DNA of 64,000 bases, taken from Acidovorax sp. (GTDB lineage: Bacteria; Pseudomonadota; Gammaproteobacteria; Burkholderiales; Burkholderiaceae_C). Location of the stretch: assembly GCF_021287135.1 (NCBI RefSeq), contig NZ_JAJTBB010000013.1:1-64000 (forward strand), written 5' to 3'. Below the pieces are notes generated by a model. That model made no database searches. It was not told the origin of the DNA and worked only from the letters and a program-made list of their open reading frames with translations. Shown piece after piece: positions 1 to 64,000 of this stretch. The first letter of the stretch is position 1; each line of letters starts with the position of its first letter. A program made the position numbers and the translations under genes.

Positions 1-21
1 CAGCCTGTATTCTTATGCATG

Positions 22-90
22 CAGCGGTGCTCTGAAGTTTGATGATTGGTCGCACAACCATCTTGCTTGAGATGTCACCGCTGTTTTTTT
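22..90 (+). terminator. Possible terminator of a gene upstream of the window
   Basis: CAGCGGTG at 22-29 is exactly complementary to CACCGCTG at 76-83, and a run of seven T follows. The loop is long (46 nt) and holds a second weak self-complementary stretch. It may end a transcript entering from the left. The long loop keeps confidence low. Confidence 0.4.
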
Positions 91-129
91 GCCTCTGGGG
101 TGGCTTACCCCGCTAATCCGTGAAGAACC

Positions 130-158
130 AAAAAAAAGCCGTGCCCAAGGGCACGGCT
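130..158 (-). terminator. Rho-independent terminator of the cytochrome c gene
   Basis: A 10-bp perfect stem (137-146 with 149-158, loop of two bases) is followed on the minus strand by eight T (130-137). It lies 23 bp after the stop codon of the minus-strand cytochrome c gene, the expected position. Confidence 0.88.
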
Positions 159-180
159 GCCGCGTTCTGGCGAACGGGGA

Positions 181-486
181 TTATTTCTGGGTCAGCACCC
201 AGGCAGCCAGCTTCTTGGCTTCTGCTTCGTTGACCTGGGTGTTCGCGGGCATGGGCACGGGACCCCACACGCCAGAACCGCCCTTCATGATCTTGGCGGC
301 CAGTTTGTCGGCGGCATCCTTTTGGCCGGCGTACTTGGCAGCGACGTCCTTGTAGGCGGGGCCGACCAGCTTCTTGTCCACGGCATGGCAGGCCATGCAG
401 TTCTTGGAGGTGGCCAGGGCCAGATCGGCCATGGCCGGTGCAGCGACCGACAGCGTCATGGCAAGGGTGATCAGGGTACGCTTCAT
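181..486 (-). CDS. Small class I c-type cytochrome (c551/c552-like)
   Basis: A 101-residue periplasmic electron carrier. Residues 1-20 form a Sec signal peptide ending AMA. The haem motif CMACH follows (Cys30, Cys33, His34). A later PVPMPA stretch supplies the probable axial Met, as in cytochrome c8/c551. The final helix (residues about 85-101) is the usual C-terminal cap. The start ATG at 486 was chosen over an upstream in-frame ATG because AGGAA lies just before it and the signal peptide starts cleanly there. The gene is monocistronic with its own terminator. The electron-transfer role is family knowledge; its partner cannot be read from the sequence. Confidence 0.92.
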
Positions 487-598
487 GGTGGGATTTCCTG
501 TGGTTGGGTTACAGTTCTTTAATGGGATTGTAGTGGCTTGGGTTGACACGCGTCTTGCCCGTGATCAAGCCGCCAGCCCCCTTATTTTGGAGATCGCC

Positions 599-841
599 AT
601 GTATTTGCTGGGCCTATCCCTGCTGCTTCTCGCGTTGAAATATTTTGAGATCGGGCCGGTGGCGGCCTGGTCGTGGTGGTGGATCGTCGCGCCGTTTGGC
701 GCCACGGCCGCGTGGTGGGCCTGGGCGGACTCGACCGGCTACACCAAGCGCAAGGCCGTGGAGAAGATGGAAGAGCGCAAACGGGAGCGCATCGAGAAGC
801 ACAAGGAAGCCCTCGGCATGCGCCCGCGCAAGCCGCGGTAG
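599..841 (+). CDS. Small Trp-rich membrane protein (TIGR04438-like)
   Basis: An 80-residue protein with one or two hydrophobic segments in residues 1-45. It contains a Trp-rich patch (AWSWWWIVAP, then AAWWAWAD) and then a strongly basic tail of alternating Lys/Arg/Glu likely to be helical. This pattern matches the small Trp-rich protein family of Burkholderiales, whose function is unknown. The reading frame stays open upstream to 374, but that part runs antisense through the cytochrome gene and has no coding character, so ATG 599 was taken. It is divergent from the cytochrome c gene. Confidence 0.8.
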   Translation: MYLLGLSLLLLALKYFEIGPVAAWSWWWIVAPFGATAAWWAWADSTGYTKRKAVEKMEERKRERIEKHKEALGMRPRKPR

Positions 842-1150
842 CCCGCTGGCGCATCGGCGCCGGCCCGGGCATCCGCCCGGTGTTTCATGGCCGCGCGGCC
901 CCACAAGGTGCGCCCTGCCACACGGGTGCCGTGGGATGCCATGACGCCGGTGCCCAAGGGCCGCCCATCTTTTCAAAACCATCTTGTGCGCCCTGCAGGG
1001 CAACAAACGTAAGCGATAGTAAGCGCATGGCAGGGCGGCCGCTTTGCGCCGCAGCACAGTGTTCTACCGAGCGCCCGAGGGCAGGGCGCCATCGGCCCGG
1101 GACGGCGGCGCGCGTTATGCAAAACACCAGTAGGTCAAGGGAGTGTGTGA
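842..1150. other. Intergenic region with no recognised gene
   Basis: About 310 bp of GC-rich sequence between the Trp-rich peptide and the glycan cluster. No open frame here has a credible start or a family match. It must hold the promoter of the glycosyltransferase operon. The only clear signal is GGGAG about 9 bases before the ATG at 1151. Confidence 0.5.
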
Positions 1151-2269
1151 ATGAAGGTGGCGTTTGGGGTCAGCGTGCTCGCGCGGTCCGTCCAGCAGGG
1201 CGGCGTGGATGGCATCGGGACCTACACCCGGGAGCTGATGGCGGCCATGCCGCAGGGCGTGCAGCTGCAGCCTTACGTGTTCGGTCCGGCGAGCCTGTGG
1301 ACGGGCGCCGTTCCCGCGGTGGCCGCAGGGCGGTTTGGCACGCAGGCGCTCCTGTCGAATGTGCCCGGCGGCAGCTTCCGGGCCATGCGCCGCGCGCTCG
1401 GGGCGGGGGTCGATCTGGTGCATGCCACCGATCACCTGGTGCCACGGATGCGGGGGATTCCCGTGGTCGCCACCTTTTTCGATGCGATACCGCTGGCCCA
1501 TCCCGAGTGGATCCGGTACCGCTTCAAGGCGCTGAAGAACGAGATGTGGCGCCGGACGGCATTCTGGGCCCAGCGGATCATCACCATTTCAGAATATTCC
1601 CGGCAGGAGATTGCCGAGCATTTCCGCGTCCCCGTGGAGCGCATCACGGCCATTCCGCTGGGCGTGGGGCCGGGGTGGTTTGATCCGGTGGACGCCGCGC
1701 AGGCCGCCGCCGTGCGCGCACGGCACGCGTTGCCAGAGCGTTATTTCGTGACTGTCGGCACGCTGCAGCCGCGCAAGAACATCGCCCGGCTGCTGGCGGC
1801 ACACAGCAGCCTGCCGTTGCGTTTGCAGCGCGAATTTCCGCTGCTGGTCGTGGGCAAGCCCGGCTGGGGCTGCGAGGATGTGGTGGCGCGGTTTTCTGAC
1901 GGAACGCTGCCCAACGTTCGCTGGCTGCGCCACTTGCCCGACGCCGATCTGCGGGCGGTGGTGAAGAGTGCGACTGCGCTGGTCTTCCCTTCGCTTCACG
2001 AAGGCTTCGGACTGCCGGTGCTGGAGGGCTTTGCGGCCGGCGTGCCGGTGGCGGCCTCCCATGCCACGTCGATTCCCGAGGTGGCCGGCGATGCGGCGCT
2101 GCTGTTTGACCCGCTGCGCACCGACGATGTGGCGCATGCCATGGCGCGGATCGCGGAACAGCCGGCGCTCGCGCACCAACTGGCGGCGCGGGGCCGCGAG
2201 CGTGTGCGCAGCTTCACGTGGCAGGCGTGCGCGGAAAAGACCGTGCAGGTCTACCAGTCGGTCCTCTGA
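1151..2269 (+). CDS. Glycosyltransferase, GT-B fold, GT4-type
   Basis: A 372-residue cytoplasmic glycosyltransferase. The N-terminal Rossmann half carries a GIGTYTREL loop (residues about 19-27), typical of GT4 sugar-nucleotide enzymes. The linker region has YFVTVGTLQPRKN. The donor-binding half has the signature SLHEGFGLPVLEGFAAGVPV (residues about 280-300) with the conserved E-x7-E pair. GGGAG precedes the ATG. It leads a four-gene set with a polysaccharide ABC exporter beginning 15 bp downstream, so it probably transfers a sugar to an exported surface glycan. Donor and acceptor cannot be deduced. Confidence 0.9.
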   Translation: MKVAFGVSVLARSVQQGGVDGIGTYTRELMAAMPQGVQLQPYVFGPASLWTGAVPAVAAGRFGTQALLSNVPGGSFRAMRRALGAGVDLVHATDHLVPRMRGIPVVATFFDAIPLAHPEWIRYRFKALKNEMWRRTAFWAQRIITISEYSRQEIAEHFRVPVERITAIPLGVGPGWFDPVDAAQAAAVRARHALPERYFVTVGTLQPRKNIARLLAAHSSLPLRLQREFPLLVVGKPGWGCEDVVARFSDGTLPNVRWLRHLPDADLRAVVKSATALVFPSLHEGFGLPVLEGFAAGVPVAASHATSIPEVAGDAALLFDPLRTDDVAHAMARIAEQPALAHQLAARGRERVRSFTWQACAEKTVQVYQSVL

Positions 2270-2284
2270 CGGGCGAAGGCAGCC

Positions 2285-3115
2285 ATGGCAAACACGGCCC
2301 TTCATGCGCCAGCCGGAGCCTTTGGGCAGCAGGTCCGGCTGCTGGTGCGGGATATCGCCAGCGCGCTGGCGGCGTGGCGCTTCTGGTGCTTCATGGGGTG
2401 GAACGATGTGGCCAAAAGGTACCGGCAGACGTTCCTGGGCCCCGTGTGGATCACCGTGAACACGGCTCTGTTCATCGTGGCGTTTGGCCTGATTGGGGCC
2501 CAGTTGTTCAAGTACCCGGCCGATTGGTACCTGCCGTATTTTTGTGCCGGGCACGTGTTGTTCGGGTATTTCAGCGCACTGCTCAACGAAGGGTGTCTCA
2601 CCTACACCGGCTCGGACGCCTTCCTGAAGCAGATGTCCTACCCCAAGACGGCGTTCGTCTTTCGCACCGTGTTCCGCTGCACCGTGCTGATGCTGCACAG
2701 CGCGGTGATCGTGCTGGCCGTGCTGTGGTGGTCCGGGCGCCTGGGGGCCGTGCACTGGGCGGCCTTCCTGGGCGCCATGGCGCTCACTTTGCTGGCCGCC
2801 AGCTTCGCCGTTGCCATCATTGGCGCGCTGGCCACCCGTTTCAGGGATGTGACCGTGGCCATGGGCAGCCTGATGCAGCTGAGCTTCTTTGTCACGCCCG
2901 TGCTGTGGGTGCCCGACGAGCTGACCGAGCGGGCCCGCTGGGTGGTGCGCCTGAACCCGCTGGCATTGTTTCTGGATCTGGTGCGCAACCCCTTGATGGG
3001 CACGGCGACGGACCCGCAAGCATGGCTTGCGGCGGCCGGCGTGGTCGCTGTGCTGGGCGTGGTGTTTTTTTTCCAGTACGTCATGGTCCGGCGGCGGATC
3101 GTGTACTGGCTGTGA
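2285..3115 (+). CDS. Polysaccharide ABC exporter permease (Wzm/ABC-2 type)
   Basis: A 276-residue integral membrane protein with about six transmembrane segments and the ABC-2 layout. The N-terminal amphipathic region has WNDVAKRYRQTFLGPVW, the conserved coupling stretch seen in Wzm, KpsM and TagG. The C-terminal part carries the hallmark NPLALFLDLVRNPLMG motif. It would pair with the ATPase encoded 24 bp downstream to move an undecaprenyl-linked glycan across the inner membrane. It starts 15 bp after the glycosyltransferase, consistent with one operon. The symbol wzm is not assigned because the substrate is unknown. Confidence 0.9.
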   Translation: MANTALHAPAGAFGQQVRLLVRDIASALAAWRFWCFMGWNDVAKRYRQTFLGPVWITVNTALFIVAFGLIGAQLFKYPADWYLPYFCAGHVLFGYFSALLNEGCLTYTGSDAFLKQMSYPKTAFVFRTVFRCTVLMLHSAVIVLAVLWWSGRLGAVHWAAFLGAMALTLLAASFAVAIIGALATRFRDVTVAMGSLMQLSFFVTPVLWVPDELTERARWVVRLNPLALFLDLVRNPLMGTATDPQAWLAAAGVVAVLGVVFFFQYVMVRRRIVYWL

Positions 3116-3139
3116 CATGGCCAAAAGCCGCGGACCCCT

Positions 3140-3904
3140 ATGGCACACATCCGATTGCACGAGGTCTCCATCGACTTTCCCGTGTTCACTTCGCGGTCGC
3201 GTGGTTTGCTCAACACCATGCTGGGGCTGCCGCAGCGTGAAAAGGCGCGCGTGGAGGCCAGCGGCCTGCGGCGGGTCAGCGTGCATGCCTTGCGGGACGT
3301 CAGCCTGCAGCTGAATCCCGGGGACCGGGTGGGGCTGGTGGGGGCCAACGGGGCCGGCAAGACGACCCTGCTGCGCGTGCTGTCCGGCGTGTACGAGCCG
3401 ATGCAGGGAGAGTGCAGCTTCCAGGGGAAGATCGCGGCGCTCACGGACATCATGCTCGGCATGGATGCCGACGCCACCGGCTACGACAACATCATCATGC
3501 GGGGCATCGTGATGGGGCTCACGCGCCGGCAGGCGATGGAACTGATCCCGTCGGTGGAGTCCTTCACGCAGCTGGGCGAGCATCTCCAGTTGCCCGTGCG
3601 AACCTATTCGCAGGGCATGTTGCTGCGGCTTGCGTTTGCGGTGTCCACCAGCGTCGTGCCCGACATCCTGCTGATGGACGAAATGATTGGCGCAGGCGAT
3701 GCCAAGTTCTTCAGCCAGGCACAGGGGCGCATCAATGGGCTGATTGAAAAGGTATCCATCCTGGTGCTTGCCTCGCACAACGAACTCATTCTCAGGAGCT
3801 TTTGCAACCGCGCGCTGGTCTTGAAGGAAGGCCGCGTGGTGTTTGACGGTGGCGTGGAGGACGCGTTGGCGTTCCACAACGCGCAGCAAGGGGTGACGCC
3901 ATGA
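3140..3904 (+). CDS. Polysaccharide ABC exporter ATP-binding protein (Wzt-like)
   Basis: A 254-residue ATPase of the Wzt/KpsT/TagH group. Walker A is GANGAGKTT (residues 68-76). The signature region reads TYSQGMLLRLAFA, the variant used by polysaccharide exporters rather than LSGGQ. Walker B is DILLMDEMIGAGD. The N-terminal region before the P-loop (FPVFTSRSRGLLNTMLG) is typical of this subfamily. At 254 residues it has only the nucleotide-binding domain and lacks the C-terminal carbohydrate-binding domain that selects finished O-antigen in long Wzt proteins. Export is therefore probably coupled to synthesis. It overlaps the next gene by 4 bp (ATGA). Confidence 0.92.
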   Translation: MAHIRLHEVSIDFPVFTSRSRGLLNTMLGLPQREKARVEASGLRRVSVHALRDVSLQLNPGDRVGLVGANGAGKTTLLRVLSGVYEPMQGECSFQGKIAALTDIMLGMDADATGYDNIIMRGIVMGLTRRQAMELIPSVESFTQLGEHLQLPVRTYSQGMLLRLAFAVSTSVVPDILLMDEMIGAGDAKFFSQAQGRINGLIEKVSILVLASHNELILRSFCNRALVLKEGRVVFDGGVEDALAFHNAQQGVTP

Positions 3905-5088
3905 GACTGTTGTCGACAGGACCCGCGGAGGTATACCGGGCCATCGCCTCCATGGGGCGCACGGAAGACATCGCGTGGTCGCCCGACGGGCGCCGGCTGG
4001 CACTTGCCGCCATCACGCTGGACCGCTTGCTGGTGGTCGGCGTGGACTGCCAGACTGTGGAAGGCCGCAAAACCCTGGTCCTCACGGATGCCGTGGAGAT
4101 CGCCTCGGACAGCCTGCAGCGCCCGCACGGCGTGAGCTGGATCGGCAACGACCGACTGGCCGTGGCCAACCGCGAGGGCATCGTGTCGGTCTTCGATGTT
4201 CCCGCGCCCCGCGGCCTGGCCTCGGTGCACCATCTCCAGCCCATGGCCGTCATCAGCAAGCGCGAGACCGAGCTGGTGAGCACCCCGGGCAGCCTGTGCG
4301 CGCGGGACCTGGGGTCCGGGCTGGTGGAGCTGTGGGTTTGCAACGGCTTTTCCAACTACGTGACGCACCACCTGCTGGACGCCCGGGCCGGCCTGGCCCA
4401 TCTGGACGCGCAGGTGTTCATGCAGCAAGGGCTCGACCTGCCCGACGGCGTGGCCGTGGACGCCCGGGGAGACTGGGTGGCCATCAGCAACCACGACCGG
4501 CATGCCGTGGCGCTGTACCGGAACGACGAGTGGCTTGCGGCGGACCAGGTGCCGGCGGCCCAGCTGCAGGGGGTGACCTATCCCCACGGGCTGTGCTTTC
4601 TGGCTGAGGGGCGAATTTTGCTGGTGGCGGATGCGGGGGCGCCCCACGTTGCCGTGTTTTTCCGGCCCGCGCAGGGCTGGGTGGGCGGCGCGGCGCCGGA
4701 CGACGTGGTGCGCGTGCTGGAGGACGGCGCATTTGAGCAGGGGCATTACAACCCCCGCGAAGGCGGGCCCAAGGGCATCGACGCGCACGAGCCCTGGGGC
4801 GTGGTGGTCACTACCTGCGCAGAGCAACCCCTGGCGTTTTTTGATGCAGACCCGCTGGTGGCGCGGGCACAACCCGCGGCGGCGGGCAGCCGCCCGCCGG
4901 CCGACCCGGCGCGCATCACGGTCCTGCGGCTTGCCCGTGGTGTGGCGGCCCGGGAGGTCGCAGTGACCGCCGCCGTCCGCAAAGAGCTGGAGCAGATGCG
5001 TTCCAGCTGGTCCTGGCGCGTGACTGCGCCGCTCAGGGCATTGGCCGGCCGCTGGATGCGCCGGAACGCGGGGCGCGGCAAGCCCTGA
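3901..5088 (+). CDS. Beta-propeller-like protein of the glycan cluster
   Basis: A 395-residue protein I cannot name. It shows repeated blade-like units (for example IAWSPDGRRLALA, HGVSWIGNDRLAVAN, DGVAVDARGDWVAISN, PHGLCFLAEGRILLVAD), as in NHL/WD40-like propellers. It has no signal peptide. The C-terminal end, after a Lys/Glu helix, reads MRSSWSWRVTAPLRAL. The SWRxTAPLR motif is a tail often seen on glycosyltransferases and methyltransferases of surface-polysaccharide clusters. Its start overlaps the ATPase stop, so it is translationally coupled to the exporter. A scaffold or modifying role in glycan assembly is inference. Confidence 0.75.
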   Translation: MRLLSTGPAEVYRAIASMGRTEDIAWSPDGRRLALAAITLDRLLVVGVDCQTVEGRKTLVLTDAVEIASDSLQRPHGVSWIGNDRLAVANREGIVSVFDVPAPRGLASVHHLQPMAVISKRETELVSTPGSLCARDLGSGLVELWVCNGFSNYVTHHLLDARAGLAHLDAQVFMQQGLDLPDGVAVDARGDWVAISNHDRHAVALYRNDEWLAADQVPAAQLQGVTYPHGLCFLAEGRILLVADAGAPHVAVFFRPAQGWVGGAAPDDVVRVLEDGAFEQGHYNPREGGPKGIDAHEPWGVVVTTCAEQPLAFFDADPLVARAQPAAAGSRPPADPARITVLRLARGVAAREVAVTAAVRKELEQMRSSWSWRVTAPLRALAGRWMRRNAGRGKP

Positions 5089-5196
5089 GCGCCTGGGCTA
5101 CGGCCCCGGGGGACCGGGAGCAGGCCCGGCGCTCTCGAAGAGGCCGCGCAAGGGATCCATGCCCGCGCCACCTGCGCGGGCCCCCCGCGCTGTGCC

Positions 5197-6900
<1,704 letters not shown>

Positions 6901-7145
6901 TGGCGGTACTCCTGTGGGGAATGCCGCAGTGTCCGCCGGTGCAGTGGCGCTGTCCATCGGTGGGAATACGCAATGCGCCGCAGGGCCCCCGGATGCGTCG
7001 GCCATAATTGCGGGGTTTGCCCAGGGCGCGGCTCAAGAGGTTGCGCGTCGCACGGGCGCGCACGGGGCTGCTACGGCGCAGCCCGCCCCCTTCTGCGATC
7101 CAATCGTTTTCCTCTTCCTCCCTCCATCCTTCTTTTCTCTCCACG

Positions 7146-9005
7146 ATGCCCGCATACCGTTCCAAGACTTCCACCGCCGGACGCAACATGGCCGGCGCCC
7201 GCTCGCTGTGGCGCGCCACCGGCATGAGGGACGACGATTTTTCCAAGCCCATCATCGCCGTGGTCAACTCGTTCACGCAGTTTGTGCCCGGCCACGTACA
7301 CCTGAAGGACCTGGGCCAGCTCGTCGCGCGCGAGATCGAGGCCGCGGGCGGCGTGGCCAAGGAGTTCAACACCATTGCTGTCGACGACGGCATCGCCATG
7401 GGCCACGACGGCATGCTGTATTCGCTGCCCAGCCGCGACATCATCGCGGACTCGGTCGAGTACATGGTCAACGCCCACTGCGCCGATGCGATGGTCTGCA
7501 TCTCCAACTGCGACAAGATCACCCCCGGCATGCTGATGGCGGCGATGCGCCTGAACATCCCGGTGATCTTCGTCTCCGGCGGCCCGATGGAAGCGGGCAA
7601 GACCCGGCTGGCCAACCCCGTCACCAAGACCATCGAGTTCAAGAAGCTCGACCTGGTGGACGCGATGGTGATCGCCGCGGACCAGGCCTATTCCGACGCC
7701 GACGTGGCCGAGGTGGAGCGCTCGGCCTGCCCTACCTGCGGCTCGTGCTCGGGCATGTTCACCGCCAACTCCATGAACTGCCTGACCGAGGCGCTGGGCC
7801 TGTCCCTGCCCGGCAATGGCACGGTGGTGGCCACGCACGCCGACCGCGAACAGCTCTTCAAGCGCGCCGGCCGCCGCATCGTGGAGCTGGCCCGCCAGTA
7901 CTACGAGCAGGACGACGAGCGCATCCTCCCGCGCTCCGTGGGCTTCAAGGCCTTCGAGAACGCGATGACGCTGGACATCGCCATGGGCGGCTCCACCAAC
8001 ACCATCCTGCACCTGCTGGCCGTTGCGCGCGAAGCCGGGATCGACTTCACCATGGCCGACATCGACCGCCTCTCGCGCGCCGTGCCGCAGCTGTGCAAGG
8101 TGGCACCCAACACCAACAAGTACCACATCGAGGACGTGCACCGCGCCGGCGGCATCATGGCCATCCTGGGCGAGCTGGAGCGCGCCGGCAAGCTGCACAC
8201 CGATGTGCCCACGGTGCATGCGCCCACGCTGGGCGATGCGCTGACGCAGTGGGACATCACCCGCACGCAGGACGAGGCCGTGCGCACCTTCTACATGGCC
8301 GGCCCGGCCGGCGTGCCGACGCAGGTGGCGTTCAGCCAGAACACGCGCTGGCCCAGCCTGGACCTGGACCGTGCCGAGGGCTGCATCCGCTCCGTCGAGC
8401 ATGCGTTCAGCAAGGAAGGCGGCCTGGCCGTGCTGCGCGGCAACATCGCGCTGGACGGCTGCGTGGTCAAGACCGCAGGCGTGGACGAGTCCATCCACGT
8501 GTTCGAGGGCACGGCCCATGTGACCGAGTCGCAGGACGAGGCGGTGGAGAACATCCTGGCCGACAAGGTGAAGGCCGGTGACATCGTCATCGTGCGCTAC
8601 GAAGGCCCCAAGGGCGGCCCCGGCATGCAGGAAATGCTCTACCCGACCAGCTACATCAAGTCGAAGGGCCTGGGCAAGGCCTGCGCGCTGCTGACCGACG
8701 GGCGCTTCTCGGGCGGCACCTCGGGCCTGTCGATCGGCCACTGCTCGCCCGAGGCCGCCGCCGGCGGCGCGATCGGCCTGGTGCAGAACGGCGACCGTAT
8801 CCGCATCGACATCCCCAACCGCACGATCAATGTGCTGGTGAGCGATGAAGAACTCGCCAAGCGCCGCGAGGCACAGAACGCCAAAGGCTGGAAGCCTGCC
8901 CAGCCACGCCCGCGCAAGGTGTCGGCTGCGCTCAAGGCCTATGCCAAGCTGGTGATGTCGGCCGACAAGGGCGCGGTGCGCGACCTGTCGCTGCTGGACG
9001 ACTGA
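7146..9005 (+). CDS. ilvD: Dihydroxy-acid dehydratase, E. coli-type long subfamily
   Basis: A 619-residue enzyme closely matching E. coli IlvD from the first residues ([18 protein letters not shown]) to the end ([13 protein letters not shown]). The first cluster position of the other subfamily is replaced by AVVNSFTQF. The remaining cysteines lie in [11 protein letters not shown] and [19 protein letters not shown], typical of the oxygen-sensitive [4Fe-4S] enzyme. It catalyses the same branched-chain step as the divergent neighbour. The start at 7146 is fixed by the exact N-terminal match. A hairpin terminator follows the stop. Confidence 0.95.
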
Positions 9006-9045
9006 GCGGGCCGCGGCGCGCGCGCTGCGCAAGCTGCCCCCTCGC

Positions 9046-9072
9046 AAGCCGCGCCGCCAGCGCGGCTTTTTT
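9046..9072 (+). terminator. Rho-independent terminator after ilvD
   Basis: A 9-bp perfect stem (9046-9054 with 9060-9068, five-base loop) ends in a run of six T. It lies 41 bp after the ilvD stop and before lgt. Confidence 0.88.
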
Positions 9073-9150
9073 CGTGGCGGCCCGGGGCCGCGCCGGGGGT
9101 GGCCGCACACCGGCGGGGGCGAATGCGGGGCAGGCACAATACCGGCCACC

Positions 9151-9981
9151 ATGCTGACCTATCCCCACATTGACCCCGTCGCCCTGCAGATCGGCCCGCT
9201 GGCCATCCACTGGTACGGGCTGACCTATCTCGCGGCCTTTGGCCTTTTCATGCTGCTGGGCAACCTGCGCCTGCGCCACGAGCCGTTTGCCTCCCTGACC
9301 GGCTCTGCCGCGTGGTCGCGCAAGGATGTGGAGGACATCCTCTTCCTGGGTGTCGCCGGGGTCGTGGCCGGGGGGCGCCTGGGCTACTGCCTGTTCTACA
9401 AGCCGGGCTACTACCTCAGCCATCCGCTGGAGATCTTCGCGGTGTGGCAGGGCGGCATGTCGTTTCATGGCGGTTTGCTGGGCGTGATCGTGGCGATGAT
9501 CTGGTTTGCCCGCTCCCGCCAGCGGCCCTGGCTGCAGGTGGCGGACTTCGTGGCGCCCTGCGTGCCCACCGGCCTGGCGGCCGGACGCGTGGGCAACTTC
9601 ATCAATGGGGAACTGTGGGGCCGCTTTGCCAGCCCCGACCTGCCCTGGGGCATGGTGTTTGCGCACAGCGGTTCCCTGCAGCCGCGCCACCCTTCGCAGG
9701 TCTACCAGTTTCTGATGGAAGGGCTGCTGCTGTTCGTGCTGCTGTGGCTGTATGCGCGCAAGGAGCGCCGGCAGGGCCAAGTGGCGGCGGCGTTCCTGTT
9801 CGGCTATGGCGTCTTCCGCTTCATTGCCGAGTATTTCCGCGAGCCCGACGCCTTCCTGGGCATCTTGTCGCTGGGCATGAGCATGGGCCAGTGGCTGTGC
9901 CTGCCGATGATCGTGGGCGGCATCGCGCTGTGGCTGTGGGCGCAGCGGCAACCCCAGGCGGCCCGGCGCGTGCCCGCTTGA
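9151..9981 (+). CDS. lgt: Phosphatidylglycerol--prolipoprotein diacylglyceryl transferase
   Basis: A 276-residue inner-membrane enzyme that adds diacylglycerol to the lipobox cysteine of prolipoproteins. Seven hydrophobic segments are apparent. The Lgt signature is intact: [15 protein letters not shown] (residues about 145-160). The conserved N-terminal HWYGLTYL and the [11 protein letters not shown] loop are also present. Length matches the family. It is transcribed alone after the ilvD terminator and ends just before an R2 repeat. Confidence 0.96.
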
Positions 9982-10056
9982 AGAAAATTTTGGTAAAAAT
10001 GGCATCCAGCGCTTGATGGGTAAGCGCTGGCAGCTATTAAAACAATAGCTATTTTG
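9982..10056 (+). repeat. R2 interspersed repeat, copy a (two-hairpin element)
   Basis: Intergenic copy between convergent lgt and the EamA gene. An AT-rich leader (AAAATTTTGGTAAAAATG) is followed by hairpin 1, CCAGCGCTT with AAGCGCTGG (9-bp perfect stem, 7-base loop). Hairpin 2 follows, AGCTATT with AATAGCT (7-bp stem, 5-base loop). The end runs up to the stop codon of the minus-strand gene. It may act as a bidirectional transcription end. Confidence 0.85.
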
Positions 10057-10058
10057 CT

Positions 10059-11012
10059 TCAGCAGGACGCCGTGCGCCGCCGCACGGTCAGCAGCGCGGC
10101 CGCCACGATCAGCGCACCGCCCACCCAGCCCAGCGGGCTGAGGCTTTCTCCCAGCCATGCCACCGCAAACAGCGCGCCAAACACCGGCTCGCTGCCCATT
10201 AGCAGGCCCACGCGGGTGGGCGAGCTGTGGCGCAGCGCCCAGTTCTGCACCCCGAACGCAAACACCGTGCAGCCCAGCACCAGGTACGCGCTGGCCCCCC
10301 AAAACTGGGGCTCGCGCGGCAGCGGGGGCAGCCCGCCGGGCAGCGCCAGCGCCAGCCCCAGCGCCCCCGATCCGACGACGGCGGCCTGCACCGCGGTGAG
10401 CGCCATCACCGGCGCCGCGCTGTCTCCGCCGCCACGGGTCAGGCGCGTGGTGGCGCACACCGTGATGGCGCGCAGCACCGCCGCGGCCAGGATCAGCGCA
10501 TCTCCCCAGCCCCAGGCTACGCCGCCCTCGCCGAGCCCTGGCGCGCCGCCGCTGAGCAGCGCGGCGCCCAGCAGCGACACCGCGGCAAACCCCAGCATGG
10601 CTGGGGCCGGGCGCTGGCGCAGCAAGGCCCATTCGGCCAGCGGGGTGAACACCACGCACAGGCTGATCAGAAAAGCGGCGTGGCTGGCCTGCGTGTGCGC
10701 CAGGCCCCAGGTCTCGCACAAAAAGATGCCCAGCAGCAGCCACCCCAGCGGCAGCCCCGCACGCAGCGCACTGCGCCGCTGCGCCGGGCTGGCGCGCCAC
10801 CACGCGGGCAGCAGCAGCGCCAGGGTGAGCCCGAAGCGCACAGCCAAAAAGCCCAACACCGGATAGAACACCAGCGCCCCCTTGGCCACGCCATAGCTGG
10901 TGCCCCACACCACGGCCACCAGCAGCAGGGCCGCATCCGCCCAGCGCGCGGCAAAGGCTGCCGCAGAAGAGGGCGCGGCCGGTGAAGCGAAGAATGCGGT
11001 GGGCTGGGTCAT
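10059..11012 (-). CDS. DMT-superfamily (EamA-type) exporter
   Basis: A 317-residue inner-membrane protein with ten hydrophobic helices arranged as two five-helix EamA repeats. The first opens with LLLVAVVWGTSYGVAKGAL and the second with WGDALILAAAVLRAITVCATTRL. The gene starts 82 bp from a divergent LysR regulator, which suggests the regulator controls it. Substrates of EamA exporters (amino acids, metabolites, drugs) cannot be predicted from sequence. ATG 11012 was taken since the frame upstream is antisense to the LysR gene. Confidence 0.88.
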   Translation of the reverse strand: MTQPTAFFASPAAPSSAAAFAARWADAALLLVAVVWGTSYGVAKGALVFYPVLGFLAVRFGLTLALLLPAWWRASPAQRRSALRAGLPLGWLLLGIFLCETWGLAHTQASHAAFLISLCVVFTPLAEWALLRQRPAPAMLGFAAVSLLGAALLSGGAPGLGEGGVAWGWGDALILAAAVLRAITVCATTRLTRGGGDSAAPVMALTAVQAAVVGSGALGLALALPGGLPPLPREPQFWGASAYLVLGCTVFAFGVQNWALRHSSPTRVGLLMGSEPVFGALFAVAWLGESLSPLGWVGGALIVAAALLTVRRRTASC

Positions 11013-11093
11013 GGTGGTGTCCTTGAAAGCCCTGAATTGTTGGCCTGTGCGTGAAAATTGATAATCTCTGCCAGTGCAAAGCATCTGTTCCGT

Positions 11094-12026
11094 ATGAGCA
11101 TCAATCAACCTGCCGCCCAGCCTCTGGACGGCCTGACCGACATGGCCGTGTTTGCCCGCGTGGTCGAGGCGGGCGGCTTTTCGGCCGCAGCGCGGCAACT
11201 GGGCACCACGCCCTCGGCCGTCAGCCGCCAGGTGGCGCGGCTGGAGGGCGCATTGCGTGTGCGCCTGCTGGAGCGCACCACCCGCAAGGTGCGGCTGACG
11301 GAAGCCGGCACCGCCGCCTACGGCCGCTGCCAGGCCCTGGTGGCCGCCGCGCGCGAGGTCTGGGCGCTGTGCGACACGCACACGGGCGCGCCGTCCGGCC
11401 TGGTGCGCATGAGCGTGCCCAAGGCCGTGGGGCGCCAGGTGGTGCACCCGCTGGTGCTGTCGTTCCTGGCGCAGTACCCGGCGGTGGATGTGCAGCTGGT
11501 CGTGACCGACCGCGTGGTGGACCTGTGGGAAGAGGGCATCGACCTGGCCTTGCGCATCACCGACGCGCCCCCACCCGGATTGGCCGGCCGGCCGGTGGCC
11601 ACGGTGCGCCACCGCATCTGCGCCAGCCCCGCGTACCTGGCGGCCCACGGCCATCCCGGGCACCCGCGTGACTTGGCCGAGCACGCCTGCATCTACCTGG
11701 GCGAAGACGAGCGCGACCGGCACTGGCGCTTTGTGCGCGGGCCGGAGACCGCCACCGTCACCGTGCACGGCCGCTACGTGGCCAACCACAGCGAGCTGCG
11801 GCTGGAGGCGGCGCTGGCCCACCTGGGCATCGCCAGCCTGCCCGGCTTCACCGCCCAGGCCGCGCTGCACAGCGGCGCCCTGGTGGAGGTGCTGCCGGAC
11901 TGGGAGCACCGCACCAGCTACGCCGGCACGGCTTGGCTCCTGTACCCGCCCAACCGCTTCCTGGCCGCCAAGACCCGGGCGTGGATCGACCATCTGGTCC
12001 AGGGGCTTGCGCAGCTGAAGAGCTAG
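11094..12026 (+). CDS. LysR-family transcriptional regulator
   Basis: A 310-residue regulator. The N-terminal winged helix-turn-helix has FARVVEAGGFSAAARQLGTTPSAVSRQVARLE (two blocks, residues about 19-50), followed by the linker and RTTRKVRLTEAG. The C-terminal effector domain matches the CrgA/DsdC-like substrate-binding fold, with YVANHSELRLEAALAHLGIASLPGF. It is divergent from the EamA exporter and probably binds the shared promoter. An upstream in-frame start at 11058 is possible, but ATG 11094 fits the usual LysR N-terminus. Confidence 0.92.
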   Translation: MSINQPAAQPLDGLTDMAVFARVVEAGGFSAAARQLGTTPSAVSRQVARLEGALRVRLLERTTRKVRLTEAGTAAYGRCQALVAAAREVWALCDTHTGAPSGLVRMSVPKAVGRQVVHPLVLSFLAQYPAVDVQLVVTDRVVDLWEEGIDLALRITDAPPPGLAGRPVATVRHRICASPAYLAAHGHPGHPRDLAEHACIYLGEDERDRHWRFVRGPETATVTVHGRYVANHSELRLEAALAHLGIASLPGFTAQAALHSGALVEVLPDWEHRTSYAGTAWLLYPPNRFLAAKTRAWIDHLVQGLAQLKS

Positions 12027-12190
12027 GTAGTTGAGCGGAAAGCGTGCCCGCAGATCGGGAGGACTGCAAGTGCGGGGGCGCAAAAAGGACCCATAGCAGC
12101 CGGAGCGGTTGCGAGGTTTTGCAACGCTGCAGACCGCCCGAGCCCGCAGAGGCACTCGGCGCAGTGATTCGTGCACAGGGTGCCTGGAGG
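12027..12190. repeat. R1 interspersed repeat, degenerate copy A
   Basis: Begins right after the LysR stop. It aligns along most of its length with copies at 48865 and 63555: TGAGCGGAAAG, ATCGGGAGG, TTGCGAGG, TTGCAACGCTGCAGACCG and the right end GATTCGTGCA are shared. The left terminal repeat has been lost, and the central hairpin seen in the other copies is eroded. It is probably the oldest of the three. Confidence 0.8.
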
Positions 12191-12332
12191 CCTCTGCGCT
12201 CCATCCCTCGCGTCGCCGGTTCCCCGCGGGCGGATGTCGTTTTTATGCCGCAACCCGGCGGGTGTTGTTGCGCATTTGCCCCTGAGTTTCTTGCGGGATG
12301 GCTCGGCGCTGGCCTTTTGCGGTGACGCTGCC

Positions 12333-12352
12333 CATAATTACAGAAAATTATG
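12333..12352. promoter_or_regulatory. Inverted repeat, possible operator of the malonate operon
   Basis: CATAATT and AATTATG form a perfect 7-bp inverted repeat with a six-base spacer. It is AT-rich in a GC-rich setting, about 210 bp before the GntR start. It is a plausible binding site for the FCD-GntR regulator or a promoter element; neither is shown by the sequence alone. The rest of the 12191-12563 gap holds no recognised gene. Confidence 0.4.
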
Positions 12353-12563
12353 CAAATTCACGCACTCACCCCCCGAAAAGGCAGCAGGTTGCGCGCTGTT
12401 AGCCCCAGTTCGCTCGCGCGGCTGGGCGTATGTGGCAATGTCGACCGCTGTGGCACCGCGCCGGCTGGGCAGGCACCCCGTGCCGGGGGCCTACGCCCGC
12501 GCCAGCGGTTGTGCCGGGCGGGTGGCCTCGACATGCGGGTCCCCTTCATGGCCCCTGTTGCCT

Positions 12564-13232
12564 ATGCGCCCGGTTCCTAACTCCTTGCATGACGAAGCTG
12601 CCGCGCGGCTGCGTGAGCAGATCTTCGCGGGGGCGCTGCCGCCGGGCAGCTTCCTGGACGAGGGCGCGCTGTGCGAACGGCTGTCGATCTCGCGCACCCC
12701 CCTGCGGGAGGCGCTGAAGGTGCTGGTGGCCGAAGGCCTGTTGCGCCACGAGCCGCGCCGCGGCTGCTTTGTGGCCGAGGTGACCGAGCGAGACCTGGAC
12801 GAGATCTTTCCGGTGATTGCGTTGCTGGAAGGCCGCGCCGCCCACGAAGCCACGCGCAACGCCAGCGCGGCGGACGTGGCGGCGCTCTCGGTGCTGCACC
12901 AGCGCCTGCAGGAATGCGCCCAGCAAGGCCGCATCACCGACTACTACGAGGCCAACTACGCCATCCACGAGGCGCTTATCACCCTGGCTGACAACCGCTG
13001 GCTGGCGCAGGTGATCGGCGATCTGCGCAAGATCCTGCGGCTCGCGCGGGCGCAGACCCTGCACGCGCCGGGCCGCCTGCAGCAAAGCCTGGCGGAGCAC
13101 TTGGCCGTGTTTGCGGCCCTGAAGGCGCGCGATTGCGACGCCGCCGAAGAGGCCATGCGCAACCACCTCTTGCGCCAGCGCGACGCGCTGCGCGACATCG
13201 CCCGCAACCAGCAATCGAGGCTCACACCATGA
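12564..13232 (+). CDS. GntR-family (FCD) regulator of the malonate operon
   Basis: A 222-residue regulator. The N-terminal winged helix has LHDEAAARLREQIFAGALPPG and SISRTPLREALKVLVAEGLL (residues about 8-60). The C-terminal FCD domain has the metal-binding His/Asp layout (AIHEALITLADN, HLAVFAALKARD). The frame is open far upstream, but ATG 12564 puts the first helix at the normal distance. It overlaps the malonyl-CoA decarboxylase start by 4 bp (ATGA), so it is part of that operon. This matches the MatR/MdcY arrangement of malonate operons, where the regulator responds to malonate; that role here is inference. Confidence 0.9.
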   Translation: MRPVPNSLHDEAAARLREQIFAGALPPGSFLDEGALCERLSISRTPLREALKVLVAEGLLRHEPRRGCFVAEVTERDLDEIFPVIALLEGRAAHEATRNASAADVAALSVLHQRLQECAQQGRITDYYEANYAIHEALITLADNRWLAQVIGDLRKILRLARAQTLHAPGRLQQSLAEHLAVFAALKARDCDAAEEAMRNHLLRQRDALRDIARNQQSRLTP

Positions 13233-14719
13233 TGAACAGCACCCCCGAGTGGATCGCCCGCAGCGTGTCCCGCCTGCGCACCGCCGCACCCGCCGTGGAC
13301 AGCAAGGCCGCGGACAAGCCGGCCCGCGCCGTGCTCGACAAGACCGTCACCGACGTGGTGCCCAAGACGCCCCAGCCGCGCGGCACCCATGAGCGCCTGC
13401 AGGCCACGCTGCGCCGGGGGCAGGAGGCGTTGTCCCCCCGCGCGCTGCGCCGCTTGCTGGCCGACCTGCAGGAGGTGGTGGCACCGCAGGTCAGCGAGAT
13501 CGAAGGCGGCCGCCGCGCGCAGGCGGTGGCCGAGTGGTATGCCAAGGCCGAGCCCGAGGAGCGGCGCGACATGTGGCTGCTGATGTGCGAGCAGTTCGCG
13601 CCCGACGCCTCGCGCTTCAAGTCGGCCCGCGCGCGCTACGAGGCCGCCGCCGGCACCGAGGAAGAGGGCCAGGCCGAGATCAGCCTGCGCCGGGCGCTGG
13701 TGTCGCCGCGCACCCGGCTGCTGCAGCGCTTTGCCGTGTTCCCGCAGGGCATGCGCTTCCTGGTGGACCTGCGCGCCGAGCTGCTGCCGCAGCTCAAGGG
13801 CGACAAGCGCCTGCTGCCGCTGGACGCCGAGCTGGAGCACCTGTTCTCGACCTGGTTCGACGTGGCGTTCCTGGAACTGCGCCGCCTGTCCTGGGACTCG
13901 CCCGCTTCCCTGCTGGAAAAGCTCATCAAGTACGAGGCGGTGCACGACATCCGCAGTTGGGCCGACTTGAAGAACCGCCTGGATAGCGATCGCCGCTGCT
14001 ACGGCTTCTTCCACCCCCGGCTGCCGGGCGAGCCACTGATCTTCGTGGAGGTGGCGCTGCTGGACAAGATGTCGTCCAGCATCACGCCGCTGCTGGACGA
14101 ATCCGCTGCGCCGGTGGACATCTCGCGGGCCACCACGGCCATCTTTTATTCCATCAGCAACACGCAGACCGGTCTGCGCGGCGTGAGCTTTGGCGATTCG
14201 CTCATCAAGCACGTGGTGGAGACGCTCACGGCCGAGTTCCCGCGCCTGCGCACGTTTGCCACGCTCTCGCCCATCCCCGGGTTCCGGTCCTGGCTGGGCA
14301 AGCATGCGGGCGCCATGCTGGAGCGGCTGGACGACAAGCGCCGCGCCGAGCTGGGCCGGGCCGTGGGCTTTGAGCCGCCCCAGGCCACCCACCTGCTGGC
14401 CGCGCTCGACAAGGCCGCGGAACTCGATGCCCGCTCGCCGGTGCGGCAGATGCTGCTGGAGTGCGCGGCCTCTTATTTGGGCCGCGAGCTGCCCGATGGC
14501 AAGCCTGCCGACCCCGTGGCCCGTTTCCACCTGGGCAACGGCGCCCGCGTGGAGCGGCTGAACTGGGGCGGCGATCCGTCCGCCAAGGGCCTGAAACAAT
14601 CGTATGGCCTCATGGTGAACTACCTGTACGACCTCAAGCGCCTGGACAAGCACCGCAGCCTGCTCGCGCAGGGCAAGGTGCCCATGTCGGGCGAGATCGA
14701 GAGCCTGTGCCGGGGGTGA
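13229..14719 (+). CDS. Malonyl-CoA decarboxylase
   Basis: A 496-residue enzyme converting malonyl-CoA to acetyl-CoA and CO2. The first 45 residues are basic and probably flexible. The helical N-terminal domain follows, then the GNAT-fold catalytic domain with FFHPRLPGEPLIFVEVALL, FYSISNTQTGLRGVSFG and FATLSPIPGFRSWL. The C-terminal RFHLGNGARVERLNW and a near-terminal SYGLMVNYLYDL block match the family. Length is normal for the bacterial enzyme. It starts inside the GntR stop codon. With the CoA ligase at the end of the operon it forms the MatA/MatB route from malonate to acetyl-CoA. Confidence 0.95.
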   Translation: MMNSTPEWIARSVSRLRTAAPAVDSKAADKPARAVLDKTVTDVVPKTPQPRGTHERLQATLRRGQEALSPRALRRLLADLQEVVAPQVSEIEGGRRAQAVAEWYAKAEPEERRDMWLLMCEQFAPDASRFKSARARYEAAAGTEEEGQAEISLRRALVSPRTRLLQRFAVFPQGMRFLVDLRAELLPQLKGDKRLLPLDAELEHLFSTWFDVAFLELRRLSWDSPASLLEKLIKYEAVHDIRSWADLKNRLDSDRRCYGFFHPRLPGEPLIFVEVALLDKMSSSITPLLDESAAPVDISRATTAIFYSISNTQTGLRGVSFGDSLIKHVVETLTAEFPRLRTFATLSPIPGFRSWLGKHAGAMLERLDDKRRAELGRAVGFEPPQATHLLAALDKAAELDARSPVRQMLLECAASYLGRELPDGKPADPVARFHLGNGARVERLNWGGDPSAKGLKQSYGLMVNYLYDLKRLDKHRSLLAQGKVPMSGEIESLCRG

Positions 14720-14762
14720 TGCGCCCGCCTAGTTGTTTGCACGGCAGGGCAGCGACAATGCC

Positions 14763-14818
14763 GGCGGGCACCCGGTTGCTGGGCCCGGGCGTGCCCGCCC
14801 ACTGATTTCCTTTTTTTA
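14763..14818 (+). terminator. Possible attenuator/terminator inside the malonate operon
   Basis: GGCGGGCAC (14763-14771) pairs perfectly with GTGCCCGCC (14791-14799), with an inner CCGG/CCGG pairing. A T-rich stretch follows about 10 bases later (14810-14816). The gap before the T run makes it a weak terminator; it may only reduce read-through into the TctC gene. Confidence 0.4.
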
Positions 14819-14840
14819 CAACGACGACAGGAGACAAGGA

Positions 14841-15842
14841 ATGAAAGAACACCACACGCAGATTCGTCGCCGCACGGTGCTGCTGGGCGCTGCGGGCGCC
14901 GGACTCGGATGGTCTGCAGGCCCGGCAAGGGCGCAGGCTTCTGCCTGGCCCACCAAGCCGGTCTACCTGGTGGTGCCGTTTCCGGCCGGGGGCGGAACAG
15001 ACGCCTTTGCGCGCCCCCTGGCGGCACAGTTCTCCAAGGCCACCGGCAAGACGCTGGTGATCGACAACCGCGGCGGCGCCGGCGGCACGGTGGGGGCCAG
15101 CTTTGCCTCCAAGGCCGCGCCGGACGGCTACACCCTCTTCATGGGCGCCGTGCACCACGCCATTGCGCCGTCGATGTACCCCAAGCTGGACTACGACATC
15201 GAGCGGGACTTTGTGCCCCTGTACCTGCTGGCCAACGTGCCGCAGGTGGTGGTGGTCAACCCCAGAAACGTGCCGGCCAGCAACTTCCAGCAGTTCATGG
15301 ATTTCGTGAAGCGCAACCCGGCCAAGCTCAACTACGGCTCGGCGGGCGCGGGCACCTCGCACCACCTGGCGGGCGAATTGTTCAAGCAGCAGACGGGCAC
15401 CTTCATCACGCACATTCCGTACCGTGGGGCCGGTCCGGCGCTGCAAGACCTGATCGGCGGCCAGGTGGACATGATGTTCGACGGCCTGGGCTCGTCGGCC
15501 GCGCATATCAAGGCCGGGCGCGTGAAGGCGATGATGGTGTCCGGCAGCAAGCGCAACCCGGCCTTTCCGGACGTGCCGTGTGCGGCCGAAGTCGGGCTGC
15601 CCGATTACACCGTCACCACTTGGTATGGCCTGTGGGCGCCCAAGGGCACGCCGGCCGACGTGCAGGCACGGATCGTGGACGAGGTTCGCAAGCTGGGCAC
15701 GGCCGAGGAGCTCAAGACCATCTGGGCCAGCAACGGGGCCGATTTCGGCGGCATGACCCAGCAGCAATTTGCGGCCATGGTCAGCAGCGAGGTCAAGCGC
15801 TGGGCGGCGGTGGTGAAGGCGTCTGGCGCCAAATTGGACTAA
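14841..15842 (+). CDS. TctC-type (Bug) periplasmic binding protein
   Basis: A 333-residue tripartite tricarboxylate transporter binding protein. The N-terminal signal has RRRTVLLGAAGAG, resembling a Tat signal, with cleavage near ARAQA. The mature protein starts with WPTKPVYLVVPFPAGGGTDAFAR, the Bug signature loop. IPYRGAGPALQDLIGGQVDMMF is also characteristic. GGAGA precedes ATG 14841. No TctA or TctB membrane genes lie nearby, as is common for the many orphan Bug proteins of Comamonadaceae. Its place in the operon suggests malonate or a related carboxylate as ligand; this is inference. Confidence 0.92.
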   Translation: MKEHHTQIRRRTVLLGAAGAGLGWSAGPARAQASAWPTKPVYLVVPFPAGGGTDAFARPLAAQFSKATGKTLVIDNRGGAGGTVGASFASKAAPDGYTLFMGAVHHAIAPSMYPKLDYDIERDFVPLYLLANVPQVVVVNPRNVPASNFQQFMDFVKRNPAKLNYGSAGAGTSHHLAGELFKQQTGTFITHIPYRGAGPALQDLIGGQVDMMFDGLGSSAAHIKAGRVKAMMVSGSKRNPAFPDVPCAAEVGLPDYTVTTWYGLWAPKGTPADVQARIVDEVRKLGTAEELKTIWASNGADFGGMTQQQFAAMVSSEVKRWAAVVKASGAKLD

Positions 15843-15925
15843 TCCCCTGAAGGGGGACGCGCCCCCGTGGACCGGCCAAGCCAGTTCCACGGTGGCGCTG
15901 GTGATGGCGCTGCGCGGGTTTCGAG
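15843..15925 (+). repeat. R3 intra-operon repeat, copy 1
   Basis: Starts immediately after the TctC stop. CCCCTGAAGGGGG and GGGGGACGCGCCCCCG can form tight stems. The GCCAGTTCCACGGTGGC block is nearly identical to the copy after btuB (38397). It lies between an abundant periplasmic-protein gene and a metabolic gene in the same operon. Confidence 0.7.
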
Positions 15926-15955
15926 GGCTGCAAGTGTTGAGCAGTGCAGGACGGG

Positions 15956-16777
15956 ATGGATACCAAGATGTCTGGTGAAGTGTTGATGAATGCGGGTGAG
16001 GGCGGCGTGGTGCATGTCACCCTGCGCCACACGGGGCGGCTGAACGCCATGTCGCGGCCCATGTGGCGGCAGTTGCGGGCGGTGTTTGAAGCAGTGCAGC
16101 GCCGCAGCGAGGCGCGCTGCGTGGTCATCGCAGGCGAGGGCGGTGCGTTCTGCGCCGGGGGCGATATCTCGGAATACCCCGGCTTCCGCTTCGACGTGGA
16201 GGGCCTGCGCGACTTCCACGAGAACGATGTGTGGGGCGGGCTGAACGCCATGCTCCAGTGCGACGTGCCCATCGTGGCCCAGATCAGCGGCGCCTGCATG
16301 GGCGCGGGGGTGGAGATTGCCAGCTGCTGCGACATCCGCATTGCAGGGCAGGGAGCGCGCTTTGGCGCACCCATTGCCAAACTGGGCTTTCCCATGGCCC
16401 CGCGCGAAGCGCAGCTGGTGGCCGGCGCGGTCGGCGAGGTCATCGCCCGCCAGATGCTGCTGGAGGCGGCCACCTTCAACGCCCCCGACATGCTGGCCCG
16501 CGGCTTTCTGAGCCGGGTCGTGCCCGACGACCAGGTGGCCGCCGAGGCGCAAGGCTGTGCTGCCCGCATTGCGGCACTGGCGCCCCAGGCCGCCCGCATG
16601 AACAAGCAGACGCTTCGTGCATTGAAAGTGCCTCCAGCGCTTGCTGGACAAGCGCAGACAGCTATTAAAAACATAGCAAACAATGCGCTGGCCGCCGACC
16701 CCTACGCCTATGCGCCCAGCGCCGAGCACCGCGAGGGCATCAACGCCTTCCTGCAAAAGCGCTCGCCCGTGTTCTGA
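15956..16777 (+). CDS. Enoyl-CoA hydratase/isomerase family protein
   Basis: A 273-residue crotonase-fold protein. The oxyanion-hole regions are GEGGAFCAGGDISEY (residues about 60-75) and ISGACMGAGVEIASCCDIRIA (about 104-124). The usual hydratase catalytic Glu pair is not obvious: the positions after GAPIAKLGFPMAPREAQL differ from crotonase, so hydratase activity should not be assumed. Residues about 226-241 (PPALAGQAQTAIKNIA) are encoded by an R2 repeat. Start candidates are GTG 15944, ATG 15956 and ATG 15968; 15956 has AGG before it. It lies in the malonate operon, where its substrate is unclear. Confidence 0.85.
   Translation: MDTKMSGEVLMNAGEGGVVHVTLRHTGRLNAMSRPMWRQLRAVFEAVQRRSEARCVVIAGEGGAFCAGGDISEYPGFRFDVEGLRDFHENDVWGGLNAMLQCDVPIVAQISGACMGAGVEIASCCDIRIAGQGARFGAPIAKLGFPMAPREAQLVAGAVGEVIARQMLLEAATFNAPDMLARGFLSRVVPDDQVAAEAQGCAARIAALAPQAARMNKQTLRALKVPPALAGQAQTAIKNIANNALAADPYAYAPSAEHREGINAFLQKRSPVF
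16631..16679 (+). repeat. R2 repeat, copy b, inside the enoyl-CoA hydratase gene
   Basis: The stretch carries GCGCTT/AAGCGC (6-bp stem), then GCTAT/ATAGC around an A-rich loop. It aligns with intergenic copies at 9982 and 18483, but here is read in frame as about 16 residues near the C-terminus of a coding sequence. Confidence 0.8.
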
Positions 16778-16837
16778 ACGGCCGGCGCGGCCGTCCCCTG
16801 ATCGTTTTCCTTGTTGAACCCACTGCCCCCTCAAGCC

Positions 16838-18412
16838 ATGAGCCAGCAAAACCTCTTCAGCGCCTTGCGCGCAGCCTTTCCTGCGGACCTGGACAGCACC
16901 GCCGTGGAGACCACGGCCGCCGACGGCACGCCGCTGTACTACACCTGGCGCGACCTGGACCACGCCAGCGCCCGCATTGCCAACCTGCTCGCATCGCTGA
17001 AGTTGCCCGAAGGCAGCCGCGTGGCCGTGCAGGTAGAAAAGTCGGTGGAGGCGATGGCGCTGTACCTGGCCACGCTGCGCGCGGGCTACGTCTTCTTACC
17101 GCTCAACACCGCCTACCAGAGCGCCGAAATCGAATACTTCATCGGCAACGCCGAGCCCGCCGTGGTGGTGTGCAGCCCCGGCAACTTTGGCTGGGTGTCC
17201 AAGCTGGCCTTCACCCTGGGCACCCAGCACGTGTTCACGCTGGGCGATGACCGCACCGGCAGCCTGCTGGAGCGCGCCGCCCACCACAGCGATGAGCACC
17301 AGGCCGTGCCCCGCAGCGCCGACGACTTGGCCGCCATCCTCTACACCAGCGGCACCACCGGCCGCAGCAAGGGCGCCATGCTCACGCACGGCAACATGCT
17401 CAGCAACGCCGTCATGCTCAAGGAGTACTGGGGCTGGACGGCTACCGGAGGGCCTGACGGACGGGGCGACGTGTTGATTCACGCCTTGCCCATCTTCCAC
17501 GTGCACGGCCTGTTCGTCGCCATCCACGGCGCGCTCATCAACGGCAGCAAGATGATCTGGCTAGCCAAGTTCGACCCCAAGGCCGTCATCGCCGCCATGC
17601 CCCGCGCAACCGTGTTCATGGGCGTGCCCACGCTGTACGTGCGCATGCTGGCCGAGGCAGGTTTGAACAAACAGGCCGTGAAGAACATGCGCCTCTTCAT
17701 CGCAGGCTCGGCGCCGCTGCTCATCGAAACCTTCAAGGAGTGGCAGCAGCGCACCGGCCACACCATCCTGGAGCGCTACGGCATGAGCGAAACCATCATG
17801 CTCACCAGCAACCCCTACAGCGCCGACCAGCGCTACAACGGGCAGGACGAACGCCGTGGCGGCACCGTGGGCTTCCCCCTGCCGGGCGTGAGCCTGCGCG
17901 TGCAGGGCGACGACGGCAAAGACCTGCCCGTGGGCGAGATCGGCGGCATCCAGGTCAAGGGCCCCAACGTCTTCAAGGGCTACTGGCGCATGCCCGAGAA
18001 GACGGCCGAAGAGTTCACGAAGGACGGCTACTTCAAGACCGGCGACGTGGGCAAGGTGGACGAGCGCGGCTACGTCCACATCGTGGGCCGCAGCAAAGAC
18101 CTCATCATCAGCGGCGGCTACAACGTCTACCCCGCAGAGATCGAGGGCTACATCAACGACATGCCCGGCGTGGCCGAAAGCGCCCTGGTCGGCGTGCCCC
18201 ACCCCGACTTTGGCGAAGTGGGCGTGGCCGTGGTGATTGCCAAGCCCGGTGCCCAGCTGGATGCCGATGCCATCGTGGCCCAGCTCAAGTCGCAGTTGGC
18301 CAACTTCAAGATTCCGAAGAAGTGCTTTGTGGTGGCGGAGTTGCCGCGTAATACGATGGGGAAGGTGCAGAAGAATCTGCTGCGGGATCAGTACAAGGGG
18401 TTGTTCGCCTAG
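16838..18412 (+). CDS. Acyl-CoA synthetase, malonyl-CoA synthetase (MatB)-like
   Basis: A 524-residue AMP-forming ligase. Motif A5/P-loop is ILYTSGTTGRSKGAMLTHGN (residues about 168-187). The adenylate region is ILERYGMSETIML. The hinge region has GDVGKVDERGYVHIVGRSKDLI, and the C-terminal catalytic Lys sits in NTMGKVQKNLLR. Its partner genes are malonyl-CoA decarboxylase and an FCD-GntR regulator, which makes malonate the likely substrate (malonate + CoA + ATP to malonyl-CoA). The specificity is inferred from operon context. A bidirectional hairpin follows. Confidence 0.9.
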   Translation: MSQQNLFSALRAAFPADLDSTAVETTAADGTPLYYTWRDLDHASARIANLLASLKLPEGSRVAVQVEKSVEAMALYLATLRAGYVFLPLNTAYQSAEIEYFIGNAEPAVVVCSPGNFGWVSKLAFTLGTQHVFTLGDDRTGSLLERAAHHSDEHQAVPRSADDLAAILYTSGTTGRSKGAMLTHGNMLSNAVMLKEYWGWTATGGPDGRGDVLIHALPIFHVHGLFVAIHGALINGSKMIWLAKFDPKAVIAAMPRATVFMGVPTLYVRMLAEAGLNKQAVKNMRLFIAGSAPLLIETFKEWQQRTGHTILERYGMSETIMLTSNPYSADQRYNGQDERRGGTVGFPLPGVSLRVQGDDGKDLPVGEIGGIQVKGPNVFKGYWRMPEKTAEEFTKDGYFKTGDVGKVDERGYVHIVGRSKDLIISGGYNVYPAEIEGYINDMPGVAESALVGVPHPDFGEVGVAVVIAKPGAQLDADAIVAQLKSQLANFKIPKKCFVVAELPRNTMGKVQKNLLRDQYKGLFA

Positions 18413-18437
18413 TCGCCGCGGCCGGCTGCTGGCCAGC

Positions 18438-18475
18438 AAAAAAGCCGGGGAGGCGGATGCTTCCTCGGCTTTTTG
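18438..18475. terminator. Bidirectional terminator between the malonate operon and uspA
   Basis: A 10-bp stem with two G-T pairs (18443-18452 with 18461-18470, loop of eight) is flanked by six A on the left and five T on the right. It can end transcripts from both convergent genes. Confidence 0.85.
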
Positions 18476-18482
18476 CTTTGTT

Positions 18483-18532
18483 TTTGATAGCTGCTAGCGC
18501 TTGCTGGATAAGCGCTAGAGCCTGTTTTGATG
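18483..18532 (-). repeat. R2 repeat, copy c
   Basis: Intergenic copy in reverse orientation downstream of uspA. CTAGCGCTT and AAGCGCTAG form a perfect 9-bp stem around GCTGGAT. Compared with copy a (CCAGCGCTT/AAGCGCTGG) the second pair has changed on both sides (C-G to T-A), preserving the stem. Confidence 0.85.
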
Positions 18533-18545
18533 CTGATTTCGGTGC

Positions 18546-18989
18546 TTAACGCAGCACCAGCACCGGGATGTGCGAGTGCGTCAGCACATGCTGCGTTTCG
18601 CTGCCCAGCAGCAGGCGCTTGAGGCCCTTGCGGCCGTGCGATGCCATCACGATCAGGTCGCACTTGTGCTTCTTGGCGGCGGAGATGATGGCTTCGGCCA
18701 CCAGGTCCGATTTGGCAATGATGGGCTTGACGGAGACTCCTTGGGAGTCGCCCTGGGCCTTGACGCCATCCACCATCGCTTGTGCGGCGCTGCCCCACTG
18801 GGCTTCGATGCGCTTGACATCGCTGGCGTCCACCGGCATGCCGCCTTCGAAGTAGCTGCGGGGATAGCGCGGCACCACCTTCAGGGCGACCACGCTGGCG
18901 CCGGTGAGGGCCGCGATGGACAGGCCGTGCTCCACCGCCTTGTCCGACAGAGGGGAGCCGTCTGTTGCAATCAGGATGCGTTTGTACAT
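18546..18989 (-). CDS. Universal stress protein, UspA family
   Basis: A 147-residue single-domain Usp. It opens MYKRILIATDGSPLSDKAVEHGL and ends with the ATP-binding motif ASHGRKGLKRLLLGSETQHVLTHSHIPVLVLR (given here in parts: ASHGRKGLKRLLLGS then HSHIPVLVLR). The G-2x-G-9x-G(S/T) pattern indicates an ATP-binding type. GGAGG precedes ATG 18989. An Anr/FNR-like box lies 53 bp upstream, shared with the divergent copper ATPase. Usp proteins under Anr control help Pseudomonas survive oxygen limitation; that role here is inference. Confidence 0.93.
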   Translation of the reverse strand: MYKRILIATDGSPLSDKAVEHGLSIAALTGASVVALKVVPRYPRSYFEGGMPVDASDVKRIEAQWGSAAQAMVDGVKAQGDSQGVSVKPIIAKSDLVAEAIISAAKKHKCDLIVMASHGRKGLKRLLLGSETQHVLTHSHIPVLVLR

Positions 18990-19041
18990 AAAAGGTCCTC
19001 CAAGTGATGCAACAAGCTTAGGATGAATCATGTCCGCGGAC

Positions 19042-19055
19042 TTGATGCAGGTCAA
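19042..19055. promoter_or_regulatory. Anr/FNR-like box between uspA and the copper ATPase
   Basis: TTGATGCAGGTCAA matches the TTGAT-N4-ATCAA consensus at nine of ten positions. It lies 53 bp from the uspA start and 35 bp from the ATPase start and could activate either. An fnr homologue is encoded at 27323-28045. Confidence 0.75.
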
Positions 19056-19089
19056 TGTGCATGTCATGTCGCAAAGATAGGCTTGAACC

Positions 19090-21546
19090 ATGTCAATGTT
19101 TCGACCCGATCAGCCGGTAGCGCCTTCGGCGCCTGCCGCGGGGGCGGCTGCCCTGGTGGCGCCGGCCGCGCAGGCTGCGTTGCTGGATGATCCGCAGGAA
19201 TGGTCGGCCTTCGGCCGGCCTCGCGATGCGTCGGGTACGGCTCCCGCAGACCCTGCTGCCTGCACGTGGGATTCGCAGGTGGTGCTGGAGGGCATGCACT
19301 GCGCGGCGTGTGCGCTGACGATCGAAGACGCGCTGCGCAGCGTGCCCGGCGTGCGGCAGGCCGATGTGAGCGCGGCCACCCGCCGCGCCCGCGTGGTGTG
19401 GGATCCCGCCCAGGTGCGCCCGTCGCAATGGATCGAGGCCGTGCAGAAGGCCGGCTACCGTGCGATGCCCGCCATGGACGCCTTTGCCCGCGAGCAGCGC
19501 CAGAAGGAAAGCCGCCGCGCCCTGTGGCGTTGGCTGGTGGCAGGCTTCTGCATGATGCAGGTGATGATGTACGCATGGCCTGCCTACGTGGCGCAGCCCG
19601 GCGACCTGACGCCCGAGATGGAGCGGCTGTTGCGCTGGGCATCGTGGGTCATCACGCTGCCGATGGTGGTGTTTTCCTGCGGGCCATTCTTTGCCAGCGC
19701 GCTGCGGGACGTCCGCCAGCGCCGGGTCAGCATGGATCTGCCGGTGGCGCTGGGCATGGCCATCACTTTCGTGGTGAGCACGGCTGGCACCTTCGATCCC
19801 ACGGGCATCTTCGGGCGCGAGGTCTACTACGACTCGCTCACCATGTTCGTGTTCTTCCTTCTGACGGGCCGCTGGCTGGAGCTGCGTTTGCGTGACCGCA
19901 CGGCTGGGGCGCTGGAGGCCATGATGAACCGCCTGCCCGACAGCGTGGAGCGGCGCACGGCCATGGGGGACTACGAACGCGTGGCCACGCGGCGCCTGGC
20001 GGTGGGGGACACCATCCGCGTGCTGCCGGGCGAGGCGTTTCCTGCCGACGGCCGCATCCTGCGCGGCAATACCCACGCCGACGAATCGCTGCTCACCGGC
20101 GAATCCACGCCAGTGGCGCGTGGCGAAGGTAGCGCGGTCACGGCGGGCAGCTACAACCTGCAGGCGCCGGTGGAGGTGCGGGTCGAGGGGCTTGGTGCGC
20201 AGACACGCTTTGCGCACATCGTGGCGCTCATGGAGAGTGCGTCCCTGCAAAAGCCCCGCCTGGCCCAACTGGCCGACCGCATTGCCCGCCCGTTCCTGGT
20301 GGCGGTGCTGGTGGCGGCGGTGCTCGCCGCGGTGTACTGGTGGCCCTCCGATCCGGGGCATGCGCTGATGGTCGCCGTGGCGGTGCTGATCGTGACCTGC
20401 CCTTGCGCGCTGTCGCTGGCAACGCCCGTGGCCATGCTCACGGCCGCCGGCACCCTGGCGCGGCACGGTGTGCTGGTGCGCAATCTGCAGGGCCTGGAGG
20501 CCCTTGCGCAGGTGGATACCGTGGTGTTCGACAAGACCGGCACGCTCACGCGGGACGGCATGGCGTTGCGGGCGGTTCACCCCGCTGGCGGCTGGGACGG
20601 TGCGCAGGCGCTGGCACTGGCCGCCGTGCTGGCCGGCCATTCCATGCACCCCGCCTCGCGCGCTGTAGCCGCCAGCGCCGCGGCGGATGCTGGCCACGCC
20701 GCGCATGCCGCGCGCTGGCTTGTGGCCGACCTGCGCGAAGAAGCCGGGTTCGGCCTGGTAGCCACGGTACAAGACCGCCAGGCCGCCGGCGCGCTGCCGA
20801 GGCAGTTCCGCCTGGGATCCGCGGCGCATGCCGGCGTGCCAGTCCACGGCGCGGGCCTGGGCCTGCAGGTCGTGCTGTCGGAGCAGGGGGCGGACAGTGC
20901 GGTGTCCGAGGTCGCCCGCTTCGATCTGGTGGAAGACCTGCGCGCGGAGGCGCCCGGGGTGGTGGCCTCGTTGCAGCAGGCCGGCATGGCGGTGCAGCTG
21001 CTTTCGGGGGACCGGCAGCAAGCCGTGCAGCGCGTGGCCGCCCAGGCGGGCATCGGTGTTGCGGCGGGCGAATGCACCCCGCAGGACAAGCTGGCCGCGT
21101 TGCGGGCGCTGCAAGCGCAAGGGCACTGCGTTGCCATGGTGGGCGACGGCCTCAATGACGGCCCGGTGCTCGCGGGCGCCCATGTGTCGTTTGCGTTCGG
21201 GCGGGCCGTTCCCCTAGCGCAATCGCGGGCGGATTTCGTGGTGCTGGCAGACAACCTGGCCTTGGTGCCCCAGACCGCCTTACTGGCGCGCCGCACCTTG
21301 CGCGTGGTGCGCCAGAACCTGTGGTGGGCGGCGGGTTACAACGCCCTGTGTGTTCCCTTGGCGGTGGCGGGCTGGATGCCCGCCTGGCTGGCCGGGCTGG
21401 GCATGGCGCTGAGTTCCCTGCTGGTGGTGCTCAACGCGGCACGGTTGGCCCGCGGCCTGCCGGCCGTCCCGCAGGGAGGGCCGGCTGAGCCCGCCCCCGG
21501 CATCCAGGCCATGACCATTTCAAAGACTACTCTGGAGACCGCCTGA
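19090..21546 (+). CDS. ccoI: Copper-type P1B ATPase (CcoI/FixI-like)
   Basis: An 818-residue membrane ATPase. After a Pro/Ala-rich N-terminus it has one heavy-metal-associated domain with GMHCAACALTIE (residues about 74-85). Eight transmembrane segments follow, with the ion motif TCPCALSLATP, the phosphorylation site DKTGTLT, and the hinge GDGLNDGPVL. CPC with an N-terminal CxxC is the copper class. It is directly followed by ccoS and ccoNOQP, so it most likely supplies copper for the cbb3 oxidase. Its stop overlaps the ccoS start by one base. Confidence 0.92.
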   Translation: MSMFRPDQPVAPSAPAAGAAALVAPAAQAALLDDPQEWSAFGRPRDASGTAPADPAACTWDSQVVLEGMHCAACALTIEDALRSVPGVRQADVSAATRRARVVWDPAQVRPSQWIEAVQKAGYRAMPAMDAFAREQRQKESRRALWRWLVAGFCMMQVMMYAWPAYVAQPGDLTPEMERLLRWASWVITLPMVVFSCGPFFASALRDVRQRRVSMDLPVALGMAITFVVSTAGTFDPTGIFGREVYYDSLTMFVFFLLTGRWLELRLRDRTAGALEAMMNRLPDSVERRTAMGDYERVATRRLAVGDTIRVLPGEAFPADGRILRGNTHADESLLTGESTPVARGEGSAVTAGSYNLQAPVEVRVEGLGAQTRFAHIVALMESASLQKPRLAQLADRIARPFLVAVLVAAVLAAVYWWPSDPGHALMVAVAVLIVTCPCALSLATPVAMLTAAGTLARHGVLVRNLQGLEALAQVDTVVFDKTGTLTRDGMALRAVHPAGGWDGAQALALAAVLAGHSMHPASRAVAASAAADAGHAAHAARWLVADLREEAGFGLVATVQDRQAAGALPRQFRLGSAAHAGVPVHGAGLGLQVVLSEQGADSAVSEVARFDLVEDLRAEAPGVVASLQQAGMAVQLLSGDRQQAVQRVAAQAGIGVAAGECTPQDKLAALRALQAQGHCVAMVGDGLNDGPVLAGAHVSFAFGRAVPLAQSRADFVVLADNLALVPQTALLARRTLRVVRQNLWWAAGYNALCVPLAVAGWMPAWLAGLGMALSSLLVVLNAARLARGLPAVPQGGPAEPAPGIQAMTISKTTLETA

Positions 21547-21683
21547 TGGACATTCTTTATCTGCTGATTCCGCTGTCGGTGGTGCTGGTGCTGATGATCT
21601 TGGCCGGGCTGTGGTGGGCGATCTACCACGGCCAGTTTGAGAGCGTGGAGCAAGAGGGGGAGCGGATTCTCCGAGACGGTTGA
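21546..21683 (+). CDS. ccoS: cbb3 oxidase maturation protein CcoS
   Basis: A 45-residue single-pass membrane protein starting MDILYLLIPLSVVLVLMILA, then GLWWAIYHGQFESVEQEGERIL. This matches the short CcoS/FixS family, including the conserved acidic segment after the helix. CcoS is needed for cofactor insertion into cbb3 oxidase. The ATG shares its first base with the last base of the ATPase stop codon, so the two are translationally coupled. Its own stop codon lies inside the Anr box that precedes ccoN. Confidence 0.93.
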   Translation: MDILYLLIPLSVVLVLMILAGLWWAIYHGQFESVEQEGERILRDG

Positions 21684-21693
21684 CATGTGTCAA
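21680..21693. promoter_or_regulatory. Anr/FNR box upstream of ccoNOQP
   Basis: TTGACATGTGTCAA is a perfect palindrome of the FNR type, 56 bp before the ccoN ATG. It overlaps the ccoS stop codon, so ccoNOQP probably has its own oxygen-regulated promoter separate from the ATPase-ccoS transcript. Confidence 0.85.
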
Positions 21694-21748
21694 TGCCCCA
21701 AAACGCTGACTAAAACAAACTCTTACTGCATTAAAAAAGAGGTGCCCG

Positions 21749-23188
21749 ATGGATTCTTCAAAAACTAATGCTGCACACTACAACGACACCGTAGTGCGGC
21801 AGTTTTCTATCCTGGCCGTGGTCGTGGGGGTGGTCGGCATGCTGGTGGGCGTCATCGTCGCCGCCCAGCTCGCCTGGCCGGAACTCAACTTTGGCATTCC
21901 CTGGCTGAGCTACGGCCGCTTGCGACCCTTGCACACCAACGCGGTGATCTTTGGGTTTGGCGGCAGCGCGCTGTTCGCCACCAGCTACTACGTGGTGCAG
22001 CGCACCTGCCAGGTCCGCCTGTTCGGCGGACCCTTGGCCTCGTTCACCTTCTGGGGTTGGCTGCTGGTGATCGCCGCGGCCGTGGTGAGCCTGCCGCTGG
22101 GTTATACCCAGGGCAAGGAATACGCCGAACTGGAGTGGCCCATCGACATCCTGATCACCCTGGTGTGGGTGGCCTATGCGGTCGTGTTCTTCGGAACCAT
22201 CGGCGTGCGCAAGGTCAAGCACATCTACGTGGCGAACTGGTTCTTCGGCGCCTTCATCCTGGCCGTGGCCCTGCTGCACGTGGTCAATAGCGCTGCGATT
22301 CCGGCCGGTTTCATGAAGAGCTACTCGGCCTACGCGGGTGTGCAGGATGCCATGGTGCAGTGGTGGTACGGCCACAATGCCGTGGGCTTTTTCCTGACCG
22401 CCGGCTTCCTGGGCATGATGTACTACTTCATCCCCAAGCAGGCAGGCCGTCCCGTGTACTCGTATCGCCTGTCGATCGTGCACTTCTGGGCCCTGATCTT
22501 CACCTACATGTGGGCAGGTCCTCACCATCTGCACTACACCGCGCTGCCTGACTGGACGCAATCGGTGGGCATGGTGTTCTCCCTGATCCTGCTGGCTCCC
22601 AGCTGGGGCGGCATGATCAACGGGATCATGACCCTGTCGGGCGCATGGCACAAGCTGCGTGACGACCCCATCCTGCGCTTCCTGATCGTGTCCCTGTCGT
22701 TCTACGGCATGTCCACGTTCGAGGGCCCGATGATGTCCATCAAGACCGTCAACGCCCTGAGCCACTACACCGACTGGACCATTGGCCACGTGCACTCCGG
22801 CGCCCTGGGCTGGGTGGGTCTGATCTCCATGGGTTCGCTGTACTACCTGGTTCCCCGCCTCTTCGGCCGCGACAAGATGCATTCCGTCAAGGCGGTTGAG
22901 CTGCACTTCTGGATGGCCACGATCGGCATCGTGCTGTACATCGCCGCCATGTGGATTGCCGGTGTGATGCAAGGCCTGATGTGGCGCGCCATCAACCCCG
23001 ACGGCACGCTCACCTACACCTTCGTGGAAAGCGTGAAAGCGACCTATCCGTTCTACGTGATCCGCGTGGGCGGCGGTCTGCTGTACCTCGGCGGCATGAT
23101 CGTCATGGCCTGGAACGTGTGGATGACTGCGATCTCGGGTCGCTCGGTCAAGGTGGCTATCCCCGCCGTGAACGCGGCCCACGCCTGA
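21749..23188 (+). CDS. ccoN: cbb3-type cytochrome c oxidase subunit I
   Basis: A 479-residue catalytic subunit with about twelve transmembrane helices that reduces O2 at a haem b3-CuB centre. Haem and copper ligand regions are visible: [39 protein letters not shown] and [12 protein letters not shown]. It lacks the N-terminal extension of longer forms, typical of CcoN. It is first of the four-gene ccoNOQP operon with an Anr box upstream. GAGG precedes the ATG. Confidence 0.97.
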
Positions 23189-23207
23189 GCCCGAAGGAGA
23201 TTTATTC

Positions 23208-23840
23208 ATGTCTAACAACAACGCATCTGCTTCGACCGGCTTCTCCCACGAAAAGGTGGAGACCAACAACTTCCTGATGATCGTGCTGATCCTGCTGGTG
23301 ATCGCCATTGGCGGCCTGGTCGAGATCGTGCCGCTGTTCTTCCAGAAGTCCACGACGGAGGCCGTCAAGGGGGTCGAGCCCTACACGGCCCTGCAACTGG
23401 CAGGCCGCGACATCTACACCCGCGAAGGCTGCTACAACTGCCACTCGCAGATGATCCGCCCCTTCCGCGCAGAAACGCTGCGGTACGGCCACTATTCGGT
23501 GGCGGGCGAATTCGTCTATGACCACCCCTTCCAGTGGGGCAGCAAGCGCACCGGTCCCGACCTGCAGCGCGTGGGCGGCAAGTACAGCGACGAATGGCAT
23601 CGCATTCACCTGAACAACCCGCGTGACGTGGTGCCCGAGTCCAACATGCCTGCCTACCCCTGGCTGGAAAAGACCCCGGTGGACGCCAGCGTCATGCCAG
23701 CCCACATGAAGGCGCTGCGCACCGTGGGCGTGCCTTACACGGACGCGCAGATCACGGCGTCTGTCGACGAGGTCAAGGGCAAGACCGAACTGGAAGCCCT
23801 GGTGGCTTACCTGCAAGTGCTGGGCCGTGCGCTCAAGTAA
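23208..23840 (+). CDS. ccoO: cbb3-type cytochrome c oxidase subunit II
   Basis: A 210-residue mono-haem c subunit anchored by one N-terminal helix (residues about 22-44, [20 protein letters not shown]). The haem site is CYNCH in [16 protein letters not shown] Met ligand probably lies in SNMPAYPWL. It passes electrons from CcoP to CcoN. Spacing of 19 bp after ccoN with GGAGA before the ATG indicates one operon. Confidence 0.97.
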
Positions 23841-23852
23841 AGGAGATTCGCC

Positions 23853-23990
23853 ATGGATATCACCACCATGCGCATCGTCGCCACGCTGGCATCGATGGCC
23901 TGCTTCATCGGCATCTGGGTGTGGGCCTACCAGGGCCGCAACAAGACCCGCTTTGACGAAGCTGCCCAGTTGCCCTTCGAGCAAGATTGA
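23853..23990 (+). CDS. ccoQ: cbb3 oxidase subunit CcoQ
   Basis: A 45-residue single-pass membrane protein beginning MDITTMRIVATLASMACFIG, then IWVWAYQGRNKTRFDEAAQLPFE. The short helix followed by a charged FDEAA tail is the CcoQ/FixQ hallmark. It stabilises the assembled oxidase. AGGAGA lies before the ATG, 12 bp after ccoO and 24 bp before ccoP. Confidence 0.95.
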   Translation: MDITTMRIVATLASMACFIGIWVWAYQGRNKTRFDEAAQLPFEQD

Positions 23991-24014
23991 CCTTTACCAG
24001 AACGAGAACACCCC

Positions 24015-24917
24015 ATGAGTGACTTCACCAGCAATTTCTGGTCGGTCTTTGTGACCACGCTGACCTTGGTCGGCATCATCGGCTGCGCGATCCTGCTGTG
24101 GATGGCAGGGCGCAAGAAGGTGATGGCCACGTCCGACAACACTACCGGCCACGTCTGGGACGAAGACCTGGTCGAGATGAACAACCCCCTGCCACGGTGG
24201 TGGGTGTGGCTGTTCGTCATCACCATCCTCTTCGGCCTGGGCTACCTGGCTGCCTACCCTGGCCTGGGCGCCTTCACCGGCAAGCTCAGCTGGACGCAAA
24301 AGGGCCAGTACGACGCCGAAATGGCCAAGGCCAAGACGGAACTGGAGCCCCTGTACGCCCGATTCGCTTCGATGAAGCCCGAAGACATGGCCAAGGACCC
24401 GCAAGCCAAGGCCATCGGCGAGCGCCTGTTCATGAACAACTGTGCGCAGTGCCATGGTTCGGATGCCCGCGGCAGCAAGGGGTTCCCCAACCTGACCGAC
24501 AATGACTGGCTGCACGGCGGTACGCCCGAGAAGATCCGTGAAACGATCGAGAAGGGGCGTATCGGTGTCATGCCTCCCATGGTCGCAGCGGTCGGCTCTG
24601 CAGAAGATGTTCGCAACTTGGCGCAATACGTGCTGAGCCTGTCCGGCAGCCCGCACGACTCGGTGCGTGCATCGCTGGGCAAGCCCAAGTTCGCTGCTTG
24701 CGCCGCCTGCCACGGCATGGACGGCAAGGGGAATCAGGCACTGGGCGCGCCCAACCTGACCGACGACATCTGGCTGCATGGCTGGGGTGAAGCTGCCGTG
24801 GCCGCCATGGTCAACAACGGCAAGGTGAACCAGATGCCGGCACAGGCAGAAAAGCTGACAGAAGCGCAGATCAGCGTGCTGGCGGCTTACGTGTGGGGCT
24901 TGTCGAACGTCAAGTGA
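24015..24917 (+). CDS. ccoP: cbb3-type cytochrome c oxidase subunit III, di-haem
   Basis: A 300-residue subunit with two transmembrane helices near the N-terminus (residues about 7-32 and 60-82) and two class I cytochrome domains. The haem motifs are CAQCHG and CAACHG. PNLTDNDWLHGG and PNLTDDIWLHGWG repeat between the two domains. VMPPM and NQMPAQ carry the likely Met ligands. It receives electrons from soluble cytochrome c. It is the last gene of ccoNOQP and is followed by a double hairpin. Confidence 0.97.
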   Translation: MSDFTSNFWSVFVTTLTLVGIIGCAILLWMAGRKKVMATSDNTTGHVWDEDLVEMNNPLPRWWVWLFVITILFGLGYLAAYPGLGAFTGKLSWTQKGQYDAEMAKAKTELEPLYARFASMKPEDMAKDPQAKAIGERLFMNNCAQCHGSDARGSKGFPNLTDNDWLHGGTPEKIRETIEKGRIGVMPPMVAAVGSAEDVRNLAQYVLSLSGSPHDSVRASLGKPKFAACAACHGMDGKGNQALGAPNLTDDIWLHGWGEAAVAAMVNNGKVNQMPAQAEKLTEAQISVLAAYVWGLSNVK

Positions 24918-24930
24918 CGACAATCCTCTG

Positions 24931-25028
24931 AACACCGAGGCGGCGCGCGGCGCCGCCTCGGTGTTTGGAACCCGCTCACAAAACCCGTCAGGAGCCCATC
25001 CTGGCCCCACCCGACGGGTTTTGTGAGC
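24931..25028 (+). terminator. Double hairpin terminator region after ccoP
   Basis: Two perfect stems lie in tandem: 15 bp (24931-24945 with 24951-24965) and 16 bp (24974-24989 with 25013-25028). Each right arm carries a short T run. They probably separate ccoNOQP from ccoG, or protect the 3' end of the ccoNOQP message. Confidence 0.85.
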
Positions 25029-25080
25029 TGGCTCTGGACTAGGAGTCAGCATTGCTAGTCTTCAAGGGATTAAGAAAACC

Positions 25081-26526
25081 ATGAACCCCCCCAGCGAGCC
25101 AGCGCGCAAGGTCATTCCGATAGCTCCGGCGGCCCCTGACGCGTCAGCCAACACCGAGATCGTCTCCTTGTACGAGGCGCAAAAAAAGGTGTACCCCCGG
25201 TCCATCAGCGGAGTGTTTGCGCGGTGGCGCTGGGCCATGGTGTTCTTGACGCAGTTGGTCTTCTACGGCCTGCCCTGGTTTGAGTGGGGGCAGCGCCAGA
25301 TGGTCTTGTTCGACCTGGGCGCGCGGCGGTTCTACATCTTCGGGCTGGTGCTGTACCCGCAGGACTTCATCTACCTTACGGGCCTGCTGATCATTTCCGC
25401 ACTCTCGCTGTTCCTGTTCACGGCCGTGGCGGGGCGCCTGTGGTGCGGCTTTGCCTGCCCGCAAACGGTCTACACCGAGATCTTCATGTGGATCGAGCAC
25501 AAGATCGAAGGAGATCGCAGTGCCCGGATGCGGCTGGACAACGGTCCCTGGACGTTTGAGAAGATCCGCAAGAAATTCCTCAAGCAGTTGGTCTGGATTG
25601 TGGTGGCTGCCTGGACGGGGTTCACCTTCGTGGGCTATTTCGTCCCCATCCGCCAGCTGGGCGCAGAGCTGCTGGCATTGCAGGGCAGCTGGCAGATCTT
25701 CTGGGTGCTGTTCTACGGTTTCGCCACCTATGGCAACGCCGGCTACATGCGCGAGCAGGTTTGCAAGTACATGTGCCCCTATGCCCGGTTCCAGAGCGCC
25801 ATGTTCGACAAGGACACGCTGATCGTCAGCTATGACGTCCAGCGCGGCGAGCCCCGCGGCCCGCGCAACAAAACGGTGGATTACAAGGCCAAGGGGCTTG
25901 GCGATTGCATCGACTGCACCCTGTGCGTGCAGGTCTGCCCCGTGGGCATCGATATTCGCAAAGGGCTGCAATACGAGTGCATTGGTTGCGGACTGTGCGT
26001 GGACGCCTGCAACACCGTGATGGACAAGATGCACTATCCCAAGGGGCTGATCCGCTTCTCGACGCAGAACGGCGTCGCCAGCCGCTGGAGCCAGTCGCAG
26101 ATCCTTCGGCGCGTGCTGCGACCGCGTGTGCTGATCTATAGCGCGGTGCTCGCGACCCTGTGCATCGGGATGTTGGTGAGCCTGGTCAACCGCACGCCGC
26201 TGAAGGTGGACGTGGTGCGAGACCGAGCCGCGCTGTCCCGCATTGTGGCGGGGGGCAAGCTGGAGAACATCTACCGTCTGCAGATCATGAACGCCACCGA
26301 AGGTCCGCAGCGGTACCGCATTGCGGCGCGGGGCATTGAAGGGCTGGAGGTCGCTTCCGAGCCGGAAGTCGAGATCGGGCCGGCCGAATCCCGCTGGGTG
26401 GCGGTGCGCTTGCAGGTGCCGTATGGCTCTGTGCCGCCCGGATCGCACGCCGTGCATTTCGACATCCAGGCCGTGGGTGCCGCGGACCATGTGTCGGAAA
26501 AGTCAGTCTTTCTGGTGCCGCGATAG
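25081..26526 (+). CDS. ccoG: cbb3 oxidase accessory ferredoxin CcoG
   Basis: A 481-residue polyferredoxin with about five transmembrane helices. A membrane-embedded motif WCGFACPQTVYTEIF lies near residue 123. Two [4Fe-4S] sites follow: CIDCTLCVQVCPVGID and CIGCGLCVDACNTVMD. The C-terminal immunoglobulin-like domain (residues about 370-481) is the CcoG-specific part. CcoG reduces Cu(II) for cbb3 oxidase assembly in characterised species. It starts a second cluster with ccoH and a 97-residue membrane protein. Confidence 0.95.
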   Translation: MNPPSEPARKVIPIAPAAPDASANTEIVSLYEAQKKVYPRSISGVFARWRWAMVFLTQLVFYGLPWFEWGQRQMVLFDLGARRFYIFGLVLYPQDFIYLTGLLIISALSLFLFTAVAGRLWCGFACPQTVYTEIFMWIEHKIEGDRSARMRLDNGPWTFEKIRKKFLKQLVWIVVAAWTGFTFVGYFVPIRQLGAELLALQGSWQIFWVLFYGFATYGNAGYMREQVCKYMCPYARFQSAMFDKDTLIVSYDVQRGEPRGPRNKTVDYKAKGLGDCIDCTLCVQVCPVGIDIRKGLQYECIGCGLCVDACNTVMDKMHYPKGLIRFSTQNGVASRWSQSQILRRVLRPRVLIYSAVLATLCIGMLVSLVNRTPLKVDVVRDRAALSRIVAGGKLENIYRLQIMNATEGPQRYRIAARGIEGLEVASEPEVEIGPAESRWVAVRLQVPYGSVPPGSHAVHFDIQAVGAADHVSEKSVFLVPR

Positions 26527-26596
26527 TGTTGCATGCATACTGATGCAGGTGCCGGGTGCCTTGCACAGAACATCTCAATCTTGAAGGAGTAAGCCC

Positions 26597-26878
26597 ATGT
26601 CTACCAGCAACGCGCTTGGCGCTGTTCCCCCTGCCGCAGCACCGTGGTGGAAGTTTGGCCATGTCTGGCTGGTCATTGCCGGCCCCGTCATCGTGATCAT
26701 TGCCGGCTTCTTCACGCTGTGGCTTGCGCTGTCGCGTCCTGATCCGGTGGTGGCGGAAGACTATTACCGCCAAGGGGTGGAGATCAACAAGACGCTGGCC
26801 GAGCCGCAAAAAAGCCTGGCCCCCGCCATGAAGGCACGCAACCACGCAGCCACCCCTGCCCACGACCAGCCCCGCTGA
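26597..26878 (+). CDS. ccoH: FixH/CcoH-like oxidase assembly protein
   Basis: A 93-residue protein with one transmembrane helix (residues about 24-46, WLVIAGPVIVIIAGFFTLWLA). The conserved ALSRPDPVVAEDYYRQGVEINK segment identifies FixH/CcoH, although the family is often about 160 residues and this one ends soon after. AAGGAG precedes the ATG, 70 bp after ccoG. CcoH interacts with and stabilises cbb3 subunits in characterised systems. Confidence 0.88.
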   Translation: MSTSNALGAVPPAAAPWWKFGHVWLVIAGPVIVIIAGFFTLWLALSRPDPVVAEDYYRQGVEINKTLAEPQKSLAPAMKARNHAATPAHDQPR

Positions 26879-26931
26879 ATTACACTGGTCCGGCGACTGG
26901 CTGCTTGTGCGTTTTTGCAGGAGACAAACCA

Positions 26932-27225
26932 ATGTGGACGCAACGCCTGATGTGGATTGCCTGGCCCGCCTTTCTGATGGCGGCTGTGATGGAAATGCTG
27001 GTTTTTGCGCTGGTGGATCCGCAGGACCTGCACTGGTTCGGACAGCCGCTGGCGCTCTCGCGTGAAGGGGTCTACACCCTCGCGTTTTTTGCGTTCTGGG
27101 GGATTGCCATGGTGTCCAGCGCACTGACCACCCTGCTGGCAATGTCGCCTTTCGAACTCAATCGCTGCCCGGTGCCCGAGGGCGACCGGCCGGACGATTG
27201 CCGCAAGACGCCCTCCTGCCCCTGA
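26932..27225 (+). CDS. Uncharacterised two-helix membrane protein of the cco cluster
   Basis: A 97-residue protein. Two hydrophobic helices (residues about 5-27 and 45-70) are separated by DPQDLHWFGQPLALSREGVY. A Pro/Cys-rich hydrophilic tail has two cysteines (NRCPVPEGDRPDDCRK) plus one near the end. I do not recognise a named family. Its place after ccoG-ccoH suggests a part in oxidase assembly. AGGAG precedes ATG 26932. Confidence 0.75.
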   Translation: MWTQRLMWIAWPAFLMAAVMEMLVFALVDPQDLHWFGQPLALSREGVYTLAFFAFWGIAMVSSALTTLLAMSPFELNRCPVPEGDRPDDCRKTPSCP

Positions 27226-27243
27226 GCGCGCGGGTGAGGCCGT

Positions 27244-27276
27244 CGCCCCGCAGTCATCAAGAAAGAGGGCGGGGCG
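27244..27276. terminator. Weak stem between convergent genes
   Basis: CGCCCCGC (27244-27251) pairs with GCGGGGCG (27269-27276) over a 17-base loop. It lies between convergent genes but has no T run longer than two bases, so termination is uncertain. Confidence 0.3.
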
Positions 27277-27322
27277 TTGTCGGGACGCCTGGGGCTGCTG
27301 CGGCCCCAGCGCCGACGGCGCG

Positions 27323-28045
27323 TCAGTGGCAGGCTTGCTGGTTGTTCACGATGCGCTTGAGCGCATCGGTGTTGAGGATGCGCACATGGCGCTGCTTGAC
27401 CTCGACAGTCCCTTCTTCCACGAACTTGGAGAACGTGCGGCTCACCGTTTCCAGCTTGAGGCCCAGGTAGCTGCCGATCTCTTCCCGCGTCATGCGCAGC
27501 ACCAGCTCGGACTGGGAGAAGCCCCGGGCGTGCAGCCGCTGCACGAGGTTCAGCAGAAATGCCGCCAGGCGCTCTTCAGCGCGCATGCTGCCCAGAAGCA
27601 GCATCACGCCATGCTCGCGCACGATCTCGCGGCTCATGATCTTGTGCACGTGGTGCTGCAGGGCCGTCACCTCGCGGGAGAGCTCCTCGATGCGGTCAAA
27701 CGGCATCACGCACACCTCGGCGTCTTCCAGCGCGACAGCGTCGCAGGTGTGGTGGTCGTTGACAATCCCATCCAGGCCGATGATCTCGCCCGCCATCTGA
27801 AAGCCGGTCACCTGGTCGCGGCCATCTTCCGTTGCCACGCACGTCTTGAAGAAGCCCGTACGGATCGCGTAGAGCGAGGTAAACGACTCGCCGTTGCGAA
27901 AGAGGGTGCCCCCGCGTTTCACCTTGCGCCGCACGGCCACCACTTCATCAATGCGCTGCAACTGATCCTCGCTCAAGCCGACCGGCATGCACAGCTCACG
28001 CAGGTTGCAGTTGGAGCAGGCGACTTTGATGGTGAGCGGGTTCAT
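27323..28045 (-). CDS. fnr: Oxygen-sensing CRP/FNR regulator (Anr/Fnr)
   Basis: A 240-residue regulator. Cluster ligands are Cys10, Cys13 and Cys19 at the N-terminus and Cys101 (NDHHTCDAVAL), the full FNR set for an oxygen-labile [4Fe-4S] cluster. The cyclic-nucleotide-like domain follows, then a long dimer helix and the recognition region TREEIGSYLGLKLETVSRTFSKF. The E-xx-SR pattern matches recognition of TTGAT-N4-ATCAA, and four such sites occur in this window near uspA/ccoI, ccoN and fnr/hemN. ATG 28045 was chosen because it gives the family N-terminus. Confidence 0.95.
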   Translation of the reverse strand: MNPLTIKVACSNCNLRELCMPVGLSEDQLQRIDEVVAVRRKVKRGGTLFRNGESFTSLYAIRTGFFKTCVATEDGRDQVTGFQMAGEIIGLDGIVNDHHTCDAVALEDAEVCVMPFDRIEELSREVTALQHHVHKIMSREIVREHGVMLLLGSMRAEERLAAFLLNLVQRLHARGFSQSELVLRMTREEIGSYLGLKLETVSRTFSKFVEEGTVEVKQRHVRILNTDALKRIVNNQQACH

Positions 28046-28121
28046 AGACACAGGTGCTGATAAGGGTTTCGAGCATATCGTCGCGCGGGCCGATGGGCGG
28101 TCCCCATGGGCCGGGTGGCGA

Positions 28122-28135
28122 CTGACATGCATCAA
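28122..28135. promoter_or_regulatory. Anr/FNR-like box proximal to fnr
   Basis: CTGACATGCATCAA matches the FNR consensus at eight or nine of ten half-site positions. It lies 77 bp from the fnr start and could mediate autoregulation. Confidence 0.55.
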
Positions 28136-28163
28136 ATTGTCGCTGTTCGCGTTATGTCATTGC

Positions 28164-28177
28164 TTGATTCAGGTCAA
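28164..28177. promoter_or_regulatory. Anr/FNR-like box upstream of hemN
   Basis: TTGATTCAGGTCAA matches TTGAT-N4-ATCAA at nine of ten positions, 54 bp before the hemN ATG. The spacing resembles that of the ccoN box and suits activation. Confidence 0.8.
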
Positions 28178-28230
28178 GGACGCTGGGCGCAGCTTACGGC
28201 ACAGTGAAAAGGTACGCAAGGAATTTGCCC

Positions 28231-29613
28231 ATGACCGCTGTTTCGCCCGAGCTTCTGCGCCGTTTTGACGTGCCAGGGCCTCGCTATACCTCTTATCCAA
28301 CGGCTGACCGCTTCGTGGAGGCTTTTGGACAGGACGACTACGCCCTCGCGCTGGAACAACGGCGCCTGGGCTCCATGACGAAAGCGCTGCCGCTGTCGCT
28401 GTATGTGCACATACCGTTTTGCGAGTCGCTATGCTACTACTGCGCTTGCAACAAAATCATCACCAAACACCATGACAGGGCCGAGGTCTATCTCCGGTAC
28501 CTGAGCCGCGAAGTGGATCTGCACACGGCCCGCTGCGGTACTGGCCAGGTGGTGAGCCAGCTGCACCTGGGCGGCGGCACGCCCACCTTCCTGTCGGACG
28601 ACGGCCTGCGTGAACTGATGGCGATGCTCAAGCGCAGTTTCTCACTGGCGCCCGGGGGCGAGTATTCGATCGAGGTCGATCCCCGCACCGTGGACGCGCA
28701 GCGGCTCGCCCTGCTGGCCGAGCTGGGTTTCAACCGGCTGAGTTTCGGGGTGCAGGATTTCGATCCCGAAGTGCAGAAGGCGGTGCACCGCATCCAGCCT
28801 GCCGAGCAGGTGTTCTCGCTGGTCGAGTCGGCGCGCTCGCTGGGGTTCGAGTCCGTCAACGTCGATCTGATCTATGGCTTGCCGCGCCAGACGCCCGAGT
28901 CATTTGACCGCACACTGGCCCAGGTCGCGCAGTTGCGTCCGGACCGGATTGCCCTGTATGCCTACGCGCATTTGCCGGAGCGCTTCAAGCCCCAACGGCG
29001 CATCATCTCTGCCGAGCTGCCCACCGCTGCGGGAAAGGTCTCCATGCTGTCCCGCTCGCTGGACGCGTTCATGGAGGCGGGCTACGTGTACGTGGGGATG
29101 GATCACTTTGCGCTGCCGGAGGATGCGTTGGCCGTTGCGAAGCGGCAGGGCCGCCTGCACCGCAACTTCCAGGGGTACAGCACCCAGCCCGACTGCGATC
29201 TGATCGGTTTGGGCGTGTCGGCCATCGGCCGGGTCGGCGCCACCTACAGCCAGAATGCGAAGACGCTCGACGAGTATTACGACCTGCTCAACCAGGGGCG
29301 TCTGCCCGTGGTGCGGGGACTGGCGCTCACCCGTGACGATCTGGTGCGTCGCGCGGTCATCATGGCATTGATGTGCCAGGGCGAATTGCTGTTCGAGCCG
29401 ATGGAGCAGGCCTGGCTCATCGACATCCGGAGCTACTTTGGCCCCGAGTTGGCGCAGCTGGAAACCATGGCCGAGCAGGGGCTGGTGACCCTGCGCCCCG
29501 ATGGGATCGAGGTGACGGCCATGGGCTGGTTCTTTGTGCGGGGGATCGCCATGGTGTTTGACCGCTATCTGCAGGCCGACCGCAACCGCGCCCGTTTTTC
29601 CCGCATCATCTGA
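28231..29613 (+). CDS. hemN: Oxygen-independent coproporphyrinogen III dehydrogenase
   Basis: A 460-residue radical-SAM enzyme of haem synthesis used under low oxygen. The cluster motif is CESLCYYC (Cys64, Cys68, Cys71), with the extra Cys73 typical of true HemN. The N-terminal VPGPRYTSYPTADRF matches the HemN trip-wire region. GGGTPTFL, NRLSFGVQDFDPEVQKAVHR and VNVDLIYGLPRQT are conserved core motifs. Length fits HemN rather than HemW. An Anr box lies upstream, and the gene sits beside fnr and the cbb3 cluster that needs haem at low oxygen. Confidence 0.96.
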   Translation: MTAVSPELLRRFDVPGPRYTSYPTADRFVEAFGQDDYALALEQRRLGSMTKALPLSLYVHIPFCESLCYYCACNKIITKHHDRAEVYLRYLSREVDLHTARCGTGQVVSQLHLGGGTPTFLSDDGLRELMAMLKRSFSLAPGGEYSIEVDPRTVDAQRLALLAELGFNRLSFGVQDFDPEVQKAVHRIQPAEQVFSLVESARSLGFESVNVDLIYGLPRQTPESFDRTLAQVAQLRPDRIALYAYAHLPERFKPQRRIISAELPTAAGKVSMLSRSLDAFMEAGYVYVGMDHFALPEDALAVAKRQGRLHRNFQGYSTQPDCDLIGLGVSAIGRVGATYSQNAKTLDEYYDLLNQGRLPVVRGLALTRDDLVRRAVIMALMCQGELLFEPMEQAWLIDIRSYFGPELAQLETMAEQGLVTLRPDGIEVTAMGWFFVRGIAMVFDRYLQADRNRARFSRII

Positions 29614-29618
29614 ACCCC

Positions 29619-30347
29619 ATGAACGCGACGACTGCCACCACCGCCTTGCTGATGGGACTCGTGGGCGGGTCGCACTGCCTGGCCATGTGCTCCGCGCCCT
29701 GTGGTGCGCTGGTCGGGCAGGCTGGTGATGGCACGTCCGGTGGGACAGCGGGGGAGCACCCCATCCAGTGGGTGCCGCAGGGTGGCGTAATCCGCCGCGG
29801 CATCGCGTTTCACCTGGGACGCCTGGCGGGGTATGGCGCTGCCGGCGCGCTGGCGGCTCTGGCCATGGACAGCCTGGCCTGGCTCACGCAGCAGACGGTG
29901 GCGCTGCGCCCTGCGTGGACGCTGCTGCATGTGGCGGTCATGGCCTGGGGGCTGATGATGGTGATCCAGGCCCGCCAACCCCAGTGGGTGGAGGTGGCAG
30001 GGCGTTCAGTGTGGAGCCGGGTCCGGCCCTGGGTGCGCGCACCCGGCGGTGTGCTCGCAGCGGGGTTCCTGTGGGCCCTGATGCCCTGCGGGTTGCTGTA
30101 TTCGGCGCTGCTTGTGGCTGCCTTGAGTGGTGGCGCCCTGGACGGGGCGCTGACCATGGCGCTGTTTGGCGTCGGTAGCGGCGTCTGGCTCGTGGGCGGC
30201 CCATGGATCTGGGGAAAGCTGAAGGCCCGCCTCAACGCTTCGCGCGCCGATTGGGGGACCCGCGTCGCGGGCGCCTTGCTCTGCGCTGTGGCGGGCTGGG
30301 CGCTGTGGATGGACTTGATCTACAAGCCATCCCTTTGGTGCCGGTAG
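29619..30347 (+). CDS. SafE/DsbD-transmembrane-like membrane protein
   Basis: A 242-residue protein with about six transmembrane helices. It opens with GLVGGSHCLAMCSAPCGALVG, a Cys-bearing helix of the TauE/SafE (urease accessory UreH-like, DsbD-TM-like) family. A second conserved LWALMPCGLLYSALLVAALSGGA lies mid-protein. It starts 5 bp after hemN, so it is probably co-transcribed. Relatives are often found beside cbb3 oxidase genes and are suspected of metal or thiol transport. The exact role is unknown. Confidence 0.85.
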   Translation: MNATTATTALLMGLVGGSHCLAMCSAPCGALVGQAGDGTSGGTAGEHPIQWVPQGGVIRRGIAFHLGRLAGYGAAGALAALAMDSLAWLTQQTVALRPAWTLLHVAVMAWGLMMVIQARQPQWVEVAGRSVWSRVRPWVRAPGGVLAAGFLWALMPCGLLYSALLVAALSGGALDGALTMALFGVGSGVWLVGGPWIWGKLKARLNASRADWGTRVAGALLCAVAGWALWMDLIYKPSLWCR

Positions 30348-30563
30348 TCAGGTTGCTGCAAGGCCCTCGCGGCCGCGGTGGAACCCCGCATTTCCTCGAA
30401 TACCCCTCGTCCCCCGCGCTGCGGGGCGCCCTGCACGGCGCTGGCAGGCCCTGTTGCCGGGTTGCCTCAGGTGCCGCAAGTTGCTCTGGCGCCTTCCTTG
30501 AAGTGGCGATAATGTGTGTAACCATTGGTGGCAGAAGCGTCGCCATGTTTCACACGCACGGAC

Positions 30564-31865
30564 GTGAACTCCTCCATCCTCATTGATATCAGCCAACTGC
30601 GGGTCGGCATGTACATCCAGCTCGATGTGGGCTGGATGCACCATCCGTTTCCTGTCAGCAGTTTCCGCATCGCGTCGGCAGAGCAGATTGCCACGCTGCG
30701 CGGCCTCGGACTGGCGGAGGTGCGGTATTTCCCCAAGAAGAGTGATCCGGGCCTGCAGGAAATCGTACCCGCCGCATGGAATGTGGCGGACATGGCGGAG
30801 CCGGCCCCGGCCGGGACCCATGAAGCGGGCGCGACCCAGGCAGCCGCTGATCCCGAAGCCCGGCGCAGGCGCGAATTGCTGGAGGCCCAGAACCGGGCGC
30901 TGGCCGCCTGCGATCAGCGGTTCGGGGCTGCGACGCGGCAGTACCACGCGCTGGAGCGCACCGTTGTCGAGCACCCCGACCAGGCGCGGGCGAGTGGCGA
31001 CGCGCTGGTGGCTTCGTGCGTGGCCGAACTGCTCGAAAACGGGGACTCCGTCATCCGGCTGCTGTCCGAAGGGGTGGGCGAGCGCAGCGCCCTGCACCCC
31101 ATCAACGTGCTGGTGATTTCGCTGCTCCTGGGGCGGGCGCTGGGCATGCAGAGCGCGGAACTGCAGGACCTTGGCGTTGCAGCGCTGCTGCACGACCTGG
31201 GCAAGCTGAAACTGCCGCCGAACCTGCGGCACCCCACCGTGTCCATGATCCCCATGGAGCGCACGCGCTACGAATCCCATGTGGCAGAGTCCGTGGCGCT
31301 GGGCACGCGCATGGGGTTGTCCGATCCGGTGCTCAAGGCCATTGCGCAGCACCACGAGATGGCCGACGGCAGCGGATTCCCGCAGCGCCTGCAGGGGCCA
31401 GCCCTGGCGCGCGCAAGCCAGGTGCTGGCGCTGGTCAACCACTACGACCGCATGTGCAACCCTGCCAACGGCGTGGATGCGCTCACGCCGCACGAAGCCC
31501 TGTCGGTCATTTTTGCGCAGCTCAAGCCGCGGTTCGACGCCGTGGTGCTGGGGGCCTTCATCCGCATGATGGGGGTGTACCCGCCGGGGTCTGTCGTCCA
31601 GCTGGTCAATGACCGGTACGCCATCGTGGCGTCGGTGAACTCGTCCCGTCCGCTGCGGCCCAAGGTCATCGTTCACGATTCGCGGGTTCCCAAGGAGGAG
31701 GCGCCGATCCTGGACCTGGAAACCGTGCCGGAGCTGGGTATTCGGCGCAGCCTGAAGCCGGCGCAGCTACCGCGCGATGCGCTGGACTACCTCTCTCCGC
31801 GGCGGCGCATCTGCTACTTTTTTGAGCGGGCAGTCCTCACCGGCTCGCCCGAGGGGCACCCGTGA
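30564..31865 (+). CDS. HD-GYP domain cyclic-di-GMP phosphodiesterase
   Basis: A 433-residue protein. The N-terminal DUF3391-like region (IDISQLRVGMYIQLDVGWMHHPFPVSSFRI) is typical of HD-GYP proteins. The catalytic domain has LLHDLGKLKLP and AQHHEMADGSGFPQR; the last Tyr of GYP is Phe here, a tolerated change. The predicted reaction is hydrolysis of cyclic-di-GMP. The frame is open to TTG 30525, but GTG 30564 gives the family start. It overlaps the next gene by 4 bp (GTGA), coupling it to a GGDEF-EAL protein. Confidence 0.88.
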   Translation: MNSSILIDISQLRVGMYIQLDVGWMHHPFPVSSFRIASAEQIATLRGLGLAEVRYFPKKSDPGLQEIVPAAWNVADMAEPAPAGTHEAGATQAAADPEARRRRELLEAQNRALAACDQRFGAATRQYHALERTVVEHPDQARASGDALVASCVAELLENGDSVIRLLSEGVGERSALHPINVLVISLLLGRALGMQSAELQDLGVAALLHDLGKLKLPPNLRHPTVSMIPMERTRYESHVAESVALGTRMGLSDPVLKAIAQHHEMADGSGFPQRLQGPALARASQVLALVNHYDRMCNPANGVDALTPHEALSVIFAQLKPRFDAVVLGAFIRMMGVYPPGSVVQLVNDRYAIVASVNSSRPLRPKVIVHDSRVPKEEAPILDLETVPELGIRRSLKPAQLPRDALDYLSPRRRICYFFERAVLTGSPEGHP

Positions 31866-34309
31866 CGGTTTCGCAGGCCCCCGGTTGGCTGGATGGACTC
31901 CAGGAAGCCGTGTGGCTGGTGGATGAGAGCAGCCTGCACATCCTGTACGCCAATGCCGCGGCGCAGGCGCTGTCGGGCCTGCCCGCTGCTGCCATGGTGG
32001 GAGCGTCCGTGCTCAGCTTGGCAGCGACCCCGCAGGACCATGCGTTCTGGGCCGAGCCGGCCACGGTGATTGCGCAGGGCATTCATTCCCACACCTTGCT
32101 GTTGCGTGCCGATGGGTCGCTGCTGCCGGTGGACCGGCGGGTGGTGCGGGTGCCGGCGCACGCAGCGGCCAGCACCGTGTTCATGCTGACCATGCTGGAC
32201 CGCAGCGTCCAGGAGGCGACCGAGCGCGAACTCGAAACCTTGTTGTCGGAGTTGCGCGGCACACTGGACTCCGCGGCCGACGGCATGCTGGTGTGCGGGC
32301 TGGATGGGAGCATCCGGGCGTTCAACCAGCGCCTTGCCCAGTTGTGGGGGCTCCCGCAGGAATTGCTGGTGCAACGGGACGATGCGGCCGTTTATGCGTA
32401 CATGCGGGCGCAGGTGCAAGATGAGCGCGCCTACTCCGAGCGCCTGGCGTCCCTGGCCCGGGAACCCGCGCAAGAAAGCAACGATATCGTCGCCCTGCGC
32501 AACGGCGCCGTGCTGGAGCTGCGGACGGTGCCGCAGTTCAGCCGTGGAGAGCCTGCGGGGCGGGTGTTTTCGTTCCGCGACGTTACCCGCCAGGCCGAGA
32601 TCCAGGCAAGCCTGCGCCTGGCCGCCCGCGTGTTTGAATCCAGCCTCGACGCGATTTTCATCGCCGACAGCCAGCACCGCATCCTGCGGATGAACCCCGG
32701 GTGCGAGCGGCTGGTCGGCCCCACGGCCAAGACTTTCGAGGGGCGCATGGCGGCATCGCTGTTCGGCGGCAATCTGGATGCAGCCTTCATGGAACAGGTC
32801 CTGCAAGGCTGGGCGCAGGAGGGATTCTGGGAGGGGGAGCTGTGGCTTCCCCGGGACAACGGCGCGTATTGCGCGGTTCAGCTGTCCTGGGTGGCGCTGC
32901 GTGATGACGAGGGCCGGCTGGTGCAGAGCATCGGCTTCATGCGTGACCTGACGCTGCAGCACGCAGCCCAGAAGCGCATCGAAGAGCTCGCCTACAGCGA
33001 TGTGCTCACGGGCCTGCCCAACCGGCTGCTGCTGTCGCAGCGCGTGGACACTGCCATCCAGGGGGCGCGCCAAAGCGATACCGGCTTTGCCATCCTGTTC
33101 CTGGATCTCGACCGTTTCAAGATCATCAACGACTCCCTGGGCCATCCCTTTGGCGACCGCGTGCTGCAACTCGTGGCGGAGCGCCTGCAGGCGTGCCTGC
33201 GCCAGACCGACATGCTGTGCCGCCTCGGTGGCGATGAGTTCGTCATCTACCTGCACGGTGGCGGTGCCGAGGTCGCAGAAAGCGTGGCGCGGCGCATTCT
33301 TGACGACATGCTCAAGCCGTTCATGCTCGACGGCATGGGGTTTTCCATCCAGTGCAGCATTGGCATGTCCTTGTACCCGCAGGACGGCTCCACGCTGGAC
33401 GAGCTCATCAAGCAGGCGGACACCGCCATGTACCGCGTCAAGGAGCGTGGGCGGGGCAGCTACGGCTTCTATCAGCCGCAGATGAACGCCAACCTCCTGT
33501 CGCGCATGCAGATGGAGCATGCCATGCGCCAGGCCTTGGGGCTGGGCCGCATGGCGGTTCATTACCAACCCCAGGTCAACATGGTCACGGGCCGCATCAC
33601 CGGTGCCGAGGCCTTGATCCGCTGGACCGACCCGGAGTTTGGCGCCGTGTCGCCGGGGCAGTTCATTCCGCTGGCCGAGGAATCGGGCTACATCGTGACG
33701 CTCGGAGCCTGGGTGATGGAGCAGGCCGTGCGCGAGGCCGCCGTGTGGATGCACGGCGGCACGCCCATCGTGATCTCCGTCAACGTGTCGGCACTGGAGT
33801 TCCGCCAGCCCGATTTTGTGGACCGGATCACCCGCCTGCTTGCGGTGCACCAGCTTCCTCCCACGCTGCTGGAGCTGGAGCTGACGGAAACCCTGCTCCT
33901 GCAGGACGCCCAGGAGATGGAGCAGCGCCTGCGGGTGCTGGCGGGCCTGGGCATTGGCCTGGCCATCGATGACTTCGGGACGGGGTACTCCAGCCTGGCG
34001 TATCTGAAGAAGCTGCCGCTGCACAAGCTCAAGATCGACCAGTCCTTCGTGCGGGGGCTGCCCGACGACGAGGGGGACCGCGCCATCGTGAGCGCGATCA
34101 TCAGCATGGGCCGCGCGCTGCACATCGAGGTGGTGGCGGAAGGGGTGGAGACACCCACCCAGCAAGCCGTGCTGCAGCAGATGCACTGCGACCACTACCA
34201 GGGGTTCCTGTGCGCGCCGGGCCTGCCGGCGGAGGCATTCCGCGCGCTGCTGGCGCAGCAGCCCCGCCCGGTAAAGGCCAAGGGGCGCCGCCGGCCCGTG
34301 CAGGGGTGA
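31862..34309 (+). CDS. PAS-GGDEF-EAL cyclic-di-GMP protein
   Basis: An 815-residue cytoplasmic signalling protein with no transmembrane helix. Three PAS-like domains occupy about residues 8-370. A GGDEF domain follows with intact RLGGDEFVIYL (about 457-467). The EAL domain has all catalytic elements: GAEALIRW, SVNVSALEF, ELTETLLL, DDFGTGYSSL, KIDQSF and EGVET. Both activities may be present, with PAS input. GTG 31862 overlaps the HD-GYP stop. The two proteins form a local module for cyclic-di-GMP control. Confidence 0.92.
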   Translation: MTVSQAPGWLDGLQEAVWLVDESSLHILYANAAAQALSGLPAAAMVGASVLSLAATPQDHAFWAEPATVIAQGIHSHTLLLRADGSLLPVDRRVVRVPAHAAASTVFMLTMLDRSVQEATERELETLLSELRGTLDSAADGMLVCGLDGSIRAFNQRLAQLWGLPQELLVQRDDAAVYAYMRAQVQDERAYSERLASLAREPAQESNDIVALRNGAVLELRTVPQFSRGEPAGRVFSFRDVTRQAEIQASLRLAARVFESSLDAIFIADSQHRILRMNPGCERLVGPTAKTFEGRMAASLFGGNLDAAFMEQVLQGWAQEGFWEGELWLPRDNGAYCAVQLSWVALRDDEGRLVQSIGFMRDLTLQHAAQKRIEELAYSDVLTGLPNRLLLSQRVDTAIQGARQSDTGFAILFLDLDRFKIINDSLGHPFGDRVLQLVAERLQACLRQTDMLCRLGGDEFVIYLHGGGAEVAESVARRILDDMLKPFMLDGMGFSIQCSIGMSLYPQDGSTLDELIKQADTAMYRVKERGRGSYGFYQPQMNANLLSRMQMEHAMRQALGLGRMAVHYQPQVNMVTGRITGAEALIRWTDPEFGAVSPGQFIPLAEESGYIVTLGAWVMEQAVREAAVWMHGGTPIVISVNVSALEFRQPDFVDRITRLLAVHQLPPTLLELELTETLLLQDAQEMEQRLRVLAGLGIGLAIDDFGTGYSSLAYLKKLPLHKLKIDQSFVRGLPDDEGDRAIVSAIISMGRALHIEVVAEGVETPTQQAVLQQMHCDHYQGFLCAPGLPAEAFRALLAQQPRPVKAKGRRRPVQG

Positions 34310-34342
34310 TGCAATCGCCGCAGCAGTCGCTGCGGCCCTGGC

Positions 34343-35158
34343 TCAGAGCGCCGCGAGACCCTTCCAGAGCATGTACGCAGCCAGGCCGAACAACAGGGAT
34401 GCGAACACGCGCTTGAGCTGCTTGACCGGCAGGCTGTGGGCCGCCTTGGCGCCCAGCGGGGCAGTGAGCACGCTGCAGGTGGCAACGACCGCCAGGGCCG
34501 GCAGCCACACGTAGCCCAGCGACGCAGCAGGCAGGCCCTCGACATGCTGGCCGCCAGCGACATAGCCCACCACGTTGGCCAGCGCGATGGGAAAGCCCAG
34601 GGCTGCGCTGGTGGCCACGGCGTTGTGGATGGGAACATTGCACCAGGCCATGAAGGGCACGCTCACGAAGCCGCCGCCGGCGCCCACCAGCCCCGACAGA
34701 AATCCGATGACGCCTCCGGCGGCCACCTGTCCGGCGCCGCCGGGCATCTGCCGGGTGGGCGCAGGCTTCTTGTCCAGGAACATCTGGAAGGCTGAAAAGC
34801 TCACGAACAGGGCGAAGAAGATCGCAAGGAACGAGCCCTTCAGCAGGGCAAACACGCCCAGGCTGGCGACAAACCCGCCCAGCACAATGCCGGGGGCGAG
34901 GCGTTTCACGATGTCCCACCGCACCGCGCCGCGCCGGTGGTGCGCGCGCACGCTGGAGATGGAGGTGAACATGATCGTCGCCATGGAGGTGGCGATGGCC
35001 ATCTTCACGGCCAGGTCGGGGGCCACCTGCCGTGCGCCCAGGATGTAGGTGATGAACGGCACCAGCAGCATGCCGCCGCCGATGCCCAGCAGGCCTGCGA
35101 GAAAGCCTGTGGCCAAGCCCAGTGCGCCAAGTTCAATGATCAGGAAAGGGTCCAGCAT
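34343..35158 (-). CDS. TauE/SafE (TSUP) family permease
   Basis: A 271-residue membrane protein with about eight helices. It opens LGALGLATGFLAGLLGIGGGMLLVPF and repeats GFLSGLVGAGGGFVSVPFM in the second half. This internal duplication with LGIGGG/VGAGGG loops is the TSUP signature. Family members export sulfite, sulfoacetate or other sulfur anions; the substrate here is unknown. The frame is open to 35293, but that part overlaps the 6S RNA, so ATG 35158 was taken. It is convergent with the GGDEF-EAL gene. Confidence 0.9.
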   Translation of the reverse strand: MLDPFLIIELGALGLATGFLAGLLGIGGGMLLVPFITYILGARQVAPDLAVKMAIATSMATIMFTSISSVRAHHRRGAVRWDIVKRLAPGIVLGGFVASLGVFALLKGSFLAIFFALFVSFSAFQMFLDKKPAPTRQMPGGAGQVAAGGVIGFLSGLVGAGGGFVSVPFMAWCNVPIHNAVATSAALGFPIALANVVGYVAGGQHVEGLPAASLGYVWLPALAVVATCSVLTAPLGAKAAHSLPVKQLKRVFASLLFGLAAYMLWKGLAAL

Positions 35159-35261
35159 GGGGCAACCACCGGCAAAGTCTGCGAGAGTGCGGATCGGCTG
35201 CCGCCCGCGGTCGGAGCCGGGCCATCTGGCGGTCCGGCCCACTGCGGCGGCAGGGAGGGAA

Positions 35262-35439
35262 GAGGGTGTCTGCGAATGCCACCGAGCCGTCATCCTGAAC
35301 CGGGGGTTCAGGTGGGCGAGGGCAGCCTGGCGTTGGGTTCATCTGACGCGAGATGATCACGCTCACCGGACGATGTACCAAGCCCGAGCTCATGGAGCAT
35401 TGGTTCAAGGAAATATAAAGCCCAGCAGCTTCGCAGACC
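35262..35439 (-). ncRNA. ssrS: 6S RNA
   Basis: About 178 nt on the minus strand downstream of zapA, the standard place for ssrS in proteobacteria. A perfect 9-bp closing stem joins the ends (35430-35438 with 35268-35276). The 3' half carries CCTGAACC...GGTTCAGG (about 35293-35312) and continues GATGACGGCTCGGTGGCATT, parallel to the E. coli 6S 3' region. A -10 hexamer lies at the right distance upstream. 6S RNA binds the sigma-70 holoenzyme in stationary phase. The ends are given to within a few bases. Confidence 0.87.
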
Positions 35440-35444
35440 TGCCC

Positions 35445-35450
35445 ATTGTA
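35445..35450 (-). promoter_or_regulatory. -10 element of the 6S RNA promoter
   Basis: TACAAT on the minus strand ends six or seven bases before the first base of the 6S closing stem. A weak -35 match (CTGCAA) lies 17 bases upstream. Confidence 0.65.
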
Positions 35451-35573
35451 GGCGCTGCCAAGCCATCTTGCAGGAACCGATCTGCGCAAACCCACGCCGA
35501 CAGGTGCGGCAAGCGCCACGCTTCGGCCGCAGACGCCGGGCTGCGAAAAATCCTGCGGCCGAGCGAAGGCTTG

Positions 35574-35918
35574 TCAGAGCAGGCGACCGTCGTCGCCCAG
35601 GGCTTCGTCCAGGCGATGGACCAGGTGGCGCAGGCGTTGTTCGTCGCCGTCTGTCAGCGCGGGCTCCTGATGGAGGGCTGGGGCTGCGGCGGGGGCTGGC
35701 GCCACCGGCGCAGCAGCCTCGCGGTCAGCCACCTCAAAGGCGAGATTCAGTGCCGCCAGCACGGCGATGCGCTCGCGCGCACGGACCTTGCCAGCGTCGC
35801 GGATGCGCGTCATGGCCGTGTCCACGCGCTCCACGGCCTCCAGCAGCCGGCTCTCGTGCCCCTCGGGGCAGGACAGCAGGTAGCTTTGCTGCAGGATGTG
35901 CACCTCGATTTGCTTCAT
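35574..35918 (-). CDS. zapA: Cell division protein ZapA
   Basis: A 114-residue cytoplasmic protein that binds FtsZ and bundles filaments at the division ring. It starts MKQIEVHILQQSYLLSCPEGHE and continues with the ESRLLEAVERVDTAMTRIRD helix and ERIAVLAALNLAFEV, all typical of ZapA. The tail from residue about 75 is Ala/Pro-rich and then ends in a short helix, longer than in E. coli. The ATG overlaps the stop codon of the upstream coiled-coil gene (ATGA). 6S RNA lies downstream. Confidence 0.93.
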   Translation of the reverse strand: MKQIEVHILQQSYLLSCPEGHESRLLEAVERVDTAMTRIRDAGKVRARERIAVLAALNLAFEVADREAAAPVAPAPAAAPALHQEPALTDGDEQRLRHLVHRLDEALGDDGRLL

Positions 35919-36148
35919 TCGGCTTCTTTCGTGACCGGGGTGGCGGCCGGGGGAAGGCGTTCGAGCAGGGCGTCCACCCGCGCGCGCGCGGCGCTGAGGC
36001 GGGATTTGAGCGAGTCCCGCTCCTGCGTCAAGGCCGCCACCTGCTCCGCGAGCAGCGCGTTGGTCCGTTGCAACTCGGCATGGCGCAGCAGCAGGCGCTC
36101 CACGCGTTCGGCGATCTGGTCGGTGGTGGACGGGGACGGTGTGGCCAT
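35915..36148 (-). CDS. ZapB-like coiled-coil protein
   Basis: A 77-residue protein that is almost entirely one coiled coil: heptads run from about residue 10 to 62 (IAERVERLLLRHAELQRTN, then ALLAEQVAALTQERDSLKSR). It ends in a Pro/Ala-rich tail. This matches the small TIGR02449/ZapB-like proteins found directly before zapA in Betaproteobacteria. A role with ZapA at the division septum is likely from context. The gene begins 1 bp after a perfect hairpin, with no evident Shine-Dalgarno. Confidence 0.82.
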   Translation of the reverse strand: MATPSPSTTDQIAERVERLLLRHAELQRTNALLAEQVAALTQERDSLKSRLSAARARVDALLERLPPAATPVTKEAE

Positions 36149-36171
36149 ACAACCCTCGATTGTAGGGTTGT
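36149..36171 (-). promoter_or_regulatory. Hairpin and -10-like hexamer abutting the zapB-like start codon
   Basis: ACAACCCT (36149-36156) pairs perfectly with AGGGTTGT (36164-36171). TACAAT on the minus strand (36164-36159) lies within it and resembles a -10 box. If used, it would give a leader of only a few bases on the zapB-like/zapA message. Confidence 0.4.
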
Positions 36172-36198
36172 GGGCTGTAAACAGCCGTAAAATCCCAC

Positions 36199-36412
36199 TG
36201 TTGGTGCTCGCGGTGTGGTTCACATGCTGCAGTTCAACGGGAAGCAGGGAGGCCTCGCCCACCAGGGCCGGCCCAGCCTGCGCTGCCCCCGCAACGGTCA
36301 GCGGACGAGTCCTTGCGACTCTCTCTCCAACCACAAGCCACTGAGTGCCTTGAACAAGCGCTTGGGAAGGCGTTGGAGGGCGTTCCGCCAGCCCGGATAC
36401 CGGCCAACACGG
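36199..36412 (+). promoter_or_regulatory. Cobalamin riboswitch upstream of btuB
   Basis: Conserved blocks occur in the right order: GCTGCCCCCGCAACGGT (about 36282-36298), AAGCCACTG (36335-36343), TTGGGAAGG (36362-36370) and the B12 box AGCCCGGATACCGGCC (36390-36405). It lies about 95 bp before btuB. A -10-like TAAAAT is at 36188-36193. Binding of cobalamin is expected to repress btuB and the following genes. The outer limits are approximate. Confidence 0.92.
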
Positions 36413-36507
36413 TGGTCGCTTGCGCTTCTTGGAGGAAGCGGCTCGCGGCTGTATCACCCACATGCTGGCGGGAGGCCGGCCCGGGTTGTTTGTTGACGTT
36501 GATTCCC

Positions 36508-38391
36508 ATGACATTCCGTACCCTTCGCGCGCGTTCCGCTGCGCGGCTGTGCCCGGCTGCACCGCGCCTGGCCCTGTTGGCCCTGGCGGCCGGCAGCGCT
36601 TGCAGCGCCTTGGCGCAGGCCGCGCCCGCCGGCGGCGAACTGCTGGCGCAGAACCTGCGCACGCCTTCGCTGGCCGAAACCGTGGTGGCTGCCACCCGCA
36701 GCCCGCAGCCGCTGACCGATCTGGTGGCCGACATTTCCGTGGTGGACCGCGAAACCATCGAGAGCAGCGGCGCCACCGGCCTGGCCGACCTGCTGGGCCG
36801 TCTGCCCGGTGTGGAGTTTGCGCGCAATGGCGGGCCTGGCACGACCACGAGCGTTTATCTGCGCGGCGCGGAGTCGCGCTTCACGGCGGTGTTCATCGAC
36901 GGCGTGCGGGTGGATTCGCAGTCCACCGGTGGTGCGCCGTGGGAGAGCATTCCGCTGGGCCTGATCGACCGCATCGAAGTGCTGCGCGGCCCCGCGGGCG
37001 CGGTGTACGGGTCTGACGCGCTGGGCGGCGTGGTGCAGATCTTCACCAAGCGTGGCGAGAAGGGCACCGCCCCCTACGTGGGCGCAGGCGTGGGCAGCCA
37101 CGGCACGACCAAGGTGGAGGCCGGTATCAGCGGCGCCAGCGGCACGGTGGACTACGCGCTGGGCCTGGAGCGCGAGAACAGCACGGGCTTCAACGCCCGC
37201 ACGGTGTCCACGCAGAACCCCGACCGCGACGGCTACCGCTCCACGGCGGGCCACGCCCGCGTGGGCCTGCAACTGAACGCCGTGCACCGGCTCGAAGGCA
37301 CGCTGATGGTGAACGACACCAACAGCGGCTACGACAACGGCCTGGGCAAGGACGACCGCAGCCTGCACCAGATGCACGCGCTGGGCCTGAACTGGAGCGC
37401 GCAGTGGAGCAGCGCCTACAAGACGCGCCTGTCCATCACCGACTCGCGCGATGAGTACGAAACGCGGCCATCGCCGTACCTGAGCGACACCCGCCTGCGC
37501 GGCTACTACTTCCAGAACGAATGGCGGCAGGGGCCGCACCTCGTGACGGCCGCGCTGGAACGCCGCGAAGACCGCCTGGAGAACGCGCCCATCGACGCCA
37601 AGCGTTCGCAGGACGCCGTGGCCCTGGGCTATGGCTACAACGCGGCCGGGCATACGGTGCAGCTCAATGTGCGGCATGACTCCGACAGCGAATTCGGCGG
37701 CAAGACCACCGGCAGCGTGGCCTACGGTTACGCGATCACGCCGCAGTGGCGGGCCACGGCCTCGGTGGGCACGGGCTTTCGCGCGCCCACGCTGTACCAC
37801 CGCTTCAGCGAGTACGGCGTGGCCACGCTGCGCCCCGAAAGCAGCCGCAATGCCGAGGTGGCGCTGCGCTACGCACAGGGCAGCAGCACCTTCTCGGCAA
37901 CGCTGTTCCGCAACCGGCTGACCAACCTCATCTCGTTTGCCGGGCCGGGCACCTGCGCCTCGGAATTCGGCTGCTACGCCAACACCGCGCGGGCCGAATA
38001 CCAGGGCGTGACCTTCGCGGGATCGCACCGCCTGGGCGACGTCACGCTGCACGGCTCCATCGACCTGCAGCGCCCGCGCGACCTGGACACCGGCAAGCAG
38101 CTGGCGCGCCGCGCCAAGCGCCACGCCACGCTGGGCGCCGACACCCGCTGGGCGGGCTGGACGCTGGGCGCCGAAGTGCAGGCCTCGGCCCGCCGCTTCG
38201 ACACCGCGGCCAACACCAACGTGCTGGGCGGCTACACCCTGCTCAACCTGTACGCCAGCACCCGCATCGCCCGCGACACCACGCTGCTCGCGCGCATCGA
38301 CAACGTGGCCGACAAGGACTACCAGCTCGCGCGCACCTATGCCACCGCGGGCCGCACGGTATACGTCGGAATCAAGTGGGCACCCCAATGA
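36508..38391 (+). CDS. btuB: TonB-dependent cobalamin receptor BtuB-like
   Basis: A 627-residue outer-membrane receptor. Residues 1-36 form a signal peptide (cleavage near ALAQA). The plug has ETVVAATRSPQPLTDLVADISVVD (a degenerate TonB box at its start) and IEVLRGPAGAVYGSDALGGVVQIFTK. The barrel ends in ARTYATAGRTVYVGIKWAPQ-like strands; Trp rather than Phe is near the terminus. A cobalamin riboswitch upstream and cob/btu genes downstream indicate corrinoid uptake. An R3 repeat follows the stop. Confidence 0.93.
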   Translation: MTFRTLRARSAARLCPAAPRLALLALAAGSACSALAQAAPAGGELLAQNLRTPSLAETVVAATRSPQPLTDLVADISVVDRETIESSGATGLADLLGRLPGVEFARNGGPGTTTSVYLRGAESRFTAVFIDGVRVDSQSTGGAPWESIPLGLIDRIEVLRGPAGAVYGSDALGGVVQIFTKRGEKGTAPYVGAGVGSHGTTKVEAGISGASGTVDYALGLERENSTGFNARTVSTQNPDRDGYRSTAGHARVGLQLNAVHRLEGTLMVNDTNSGYDNGLGKDDRSLHQMHALGLNWSAQWSSAYKTRLSITDSRDEYETRPSPYLSDTRLRGYYFQNEWRQGPHLVTAALERREDRLENAPIDAKRSQDAVALGYGYNAAGHTVQLNVRHDSDSEFGGKTTGSVAYGYAITPQWRATASVGTGFRAPTLYHRFSEYGVATLRPESSRNAEVALRYAQGSSTFSATLFRNRLTNLISFAGPGTCASEFGCYANTARAEYQGVTFAGSHRLGDVTLHGSIDLQRPRDLDTGKQLARRAKRHATLGADTRWAGWTLGAEVQASARRFDTAANTNVLGGYTLLNLYASTRIARDTTLLARIDNVADKDYQLARTYATAGRTVYVGIKWAPQ

Positions 38392-38396
38392 CGCCC

Positions 38397-38505
38397 CCCC
38401 TGAGGCGCTGCGCGCCTTCTCCCCACGGGGGGACGCCACCCGTGGCCTGGCGGAGCCAGTTCCACGGTGGCACTGGTTTCGTGCGTGCCAGTTTCATCGG
38501 CATGC
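38397..38505 (+). repeat. R3 intra-operon repeat, copy 2
   Basis: Directly after btuB. It begins CCCCCTGAGGCGCTGCGCGCC and includes GCCAGTTCCACGGTGGCACTGGT, nearly the same as copy 1 after the TctC gene. It is strongly self-complementary and lies between the receptor gene and cobB. Confidence 0.75.
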
Positions 38506-38533
38506 TGGGCATGTGTTCCCCGGGGTTGCTGAA

Positions 38534-39880
38534 ATGACCAGGTGCCCCGCGTTGCTGATCGCAGCCCCGGCCTCGGGGCAGGGCAAGACCACTGTCACTG
38601 CGGCTCTGGCGCGCCTGCATGCGCGCCAGGGGCGGCGGGTGCAGGTGTTCAAGTGCGGACCGGATTTTCTGGACCCGCACTGGCACCAGCTGGCCAGCGG
38701 CGCGGCCGTGCACCAGCTTGACCTGTGGATGAATGGCGAGGCCGACTGCGCCCAGCGGCTGCACGCCGCGGCGCAGGCATGCGACCTGATCCTGATCGAG
38801 GGCGTCATGGGGCTGTTTGACGGCACCCCCAGCGCTGCCGACCTGGCGCAGCGCTTTGGCGTGCCGGTGCTGGCGGTGGCCGATGCCTCGGCCATGGCCG
38901 GCACCTTCGGGGCGCTGGCGTTTGGGCTGCGCCACTACCGCCCGGGCCTGCCCTGGGCGGGCATCCTGGCCAACCGCGTGGGCAGTGCGCGCCATGCCGA
39001 CATGCTGCGCGAAGGCCTGCAAGACCCGTCCGACTGGATGGGCGCGCTGCTGCGCGTCGCGCCGGGGGGCGGCGCTGCGGGCGCTGCCTTGCTGCCGGAG
39101 CGGCACCTGGGCCTGGTGGCCGCGCACGAGCTGCAGGACAGCCTGCAGCGGCTGGATGCCGCCGCCGACGCGCTGGAGGCCACGCCGCTGGGCCAGATGA
39201 CCGCCGGCGACTTGCAGCGCTGGGCGGTGGATTTCGCCGCGCCGGCCCAGACCGCACCGGTGCCGCCGCTGCTGGCGGGCCGCACGGTGGCGGTCGCACG
39301 CGATGCGGCGTTCTGCTTTGTTTACGCCGCCAACCTGCAGTGCCTGGAGCAGATGGGTGCGCGGGTGGTGCTTTTCTCGCCGCTGCACGATGCGGCGCTG
39401 CCGCCCTGCGACGCCGTGTGGCTGCCCGGCGGCTACCCCGAGCTGCACACGGCGCAGATCGCGGCGAACACCGGCCTGCAGGCCAGCCTGCGTGCGCACG
39501 TGGCCGCCGGCCGGCCCCTGTGGGCCGAGTGCGGCGGGATGATGGCGCTGTTTGACTCCATCACCCTGGCCGATGGCGCCGTGGCGCCGCTGTGGGGGCT
39601 GCTGCCGGGCCGCGTGACCCTGCACAAGCGCCTGGCGGCCCTGGGGCCGCAGCAGCTGACCGTGGCGGGCCACACGCTGCGCGGCCACACGTTTCACTAT
39701 TCGACCAGCGACAGCAGCGCCCCCGTGGTGGCTCGCACGGCACGACCCAACGAGGCCGTGTCGCCCGACGCGGGCGAGGCGCTGTACCGCCAAGGCAGTC
39801 TGCACGCCAGCTACTTTCACGCGTGGTTCCCCTCCAGCCCCGAGGCCGTGGCGTACTTGCTGGGCGGGGCCCCACCATGA
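38534..39880 (+). CDS. cobB: Cobyrinate a,c-diamide synthase
   Basis: A 448-residue ATP- and glutamine-dependent amidase acting on the a and c carboxylates of (hydrogeno)cobyrinate. The N-terminal P-loop domain starts LLIAAPASGQGKTTVTAALA, with KCGPDFLDPHWH and IEGVMGLFDG. The C-terminal glutaminase-like domain has WLPGGYPELH and the nucleophile region WAECGGMM (Cys). HASYFHAWFPSSP carries the catalytic His. The CbiA/CobB order and length are normal. The ATG at 38534 is 142 bp after btuB, with an R3 repeat between. Its stop overlaps cobU. Confidence 0.95.
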   Translation: MTRCPALLIAAPASGQGKTTVTAALARLHARQGRRVQVFKCGPDFLDPHWHQLASGAAVHQLDLWMNGEADCAQRLHAAAQACDLILIEGVMGLFDGTPSAADLAQRFGVPVLAVADASAMAGTFGALAFGLRHYRPGLPWAGILANRVGSARHADMLREGLQDPSDWMGALLRVAPGGGAAGAALLPERHLGLVAAHELQDSLQRLDAAADALEATPLGQMTAGDLQRWAVDFAAPAQTAPVPPLLAGRTVAVARDAAFCFVYAANLQCLEQMGARVVLFSPLHDAALPPCDAVWLPGGYPELHTAQIAANTGLQASLRAHVAAGRPLWAECGGMMALFDSITLADGAVAPLWGLLPGRVTLHKRLAALGPQQLTVAGHTLRGHTFHYSTSDSSAPVVARTARPNEAVSPDAGEALYRQGSLHASYFHAWFPSSPEAVAYLLGGAPP

Positions 39881-40470
39881 CAGCGGCTGTGCCCTCCATC
39901 ACCACCGAACTGATCCTGGGTGGCCAGAAAAGCGGCAAGTCACGCCGCGCCGAACTGCTGGCGCGCGACTGGCTGGCGCAGTCGGCCGATCACCGCGCGG
40001 TGTTGATTGCCACCGGAGAGGCCTGGGACGACGAGATGCGCGCGCGCATCGCCCGCCACCAGCGCGACCGGGCCGAGCGCGTGCCCGGCCTGCAGACGGT
40101 GGAGGAGCCGCACGACGTGGCCGCAGCGCTCACGCGGCTCGGCGCGCCGCAGACCTTGCTGGTGGTGGACTGCCTCACACTGTGGCTCACCCACTGGACC
40201 ATGCCCCTGGGTGTGGAAGCCATGAGTTTTGAACAAAAACAGGCCCTGGCCCTTGACTGGCAAGCGCAAGCAGCTATGTTTTTGGAAGCAGTTCGGAAAT
40301 CCCCCGGGCCCGTTGTTCTGGTGGGCAACGAAATCGGCCTGGGGGTCATCCCGATGGGGCGCGAGGTGCGGGCCTTCGTGGATGCGCTGGGCACCCTCAA
40401 CCAGCAGGTGGCCCAGGTGTGCCCCCGCGTCACGCTGATGGCCGCCGGCCTGCCCCTCAAGCTGAAATGA
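39877..40470 (+). CDS. cobU: Adenosylcobinamide kinase/guanylyltransferase
   Basis: A 197-residue bifunctional enzyme that phosphorylates adenosylcobinamide and transfers GMP to it. The P-loop is GGQKSGKSRRAE (residues about 15-26). EEPHDVAAAL, LLVVDCLTLWL and VLVGNEIGLGVIPMGREVRAF are conserved. Residues about 121-137 (ALALDWQAQAAMFLEAV) coincide with an R2 repeat in frame, in a helix region where the family tolerates change. ATG 39877 overlaps the cobB stop (ATGA). Confidence 0.94.
   Translation: MTAAVPSITTELILGGQKSGKSRRAELLARDWLAQSADHRAVLIATGEAWDDEMRARIARHQRDRAERVPGLQTVEEPHDVAAALTRLGAPQTLLVVDCLTLWLTHWTMPLGVEAMSFEQKQALALDWQAQAAMFLEAVRKSPGPVVLVGNEIGLGVIPMGREVRAFVDALGTLNQQVAQVCPRVTLMAAGLPLKLK
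40237..40286 (+). repeat. R2 repeat, copy d, inside cobU
   Basis: Aligns with the 3' part of the R2 element: CTTGACTGGCAAGCGCAAGC then AGCTATGTTTTTGG. The first hairpin is degraded. It is read in frame within cobU. Confidence 0.6.
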
Positions 40471-40478
40471 AACACCCC

Positions 40479-40617
40479 CTGAGCCGCTTCGCGCCTTCCC
40501 CCTCTCTCGCTTCGCGGGAAGGGACCGCCGCCCGTGCACGCAAGCGAAGCGCCGCACCGCCGGCTGGCGGCCCTTGCACGGCGGCCCCGGTTTTGTGCAC
40601 GCCAGTTTCGAGCGCTT
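40479..40617 (+). repeat. R3 intra-operon repeat, copy 3
   Basis: Starts 9 bp after the cobU stop. CCCCTGAGCCGCTTCGCGCC, a CTCTCGCTTCGCGGGAAG hairpin, GTGCACGCAAGCGAAGCGC and GGCGGCCCTTGCACGGCGG are shared with copy 4 at 54990. It fills the gap between cobU and btuF. Confidence 0.8.
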
Positions 40618-40657
40618 TGCCTCGTGCAGACGGCTACCCATACGCTGAGTTAGAACT

Positions 40658-41560
40658 ATGAAACCAACCCCCGTGCGCCGCATCCTGTGGGTGATCGCCA
40701 TCCTGGTGCTGCTGGGCTTGCTCATGGCCGGGCTGGCGCGTGCGCAACCTGTGCATATTCGGGATGACAAGGGCCGCGAGGTCTCGCTGCCCCGCCCCCC
40801 GCAGCGCATCGTGAGTCTGCTGCCGTCGCTGGCCGAGAGCGTGTGCGCGCTGGAGCAGTGCCATCGCCTGGTGGGGGTGGACCGCTATTCCAACTGGCCC
40901 GAGGATGTGGTCGGCAAGCTGCCCAAGGTGGGAGGCGGGCTGGACCCCAGCATCGAGGCCATCGTCGCGCTCAAGCCCGACGTGGTGCTGATGTCCGTCA
41001 GCTCGCGCGCCAGCGACCGGCTGGAGGCGCTGGGCCTCACCGTGGTGCAGCTGGAGCCCAAGACCCATGCCGACGTGCGCCGCGTGCTGGGCGTTCTGAG
41101 CGATCTGCTGGGCGTCCCCCGTGCGCAAGGGGCCGACCGCCTTTGGCGCGTGATCGACGCGGGGGTGCTGGCGGCGGCGCAGTCCCTGCCGCCCCGGGCC
41201 CGCAATGCGCGGGTGTATTTCGAGGTCAGCCGCGGGCCATACGCCGCGGGCGAGGCGTCGTTCATCGGCGAGACGCTTACCCGGCTGGGCGTGCGCAACG
41301 TGGTGCCCGCATCGCTCGGCCCGTTTCCGCGCCTGAACCCCGAGTTCATCGTGCGCGCCAACCCCGACATCATCATGATCGGCAACCGCAGCATGCAGGC
41401 CATGGTGCCGTACCCCGGCTGGGCCACGATGCGCGCCATCCGCGAAAACCGGCTGTGCGTGTTCGGCCCGGGTGATTCGGACGTGGTGGTGCGCCCTGGG
41501 CCGCGCATGGCAGAGGCGGCTCGCCTCATGGCACGGTGTCTTTCGGACAAGGCTTCATGA
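40658..41560 (+). CDS. btuF: Periplasmic corrinoid-binding protein BtuF-like
   Basis: A 300-residue helical-backbone metal receptor. Residues 1-29 are a signal peptide ending LARAQ. The mature protein has RIVSLLPSLAESVCALE, typical of BtuF, then VGVDRYSNWPEDV and LKPDVVLMS. FSNLGVRNVV-type sequence appears as LTRLGVRNVVPASLG. It delivers corrinoid to BtuCD. The gene follows the R3 repeat after cobU, and its stop overlaps btuC (ATGA). Confidence 0.93.
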   Translation: MKPTPVRRILWVIAILVLLGLLMAGLARAQPVHIRDDKGREVSLPRPPQRIVSLLPSLAESVCALEQCHRLVGVDRYSNWPEDVVGKLPKVGGGLDPSIEAIVALKPDVVLMSVSSRASDRLEALGLTVVQLEPKTHADVRRVLGVLSDLLGVPRAQGADRLWRVIDAGVLAAAQSLPPRARNARVYFEVSRGPYAAGEASFIGETLTRLGVRNVVPASLGPFPRLNPEFIVRANPDIIMIGNRSMQAMVPYPGWATMRAIRENRLCVFGPGDSDVVVRPGPRMAEAARLMARCLSDKAS

Positions 41561-42591
41561 CCGGCGTATCCATCGATTTGCCCACGGGGTCGGCGCGTCG
41601 CCGCGCGGCCTGGTGTGCGGCGTGGCTGCTGCTGGCCAGCGCTGTGCTGACCGTGTGCGGCGCCAGCGTGGGCAGCACGGGTTTTGACAGCGTGCTGCGC
41701 ATGCACGGCGACCCGGTGGCCTGGCAGATCGTGTGGGACATCCGCCTGCCGCGCACGCTGGGCGCCTGGCTGGCGGGCGCGCTGCTGGGCCTGTCGGGCG
41801 CGGTGGCGCAGGGGCTGTTTCGCAACCCGCTGGCCGACCCGTACCTGCTGGGCAGCGCCTCGGGCGCTGCGCTGGGCGGGGCGGTGGCCATGGCGCTGTT
41901 CGGCGTGTCGCCGGTGGCGGCGCAGTGGCTGGCGCGCATCGGCATCACGGGCATGGCTTTTTTGGGCGCGGCGGGCGCCGTGGTGCTCACGCTCATCCTG
42001 GCTCGGGGCGTGCAGCACACGCTGCGCCTGCTGCTGGCAGGCGTGATCGTGGGCGTGGTGCTGGGGGCGCTGCGCGACCTGGTGGAGCTGGCCTCGCCCG
42101 ACATCCTGCAGGCCATGCAGGCTTTTACGCTGGGCAGCACCGCCTTCGCCGGCTGGGCCGCCTGCGCAATGATGGCCGGTGCGCTGGCGCTGTGCATGCT
42201 GGTGGCGTGGATGCTGGCGCGCGCGCTGGACGGCCTCACGCTGGGCGAGTCCACCGCTGCCAGCCTGGGCTTGCCGCTGGCGCCCATGCGCGCCGGCCTG
42301 GTGGCGGCCATGGCGCTGGCTACCGGCACGGCCGTGGCGCAGACGGGGCTGATCGCCTTTGTGGGCCTGGCCGCGCCGCACCTGGTGCGCTCCATCGTGC
42401 GCGTGACGCACGAGCGGCACATCGTGCTCGCCAGCCTCATGGGCGCGGTGCTGCTGCTGGCGGCCGACATCCTGGCGCGCTGGGTGCTGGCGCCGCAGGA
42501 GCTGCCGGTGGGCGTGCTCACGGCCGCGCTGGGCGGAACCTACCTGCTGTGGCTCATGCACCGCCGCAGCGCGCAGGGGGGCTCACTATGA
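41557..42591 (+). CDS. btuC: Corrinoid ABC transporter permease BtuC-like
   Basis: A 344-residue FecCD-family permease with about ten helices. DIRLPRTLGAWLAGALLGLSGAVAQGLFRNPLADP is the family signature (read as two parts: RLPRTLGAWLAGALLGLSG and AQGLFRNPLADPYLLG). FVGLAAPHLVR near residue 270 contacts the ATPase. ATG 41557 inside the btuF stop was preferred over an upstream in-frame start. Its stop overlaps btuD. Confidence 0.94.
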   Translation: MTGVSIDLPTGSARRRAAWCAAWLLLASAVLTVCGASVGSTGFDSVLRMHGDPVAWQIVWDIRLPRTLGAWLAGALLGLSGAVAQGLFRNPLADPYLLGSASGAALGGAVAMALFGVSPVAAQWLARIGITGMAFLGAAGAVVLTLILARGVQHTLRLLLAGVIVGVVLGALRDLVELASPDILQAMQAFTLGSTAFAGWAACAMMAGALALCMLVAWMLARALDGLTLGESTAASLGLPLAPMRAGLVAAMALATGTAVAQTGLIAFVGLAAPHLVRSIVRVTHERHIVLASLMGAVLLLAADILARWVLAPQELPVGVLTAALGGTYLLWLMHRRSAQGGSL

Positions 42592-43412
42592 ATTCCATAG
42601 CTGTCCGCGCTTGCCAGATCAGCGTCAGCATCGGAAATCGCCCCATACTGCAGGCCGTCGACCTGGCGCTGCCGGCCGGGCGCTGGACCTGCATCGTCGG
42701 CCCCAACGGGGCGGGCAAGTCCACGCTGCTCAAGGCGCTGGCCGGGCTGCTGCCCCGCGCCGTAGTCCAGGGCGAGGTGCAGCTGTTCGGCCGCCCGCTG
42801 GCGCAGCTACCCGCGCGCGAACGCGCCCGGCAGCTGGCCTGGCTGGGGCAGAACGAAGGCTCGCCCGACGACCTGTCCAGCTACGACGTGGCCTTGCTGG
42901 GCCGCCTGCCGCACCAGCCCTGGCTGGCCCCGCCCAGTGCCGCCGACCACGCCGCGGTGGAGCAGGCGCTGCGTGCCACGCAGGCCTGGGACTGGCGCGA
43001 CCGCCCGCTGTCGCAGCTCTCAGGCGGCGAGCGCCAGCGGGTGCTGCTGGCGCGGGCGCTGGCCGTGCAGGCGCCGCTGCTGCTCATGGACGAGCCCCTG
43101 GCCAACCTCGACCCGCCGCACCAGACCGACTGGCTGCACACCGTGCGGGCGCTGGTGGAGGCCGGCGGCACCGTGGTCAGCGTGCTCCACGAGGTGTCGC
43201 TGGCGCTGCAGGCCGACGAACTGGTGGTGATGGCCGGCGGCCGCGTGCTGCACCAGGGCGCCAGCGACGCAGCGGCCACGCACGCCGCGCTGGAGCAGGT
43301 GTTTGACCACCGCATCCGGGTGCGGCATCTCGACGGCCTGTGGATGGCGCTGCCCAGCCTGCAGCCGAGCCGCCCCTTTTCCGAAGGAAAGAATGAACAC
43401 CATGCAGATTGA
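42588..43412 (+). CDS. btuD: Corrinoid ABC transporter ATPase BtuD-like
   Basis: A 274-residue FecE/BtuD-type ATPase. Walker A is GPNGAGKST (residues about 38-46), the signature [15 protein letters not shown], and Walker [13 protein letters not shown]. The switch His is in [11 protein letters not shown]. The first dozen residues ([15 protein letters not shown]) are encoded by an inverted R2 repeat, so the N-terminus may have been recruited from it. ATG 42588 overlaps the btuC stop, and the C-terminus overlaps cobO by 20 bp. Confidence 0.94.
42591..42624 (-). repeat. R2 repeat, copy h, at the start of btuD
   Basis: ATAGCTGTCCGCGCTTGCCA and AGATCAGCG align with the reverse complement of copy b (ATAGCTGTCTGCGCTTGTCC). 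It is short and partly degraded, and is read in frame from the second codon of btuD. Confidence 0.55.
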
Positions 43413-44058
43413 AACCCCACCCACCGAAAAGCGCTATGAAAAAGCCGAGGGCGAGCGCCGGGGCATCGTCATCGTCAACACCGGCGACGGCAAGGGCAAG
43501 AGCACGGCCGCCTTTGGTCTGGCGCTGCGCGCGCACGGCCGGGGCAAGGCCGTCAAGATCTTCCAGTTCATGAAAGTGCCCACTGCGCGCTTTGGCGAGC
43601 ACCGCGCGTTCGAGCAGCTGGAGGCCTTCCGGACGGCGCCGGGCCGCCCCAAGCCGGACGACGGCCCCCTTGGGGGGCAGGGCGCTACACGCAGTGAGCA
43701 ACCGTGGGGGCCCATCATCGAGGGGCTGGGCGATGGCTTCAGCTGGAAGAGCAAGGACCTCGACCACTCCGCGCAGCTGGCCCGCGAAGGCTGGGAGAAG
43801 GCGCGCGCCGCCATCCTCTCGGGCGATTATTTCCTGGTGGTGCTCGACGAAATCACCTACCCGCTGATCTACGGCTGGCTGCCCCTGGAGGGCGTGCTGC
43901 AGACCCTGCGCGAGCGGCCCAAGGAGGTGCATGTGTGCCTCACCGGCCGCCGCTGCCCGCCCGAGATCATTGAACTGGCGGACACCGTGACCGAGATGCA
44001 GATGGTCAAGCACGCGTTCAAGGCGGGCATTCCCGCGCAGCGCGGCATCGAGGACTGA
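43393..44058 (+). CDS. cobO: Corrinoid adenosyltransferase with an extra internal segment
   Basis: A 221-residue CobA/BtuR/CobO-type enzyme transferring adenosyl from ATP to Co(I) corrinoid. The P-loop [14 protein letters not shown] lies at residues 29-42. [22 protein letters not shown] follows, and the conserved [16 protein letters not shown] resumes at about residue 111. Between them, residues about 77-107 (Gly/Pro-rich, with [16 protein letters not shown]) look like an insertion: the usual protein goes directly from FEQL to the G(E/D)GF segment and is about 190-200 residues. [13 protein letters not shown] and [10 protein letters not shown] are intact, so the enzyme is probably active. GGAAAG precedes ATG 43393. 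Confidence 0.92.
43635..43715 (+). repeat. GC-rich repeat-like insertion inside cobO
   Basis: The stretch holds GGCCGCCCCAAGCCGGACG, CCCCCTTGGGGGGC (a near-perfect palindrome) and ACGCAGTGAGCAACCGTGGG. It resembles GC-rich interspersed elements of Comamonadaceae that normally lie between genes. It adds about 31 codons in frame. Assignment to a repeat family is from memory of the style of such elements, not from a search. Confidence 0.6.
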
Positions 44059-44105
44059 CGTGCCGCACCGCGCTGCATGGCTTTCTGACGGGGCGCAGGC
44101 GCGCC

Positions 44106-45110
44106 ATGGCTGAGCCCGGGTTCGCGTCCCTGCTGAGCGGCGGCGGCTGGCCTGCCGCGCTGGGGTGGATGGCCGCGCCGTTGCTGGCCCTGCTGGTGGA
44201 CCGATGGTTGGGCGAGCCGCCCGCGCCCCTGCACCCCGTGGTGTGGATGGGGCGGGCGCTGCAGCGGGTGGGAGACCGGCTGGCGCCCCAGATCCCTGTG
44301 GCGCAGGATTTCAAGCGTTTTTGGCTTGCAGCGCTTGCCTGGTGTGCGCTGGCAGCTATTGTTTTGATAGTGTCCCTGGCGGTGCAGCAGTTGGCGTGGA
44401 GGCTGTTGCCGCCGGCCGTGGCCGGGCTGGCCGTGGGCGTGCTGCTCAAGCCGCTGTTGGCCTGGCGCATGCTGCGCGATGAAGTGCTGGCGGTGGAGGT
44501 GGCGCTGGGCCAGTCGCTGCCCGCCGGCCGAGCCCAGCTGGCGCGGCTGGTGAGCCGGGACGTGAGTGCACTCAGCGCGGTGCAGGTGCGCGAGTCGGCC
44601 GTCGAGTCGCTGGCCGAGAACCTCAACGACTCCGTGGTGGCGCCGCTCTTCTGGTTCGCGCTGCTGGGCCTGCCGGGCGCGGCGCTCTACCGCTTTGCCA
44701 ACACCGCAGACGCGATGTGGGGCTACCCCGGTATGCGGGGCGGGCGGTACTGGCAGTGGGCGGGCAAATGGGCGGCCCGGGCGGACGATGTGCTGTCGTG
44801 GGTGCCGGCGCGCATCACGGCAGCCCTGGTGGCGCTGGTGGCCGGCGGCGTAAGGCTGCGTGCCTTGGTGCGCCAGGCCCGCAAGACGCCGTCGCCCAAC
44901 AGCGGCTGGCCCATGGCGGCCATGGCGCTGGCGCTGGGGGTGCGGTTGGGCAAGCCGGGCGTGTACACATTGCACGGGCACGGGCGGCGCGCCGGCCCGC
45001 TGGATGTGCGGCGGGCGGCCCGCATCGGCCAGGCGGTGGTGGTGGCGTGCGTGCCGCTCATGGCGCTGCTGCAGGGGCTGGTGTGGTGGATGGAAGGGAA
45101 ATTTGCATGA
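44106..45110 (+). CDS. cbiB: Adenosylcobinamide-phosphate synthase CbiB
   Basis: A 334-residue inner-membrane enzyme that joins aminopropanol phosphate to adenosylcobyrate. Conserved segments are DRWLGEPPAPLHPVVWMG, SRDVSALSAVQVRESAVESLAENLNDSVVAPLFW and RFANTADAMWGY (shown in parts of one region). About four hydrophobic helices are visible. Residues about 75-89, in the first long helix (AALAWCALAAIVLIV), coincide with an R2 repeat in frame. It starts 47 bp after cobO and overlaps the next gene by 4 bp. Confidence 0.94.
   Translation: MAEPGFASLLSGGGWPAALGWMAAPLLALLVDRWLGEPPAPLHPVVWMGRALQRVGDRLAPQIPVAQDFKRFWLAALAWCALAAIVLIVSLAVQQLAWRLLPPAVAGLAVGVLLKPLLAWRMLRDEVLAVEVALGQSLPAGRAQLARLVSRDVSALSAVQVRESAVESLAENLNDSVVAPLFWFALLGLPGAALYRFANTADAMWGYPGMRGGRYWQWAGKWAARADDVLSWVPARITAALVALVAGGVRLRALVRQARKTPSPNSGWPMAAMALALGVRLGKPGVYTLHGHGRRAGPLDVRRAARIGQAVVVACVPLMALLQGLVWWMEGKFA
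44326..44374 (+). repeat. R2 repeat, copy e, inside cbiB
   Basis: CAGCGC and GCGCTG form hairpin 1 around TTGCCTGGTGT. AGCTATT-GTTTT-GATAG(T) forms hairpin 2 with a G-T-type mismatch. Both halves of the element are present, and it encodes part of a transmembrane helix in frame. Confidence 0.78.
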
Positions 45111-46192
45111 CGGCAGGGAACCCGAGCCCGGAAACAGGATGGAACGCCGTGCATGGCGGGCCGGACGCGCTGGGCGTGCCGGTGCACGACTTTTCCACCA
45201 ACAGCAACGCTGCCGGGCCCTGCGAGGAAGCCTTGCACGCGGTGCAGTCGGCGGACCCGCGGCACTACCCCGACCCGGGCTACGCGGCGCTTCGCGAGGC
45301 CCTGGGGGCGTTCCATGGCGTGGCACCGGACCGGGTGGTACTGGCTGCCAGCGCCAGCGAGTTCATCCACCGCGTGACCGCGCTGGCGGCCCAGCAGGGG
45401 GCGCGGCACGTGGCCGTGCCCTTGCACGGTTTTGGCGAATACGCGCGGGCGGCGCAGGCGCGGGGGCTGGCCGTGGAGCGGCTGCGGGCGGACTCCCCCG
45501 CGCCCCTGCAATGGGCCTGCGAGCCGTCCAGCCCGTTGGGCCAGGGTGAACCCGTGGTGCGCACCTGGGCTGCGGCCGCCCCGGCTGCGGCGCCCGCGTG
45601 GCGGGTGGTGGACTGTGCCTATGTGCCGTTGCGCCTGGATGCCGCGGCCCCGTGGTCGGCCGCGCTGGTGGCCCACGGGGCGGACTGCTGGCAGCTGTGG
45701 ACGCCCAACAAGGCGCTGGGCATGACGGGCGTGCGCGCGGCCTACGCCATCGCGCCGGCGGGCGGCGATGCCCAGGTGCAGGCGCTGGACGCGCTGGCGC
45801 CCGCGTGGCCGGTGGGCGCGCACGGCGTGGCGCTGCTGCAGGCCTGGGTGCGGCCCAGCGTGCAGCGGTGGCGGGTGTACAGCCTGGACACCCTGCGCAG
45901 CTGGAAGGCGCGCCAGGAGGCGCTGTGCATCGACCTGGGCTGGTCGGTCCACGCCGGCAGCCTGGCCAACTATTTCTGTGCCCAGCCCGACACGGCCGGT
46001 GACCTGTCCGCGTTGCAGCAGGCCCTGGCCGCCCTGCGGCGCAGCGGCATCAAGCTGCGGGACTGCACCTCTTTTGGCCTGGCCGGATCGGTGCGCCTGG
46101 GCGTGCTGCCGCCGGCCGCGCAAGATGCGCTGCGCGCCGCCTGGAACGCCCTGCCGCGCGAGCACCGTACCATGCCCGTCCCATCTGCATGA
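45107..46192 (+). CDS. cobD: L-threonine-O-3-phosphate decarboxylase-like aminotransferase
   Basis: A 361-residue fold-type I PLP enzyme (CobD of Salmonella, CobC of Pseudomonas). VHDFSTNSNAAGPCEEAL replaces the usual D(F/L)S-xx-NPxGP region. HYPDPGYAALREALGAFHG and LAASASEFIHRV follow. The PLP Lys is probably in LWTPNKALGMTGVRAAYA. The C-terminus has LGVLPPAAQDALRAAW. It should make (R)-1-aminopropan-2-yl phosphate for CbiB. NSNAAGP instead of NPLGP is a deviation near the active site. ATGA overlap on both sides couples it to cbiB and the HipA-like gene. Confidence 0.88.
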   Translation: MTAGNPSPETGWNAVHGGPDALGVPVHDFSTNSNAAGPCEEALHAVQSADPRHYPDPGYAALREALGAFHGVAPDRVVLAASASEFIHRVTALAAQQGARHVAVPLHGFGEYARAAQARGLAVERLRADSPAPLQWACEPSSPLGQGEPVVRTWAAAAPAAAPAWRVVDCAYVPLRLDAAAPWSAALVAHGADCWQLWTPNKALGMTGVRAAYAIAPAGGDAQVQALDALAPAWPVGAHGVALLQAWVRPSVQRWRVYSLDTLRSWKARQEALCIDLGWSVHAGSLANYFCAQPDTAGDLSALQQALAALRRSGIKLRDCTSFGLAGSVRLGVLPPAAQDALRAAWNALPREHRTMPVPSA

Positions 46193-47001
46193 AAGACATC
46201 CCTGTGGTGCGAACTGTCCAAATCACCCGCTACGTCACGCCGCTGCGCGAGGGCGGCTCCATGCCCGCGGTGGTCGAAGCCGACGACCTGGGCCTTTACG
46301 TGCTCAAGTTCCGCGGGGCGGGGCAGGGCGTGCGCGCGCTGCTGGCCGAGATGATTGCGGGCGGCATCGCCCGCGCCCTCGGCCTGCCCGTGCCCGAGAT
46401 CGTGCTCGCGCAGCTGGACCCGATGCTCGCGCAGACCGAGCCCGACCCCGAGATCCAGGACCTGGTCCGCGCCAGCGGCGGCCTCAACGTGGGGCTGGAC
46501 TACCTGTCGGGCGCGCTCAACTTCGACCCGGCGGTGGACGTGGTGTCTGCCGATTTCGCCTCGCGCCTGGTGTGGTTCGATGCGCTGGTCGGCAATGTGG
46601 ACCGCACCGCCCGCAACACCAACCTGCTGGTGTGGCACCGCCAGCCCTGGCTGATCGACCACGGCGCGGCGCTCACCTTCCACCATGCGTGGAACGGCGC
46701 CGTCGCCCAGCCGGCCAAGCCCTTCGCGCCCATTGCCGAGCATGTGCTGCTGGGGCAGGCCACGGCGCTGGCCGCGGTGGACGCCGAGCTGGCCGCCCGC
46801 CTCACGCCCGAAGTGGTCGCGGCCATCCTGGCCGAGGTGCCCGACGAGTTCCTGGCCCTGGCAGGCGCCGACCACGCGGAAGGGCCGCTGTCGGCCCCGG
46901 CAAGCCACCGCCAGGCCTACGGGGACTACTTCTGCGCACGGCTGGCCGGGCGCACAACCTGGGTGCATGCGTTGCAGGAGGCCGCCAATGCACGCGCCTG
47001 A
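46189..47001 (+). CDS. HipA-like kinase-fold protein (HipA_2 type)
   Basis: A 270-residue protein of the short HipA-related family. The N-terminal lobe has ADDLGLYVLKFRGAGQG, with a Lys likely to bind phosphate, and LLAEMIAGGIARALGLPVPE. The catalytic loop is WFDALVGNVDRTARNTNLLV, with the Asp of NVDRTxRN acting as base. The metal-binding segment is WLIDHGAALTFHH. It lacks the HipB antitoxin partner and the N-terminal domain of E. coli HipA. Its start overlaps cobD (ATGA) and its end overlaps the DUF3037 gene by 14 bp. A Ser/Thr or small-molecule kinase role is inferred; its link to cobalamin is unknown. Confidence 0.82.
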   Translation: MKDIPVVRTVQITRYVTPLREGGSMPAVVEADDLGLYVLKFRGAGQGVRALLAEMIAGGIARALGLPVPEIVLAQLDPMLAQTEPDPEIQDLVRASGGLNVGLDYLSGALNFDPAVDVVSADFASRLVWFDALVGNVDRTARNTNLLVWHRQPWLIDHGAALTFHHAWNGAVAQPAKPFAPIAEHVLLGQATALAAVDAELAARLTPEVVAAILAEVPDEFLALAGADHAEGPLSAPASHRQAYGDYFCARLAGRTTWVHALQEAANARA

Positions 47002-47380
47002 GATTTACGACTACGCCATCGTGCGCGTGGTGCCGCGCGTGGAGCGCGAAGAGTTCATCAACGCGGGCGCCATCGTCTCGTGCCAGCGCACGGGCTTTCT
47101 GCAGGCCGCCATGGCGCTGGACGAAGCACGCCTGCGGGCGCTGGACCCCCATGCCGACCTCGACACCGTGCGCCGCCACCTGGGCGCCATCGTGGCCATC
47201 TGCGCGGGCGAGCCGGGTTGCGGGCCGATTGCGCAGCTGCCGTACCGCGCGCGCTTCCACTGGCTCACGGCGCGGCGCAGCGGCGTCATCCAGACCTCGC
47301 CCGTGCACACGGGCCGCTGCACCGATGCTGCGGCGGCGCTCGAACACATCCTGGACCGCATGGTCCGTCCCTTGCCATGA
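46988..47380 (+). CDS. DUF3037 family protein
   Basis: A 130-residue soluble protein. It opens YDYAIVRVVPRVEREEFINAGAIV, the DUF3037 signature, then LDPHADLDTVRRHLGAIVAIC and ends RSGVIQTSPVHTGRCTDAAAALEHILDRMV. DUF3037 genes are regularly found next to HipA_2-type genes, so the two probably act together. The function is unknown. It overlaps the HipA-like gene by 14 bp and cobQ by 4 bp (ATGA), placing it fully within the cobalamin operon. Confidence 0.85.
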   Translation: MHAPEIYDYAIVRVVPRVEREEFINAGAIVSCQRTGFLQAAMALDEARLRALDPHADLDTVRRHLGAIVAICAGEPGCGPIAQLPYRARFHWLTARRSGVIQTSPVHTGRCTDAAAALEHILDRMVRPLP

Positions 47381-48867
47381 CCGCGAAGACTTCTCCGCCG
47401 CTGGCCCGCTGCGTGATGGTGCTGGGCACCACCAGCGGCGCCGGCAAGAGCTGGCTCACCACTGCGCTGTGCCGCTACTACAGCAACCAGGGCCTGAAGG
47501 TGGCGCCCTTCAAGGCGCAGAACATGAGCAACAACGCGCGCGTGGTGCCCGCCCCCGGCAGTGCACTGGGCGAGATCGGCAGCGCCCAGTACTTCCAGGC
47601 CCTGGCCGCGCGCGCCACGCCCGAGGTGCGCATGAACCCCCTGCTGCTCAAGCCCGAGGCCGACACCCGAAGCCAGGTGGTGCTGATGGGCCAGGTGCAT
47701 GCCGAGCTGACGGCGCTGCCCTGGCGCGGCCGCAGCGAGCGCGTCTGGCCGCAGATCGCCGCCGCGCTGGACGCGCTGCGTGCCGAGAACGAGGTGGTGG
47801 TGATCGAGGGCGCAGGCTCGCCCGCCGAGATCAACCTGCACGCCAGCGACATCGTGAACATGCGCGTGGCGCGCCATGCGCAGGCCCGCTGCCTGCTCGT
47901 CACCGACATCGATCGGGGCGGTGCGTTTGCCCACCTCTACGGCACCTGGGCGCTGCTGCCCGAGGACGAACGCGCGCTCATCCAGGGCTTTGTGCTCAAC
48001 AAGTTCCGGGGCGATGCCAGCCTGCTCGCACCCGCACCGCAGATGCTGCAGGAGCTGACGGGTGTGCCCACCGTGGCCACCATCCCCACGCAGTGGCACC
48101 ACGGCCTGCCCGAGGAGGATGGCGTCTTTGACGACCGCAGCATGGCGGCCGGCGCGGTGCACACCACGGTCGCAGTCATCGCCTACCCGCGCATCAGCAA
48201 CCTGGACGAGTTCCAGCCGCTCAAGAACGTGCCCGGCGTGCGCCTGCTGTGGGTGCGCAGCCCCGCCGATGTGGCGGGCCTGCGGCCCAGCGACTGGATC
48301 GTGCTGCCCGGCTCGAAGGCCACCGCCGCCGACCTGGCCTGGCTGCGCGCCCAAGGCCTGGACCAGGCCATTGCCCGCCACGCGGGGCAGGGCGGCACCG
48401 TGCTGGGCGTGTGTGGAGGCCTGCAGATGCTGGGCGAAGCGCTGATTGACACGGCGGGCATCGACGGCAATGCGCCGGGCCTGGGCCTGCTGCCGCTGGT
48501 CACCGTGTTCGAGCCCGCCAAGACGGTGCGGCGCACCTCGGCGGCGTTCGGGGCGCTTGCAGGTGCCTGGAGTCCGCTCTCGGGCGTGCGCGCCGAGGGT
48601 TATGAAATCCACCACGGCCAGACGGCCCAGCACCCCGCCATGGCCGCCAAGGGCGACGTGGCGCGCGAGATCGTGCCCGGCATCGCCTGGCAGAACCCGG
48701 CGGGCAATGTGCTGGGCGTGTACCTGCACGGTTTGTTCGAGGACGCCGCCGTGCTGCAGGCCCTGTTTGGCGCCCGGGCGCCCACGCTGGACAGCGTGTT
48801 TGACGGCTTGGCGGATGGCGCGGCCCGGCACTTCGCACCGGGCGTGCTGGAGGCGCTCATTGCGTAG
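47377..48867 (+). CDS. cobQ: Cobyric acid synthase
   Basis: A 496-residue ATP/glutamine-dependent amidase acting on the b, d, e and g carboxylates of adenosylcobyrinate diamide. The P-loop domain has VLGTTSGAGKSWLTTALCRY and APFKAQNMSNNA. The glutaminase-like domain has LPGSKATAADL, the nucleophile GVCGGLQMLG and the His region GVYLHGLFED. GYEIHHGQT is also conserved. Length is normal. ATG 47377 lies in the DUF3037 stop. Its own stop codon lies at the edge of an R1 repeat. Confidence 0.96.
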   Translation: MTAKTSPPLARCVMVLGTTSGAGKSWLTTALCRYYSNQGLKVAPFKAQNMSNNARVVPAPGSALGEIGSAQYFQALAARATPEVRMNPLLLKPEADTRSQVVLMGQVHAELTALPWRGRSERVWPQIAAALDALRAENEVVVIEGAGSPAEINLHASDIVNMRVARHAQARCLLVTDIDRGGAFAHLYGTWALLPEDERALIQGFVLNKFRGDASLLAPAPQMLQELTGVPTVATIPTQWHHGLPEEDGVFDDRSMAAGAVHTTVAVIAYPRISNLDEFQPLKNVPGVRLLWVRSPADVAGLRPSDWIVLPGSKATAADLAWLRAQGLDQAIARHAGQGGTVLGVCGGLQMLGEALIDTAGIDGNAPGLGLLPLVTVFEPAKTVRRTSAAFGALAGAWSPLSGVRAEGYEIHHGQTAQHPAMAAKGDVAREIVPGIAWQNPAGNVLGVYLHGLFEDAAVLQALFGARAPTLDSVFDGLADGAARHFAPGVLEALIA

Positions 48868-49030
48868 GGAACCTCTGCACGAATCGAGCGGCAAGTAGGC
48901 ACTGCGGATCGGGATGGGATGCAAGGCGTAAAACGCAGCAATAGCCGGTGCTATTGCGAGGATTTGCAACGCAGCAGCCTGCCCGAGTCCGCAGGTGCCC
49001 ACGGCGCGGGGATTCGTGCAGAGGTTCCTA
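48865..49030. repeat. R1 interspersed repeat, copy B (MITE-like)
   Basis: About 166 bp. The left end GGAACCTCTGCACGAATC (48868-48885) is an exact 18-bp inverted match to the right end (49011-49028). A central perfect hairpin GCAATAGC-CGGT-GCTATTGC is present. The left end overlaps the cobQ stop codon. No transposase is encoded. The minus strand has a long open frame that is repeated in the other copies but has no start signal or family match. Confidence 0.88.
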
Positions 49031-49031
49031 A

Positions 49032-49060
49032 GCACTCTGCAGAGTGCCGGCTGCTATCAT
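49032..49060 (+). promoter_or_regulatory. Palindrome and -10 element before the second riboswitch
   Basis: GCACTCTGCAGAGTGC (49032-49047) is a perfect 16-bp palindrome between the R1 element and the riboswitch. TATCAT at 49055-49060 resembles a -10 box and would start transcription near 49067, next to the first base of the riboswitch closing stem. Confidence 0.55.
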
Positions 49061-49067
49061 CGCGCCC

Positions 49068-49231
49068 CTCAGGTGCCCGCTGCCGCAATGGCAACGGGAG
49101 AATCGGGAAGGCGGTGCAAATCCGCCGCGTGCCCAACGCTGTAAGGACGATGCCGCGCACACATGCCACTGGCTGCCATGCCGGGAAGGCGTGCCGAGGC
49201 AGACGACTCCAAGCCAGAAGACCGGCCTGAG
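49068..49231 (+). promoter_or_regulatory. Cobalamin riboswitch upstream of bluB-cobT
   Basis: A closing stem CTCAGG/CCTGAG (49068-49073 with 49226-49231) frames conserved blocks: AATCGGGAAGGCGGTGCAAA, TCCGCCGCG, AACGCTGTAAGG, GCCACTGGC, GCCGGGAAGGCG and the B12 box AAGCCAGAAGACCGGCC. The bluB start is about 60 bp downstream. Cobalamin is expected to repress bluB and cobT. Confidence 0.95.
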
Positions 49232-49290
49232 CCATTCTTGGCGCTGCAAGGCCGGGCAGCGCTGCCACTATTCAAGCACAGGGGACTGCC

Positions 49291-50052
49291 ATGAATACGC
49301 GCGCAGTGGTGCAATCCGCGCCCAGCGTTCACGCCTTTACGCAAGAGGCGCGCGACGCCGTTTACCACGCGATCTTTTCACGCCGCGATGTACGGGGGCA
49401 ATTTCTGCCCACACCCGTGCCGGACGAGGTTCTGAGCCGCATCCTTACCGCCGCGCACCACGCACCTTCGGTGGGCTTCATGCAGCCCTGGAACTTCCTC
49501 GTGGTGCGCTCGCCAGAGACCAAGCGGCGCGTGCATGGCGCCTTTGCCAAGGCCCACGCCGAAGCTGCCGCCCTGTTCGAGGGCGACAGGCGCGCCGCCT
49601 ACCAAAAGCTCAAGCTCGAAGGCATCGTCGAATCGCCCGTCGGCATCTGCATCACCTGCGACCGCGAGCGCACCGGCCCGGTGGTGGTGGGGCGCACCCA
49701 CATGAAGACCATGGACCTGTACAGCAGCGTCTGCGCCGTGCAAAACCTGTGGCTCGCCGCGCGCGCCGAAGGGCTGGGCGTGGGCTGGGTCAGCATCTTC
49801 CACCAGGCCGACTTGCAAGAGGCGCTGAGCATTCCCCCGCGCATCACGCCCATTGCCTACCTCTGCGTGGGCTACGTCAGTCACTTCCACGCCAGGCCCG
49901 AGTTGGAGACTGCCGGCTGGCTGCCGCGCCTGCCCATGGAGGAGCTTGTGTACTTCGACCAATGGGGCCAGCGCGATGACCTGCAGCCCCTCATTGCCCA
50001 TCTGCAGCGCGACCAGGCCGCTGCCCTGCGCCAGCGGGACGCCATCGCCTGA
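49291..50052 (+). CDS. bluB: 5,6-dimethylbenzimidazole synthase
   Basis: A 253-residue flavin-destructase of the nitroreductase fold that cuts FMN with O2 to give the lower ligand of B12. The first 25 residues precede the core. IFSRRDVRGQFLPTPVPDEVLSRIL and AAHHAPSVGFMQPWNFLVV match BluB. CDRERTGPVVVGRTHMKTMDLYS and SVCAVQNLWLAARAEGLGVGWVSIF are conserved. It is controlled by the upstream cobalamin riboswitch and followed by cobT, which uses its product. Confidence 0.95.
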   Translation: MNTRAVVQSAPSVHAFTQEARDAVYHAIFSRRDVRGQFLPTPVPDEVLSRILTAAHHAPSVGFMQPWNFLVVRSPETKRRVHGAFAKAHAEAAALFEGDRRAAYQKLKLEGIVESPVGICITCDRERTGPVVVGRTHMKTMDLYSSVCAVQNLWLAARAEGLGVGWVSIFHQADLQEALSIPPRITPIAYLCVGYVSHFHARPELETAGWLPRLPMEELVYFDQWGQRDDLQPLIAHLQRDQAAALRQRDAIA

Positions 50053-50135
50053 CCTCGCCACCGCGCGCTCCGCCATTGATCGCGGGGCCTGCCAGTGCAG
50101 GCCGCGCTCCATCCTGATTGAAAGTTGAACAAGCC

Positions 50136-51194
50136 ATGAATACCCCCTTGCCCCAGATTGCCGATATTGCCGACCCGCAACTCATCCAGGCCCTGCAGCA
50201 CAAGCTGGACCACAAGACCAAACCCCTGGGCTCCCTGGGCCTTCTGGAGCGCCTGGCACTGCGCCTGGGGCTGATCCTTGGCTCGGAAGCCCCTGCCTTG
50301 CACGTGCCGCAGATGCTGGTGTGCGCGGGCGACCATGGCCTGGCTGCACGGGGCGTTTCGGCCTTCCCGAGCGATGTGACGTGGCAGATGGTGGAGAACT
50401 TCTTGGCCGGCGGCGCAGCCGTGAGCGTGCTGGCGCGCCAGCACGGCCTGGGCCTCACGGTGGTGGACTGCGGCGTGGCCAAGCCCATTGCCGCGCGCGA
50501 TGCGGCGCCCGGCCAGCCGCGCCTGCTGCTGCGCAAGGTGGCGCCGGGCACGCAGGATGCCTCGGCCGGCCCCGCCATGACCGCCGACCAGTGCGCGCTG
50601 GCGATTGCCAACGGCCTGGAGGTGGTGCGCGGCCTGCCCGGCAACGCACTGCTGCTGGGCGAGATGGGCATCGGCAACACCTCGGTGGCATCGCTGCTGC
50701 TGGCGCGCCTGGCGGGCTTGCCGCTGGCCGAGGTGACGGGCGCCGGCACGGGCCTGGATGCCGCGGGCATTGAGCGCAAGCGGGCCGTGCTGCAGCAGGC
50801 GCTGGATGTCAATGCCGACGCTACCGGCCCGCTGGAGGCGCTGGCCGCGCTGGGCGGCTACGAAGTGGCGACGCTGGTAGGCGCGGTGCTGCAGGCCGCG
50901 GCCGAGCGCCGGGTGATCGTGGTGGATGGCTTCATCACCAGCGCGGCCGTGCTGGTGGCCAGCCGCATCGCCCCGCAGGTGCTGCAGCGCTGCGTGTTTG
51001 CCCACCGCTCGGGCGAGCGGGGCCACAGCCTGATGCTGGCACAGATGCAGGCGGAGCCCCTGCTGGACCTGGGCCTGCGTCTGGGCGAGGGCTCGGGCGC
51101 AGCACTGGCCTGGCCGCTGCTGCAGTCGGCCTGCGCGGTGCTGGCGGAAATGGCGAGCTTTGAGTCGGCCGGCGTGGCCACGGCGTCGGCCTGA
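50136..51194 (+). CDS. cobT: Nicotinate-nucleotide--dimethylbenzimidazole phosphoribosyltransferase
   Basis: A 352-residue enzyme making alpha-ribazole phosphate from dimethylbenzimidazole and nicotinate mononucleotide. DHKTKPLGSLGLLERLALRLG, CAGDHGLAARGVSAFPSDVT and LLGEMGIGNTSVASLLLA are signatures. The catalytic Glu is in LRLGEGSGAALAWPLL. ATG 50136 gives the usual N-terminus. cobS and an alpha-ribazole phosphatase gene do not follow; the next gene is on the other strand. Confidence 0.96.
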   Translation: MNTPLPQIADIADPQLIQALQHKLDHKTKPLGSLGLLERLALRLGLILGSEAPALHVPQMLVCAGDHGLAARGVSAFPSDVTWQMVENFLAGGAAVSVLARQHGLGLTVVDCGVAKPIAARDAAPGQPRLLLRKVAPGTQDASAGPAMTADQCALAIANGLEVVRGLPGNALLLGEMGIGNTSVASLLLARLAGLPLAEVTGAGTGLDAAGIERKRAVLQQALDVNADATGPLEALAALGGYEVATLVGAVLQAAAERRVIVVDGFITSAAVLVASRIAPQVLQRCVFAHRSGERGHSLMLAQMQAEPLLDLGLRLGEGSGAALAWPLLQSACAVLAEMASFESAGVATASA

Positions 51195-51217
51195 GCCTGT
51201 CACTGGGGCCGGGGTTC

Positions 51218-52351
51218 TCAGGCCACGCAGGTCCGGTTGCGCCCCTGGTCCTTGGCGCGGTACAGGGCCGCATCGGCGCGGGACAGCATGCTGTCCAGCG
51301 TCTCGTGCCTGCCCGTCCAGCTGGTCAGGCCGATGCTGACCTCGCAGTCCAGCGGGTGGCCCGCGGCCAGGGTGGCGTGGATGCGCTGCGCCACCACCAT
51401 GGCGGCTTCGACATCGGCGGACGGTAGCAGCACCAAAAACTCCTCACCGCCGTAGCGCCCCAGCCGGTCGCCGCGCCGCAGCGCCTGCCGCGTGCGCTCG
51501 GCAAAATGCGCCAGCACCGCATCGCCGTGCTGGTGGCCTCCGTGGTCGTTCACGGCCTTGAAGTTGTCCAGATCCACCATCATGATGGACGGGCCGTTGC
51601 CGTGGCGCCGTGCGCGTTCCAGCTCGTCCTCGCAGTGCTCCAGCAGCGCGCGCCGGTTCAGCGTCTGGGTGAGGGAGTCGTGGGTGGCCAGGTGTTCCAG
51701 TTCGGTGCGCAGCCGGTCGGTGGCCATCAGGACGGCACCGATGGAGAGCATCAGCACCGTGAGCACGTAGGCGCCGATGTAGAGCGTCTGAAACAGCGAG
51801 GGCTCCATCAGGTGCTCGCCCGCATGGCCGGACAGGATGGAGGCGAGCCGCATGGCCAGCACGCCCATGTGCAGCACCAGCACCACCTCCACCATGCGCA
51901 CCGGAAAGCCGTTGCCGCCGTGGCGCAGCATGAAGCGAAGCTGTGCGCCGTAGATGGCGCCCATGACCAGCGTGAAGAAGCCCACCCGCAGCGCATAGTG
52001 GGGCAGCCAGTAGGTGAGGAGGGTGAACACCACCGTGGTAGCCACCATGACGGCGTTCCACAGGCGCCACGGAGTGGGCTGGCCCATGAAGCGGCGGGTG
52101 CCCATGTAGTACACCACCGTGCCCAGCACCAGCAGCTGGTTGGCCAGGATCAGGCTGAGCCAGTCGGGCACAAAGCCGCGCGTGCCAAACAGCACGGTGG
52201 AGACCAGCCACAGCACGGGCGCAGCCGCCCACGCGCCCACGCCGTGGATCCACGGCGGGTAATGGCGCCGCATGAACAGCAAGACCACTGCCATGACGGC
52301 CGACATGAATCCCGCCATCGCGATCAACGAGCGTGGGTCGAGGTTCGTCAT
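51218..52351 (-). CDS. Membrane-bound diguanylate cyclase
   Basis: A 377-residue protein. The N-terminal 200 residues hold about six transmembrane helices (for example LIAMAGFMSAVMAVVLLFM and LSLILANQLLVLGTVVYYM) and no recognised ligand domain. The GGDEF domain follows a short linker: HDSLTQTLNRRAL, MMVDLDNFKAVNDHGGHQHGD and active site RYGGEEFLVLLP. An RxxD inhibitory site is not obvious before GGEEF. It should make cyclic-di-GMP in response to an unknown membrane signal. ATG 52351 was chosen; the frame runs further upstream through the operator region without coding character. Confidence 0.9.
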   Translation of the reverse strand: MTNLDPRSLIAMAGFMSAVMAVVLLFMRRHYPPWIHGVGAWAAAPVLWLVSTVLFGTRGFVPDWLSLILANQLLVLGTVVYYMGTRRFMGQPTPWRLWNAVMVATTVVFTLLTYWLPHYALRVGFFTLVMGAIYGAQLRFMLRHGGNGFPVRMVEVVLVLHMGVLAMRLASILSGHAGEHLMEPSLFQTLYIGAYVLTVLMLSIGAVLMATDRLRTELEHLATHDSLTQTLNRRALLEHCEDELERARRHGNGPSIMMVDLDNFKAVNDHGGHQHGDAVLAHFAERTRQALRRGDRLGRYGGEEFLVLLPSADVEAAMVVAQRIHATLAAGHPLDCEVSIGLTSWTGRHETLDSMLSRADAALYRAKDQGRNRTCVA

Positions 52352-52497
52352 CCGTCGGTGCGGGAGAGCGGGACGTAAATAAATGTATCTTGCTGCCCCA
52401 GTATAGCCATTGCATGCGCTCGGAGGAGGGGGCTTTCCAGGGGGCGGACGGCAGGGCGGCACAGAGTGGGTGCGGCGCTGCCCGGGGATGGTGCATT

Positions 52498-52553
52498 TTG
52501 TATGCAAAGTGGATTTTTGATTGTGTACAAACTGGCATGGGGTTTGCGTACAC
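52498..52553. promoter_or_regulatory. Three phased operator-like sites upstream of the ABC importer operon
   Basis: TTGTATGCAAA (52498-52508), TTGTGTACAAA (52521-52531) and TTTGCGTACAC (52543-52553) begin 22-23 bp apart, about two helical turns. The second and third also form a larger inverted repeat (GTGTACAAAC with GTTTGCGTACAC). TTGT-N-ACAA half-sites are typical for FCD-GntR regulators, and one is encoded at 57001. The third site ends 7 bp before the ATG at 52561, which would suit repression. Confidence 0.6.
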
Positions 52554-52560
52554 CCACGCC

Positions 52561-53634
<1,074 letters not shown>

Positions 53635-53690
53635 CCGCTTCGTGACGCATTTTTTCACCCGTCCCCTTCCGCAACCCAAGGAGTTTTCCC

Positions 53691-54983
53691 ATGTCCGATG
53701 CTTCCCGTGCTGATTCCCCTGCTGTTGTCCCCGAAGCCACTGGTGTGGCTCGCCGCTCGCTGCTCAAGGGCACGGCGGGCATCCTGGCCGCTGGCATGTT
53801 CCCGGCTGTGCATGCGCAAGAGAAGATCGTGCTGCGCTACCTGGGCACGGCGGTGAACCAGGACAAGGCCATTGCCGAGAAATTCAAGGCCGACACCGGC
53901 ATCGAGATCCAGTACGTGGCCGTGACCACGGACGACGTGACCAAACGCGCCGTCACCGCGCCCAACAGCTTTGACCTGATCGACACCGAGTACTTTTCGC
54001 TCAAGAAGATCGTGCCCACGGGCAACCTCAAGGGCATCGACACCAAGCGCATCAAGAATGCCGACAAGATCACCACGCTGTTCACCACCGGCATGGTCGC
54101 CGGCAAGGCCGTGGGCGACCAGGGCACGGCGCCCAAGAAGGTGATCTATCTGGAAGGCGAGAAGTCCAAGAGGTTCGCCACCGCGCCCACGCAGTTCATG
54201 AGCCTCATCCCCACCGTGTACAACGCCGACACGCTGGGCATCCGCCCCGACCTCATCAAGCGCCCCATCAACTCCTGGGCTGAGCTGCTGAACGCCGAGT
54301 TCAAGGGCAAGGCGGCCATCCTGAACATCCCCAGCATCGGCATCATGGACGCCGCCATGGTGGTCGAGGCCATGGGCCTGTACAAGTACCCCGACAAGGG
54401 CAACATGACCAAGAAGGAGATTGATCTCACGATCAAGACCCTGATCGAAGCCAAGAAGCAGGGCCAGTTCCGCGCGCTGTGGAAGGACTTCAACGAGTCG
54501 GTGAACCTGATGGCGTCGGGAGAAGTGGTGATCCAGTCGATGTGGAGCCCGGCGGTGACCGCTGTGCGCACCAAGGGCATTGCCTGCAACTTCCAGCCCC
54601 TGAAGGAAGGCTACCGCGCCTGGGCAGCCGGGTTTGGTCTGCCCGCCACGCTGAGCGGCCGCAAGCTCGATGGCGCCTACGAGTTCATCAACTGGTTCCT
54701 CGATGGCTGGGCCGGTGCGTACCTCAACCGCCAGGGCTACTACAGCGCCGTGCTGGAGACCGCCAAGGCCAAGATGGAAGCCTACGAGTGGGCCTACTGG
54801 ATGGAAGGCAAGCCCGCCACGCAAGACATCAAGAGCCCGAACGGCGACGTGCTGGCCAAGGCCGGTGCGGTGCGCGATGGCGGCAGCTATGAAGCGCGCA
54901 TGGGCGGTATTGCCTGCTGGAACGCGATCATGGATGAGAACAACTACATGGTCCAAAAATGGAACGAGTTTGTGGCTGCATGA
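53691..54983 (+). CDS. ABC importer periplasmic binding protein, PotD-like
   Basis: A 430-residue extracellular solute-binding protein. The N-terminus carries ARRSLLKGTAGILAAGM, a Tat-like RR signal, with cleavage near VHAQEK. The mature part (VLRYLGTAVNQDKAIAEKFK, then INSWAELLNAEFKGKAAILN and YRAWAAGFGLPATLSG) matches the PotD/ModA-like class. AAGGAG precedes the ATG, 56 bp after the ATPase. An R3 repeat follows. Ligand identity cannot be read; the racemase in the operon hints at an amino-acid, hydantoin or related compound. Confidence 0.9.
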   Translation: MSDASRADSPAVVPEATGVARRSLLKGTAGILAAGMFPAVHAQEKIVLRYLGTAVNQDKAIAEKFKADTGIEIQYVAVTTDDVTKRAVTAPNSFDLIDTEYFSLKKIVPTGNLKGIDTKRIKNADKITTLFTTGMVAGKAVGDQGTAPKKVIYLEGEKSKRFATAPTQFMSLIPTVYNADTLGIRPDLIKRPINSWAELLNAEFKGKAAILNIPSIGIMDAAMVVEAMGLYKYPDKGNMTKKEIDLTIKTLIEAKKQGQFRALWKDFNESVNLMASGEVVIQSMWSPAVTAVRTKGIACNFQPLKEGYRAWAAGFGLPATLSGRKLDGAYEFINWFLDGWAGAYLNRQGYYSAVLETAKAKMEAYEWAYWMEGKPATQDIKSPNGDVLAKAGAVRDGGSYEARMGGIACWNAIMDENNYMVQKWNEFVAA

Positions 54984-54989
54984 GGTAGG

Positions 54990-55138
54990 CACCCCCTGAG
55001 GCGCTGTGCGCGTTCCCCCTCTCTCATATTGCTTCGCAATCTGGGAGGGGGACGCCCCCGGTGCACGCAAGCGAAGCGCTGCATCCGCAGCTCGGCGGCC
55101 CTTGCACGGGGGCACTGGTATCGGGCCGCGCCAGTTTT
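54990..55138 (+). repeat. R3 intra-operon repeat, copy 4
   Basis: Starts 6 bp after the binding-protein stop. It shares CCCCTGAGGCGCTG, CCCCCTCTC, GTGCACGCAAGCGAAGCGC and GGCGGCCCTTGCACGG with copy 3, and includes an ATTGCTTCGCAAT hairpin. It separates the binding-protein gene from the permease genes. Confidence 0.82.
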
Positions 55139-55181
55139 GACGACTGTCGCCCGATGCGATGGATAACTGATTTGCAAACAC

Positions 55182-56093
55182 ATGAGCACCACCACACCGT
55201 CCTTACCCGCTGCTGCCGTCCCCGGCCGCAGCATTGCCGCCTGGTGGCAGGCCGCGCCGTTCACACTGGTGTTTGCGCTGTTCTTCATCATTCCGCTGGT
55301 GCTGATCGTGATGGTCAGCTTCTGGGATTTCAACGACTACGAACTGCTGCCGGGGTTCACGTTCAAGAACTACGTCTCGATCTTCGAAGGCTGCGGCGAT
55401 GTGTCGGACGGGCTGTGCGTCACGCTCAAGACGTACTGGTCCACGCTCAAGTTCAGTTTTCTGGTGTGGCTCATCACGTTGGTGATTGGCTTCACCGTGG
55501 CCTATTTTCTGGCCTTCCATGTACGTTCATCGGGCATGCAGACGCTGTTGTTCGTGCTGTGCACCATTCCGTTCTGGACGTCGAACGTGATCCGCATGAT
55601 CTCGTGGGTGCCGCTGCTGGGCCGCAACGGCCTGGTGAACCAGACGCTGATGGGCATGAACCTCATCGAGACGCCGATCGAGTGGCTGCTGTTCTCGGAT
55701 TTCTCGGTGGTGCTGGCCTTCGTGCACCTGTACACCATGTTCATGATCGTGCCCATCTTCAACAGCATGATGCGCATCGACCGCAGCCTCATCGAGGCGG
55801 CCAGCGACAGCGGCGCGAGCGGCTGGCAGACGCTGTGGAACGTGATCGTGCCGCTGTCGCGCACGGGCATCCTCATCGGTTCCATCTTTGTGCTCACCAT
55901 CGTGATGGGCGACTTCGTGACCATCGGCGTGATGGGCGGGCAGCAGATTGCGTCCGTGGGCAAGATCATCCAGGTGCAGACGTCGTACCTGCAGTTCCCG
56001 CTGGCGGCAGCCAATGCGGTGATCCTGCTGGCCGTGGTGCTGATGATCATCTGGGGCCTCACGCGCCTCGTCGACATTCGCAAGGAGCTGTGA
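55182..56093 (+). CDS. ABC importer permease, PotB-like
   Basis: A 303-residue membrane protein with six main helices. The first is PFTLVFALFFIIPLVLIVMVSF. The ATPase-contact EAA loop reads LIEAASDSGASGWQTLWNVIVPLSRTGIL (EAA-x3-G-x9-I/V-x-L-P). It probably pairs with the next permease. It stops 1 bp before the next ATG. Confidence 0.93.
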   Translation: MSTTTPSLPAAAVPGRSIAAWWQAAPFTLVFALFFIIPLVLIVMVSFWDFNDYELLPGFTFKNYVSIFEGCGDVSDGLCVTLKTYWSTLKFSFLVWLITLVIGFTVAYFLAFHVRSSGMQTLLFVLCTIPFWTSNVIRMISWVPLLGRNGLVNQTLMGMNLIETPIEWLLFSDFSVVLAFVHLYTMFMIVPIFNSMMRIDRSLIEAASDSGASGWQTLWNVIVPLSRTGILIGSIFVLTIVMGDFVTIGVMGGQQIASVGKIIQVQTSYLQFPLAAANAVILLAVVLMIIWGLTRLVDIRKEL

Positions 56094-56094
56094 G

Positions 56095-56988
56095 ATGACA
56101 ACCCGCATCCGCGAAACCCGCCCCGCCAGCTTCTGGCCCCTGGCCATTGTCTTTGCACTGTTCGTGCTGTTCATGTACGGGCCGATGTTGGTCATCTTCA
56201 TCCTGAGCTTTCAGGGGCCGGAAGGGGGGCTCACCTTTCCGATGCGCGGCGTGTCGCTGCATTGGTTCGCCAAGCTGGCCGAGGGTCTGGGGGTGGTGGA
56301 CATTGGCGCAGCGCTGTGGCGCTCGCTGGGCCTGGGCGTGGCGGTGATGCTGTGCACGGTGGTGCTGTCGGTGCTGGCCGGGCTGGCGTTCCGCAAGCGG
56401 CTGGCGGGCGGCAACACGCTGTTCTTCATCGTGGTGGCCAGCCTCATCATGCCGTCCATCATCGTGTCGCTGGGCATCGGGCTGGAGTTCCGGCTCATCG
56501 ACAACGGCATCAAGGCGGCCCTCGAAGGGCTGGGCATGGAAAGCGCGCTGGAGGGCTATGGCACGTCGCTGGGCCTGTTCACCTCGGCCCTGGGCGCGCA
56601 TCTGACCTGGACGCTGCCGTTTGGCCTGCTCATCATGTTCGCGGTGTTCAACCGCTTCAACCCAGCCTACGAAGAAGCGGCACGCGACCTGGGCGCCACG
56701 CCCTGGCAGGGCTTCGCGCATGTGGTGCTGCCGTTGATTGCGCCGTCAGTGGTGGGCATTGGCATGTTCGGCTTTACGCTGAGCTGGGACGAGATTGCCC
56801 GCACCTCGCAAGCCATTGGCGATGTGAACACGCTGCCGCTGGAGCTGCAGGGGCTGACCAGCACGGTGACCACACCGTCCATCTATGCGCTGGGCACGGT
56901 CACCACCGTGGTGTCGTTTGCCGTGATGGGCGTCACGCTGCTGCTGGTGTGGGCGCTGGGCCGTGGCCGCACAGGCCGTTCGGGGTAA
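56095..56988 (+). CDS. ABC importer permease, PotC-like
   Basis: A 297-residue membrane protein with six helices. The first is ASFWPLAIVFALFVLFMYGPML. The EAA loop is YEEAARDLGATPWQGFAHVVLPLIAPS. It forms the second half of the membrane channel with the PotB-like protein. It starts directly after the previous stop and is followed 12 bp later by the GntR gene. Confidence 0.93.
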   Translation: MTTRIRETRPASFWPLAIVFALFVLFMYGPMLVIFILSFQGPEGGLTFPMRGVSLHWFAKLAEGLGVVDIGAALWRSLGLGVAVMLCTVVLSVLAGLAFRKRLAGGNTLFFIVVASLIMPSIIVSLGIGLEFRLIDNGIKAALEGLGMESALEGYGTSLGLFTSALGAHLTWTLPFGLLIMFAVFNRFNPAYEEAARDLGATPWQGFAHVVLPLIAPSVVGIGMFGFTLSWDEIARTSQAIGDVNTLPLELQGLTSTVTTPSIYALGTVTTVVSFAVMGVTLLLVWALGRGRTGRSG

Positions 56989-57000
56989 AACGGCGGCCCT

Positions 57001-57768
57001 ATGAAGACCACCACCAACCTCCGGCCCCGGCGCACACGCGCAGCGGTCTCCGAGCCGCCTGCACAAGTTGAGGTGCCGGGCCAGCTCAGCGACAACGACA
57101 TGTACGACCGCATGGTCTCGGCCATCCTGGACCACAAGCTCCCGCCCGGCACCAAGCTGGTGGAAGACAAGCTGGCCGCGGCCTTTGGCGTGTCGCGCAC
57201 CCGCGTGCGCCCGGTGCTGGTGCGGCTGGCCAACGAGCAGGTCGTCACCCTCACGCCCAACCGGGGCGCGTCCATTGCCCAGCCGACGCCGCAGGAGGCG
57301 CTGGAGGTGTTCGAGGCCCGCCGCCTGCTGGAGCCGCGCCTGGTGGAGCTGTTCATCGCCAACGCCACCGACGCCGACATCGCCGCGCTGCGCACCTGCA
57401 TCGACGACGAGGAAGCCGCCCGCGCCGGCGGCGACATGCGCCGGGCCATCCGCCTGTCGGGCGACTTTCACCTGCACATTGCGCAGGCCGCCGGGCACCA
57501 GACGCTGGGGCGCATCCTGCGCGAGCTGGTCTCGCGCACCTCGCTCATCCTCATGACCTACAGCCCCAGCCACGCCCAGACCCGCGAGGAGGCCACCGCC
57601 TGCGGCTGCCGCGAGCACCGCGCACTCATCGACGCCATCCGCCTGCGCGATGCGCGCGAGGCGCCGCGGCTGATGCTGGCGCATCTGGCGCGCATCGAGT
57701 CGCAGCTGGAGTTCACGCCGCCGGGGGCGGACGCGCCCGATCTGGCCCAGCTGCTGGGCGGGCTCTGA
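57001..57768 (+). CDS. GntR-family (FCD) regulator of the ABC importer operon
   Basis: A 255-residue regulator. After a 30-residue basic N-terminus the winged helix has NDMYDRMVSAILDHKLPPG and AFGVSRTRVRPVLVRLANEQ. The FCD domain has FEARRLLEPRLVELF and SGDFHLHIAQAAGH, with metal-binding Asp/His positions and LREL-type helices. It is inside the operon after the permeases, so autoregulation through the sites at 52498-52553 is likely. Confidence 0.91.
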   Translation: MKTTTNLRPRRTRAAVSEPPAQVEVPGQLSDNDMYDRMVSAILDHKLPPGTKLVEDKLAAAFGVSRTRVRPVLVRLANEQVVTLTPNRGASIAQPTPQEALEVFEARRLLEPRLVELFIANATDADIAALRTCIDDEEAARAGGDMRRAIRLSGDFHLHIAQAAGHQTLGRILRELVSRTSLILMTYSPSHAQTREEATACGCREHRALIDAIRLRDAREAPRLMLAHLARIESQLEFTPPGADAPDLAQLLGGL

Positions 57769-57793
57769 GGCCCAGGCTCCACCCCTTGAATCC

Positions 57794-58561
57794 ATGCGCC
57801 AGCTGCTCGTCATCAACCCCAACACCTCGGCCCCTGTGAGCGCCTTGCTCCAGCAGCATGTGCAGGCCGCAGCAGGATCGCACGTGACCGTGCGCACGGC
57901 CACCGCGCGCTTCGGCGCGCCCTACATCGCGTGCGAGGCGAGCTACGCCGTGGCCGCCCACGCGGCGCTGGACGCCTGGGCCCATGCGCTGGCCCAGCCC
58001 GGGCCGCAGCCGGATGCGGTGCTGATCGGCTGCTTTGGCGACCCGGGCCTGATGGCGCTGCGCGAAAGCAGCCCCGTGCCCGTCACCGGCCTGGCCGAGG
58101 CCTCGTTCATCGAGGCGGCCCGCCACGGCCGATTTGCCATCGTCACGGGCGGCGAGCGCTGGGGCCCCATGCTGCAGCGTTTGGCCCAGGCGCTGGGCCA
58201 TGCGCACGGGCTCGCTGGCATCCACACCGTGGCACCCACCGGCGCCCAGCTGGCAGCCAACCTCGAGGCCGCCCGCGCCCTGCTGGGCCAGGCCTGCCGC
58301 GACGTGGTGCGGCAGATGGGCGTGCAGGCCGTCATCCTGGGCGGGGCCGGGCTGGCCGGCATGGCCGCGGCCGTGCAGCCCCAGGTGCCCGTGCCCGTGA
58401 TCGACAGTGTGGTGGCAGGGGCGCATTGGGCGCTGCGCGCGCATCCGTTGCCACCCGAGCGCAAGGTGGCGGGGTTTGATGTGGCGTGGGTAGGGCTGTC
58501 GGGGGAGATGGCAGCGCTGAGCGGTGTCCCCGTTGTTGACATCCAAAACACGTCTCGCTAG
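57794..58561 (+). CDS. Asp/Glu/hydantoin racemase-family enzyme with one catalytic Cys
   Basis: A 255-residue enzyme. The N-terminus MRQLLVINPNTSAPVSALL matches hydantoin racemases. The first catalytic Cys is in VLIGCFGDPGL (about residue 79). The second catalytic position, normally Cys in a (L)GCxG motif, is Gly here: AVILGGAGLAGMA (about residue 180). Two-base racemisation is thus unlikely. One-Cys members of the superfamily include maleate isomerase and arylmalonate decarboxylase, so isomerase or decarboxylase chemistry is possible. It ends the ABC importer operon and may act on the imported compound. Confidence 0.85.
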   Translation: MRQLLVINPNTSAPVSALLQQHVQAAAGSHVTVRTATARFGAPYIACEASYAVAAHAALDAWAHALAQPGPQPDAVLIGCFGDPGLMALRESSPVPVTGLAEASFIEAARHGRFAIVTGGERWGPMLQRLAQALGHAHGLAGIHTVAPTGAQLAANLEAARALLGQACRDVVRQMGVQAVILGGAGLAGMAAAVQPQVPVPVIDSVVAGAHWALRAHPLPPERKVAGFDVAWVGLSGEMAALSGVPVVDIQNTSR

Positions 58562-58571
58562 CGTGCCCGAC

Positions 58572-58813
58572 ATGACTACAGCGAAACACTACATCCTCCC
58601 TCTTGTCCCGACCGAGGATTCAACAGCTGTCCTCTTTCCTGAGGATTTGTTGGCCCGCCTGCATGTGGGAGTGGGCGAACGATTTATCTCAGCGAGCGGC
58701 CCGACGGCGGCTTCTCGTTAAGTGCTCGAGCGCCCGATAGCGAGGCGCAGTTGCAGGAGGCGCGGGACATCATGGAAATGCGCAGCACCATATCGCGGCA
58801 ATTGGCCGATTGA
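58572..58813 (+). pseudogene. Frameshifted AbrB/MazE-like antitoxin relic
   Basis: ATG 58572 opens a frame with HYILPLVPTEDSTAVLFPED and LLARLHVGVGERF, an AbrB/MazE-like swapped-hairpin start. This frame ends at 58721. From 58685 a different frame continues the same protein: YLSERPDGGFSLS, then SEAQLQEARDIMEMRSTISR, ending with a stop at 58811-58813. VGxRxYLSERPDGGFSL is the usual continuation, so one base has probably been lost near 58683. No toxin gene follows. A sequencing error is the alternative. Confidence 0.75.
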
Positions 58814-58859
58814 CGGCGGCAGTTGCGTCTGCGAGCGCGCAGCCTTCGTAAGCCTCTTA

Positions 58860-58926
58860 GAAATTTTGATTGAAATGTGCCGCTGGCGCTTTGCCATCAA
58901 GCGCCAGCAGCTATAAAAAATGCAGC
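58860..58926 (+). repeat. R2 repeat, copy f
   Basis: It has an AT-rich leader (GAAATTTTGATTGAAATGTG) like copy a. CTGGCGCTT and AAGCGCCAG form a 9-bp perfect stem around TGCCATC, with compensating changes relative to copies a and c. GCAGCTATAAAAAATGCAGC follows. It lies between the antitoxin relic and the convergent nth gene. Confidence 0.85.
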
Positions 58927-58942
58927 GTTCTACCGGGGTAGC

Positions 58943-59581
58943 TTAGGGCGCTAGGTTCTTTGGCTGGTAATCGCAGTACTGCACCACCACACACTCCCAG
59001 CACCGTGGCTTGCGCGCCTGGCACACGTAGCGGCCGTGCAGGATGAGCCAGTGGTGCGAGTCCACGGCGTACTCTGCCGGCACGCGCTTCATCAGCTGCA
59101 GCTCCACCGCCAGCGGGTTCTTGCCGGGCGCCAGGCCCGTGCGGTTGCTCACGCGGAAGATGTGCGTATCCACCGCCATGGTGGGCTCGCCGAAGGCCAC
59201 GTTCAGCACCACGTTGGCGGTCTTGCGGCCCACGCCGGGTAGCTGCTCCAGTTCCTCGCGCGTGCGGGGCACCTGGCCTCCGTGGCGTTCCACCAGGATG
59301 CGGCAGGTCTCCATCAGGTTCCTGGCCTTGGTGCGGTACAGGCCAATGGTCTTGATGTACGCCTCCAAACCCTCCAGGCCCAGGGCTAGGATGGCCTGCG
59401 GCGTGCCCGCCACCGGAAACAGCCTGCGCGTGGCCTTGTTCACGCCCACATCGGTGGCCTGGGCCGAGAGCAGCACGGCGGCCAGCAGCTCGAACGGGGT
59501 GGTGTACTCCAGCTCCGTGTTGGGCGTGGGGTTGGCCGCCTTGAGGGTGGCGAAAAAGGGCTCGATGTCAGCGGTTTTCAT
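58943..59581 (-). CDS. nth: Endonuclease III
   Basis: A 212-residue DNA glycosylase/AP lyase that removes oxidised pyrimidines. The helix-hairpin-helix is LPGVGRKTANVVL, with the catalytic Lys in GRKTANV and Asp in VDTHIFRVSNR. The [4Fe-4S] motif at the C-terminus is C-x6-C-x2-C-x5-C (CQARKPRCWECVVVQYC). ATG 59581 gives the family N-terminus (MKTADIEPFFATLK). Confidence 0.96.
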   Translation of the reverse strand: MKTADIEPFFATLKAANPTPNTELEYTTPFELLAAVLLSAQATDVGVNKATRRLFPVAGTPQAILALGLEGLEAYIKTIGLYRTKARNLMETCRILVERHGGQVPRTREELEQLPGVGRKTANVVLNVAFGEPTMAVDTHIFRVSNRTGLAPGKNPLAVELQLMKRVPAEYAVDSHHWLILHGRYVCQARKPRCWECVVVQYCDYQPKNLAP

Positions 59582-59651
59582 GAACGGGCGAGAGAGAAGG
59601 CGGGCGGGATTGTCGCCCGACCCGGTGGTTGCGGCACCCGGCGCGCTTCGC

Positions 59652-60131
59652 TCAGCGGCTGCGGCGCACGGGAATGCACAGCCAGCACGGAAACCGCCCC
59701 GTGGCGGGGTCGATGGCAAAGTCCTCGTCGTAGATTTCGAGCGCCGCGCGCGGCTCCCATTCCCAGCCCTCGGGGAGTTGCCCCGGCGCCTTCATCTGGG
59801 CCCAGGCGGCCGCGATCTCGGGGCCGGTGCCCACGAAATGCAGGCACGCGTAGTCGCCGCCCGCGTAGTCCATCACCTGCACGTCGGGGCCGGTGCGCAG
59901 GCCCACGCCAATCTGCACGCACGCGTCGTAGCGGCACTGCCCGGGCGGCGTGCAGGCCGGGTCGTCATGGCTGAAACCATAAAACTTGGGCCGCGGCTCG
60001 CTCAGCCGGTTGGCAGTGCACCAGGTACCGAACCGCTCCCACAGCTCGGTGAGGCCAGGGTGGCCGTAGGCGCCGGTGTGGCGCATGGCGGCCAGGCGCA
60101 TGCGGGGCAGGGTGCGGAGGATGAGCGGCAT
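59652..60131 (-). CDS. GyrI-like/AraC effector-binding domain protein
   Basis: A 159-residue single-domain protein. It starts PLILRTLPRMRLAAMRHTGAYG and has LWERFGTWCTANRL, YDACVQIGVG and YACLHFVGTGPEIAAAWAQM, all typical of the GyrI-like (SOUL/BmrR effector) domain. There is no DNA-binding domain. Stand-alone members bind small molecules or hydrolyse them, and SbmC/GyrI protects gyrase; which applies here is unknown. It lies 70 bp upstream of nth on the same strand. Confidence 0.88.
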   Translation of the reverse strand: MPLILRTLPRMRLAAMRHTGAYGHPGLTELWERFGTWCTANRLSEPRPKFYGFSHDDPACTPPGQCRYDACVQIGVGLRTGPDVQVMDYAGGDYACLHFVGTGPEIAAAWAQMKAPGQLPEGWEWEPRAALEIYDEDFAIDPATGRFPCWLCIPVRRSR

Positions 60132-60246
60132 AGGCGGGTGCTGTAGGGTGGGGAAATATGGCGCAGGCAGTGTAAGCCGCAGGAAACCTGCTCGCCAATT
60201 GGCGACAATGCTGCGTTTGTTGCCAACCACCACCCCAGTCCACGCC

Positions 60247-61437
60247 ATGCAATTTGCCGACCGCCTGAACAACGTAGAAACCTCCGCCATCCGCGAGCTC
60301 TTCAAGCTGCTGGGCAAGCCCGGCATCATCAGCTTTGCGGGCGGCTTCCCCGACAGCGCCATGTTTGACGTGGAAGGCATCCGCGCCGCCAGCAATGCGG
60401 CCCTGGCCGAAGAGCCCGGCGCAGCACTGCAATACGGCGCCACCGAAGGCTACAACCCGCTGCGCGAGCAACTGGCCGCCTTCACGGCGAGCAAGGGCGC
60501 CAAGGATGTGGCGGCCGACAACCTCATCGTCACCACCGGCAGCCAGCAGGCGCTGGACCTGCTGGGCAAGACGCTCATCAGCCCCGGCGACAAGGTGATT
60601 GTGGAAGGCCCGACCTTTCTGGCCACCATCCAGTGCTTCCGCCTGTACGGTGCCGAACTGATCAGCGCGCCCATCGACGGCAACGGCGTGAAGACCGACG
60701 AGCTGGAAAAGCTCATCGCCGAACACCAACCCAAGTTCGTCTACCTGATCCCCACCTTCGGCAACCCCAGCGGCGCCATGCTGAGCCTGGAGCGCCGCAA
60801 GGCCGTGCTGGCAATGGCCGTCAAGCACAACACGCTGATCGTCGAGGACGACCCCTATGGCGACCTGTACTTCGGCGATGCGCCCCCGCCCAGCCTGCTC
60901 AACCTGTCGGCCAGCGTGCCGGGCAGCCGCGAGCTGCTGGTGCACTGCGGCAGTTTGAGCAAGGTGCTGTCGCCCGGCCTGCGTGTGGGCTGGATGATTG
61001 CACCGGCCGAGCTGCTGGCCAAGGCCACGATGTGCAAGCAGTTCAGCGACGCGCACACCAGCACCTTTGCGCAGGCCACGGCCGCGCAGTACCTGAAGGC
61101 CGGCCGCATGCCCGCCACGCTGGCCCATGTGCGCAAGGTGTATGCCGAGCGCGCCCAGGCCATGGGCGATGCGCTGCGCAAGGAGCTGGGCGACGCCATT
61201 GCGTTCGTGCAGCCCCAGGGCGGCCTGTTCGTGTGGGCGCGGCTGACCGGTGCAGGTGGCAAGGTGGCCGACGGCAACGTGCTGGCCCAGCGCGCGATTG
61301 AAAAGGGTGTGGCGTTTGTCCCCGGCTCGCCGTTCTTCTGCGCCAACCCGGACCACGCCACCTTCCGTCTGTCGTTTGCCACGGCCGACGCAGACAAGAT
61401 CCGCGAAGGCGTGGCACGCCTGGGCCAGGCGCTCTGA
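60247..61437 (+). CDS. PLP-dependent aminotransferase (2-aminoadipate/LysN type)
   Basis: A 396-residue class I/II aminotransferase. The N-terminus (FADRLNNVETSAIRELFKLLG then IISFAGGFPDS) is the MocR/LysN-like group without the GntR domain. LIVTTGSQQALDLLGK, PTFGNPSGAML and EDDPYGDLYF are conserved. The PLP Lys is Lys239 in GSLSKVLSPGLRVGWM. It probably transaminates 2-aminoadipate, aromatic or branched-chain amino acids. It is followed 12 bp later by slyX. Confidence 0.92.
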   Translation: MQFADRLNNVETSAIRELFKLLGKPGIISFAGGFPDSAMFDVEGIRAASNAALAEEPGAALQYGATEGYNPLREQLAAFTASKGAKDVAADNLIVTTGSQQALDLLGKTLISPGDKVIVEGPTFLATIQCFRLYGAELISAPIDGNGVKTDELEKLIAEHQPKFVYLIPTFGNPSGAMLSLERRKAVLAMAVKHNTLIVEDDPYGDLYFGDAPPPSLLNLSASVPGSRELLVHCGSLSKVLSPGLRVGWMIAPAELLAKATMCKQFSDAHTSTFAQATAAQYLKAGRMPATLAHVRKVYAERAQAMGDALRKELGDAIAFVQPQGGLFVWARLTGAGGKVADGNVLAQRAIEKGVAFVPGSPFFCANPDHATFRLSFATADADKIREGVARLGQAL

Positions 61438-61449
61438 TCTGGCGTCGCA

Positions 61450-61674
61450 ATGGACAACGCCGACCGTCTGGCCGAAGTTCTGGAGCGCCTGGAAAGCCTG
61501 GAGATCAAGGCCAGCTTCGCCGAAGACCTGCTGGACCAGCTGAACATGACGATCTACCAGCAGCAGGAGCTGATCGACCGCCTCACGCGCGAGGTCATCC
61601 AGTTGCGCCAGCAGGTGCCCGAGGGAGCGAGCGCGCCGCGCAATCTGCGCGATGAGCTGCCGCCGCATTACTGA
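61450..61674 (+). CDS. slyX: SlyX family protein
   Basis: A 74-residue coiled-coil protein: ERLESLEIKASFAEDLLDQLN then MTIYQQQELIDRLTREVIQL with heptads, and a C-terminal DELPPHY. That PPHY end is the SlyX hallmark. Function is unknown. It is probably co-transcribed with the aminotransferase. Confidence 0.93.
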   Translation: MDNADRLAEVLERLESLEIKASFAEDLLDQLNMTIYQQQELIDRLTREVIQLRQQVPEGASAPRNLRDELPPHY

Positions 61675-61740
61675 GGTGCGCCCGCCTAGGGCGGCCCGCG
61701 TCCGCCGCTTCGGCCAGCTGCGGTGCGCGGAGTTTTAGGG

Positions 61741-61797
61741 AAAATCGGGCGCAAAGCCCCGATGGATAAGCGCAGTCAGCTATCATTTTGATAGCTT
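61741..61797 (+). repeat. R2 repeat, copy g
   Basis: Intergenic copy before the convergent CYTH-CHAD gene. Hairpin 1 is degraded (GCGC...GCGC), but hairpin 2 is perfect: AGCTATC-ATTTT-GATAGCT. The T-A pair of copy a (AGCTATT/AATAGCT) has become C-G on both sides. Confidence 0.82.
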
Positions 61798-61808
61798 TTC
61801 GCCGGCAT

Positions 61809-63356
61809 TCACCGTGGTTTGTGGGCTTTACGCAGCTTGGGAAGTTCCGCGATCTGGCCCAGGGCCAGCTCGCAGGCGGCCGCGGTGGTGTTTTGCCGTG
61901 CTGCGAGCCAGCCCACGGCAAACCAGGCCGCGGGCTGGGTGGCCGCAAGGTCGGCATAGACCGCCTGCGCCACGCGCTCGTCGTTGAGCCGGCCCAGGGC
62001 CGCCAGCGCGGGCTGCAGGCTGGCCAGAAAGGCCTCTGCCTGCCCGTCCATTGCGGGCGCCACAAATTCCGCAAGGTAGCGCAGCCGCTTCAGCCGCTTG
62101 CGCAGGCGGTGCTGCTGCTCGGTGGGCAGGGCGGCAAAGCCGCGCGCATCGCGGCTCACCTGCGCGTGCAGGCGGCGCAGGCTTTTTTGCAGCAGGCGTC
62201 GCGTGGCCTTGGCATCCGGTGCGCCAGCGTCGTCAGCGGCCTGCGGGCCTTCGGCCTGTGCAGTCAAGGCCATGAGCCCAATCAACGCAGCCTGGAAAGC
62301 CGGCGTGCGCACGATGTCGGCCGCGTTGGCCTGTGTGCAGGGCGGTGCCGCGGACGCTGGCAGATCCAGGGCGGGGGCGCCTGCGGCCTGGAGTTGGGCG
62401 GCCATGGACTGCAGGGCCTGGCTTTGGTCGCGCAACTGGCCCAGCCGCTGGAATGCGTCCACGAGCGCCGGTGCCCATGCCGGGTCCAGCCGGTCTGGAG
62501 CCAGCGGTGCCAGGTGGCGCAGGGCGGTGCGCAGACGGCGGATGCCGATGCGCAACTGGTGCTGGTGCTCCTCGCCGCCCCGGCCTTCCGCCAGTTCGCT
62601 CGCATTGCCCAGGATCTGGTGCAGGCAATGGGCCACCACCGCGCGCAGCAGCGCAGGGCCGTGCAGCCACGGGCGGTGGTGGGGCGCTGCTCTCTGCCAC
62701 GGTGCGGCCTTGGTGGCTGGCGGAGCCTCGGCCTGGGCGGCCAGCAGCCGCTCGCCGCGTTCGGCTTTCGAGACGGTGCTCAACGACAGCCCATGCCGCG
62801 CGGCCCACTGGACGGCCAGTGCGGCCAGCCCTTCCACCGGGCCGCTGAGCAGTTCCAGCTCCAGTTCGCAGATGCGCGCTTGCGTTTGCTGCGCCGTGCC
62901 CCGGCGGGCCACCACCTGGCCGGTGTCCAGCGCCAGTTCGGCCATGCCACCGGGCATGCGCAGCTTGCGCACCACGCGGTCCATTTCGGTGCCGTAGGTC
63001 TCCGCCAGAGGCCCGTTCGCCTCACGCAGAGCCTGGTGCAGCCGCGCGCCGGCCACGCTGCCGGCGTGCAGTTCAGGCAGGGGATCGGGCGCGGGCTGGG
63101 AGGGCGCGGCGGGGCCGCGGTCCACGTTGTGTTCTTCGCGATCCAAAGGACCCTGGCCGAGGGCTTTGACGGTCTGCACCCACTGCGCGCCTTCGCGCCG
63201 CAAGCGCAGGGCAATGCCCCGGGCGGCCAGTGCGCCGTCGGGCGTGTCGAAGTAACGGGCTTCCATGCGCACCCGGGCGTGCCGGCCTTTGCAAACCGCG
63301 GCCTGCAAGGCGGGCAAACGATCGGGCGGGATATTGAATTTGAACTCGATTTCCAT
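61809..63356 (-). CDS. CYTH-CHAD protein, inorganic triphosphatase-like
   Basis: A 515-residue protein. The CYTH domain (residues 1-200) starts MEIEFKFNIPPDRL, with the ExExK metal/phosphate motif, then VRMEARYFDTPDGALAARGIALRLRREG and ICELELELLSGP. The CHAD domain (residues about 225-500) is helical with conserved His-rich helices: HQLRIGIRRLRTALRHLAPL and LRKRLKRLRYLAEFV. Relatives hydrolyse inorganic triphosphate (YgiF), and CHAD domains bind polyphosphate. ATG 63356 gives the exact family start. Confidence 0.94.
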   Translation of the reverse strand: MEIEFKFNIPPDRLPALQAAVCKGRHARVRMEARYFDTPDGALAARGIALRLRREGAQWVQTVKALGQGPLDREEHNVDRGPAAPSQPAPDPLPELHAGSVAGARLHQALREANGPLAETYGTEMDRVVRKLRMPGGMAELALDTGQVVARRGTAQQTQARICELELELLSGPVEGLAALAVQWAARHGLSLSTVSKAERGERLLAAQAEAPPATKAAPWQRAAPHHRPWLHGPALLRAVVAHCLHQILGNASELAEGRGGEEHQHQLRIGIRRLRTALRHLAPLAPDRLDPAWAPALVDAFQRLGQLRDQSQALQSMAAQLQAAGAPALDLPASAAPPCTQANAADIVRTPAFQAALIGLMALTAQAEGPQAADDAGAPDAKATRRLLQKSLRRLHAQVSRDARGFAALPTEQQHRLRKRLKRLRYLAEFVAPAMDGQAEAFLASLQPALAALGRLNDERVAQAVYADLAATQPAAWFAVGWLAARQNTTAAACELALGQIAELPKLRKAHKPR

Positions 63357-63554
63357 AAGTCGGGGCTGGGAAGGATTAAGCGCTAAGGTGATTATGGTTT
63401 GCCGGGCGGTGCAATAAAAGGGGCGGCTATTATATTTTTGCTTGGCTGGTGGGGCTGATTCTGCCGCCTTGGGTTCATGGGAAATATTGGAAGGAAACCA
63501 GCCAAGGCTGCTCTATGTATCAGCGTACGGTGATGACAGAAAAACTACTGCGCA

Positions 63555-63723
63555 CTAGGGATGCTCTGCACGAATCGAGCGGAAAGTGTGCGCTGCGGAT
63601 CGGGAGGGGCTGCAAGGCGCAAAACGCAGCAATAGCAGGTGCTATTGCGAGGATTTGCAACGCTGCAGACCGACCGAGTCCGCAGATGCACACGGCGCGA
63701 CGATTCGTGCAGAGGATCCCTAG
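63555..63723. repeat. R1 interspersed repeat, copy C (most intact)
   Basis: About 169 bp with 23-bp terminal inverted repeats that differ at one base: the left end starts CTAGGGATGCTCTGCACGAA, and the right end is the inverse with ATCCTC. A central perfect hairpin GCAATAGC-AGGT-GCTATTGC is present. It lies in the otherwise empty 63357-63860 gap. CTAG marks both outer ends. No transposase is present. Confidence 0.9.
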
Positions 63724-63860
63724 ATTCCATGGATTAATGCCTGAGCTCCCCGGAGTCATTATTTTGTCATCTGCAACAAATAGTATCCATCGCTCGAAAG
63801 GGCATTGTCACCGCACCGGAAAACAGCCCTCCTGATGAAACTTCACGAGAGATTTCTTCC

Positions 63861-64000
63861 ATGCTCCAAAGACTGACCATCGGCACCCGCCTTGCCCTGG
63901 CCTTTGCCGTGCTCCTGGTCCTCATTTCGGCCCTGGCGGCGGGGGGGATCAGCGGCGCTAAGCGGCTGACCGAGCGCAGCGCCGCTCTGTACGGCGACCG
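63861..64000 (+). CDS. Methyl-accepting chemotaxis protein, N-terminus (truncated by window end)
   Basis: The first 46 residues are visible. MLQRLTIGTRLALAFAVLLVLI begins a basic stretch and a transmembrane helix. AAGGISGAKRLTERSAALYGD then starts a periplasmic helix, the usual opening of a four-helix-bundle chemoreceptor (Tar/Tsr-like) in Comamonadaceae. The ligand and the cytoplasmic domain lie outside the window. GAGAG precedes the ATG. Confidence 0.78.
   Translation, partial: MLQRLTIGTRLALAFAVLLVLISALAAGGISGAKRLTERSAALYGD

Follow-up and report, generated by a model that had tools for sequence, protein, structure and literature searches.

Why should genes for a HipA-like kinase and a DUF3037 protein stand in the middle of a cobalamin (cob) operon, and do their products belong to the B12 machinery? 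The window analyzed here (the whole stretch of 64,000 nucleotides from Acidovorax sp.) carries the arrangement on its plus strand. A cobalamin riboswitch at 36185..36422 (Rfam RF00174, 74.7 bits, cut-off 31.5) heads a run of transport and cob genes that contains the pair. The run opens with a btuB-like TonB-dependent receptor gene (36577..38391, start placed by codon score; TIGR01779, 401 bits, below the cut-off of 599.7), cobB, encoding cobyrinate a,c-diamide synthase (38339..39880, although the true start may be further downstream, at 38639 by codon score; NF002204, 405.7 bits, above cut-off), and cobU/cobP (39877..40470; NF004469, 151.2 bits, slightly below the cut-off of 161). These are followed by a btuF-like ABC transporter gene (40658-41560), whose family matches fall below cut-off except for one, and by btuC-like (41536-42591) and btuD-like (42588-43412) genes named from context and translation only. 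Then come cobO, for a corrinoid adenosyltransferase (43393..44058; TIGR00708, 190.3 bits, above cut-off), cbiB, for adenosylcobinamide-phosphate synthase (44106..45110; TIGR00380, 218.9 bits, above cut-off), and a threonine-phosphate decarboxylase gene (45107..46192; best NCBIfam match TIGR01140, 100.5 bits, below the cut-off of 290.55), which we call cobC and which is cobD in Salmonella usage and in the preliminary description of this DNA. The HipA_2/CtkA-fold kinase gene (46189..47001, 270 amino acids; Pfam PF20613, 56.9 bits, cut-off 27) and the DUF3037 gene (46988..47380, 130 amino acids, a short form without C-terminal extension; PF11236, 149 bits, cut-off 22.6) lie between it and cobQ, for cobyric acid synthase (47377..48867; TIGR00313, 406.7 bits, above cut-off). 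A second cobalamin riboswitch (49054..49244; RF00174, 113.1 bits) precedes bluB (49291-50052; TIGR02476, 267.7 bits) and cobT (50136-51194; TIGR03160, 416.5 bits), after which a diguanylate cyclase (GGDEF) gene lies on the minus strand (51218-52351).

The ORF coordinates bear out the preliminary description of a pair locked into the operon by its overlaps: the decarboxylase and kinase genes share 4 bp (46189 to 46192), the kinase and DUF3037 genes 14 bp (46988 to 47001), and the DUF3037 gene and cobQ 4 bp (47377 to 47380). The same-strand gene run is unbroken from the riboswitch at 36185-36422 through to 48867, and a scan of the region for internal promoter or terminator signals returned none above chance level. 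No HipB gene lies beside the kinase gene, whose direct neighbours are cobC and DUF3037/cobQ, again as first described.

The PF20613 match covers residues 16-163 of the kinase, which has the complete active site attributed to it earlier: K40, E54, D138, N143 and D157-H158-G159 are invariant in an alignment of 41 kinase sequences. We take K40, E54, D138, N143 and D157 to correspond to the HipA catalytic roles. Several relatives begin 5-7 residues later. Pfam searched at E values up to 1 found HipA_2 alone in this protein and no match to a GHMP kinase family, and the predicted structure has a kinase fold whose closest matches are protein and lipid kinases. The DUF3037 protein, the product of the only DUF3037 gene in this genome, is also predicted with a well-defined structure (pLDDT 93.2). 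Its start codon is preceded by a strong GGAGG (Shine-Dalgarno score -10.3), a ribosome site that overlaps conserved C-terminal kinase coding, so that protein constraint could account for it. Pairing of the kinase and DUF3037 genes was constant across the loci that were read, in keeping with the earlier remark that DUF3037 regularly accompanies these kinases.

A kinase match was present in 35 of the 47 Acidovorax genomes. Whether the pair recurs between the decarboxylase gene and cobQ elsewhere had been proposed as a check, and it does: cobC and/or cobQ lay beside the kinase gene in all 31 close-type Acidovorax loci that were fetched (L002-L031 and L088, one per genome, with G012, G022, G024 and G038 of the 35 left out of the locus reading). 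All 16 named Comamonadaceae loci, from Acidovorax, Paracidovorax, Comamonas, Ottowia and Oryzisolibacter, likewise had the pair among cob genes; this sample was retrieved with short peptide patterns drawn from the window's DUF3037 protein, is biased to close relatives, and is partly identical with the genome set (for example, L032 is L013 and L053 is L101). Across the family, 51 of 300 genomes had kinase matches (with at least 70% identity in 21, 57-69% in 19 and 31-38% in 11), and two genomes had a distant second copy in addition; among close loci outside Acidovorax, 14 of 16 were cob-linked. The linkage is thus real, old and not a matter of chance. Of 62 cob-clade loci, 60 have the 14-bp kinase/DUF3037 overlap, and the two exceptions are a single sequence; none of 25 loci outside the cob clade has it, the overlap there being mostly 23 or 17 bp. 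Tight coupling to the neighbouring genes is not universal, because predicted minus-strand genes separate the decarboxylase gene from the kinase gene in L036 and L104, and three Paracidovorax-like loci carry a short-chain dehydrogenase gene after DUF3037 and before cobQ (L034:6754-7515, L036:6699-7370 and L091:10661-11452); gene calls in the relatives' loci were made with a simple codon score.

In a midpoint-rooted tree of 80 kinases, the 53 cob-linked rows grouped together and the linkage took two changes: a single entry and a single escape. The escape is L103, nested among Comamonas, while L096, which is unlinked, branches ahead of all cob-linked rows, and the loci of intermediate identity (57-69%) do not form a single clade. 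A quick cobQ tree was also made, in which each locus is represented by its longest single cobQ piece, short ones included (L022 and L085 fill less than half the columns), and it placed the window's species among species that lack the pair. On the best such tree the presence or absence of the pair takes four changes, two of them forced by well supported branches, and repeated loss of the pair is the likeliest reading. Rates were computed for 48 of the 53 cob-linked tree rows, short or incomplete cobQ or cobC rows having been dropped. Median dN/dS in these loci was 0.22 for the kinase, 0.19 for DUF3037, 0.21 for cobQ and 0.38 for the decarboxylase, and kinase distances correlated with cobQ distances at 0.78, a value reached in 0 of 2000 permutations. 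These rates and this correlation indicate purifying selection and largely shared descent.

The cluster also occurs without the pair. All 12 kinase-less genomes among the 47 of Acidovorax had a cobQ match; nine have cbiB, the decarboxylase gene and cobQ in direct succession, and in L075 cobQ lies about 9 kb off. Three of the 12 (G007, G033 and G041) are 72-82% complete, with the cobC-cobQ junction read in each. Two loci, L082 and L083 (G001 and G008), lack cbiB, the decarboxylase gene and the pair between cobO and cobQ, which looks like loss of one segment. In the family as a whole, 232 of 300 genomes had a cobQ match, 230 of them above cut-off, and 211 had cobQ and no kinase of at least 70% identity. 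Closely related species with and without the pair therefore offer a natural presence/absence comparison.

Conversely, the pair occurs without the cluster. None of the 19 loci with more divergent (57-69%) family pairs and none of the six named loci from other lineages was cob-linked within the fetched flanks of about 5-10 kb (less at contig ends), as searched by tblastn with the window's proteins only. A cobQ match was missing from 8 of the 19 genomes with a more divergent pair, five of these eight calls being absence from the match list instead of an explicit zero row. In L103 (9017-13486, minus strand) a pair of the cob clade stands behind FAD oxidoreductase and amino-acid permease genes in a run downstream of a tandem glycine riboswitch, outside the cob region, and the cobQ of that genome is about 460 kb distant. 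Neighbours of unlinked pairs include genes for uracil-DNA glycosylase, an aldolase, a CAAX protease, an ABC transporter, an AraC regulator and an AIR-synthase-like protein, among others. In two large Bacteroidota records from the plasmid collection the pair lies beside a glycoside hydrolase gene, or beside argH, pyrE and gltA, and the latter record looks like chromosomal DNA filed as plasmid. The preliminary description had reasoned that pairs lacking any cob linkage, together with sister species lacking the insertion, would point to a passenger. Unlinked pairs do exist. Sister species and genera nevertheless have the insertion too, and the pair is therefore an old, maintained resident and not a recent chance passenger. 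Of the suggestion of "chance passengers", then, the passenger is mostly right, given the unlinked pairs and pair-less relatives, while chance does not suit a pair so old and well kept.

Since the cluster without the pair and the pair without the cluster both occur, the pair looks like a guest of long standing that does work of its own, and not like a B12 enzyme; it is probably not part of the B12 machinery. The account we favor, with the balance of evidence somewhat on its side, is that of a self-contained HipA/CtkA-fold Ser/Thr kinase and DUF3037 module, taken up a single time into the cob operon in an ancestral member of the Comamonadaceae, with a job of its own in which DUF3037 restrains (or directs) the kinase. 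It draws directly on the intact ORFs, the invariant kinase residues, the predicted fold, the constant pairing, one entry and one escape, the absence of the pair from cob-bearing relatives, and purifying selection. The module would have entered the operon once and then been retained. Translation of the two genes would be coupled through their overlap, with DUF3037 presumably made in excess because of its stronger ribosome site. By analogy with experiments on longer relatives, the DUF3037 protein may bind the kinase and restrain or direct it. The kinase would then act on a substrate, probably a protein, in a task separate from B12. For such a module the cob operon may simply provide a stable place and a promoter, cobalamin control being incidental; if it uses that promoter, its level should rise under cobalamin scarcity in these species. 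What sits less easily with this account is that at least five genera have kept the pair at the same site, which is unusual for a mere guest.

It is also possible, although we think it rather unlikely, that the pair is an abortive-infection toxin-antitoxin of the HipAD (DS-6, PDC-M66) kind, in which the kinase, released from DUF3037 on phage infection, stops growth. HipA/DUF3037 pairs have been published as phage-defence or toxin-antitoxin systems (PMC12548924, PMC13092281), with toxicity of the kinase in the absence of its partner and protection against phage described for relatives only, and this published defence by relatives speaks for the same function here; that the families have no known role is accordingly out of date. 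HipAD/DS-6 (DefensePredictor), PADLOC PDC-M66 and the HipA-DUF3037 of Retron-Sda1 likewise consist of a HipA-family kinase followed by an overlapping DUF3037 gene, with no HipB. PADLOC models match both window proteins (PDC-M66A at 1.4e-21 and PDC-M66B at 2.1e-6), in further support of defence. However, the 281-position PDC-M66B model is matched at 3-65 only (and no further than 129 in three more proteins of the short type), and the HipAD/PDC-M66 partner is long, with a C-terminal extension that the 130-amino acid window partner lacks. A profile of the short DUF3037 run on 396 genomes of the phylum gave 10 matches at 184 bits or more and eight others at only 22-41 bits. Three of the eight weak matches, L147, L149 and L152, are of the long type, with DUF3037 proteins of 275-280 amino acids in which Pfam found DUF3037 only and no DUF1829, and with kinases that score 242-249 bits to HipA_2, against 57 bits for the window kinase. 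Gene order is the same in these long-type loci and the genes overlap, which again favors defence. Yet the window kinase is 27% identical to one long-type kinase over 153 amino acids, and pairwise BLAST gave no alignment between the window and long-type DUF3037 proteins, placing the window pair on a different branch.

The mobile-element records point the same way. Among 50,697 phage records the window kinase had no match, and among 72,556 plasmid records it had six, of which two are mobilizable and none conjugative, one of the six being only 32% identical; a long-type kinase, in contrast, matched 3 phages and 22 plasmid records (15 mobilizable or conjugative), so that the long type is the commoner of the two on plasmids and phages. 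In addition, a slow rate of evolution, an unchanging position and neighbours of mixed metabolic function do not resemble a defence island. Sequence comparison thus sets the short-DUF3037 pair apart as a distinct, slow-evolving branch. Kinases of this branch, about 45-60% identical, range from Burkholderiales to Chloroflexota, Acidobacteriota and Myxococcota (49-58% in the kinase alignment), Bacteroidota and Actinobacteria (about 45-50%; in the Actinobacteria plasmid matches the kinase alone was seen), and rarely onto plasmids. HipA-DUF3037 pairs have newly been recognized as anti-phage kinase toxins; the short branch differs, and in one family it is anchored in a riboswitch-framed vitamin operon, suggesting that a pair of kinase and DUF3037 protein can act as an ordinary regulator, defence being one use of the kind. 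Other HipA systems are less close: compared with HipBA and HipBST, the window pair has no HipB or HipS neighbour and its partner belongs to another family, and CtkA of Helicobacter pylori is 17% identical to the window kinase, a figure that says nothing on the function of CtkA. The distance between branches also counts against the guest module that we prefer, as the published tests would carry over to it by analogy from distant relatives, among them DS-6B with its longer partner (DUF3037 plus DUF1829 in the published description).

A role in cobalamin-status control, with the riboswitch raising the pair under B12 scarcity and the kinase adjusting a cob enzyme, a B12-dependent enzyme or growth, seems to us quite unlikely. 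Two cobalamin riboswitches frame the stretch, the pair is translationally coupled to cob genes, its site is maintained in at least five named genera, and both proteins evolve at a rate like that of cobQ, all of which would fit such a role. However, related species that possess the cob genes lack the pair, minus-strand genes cut cobC from the kinase gene in L036 and L104, the L103 pair sits away from the cob region, with a tandem glycine riboswitch at the head of its gene run, and the more divergent pairs include some in genomes with no cobQ match. Very unlikely, in our judgment, is the more specific form of a B12-gated switch in Comamonadaceae, in which the riboswitch would set the kinase:DUF3037 ratio or level and B12 shortage would lead to phosphorylation of a key protein and to slowed growth or redirected metabolism; its targets may be a tRNA synthetase, a cob enzyme or a B12-dependent enzyme.

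PduX belongs to the GHMP kinase superfamily. Across the 47 Acidovorax genomes, 45 had one GHMP_kinases_N match and two had none; a PduX-type enzyme seems absent because no genome had more than one, and the sole match in the window's genome is IspE. No second GHMP match was found in the nine pair-less genomes with a cbiB-cobC-cobQ row either, so the pair does not track the L-threonine kinase gap, and either some other enzyme serves all of these species or none is needed. BluE of R. capsulatus and PduX of Salmonella are proven L-Thr kinases (PMC6249242), and an enzyme of this function would act one step before the decarboxylase. That the pair kinase is this missing enzyme, feeding the decarboxylase whose gene adjoins its own in the same operon, is highly improbable despite the apparent lack of a PduX-type enzyme, because nine of the 12 pair-less genomes keep the full row with no second GHMP match, more divergent pairs sit in genomes with no cobQ match, DUF3037 is left without explanation, the closest predicted folds are protein and lipid kinases, and the window kinase matches HipA_2 only where PduX is a GHMP kinase. 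The wider corrinoid or threonine kinase role first proposed is unsupported by 12 of 47 Acidovorax genomes with cobQ and no kinase, by 8 of 19 divergent-pair genomes with no cobQ match, and by the unlinked L103.

Two minor observations were made in the relatives' loci. The cobQ match is split in L087:8168-9666 (G027), L083:11174-13033 (G008) and L085:2057-3341 (G007), the pieces representing possible frameshifts, assembly errors or divergence. Finally, G027 carries a second kinase copy (L086; 58% identity) away from the cob genes. At L086:5841-7805 a second, lone HipA_2 gene has no DUF3037 match and an altered NPDR catalytic motif, and it is flanked by two parts of an IS66 transposase gene, which indicates that insertion elements can carry such kinases along.
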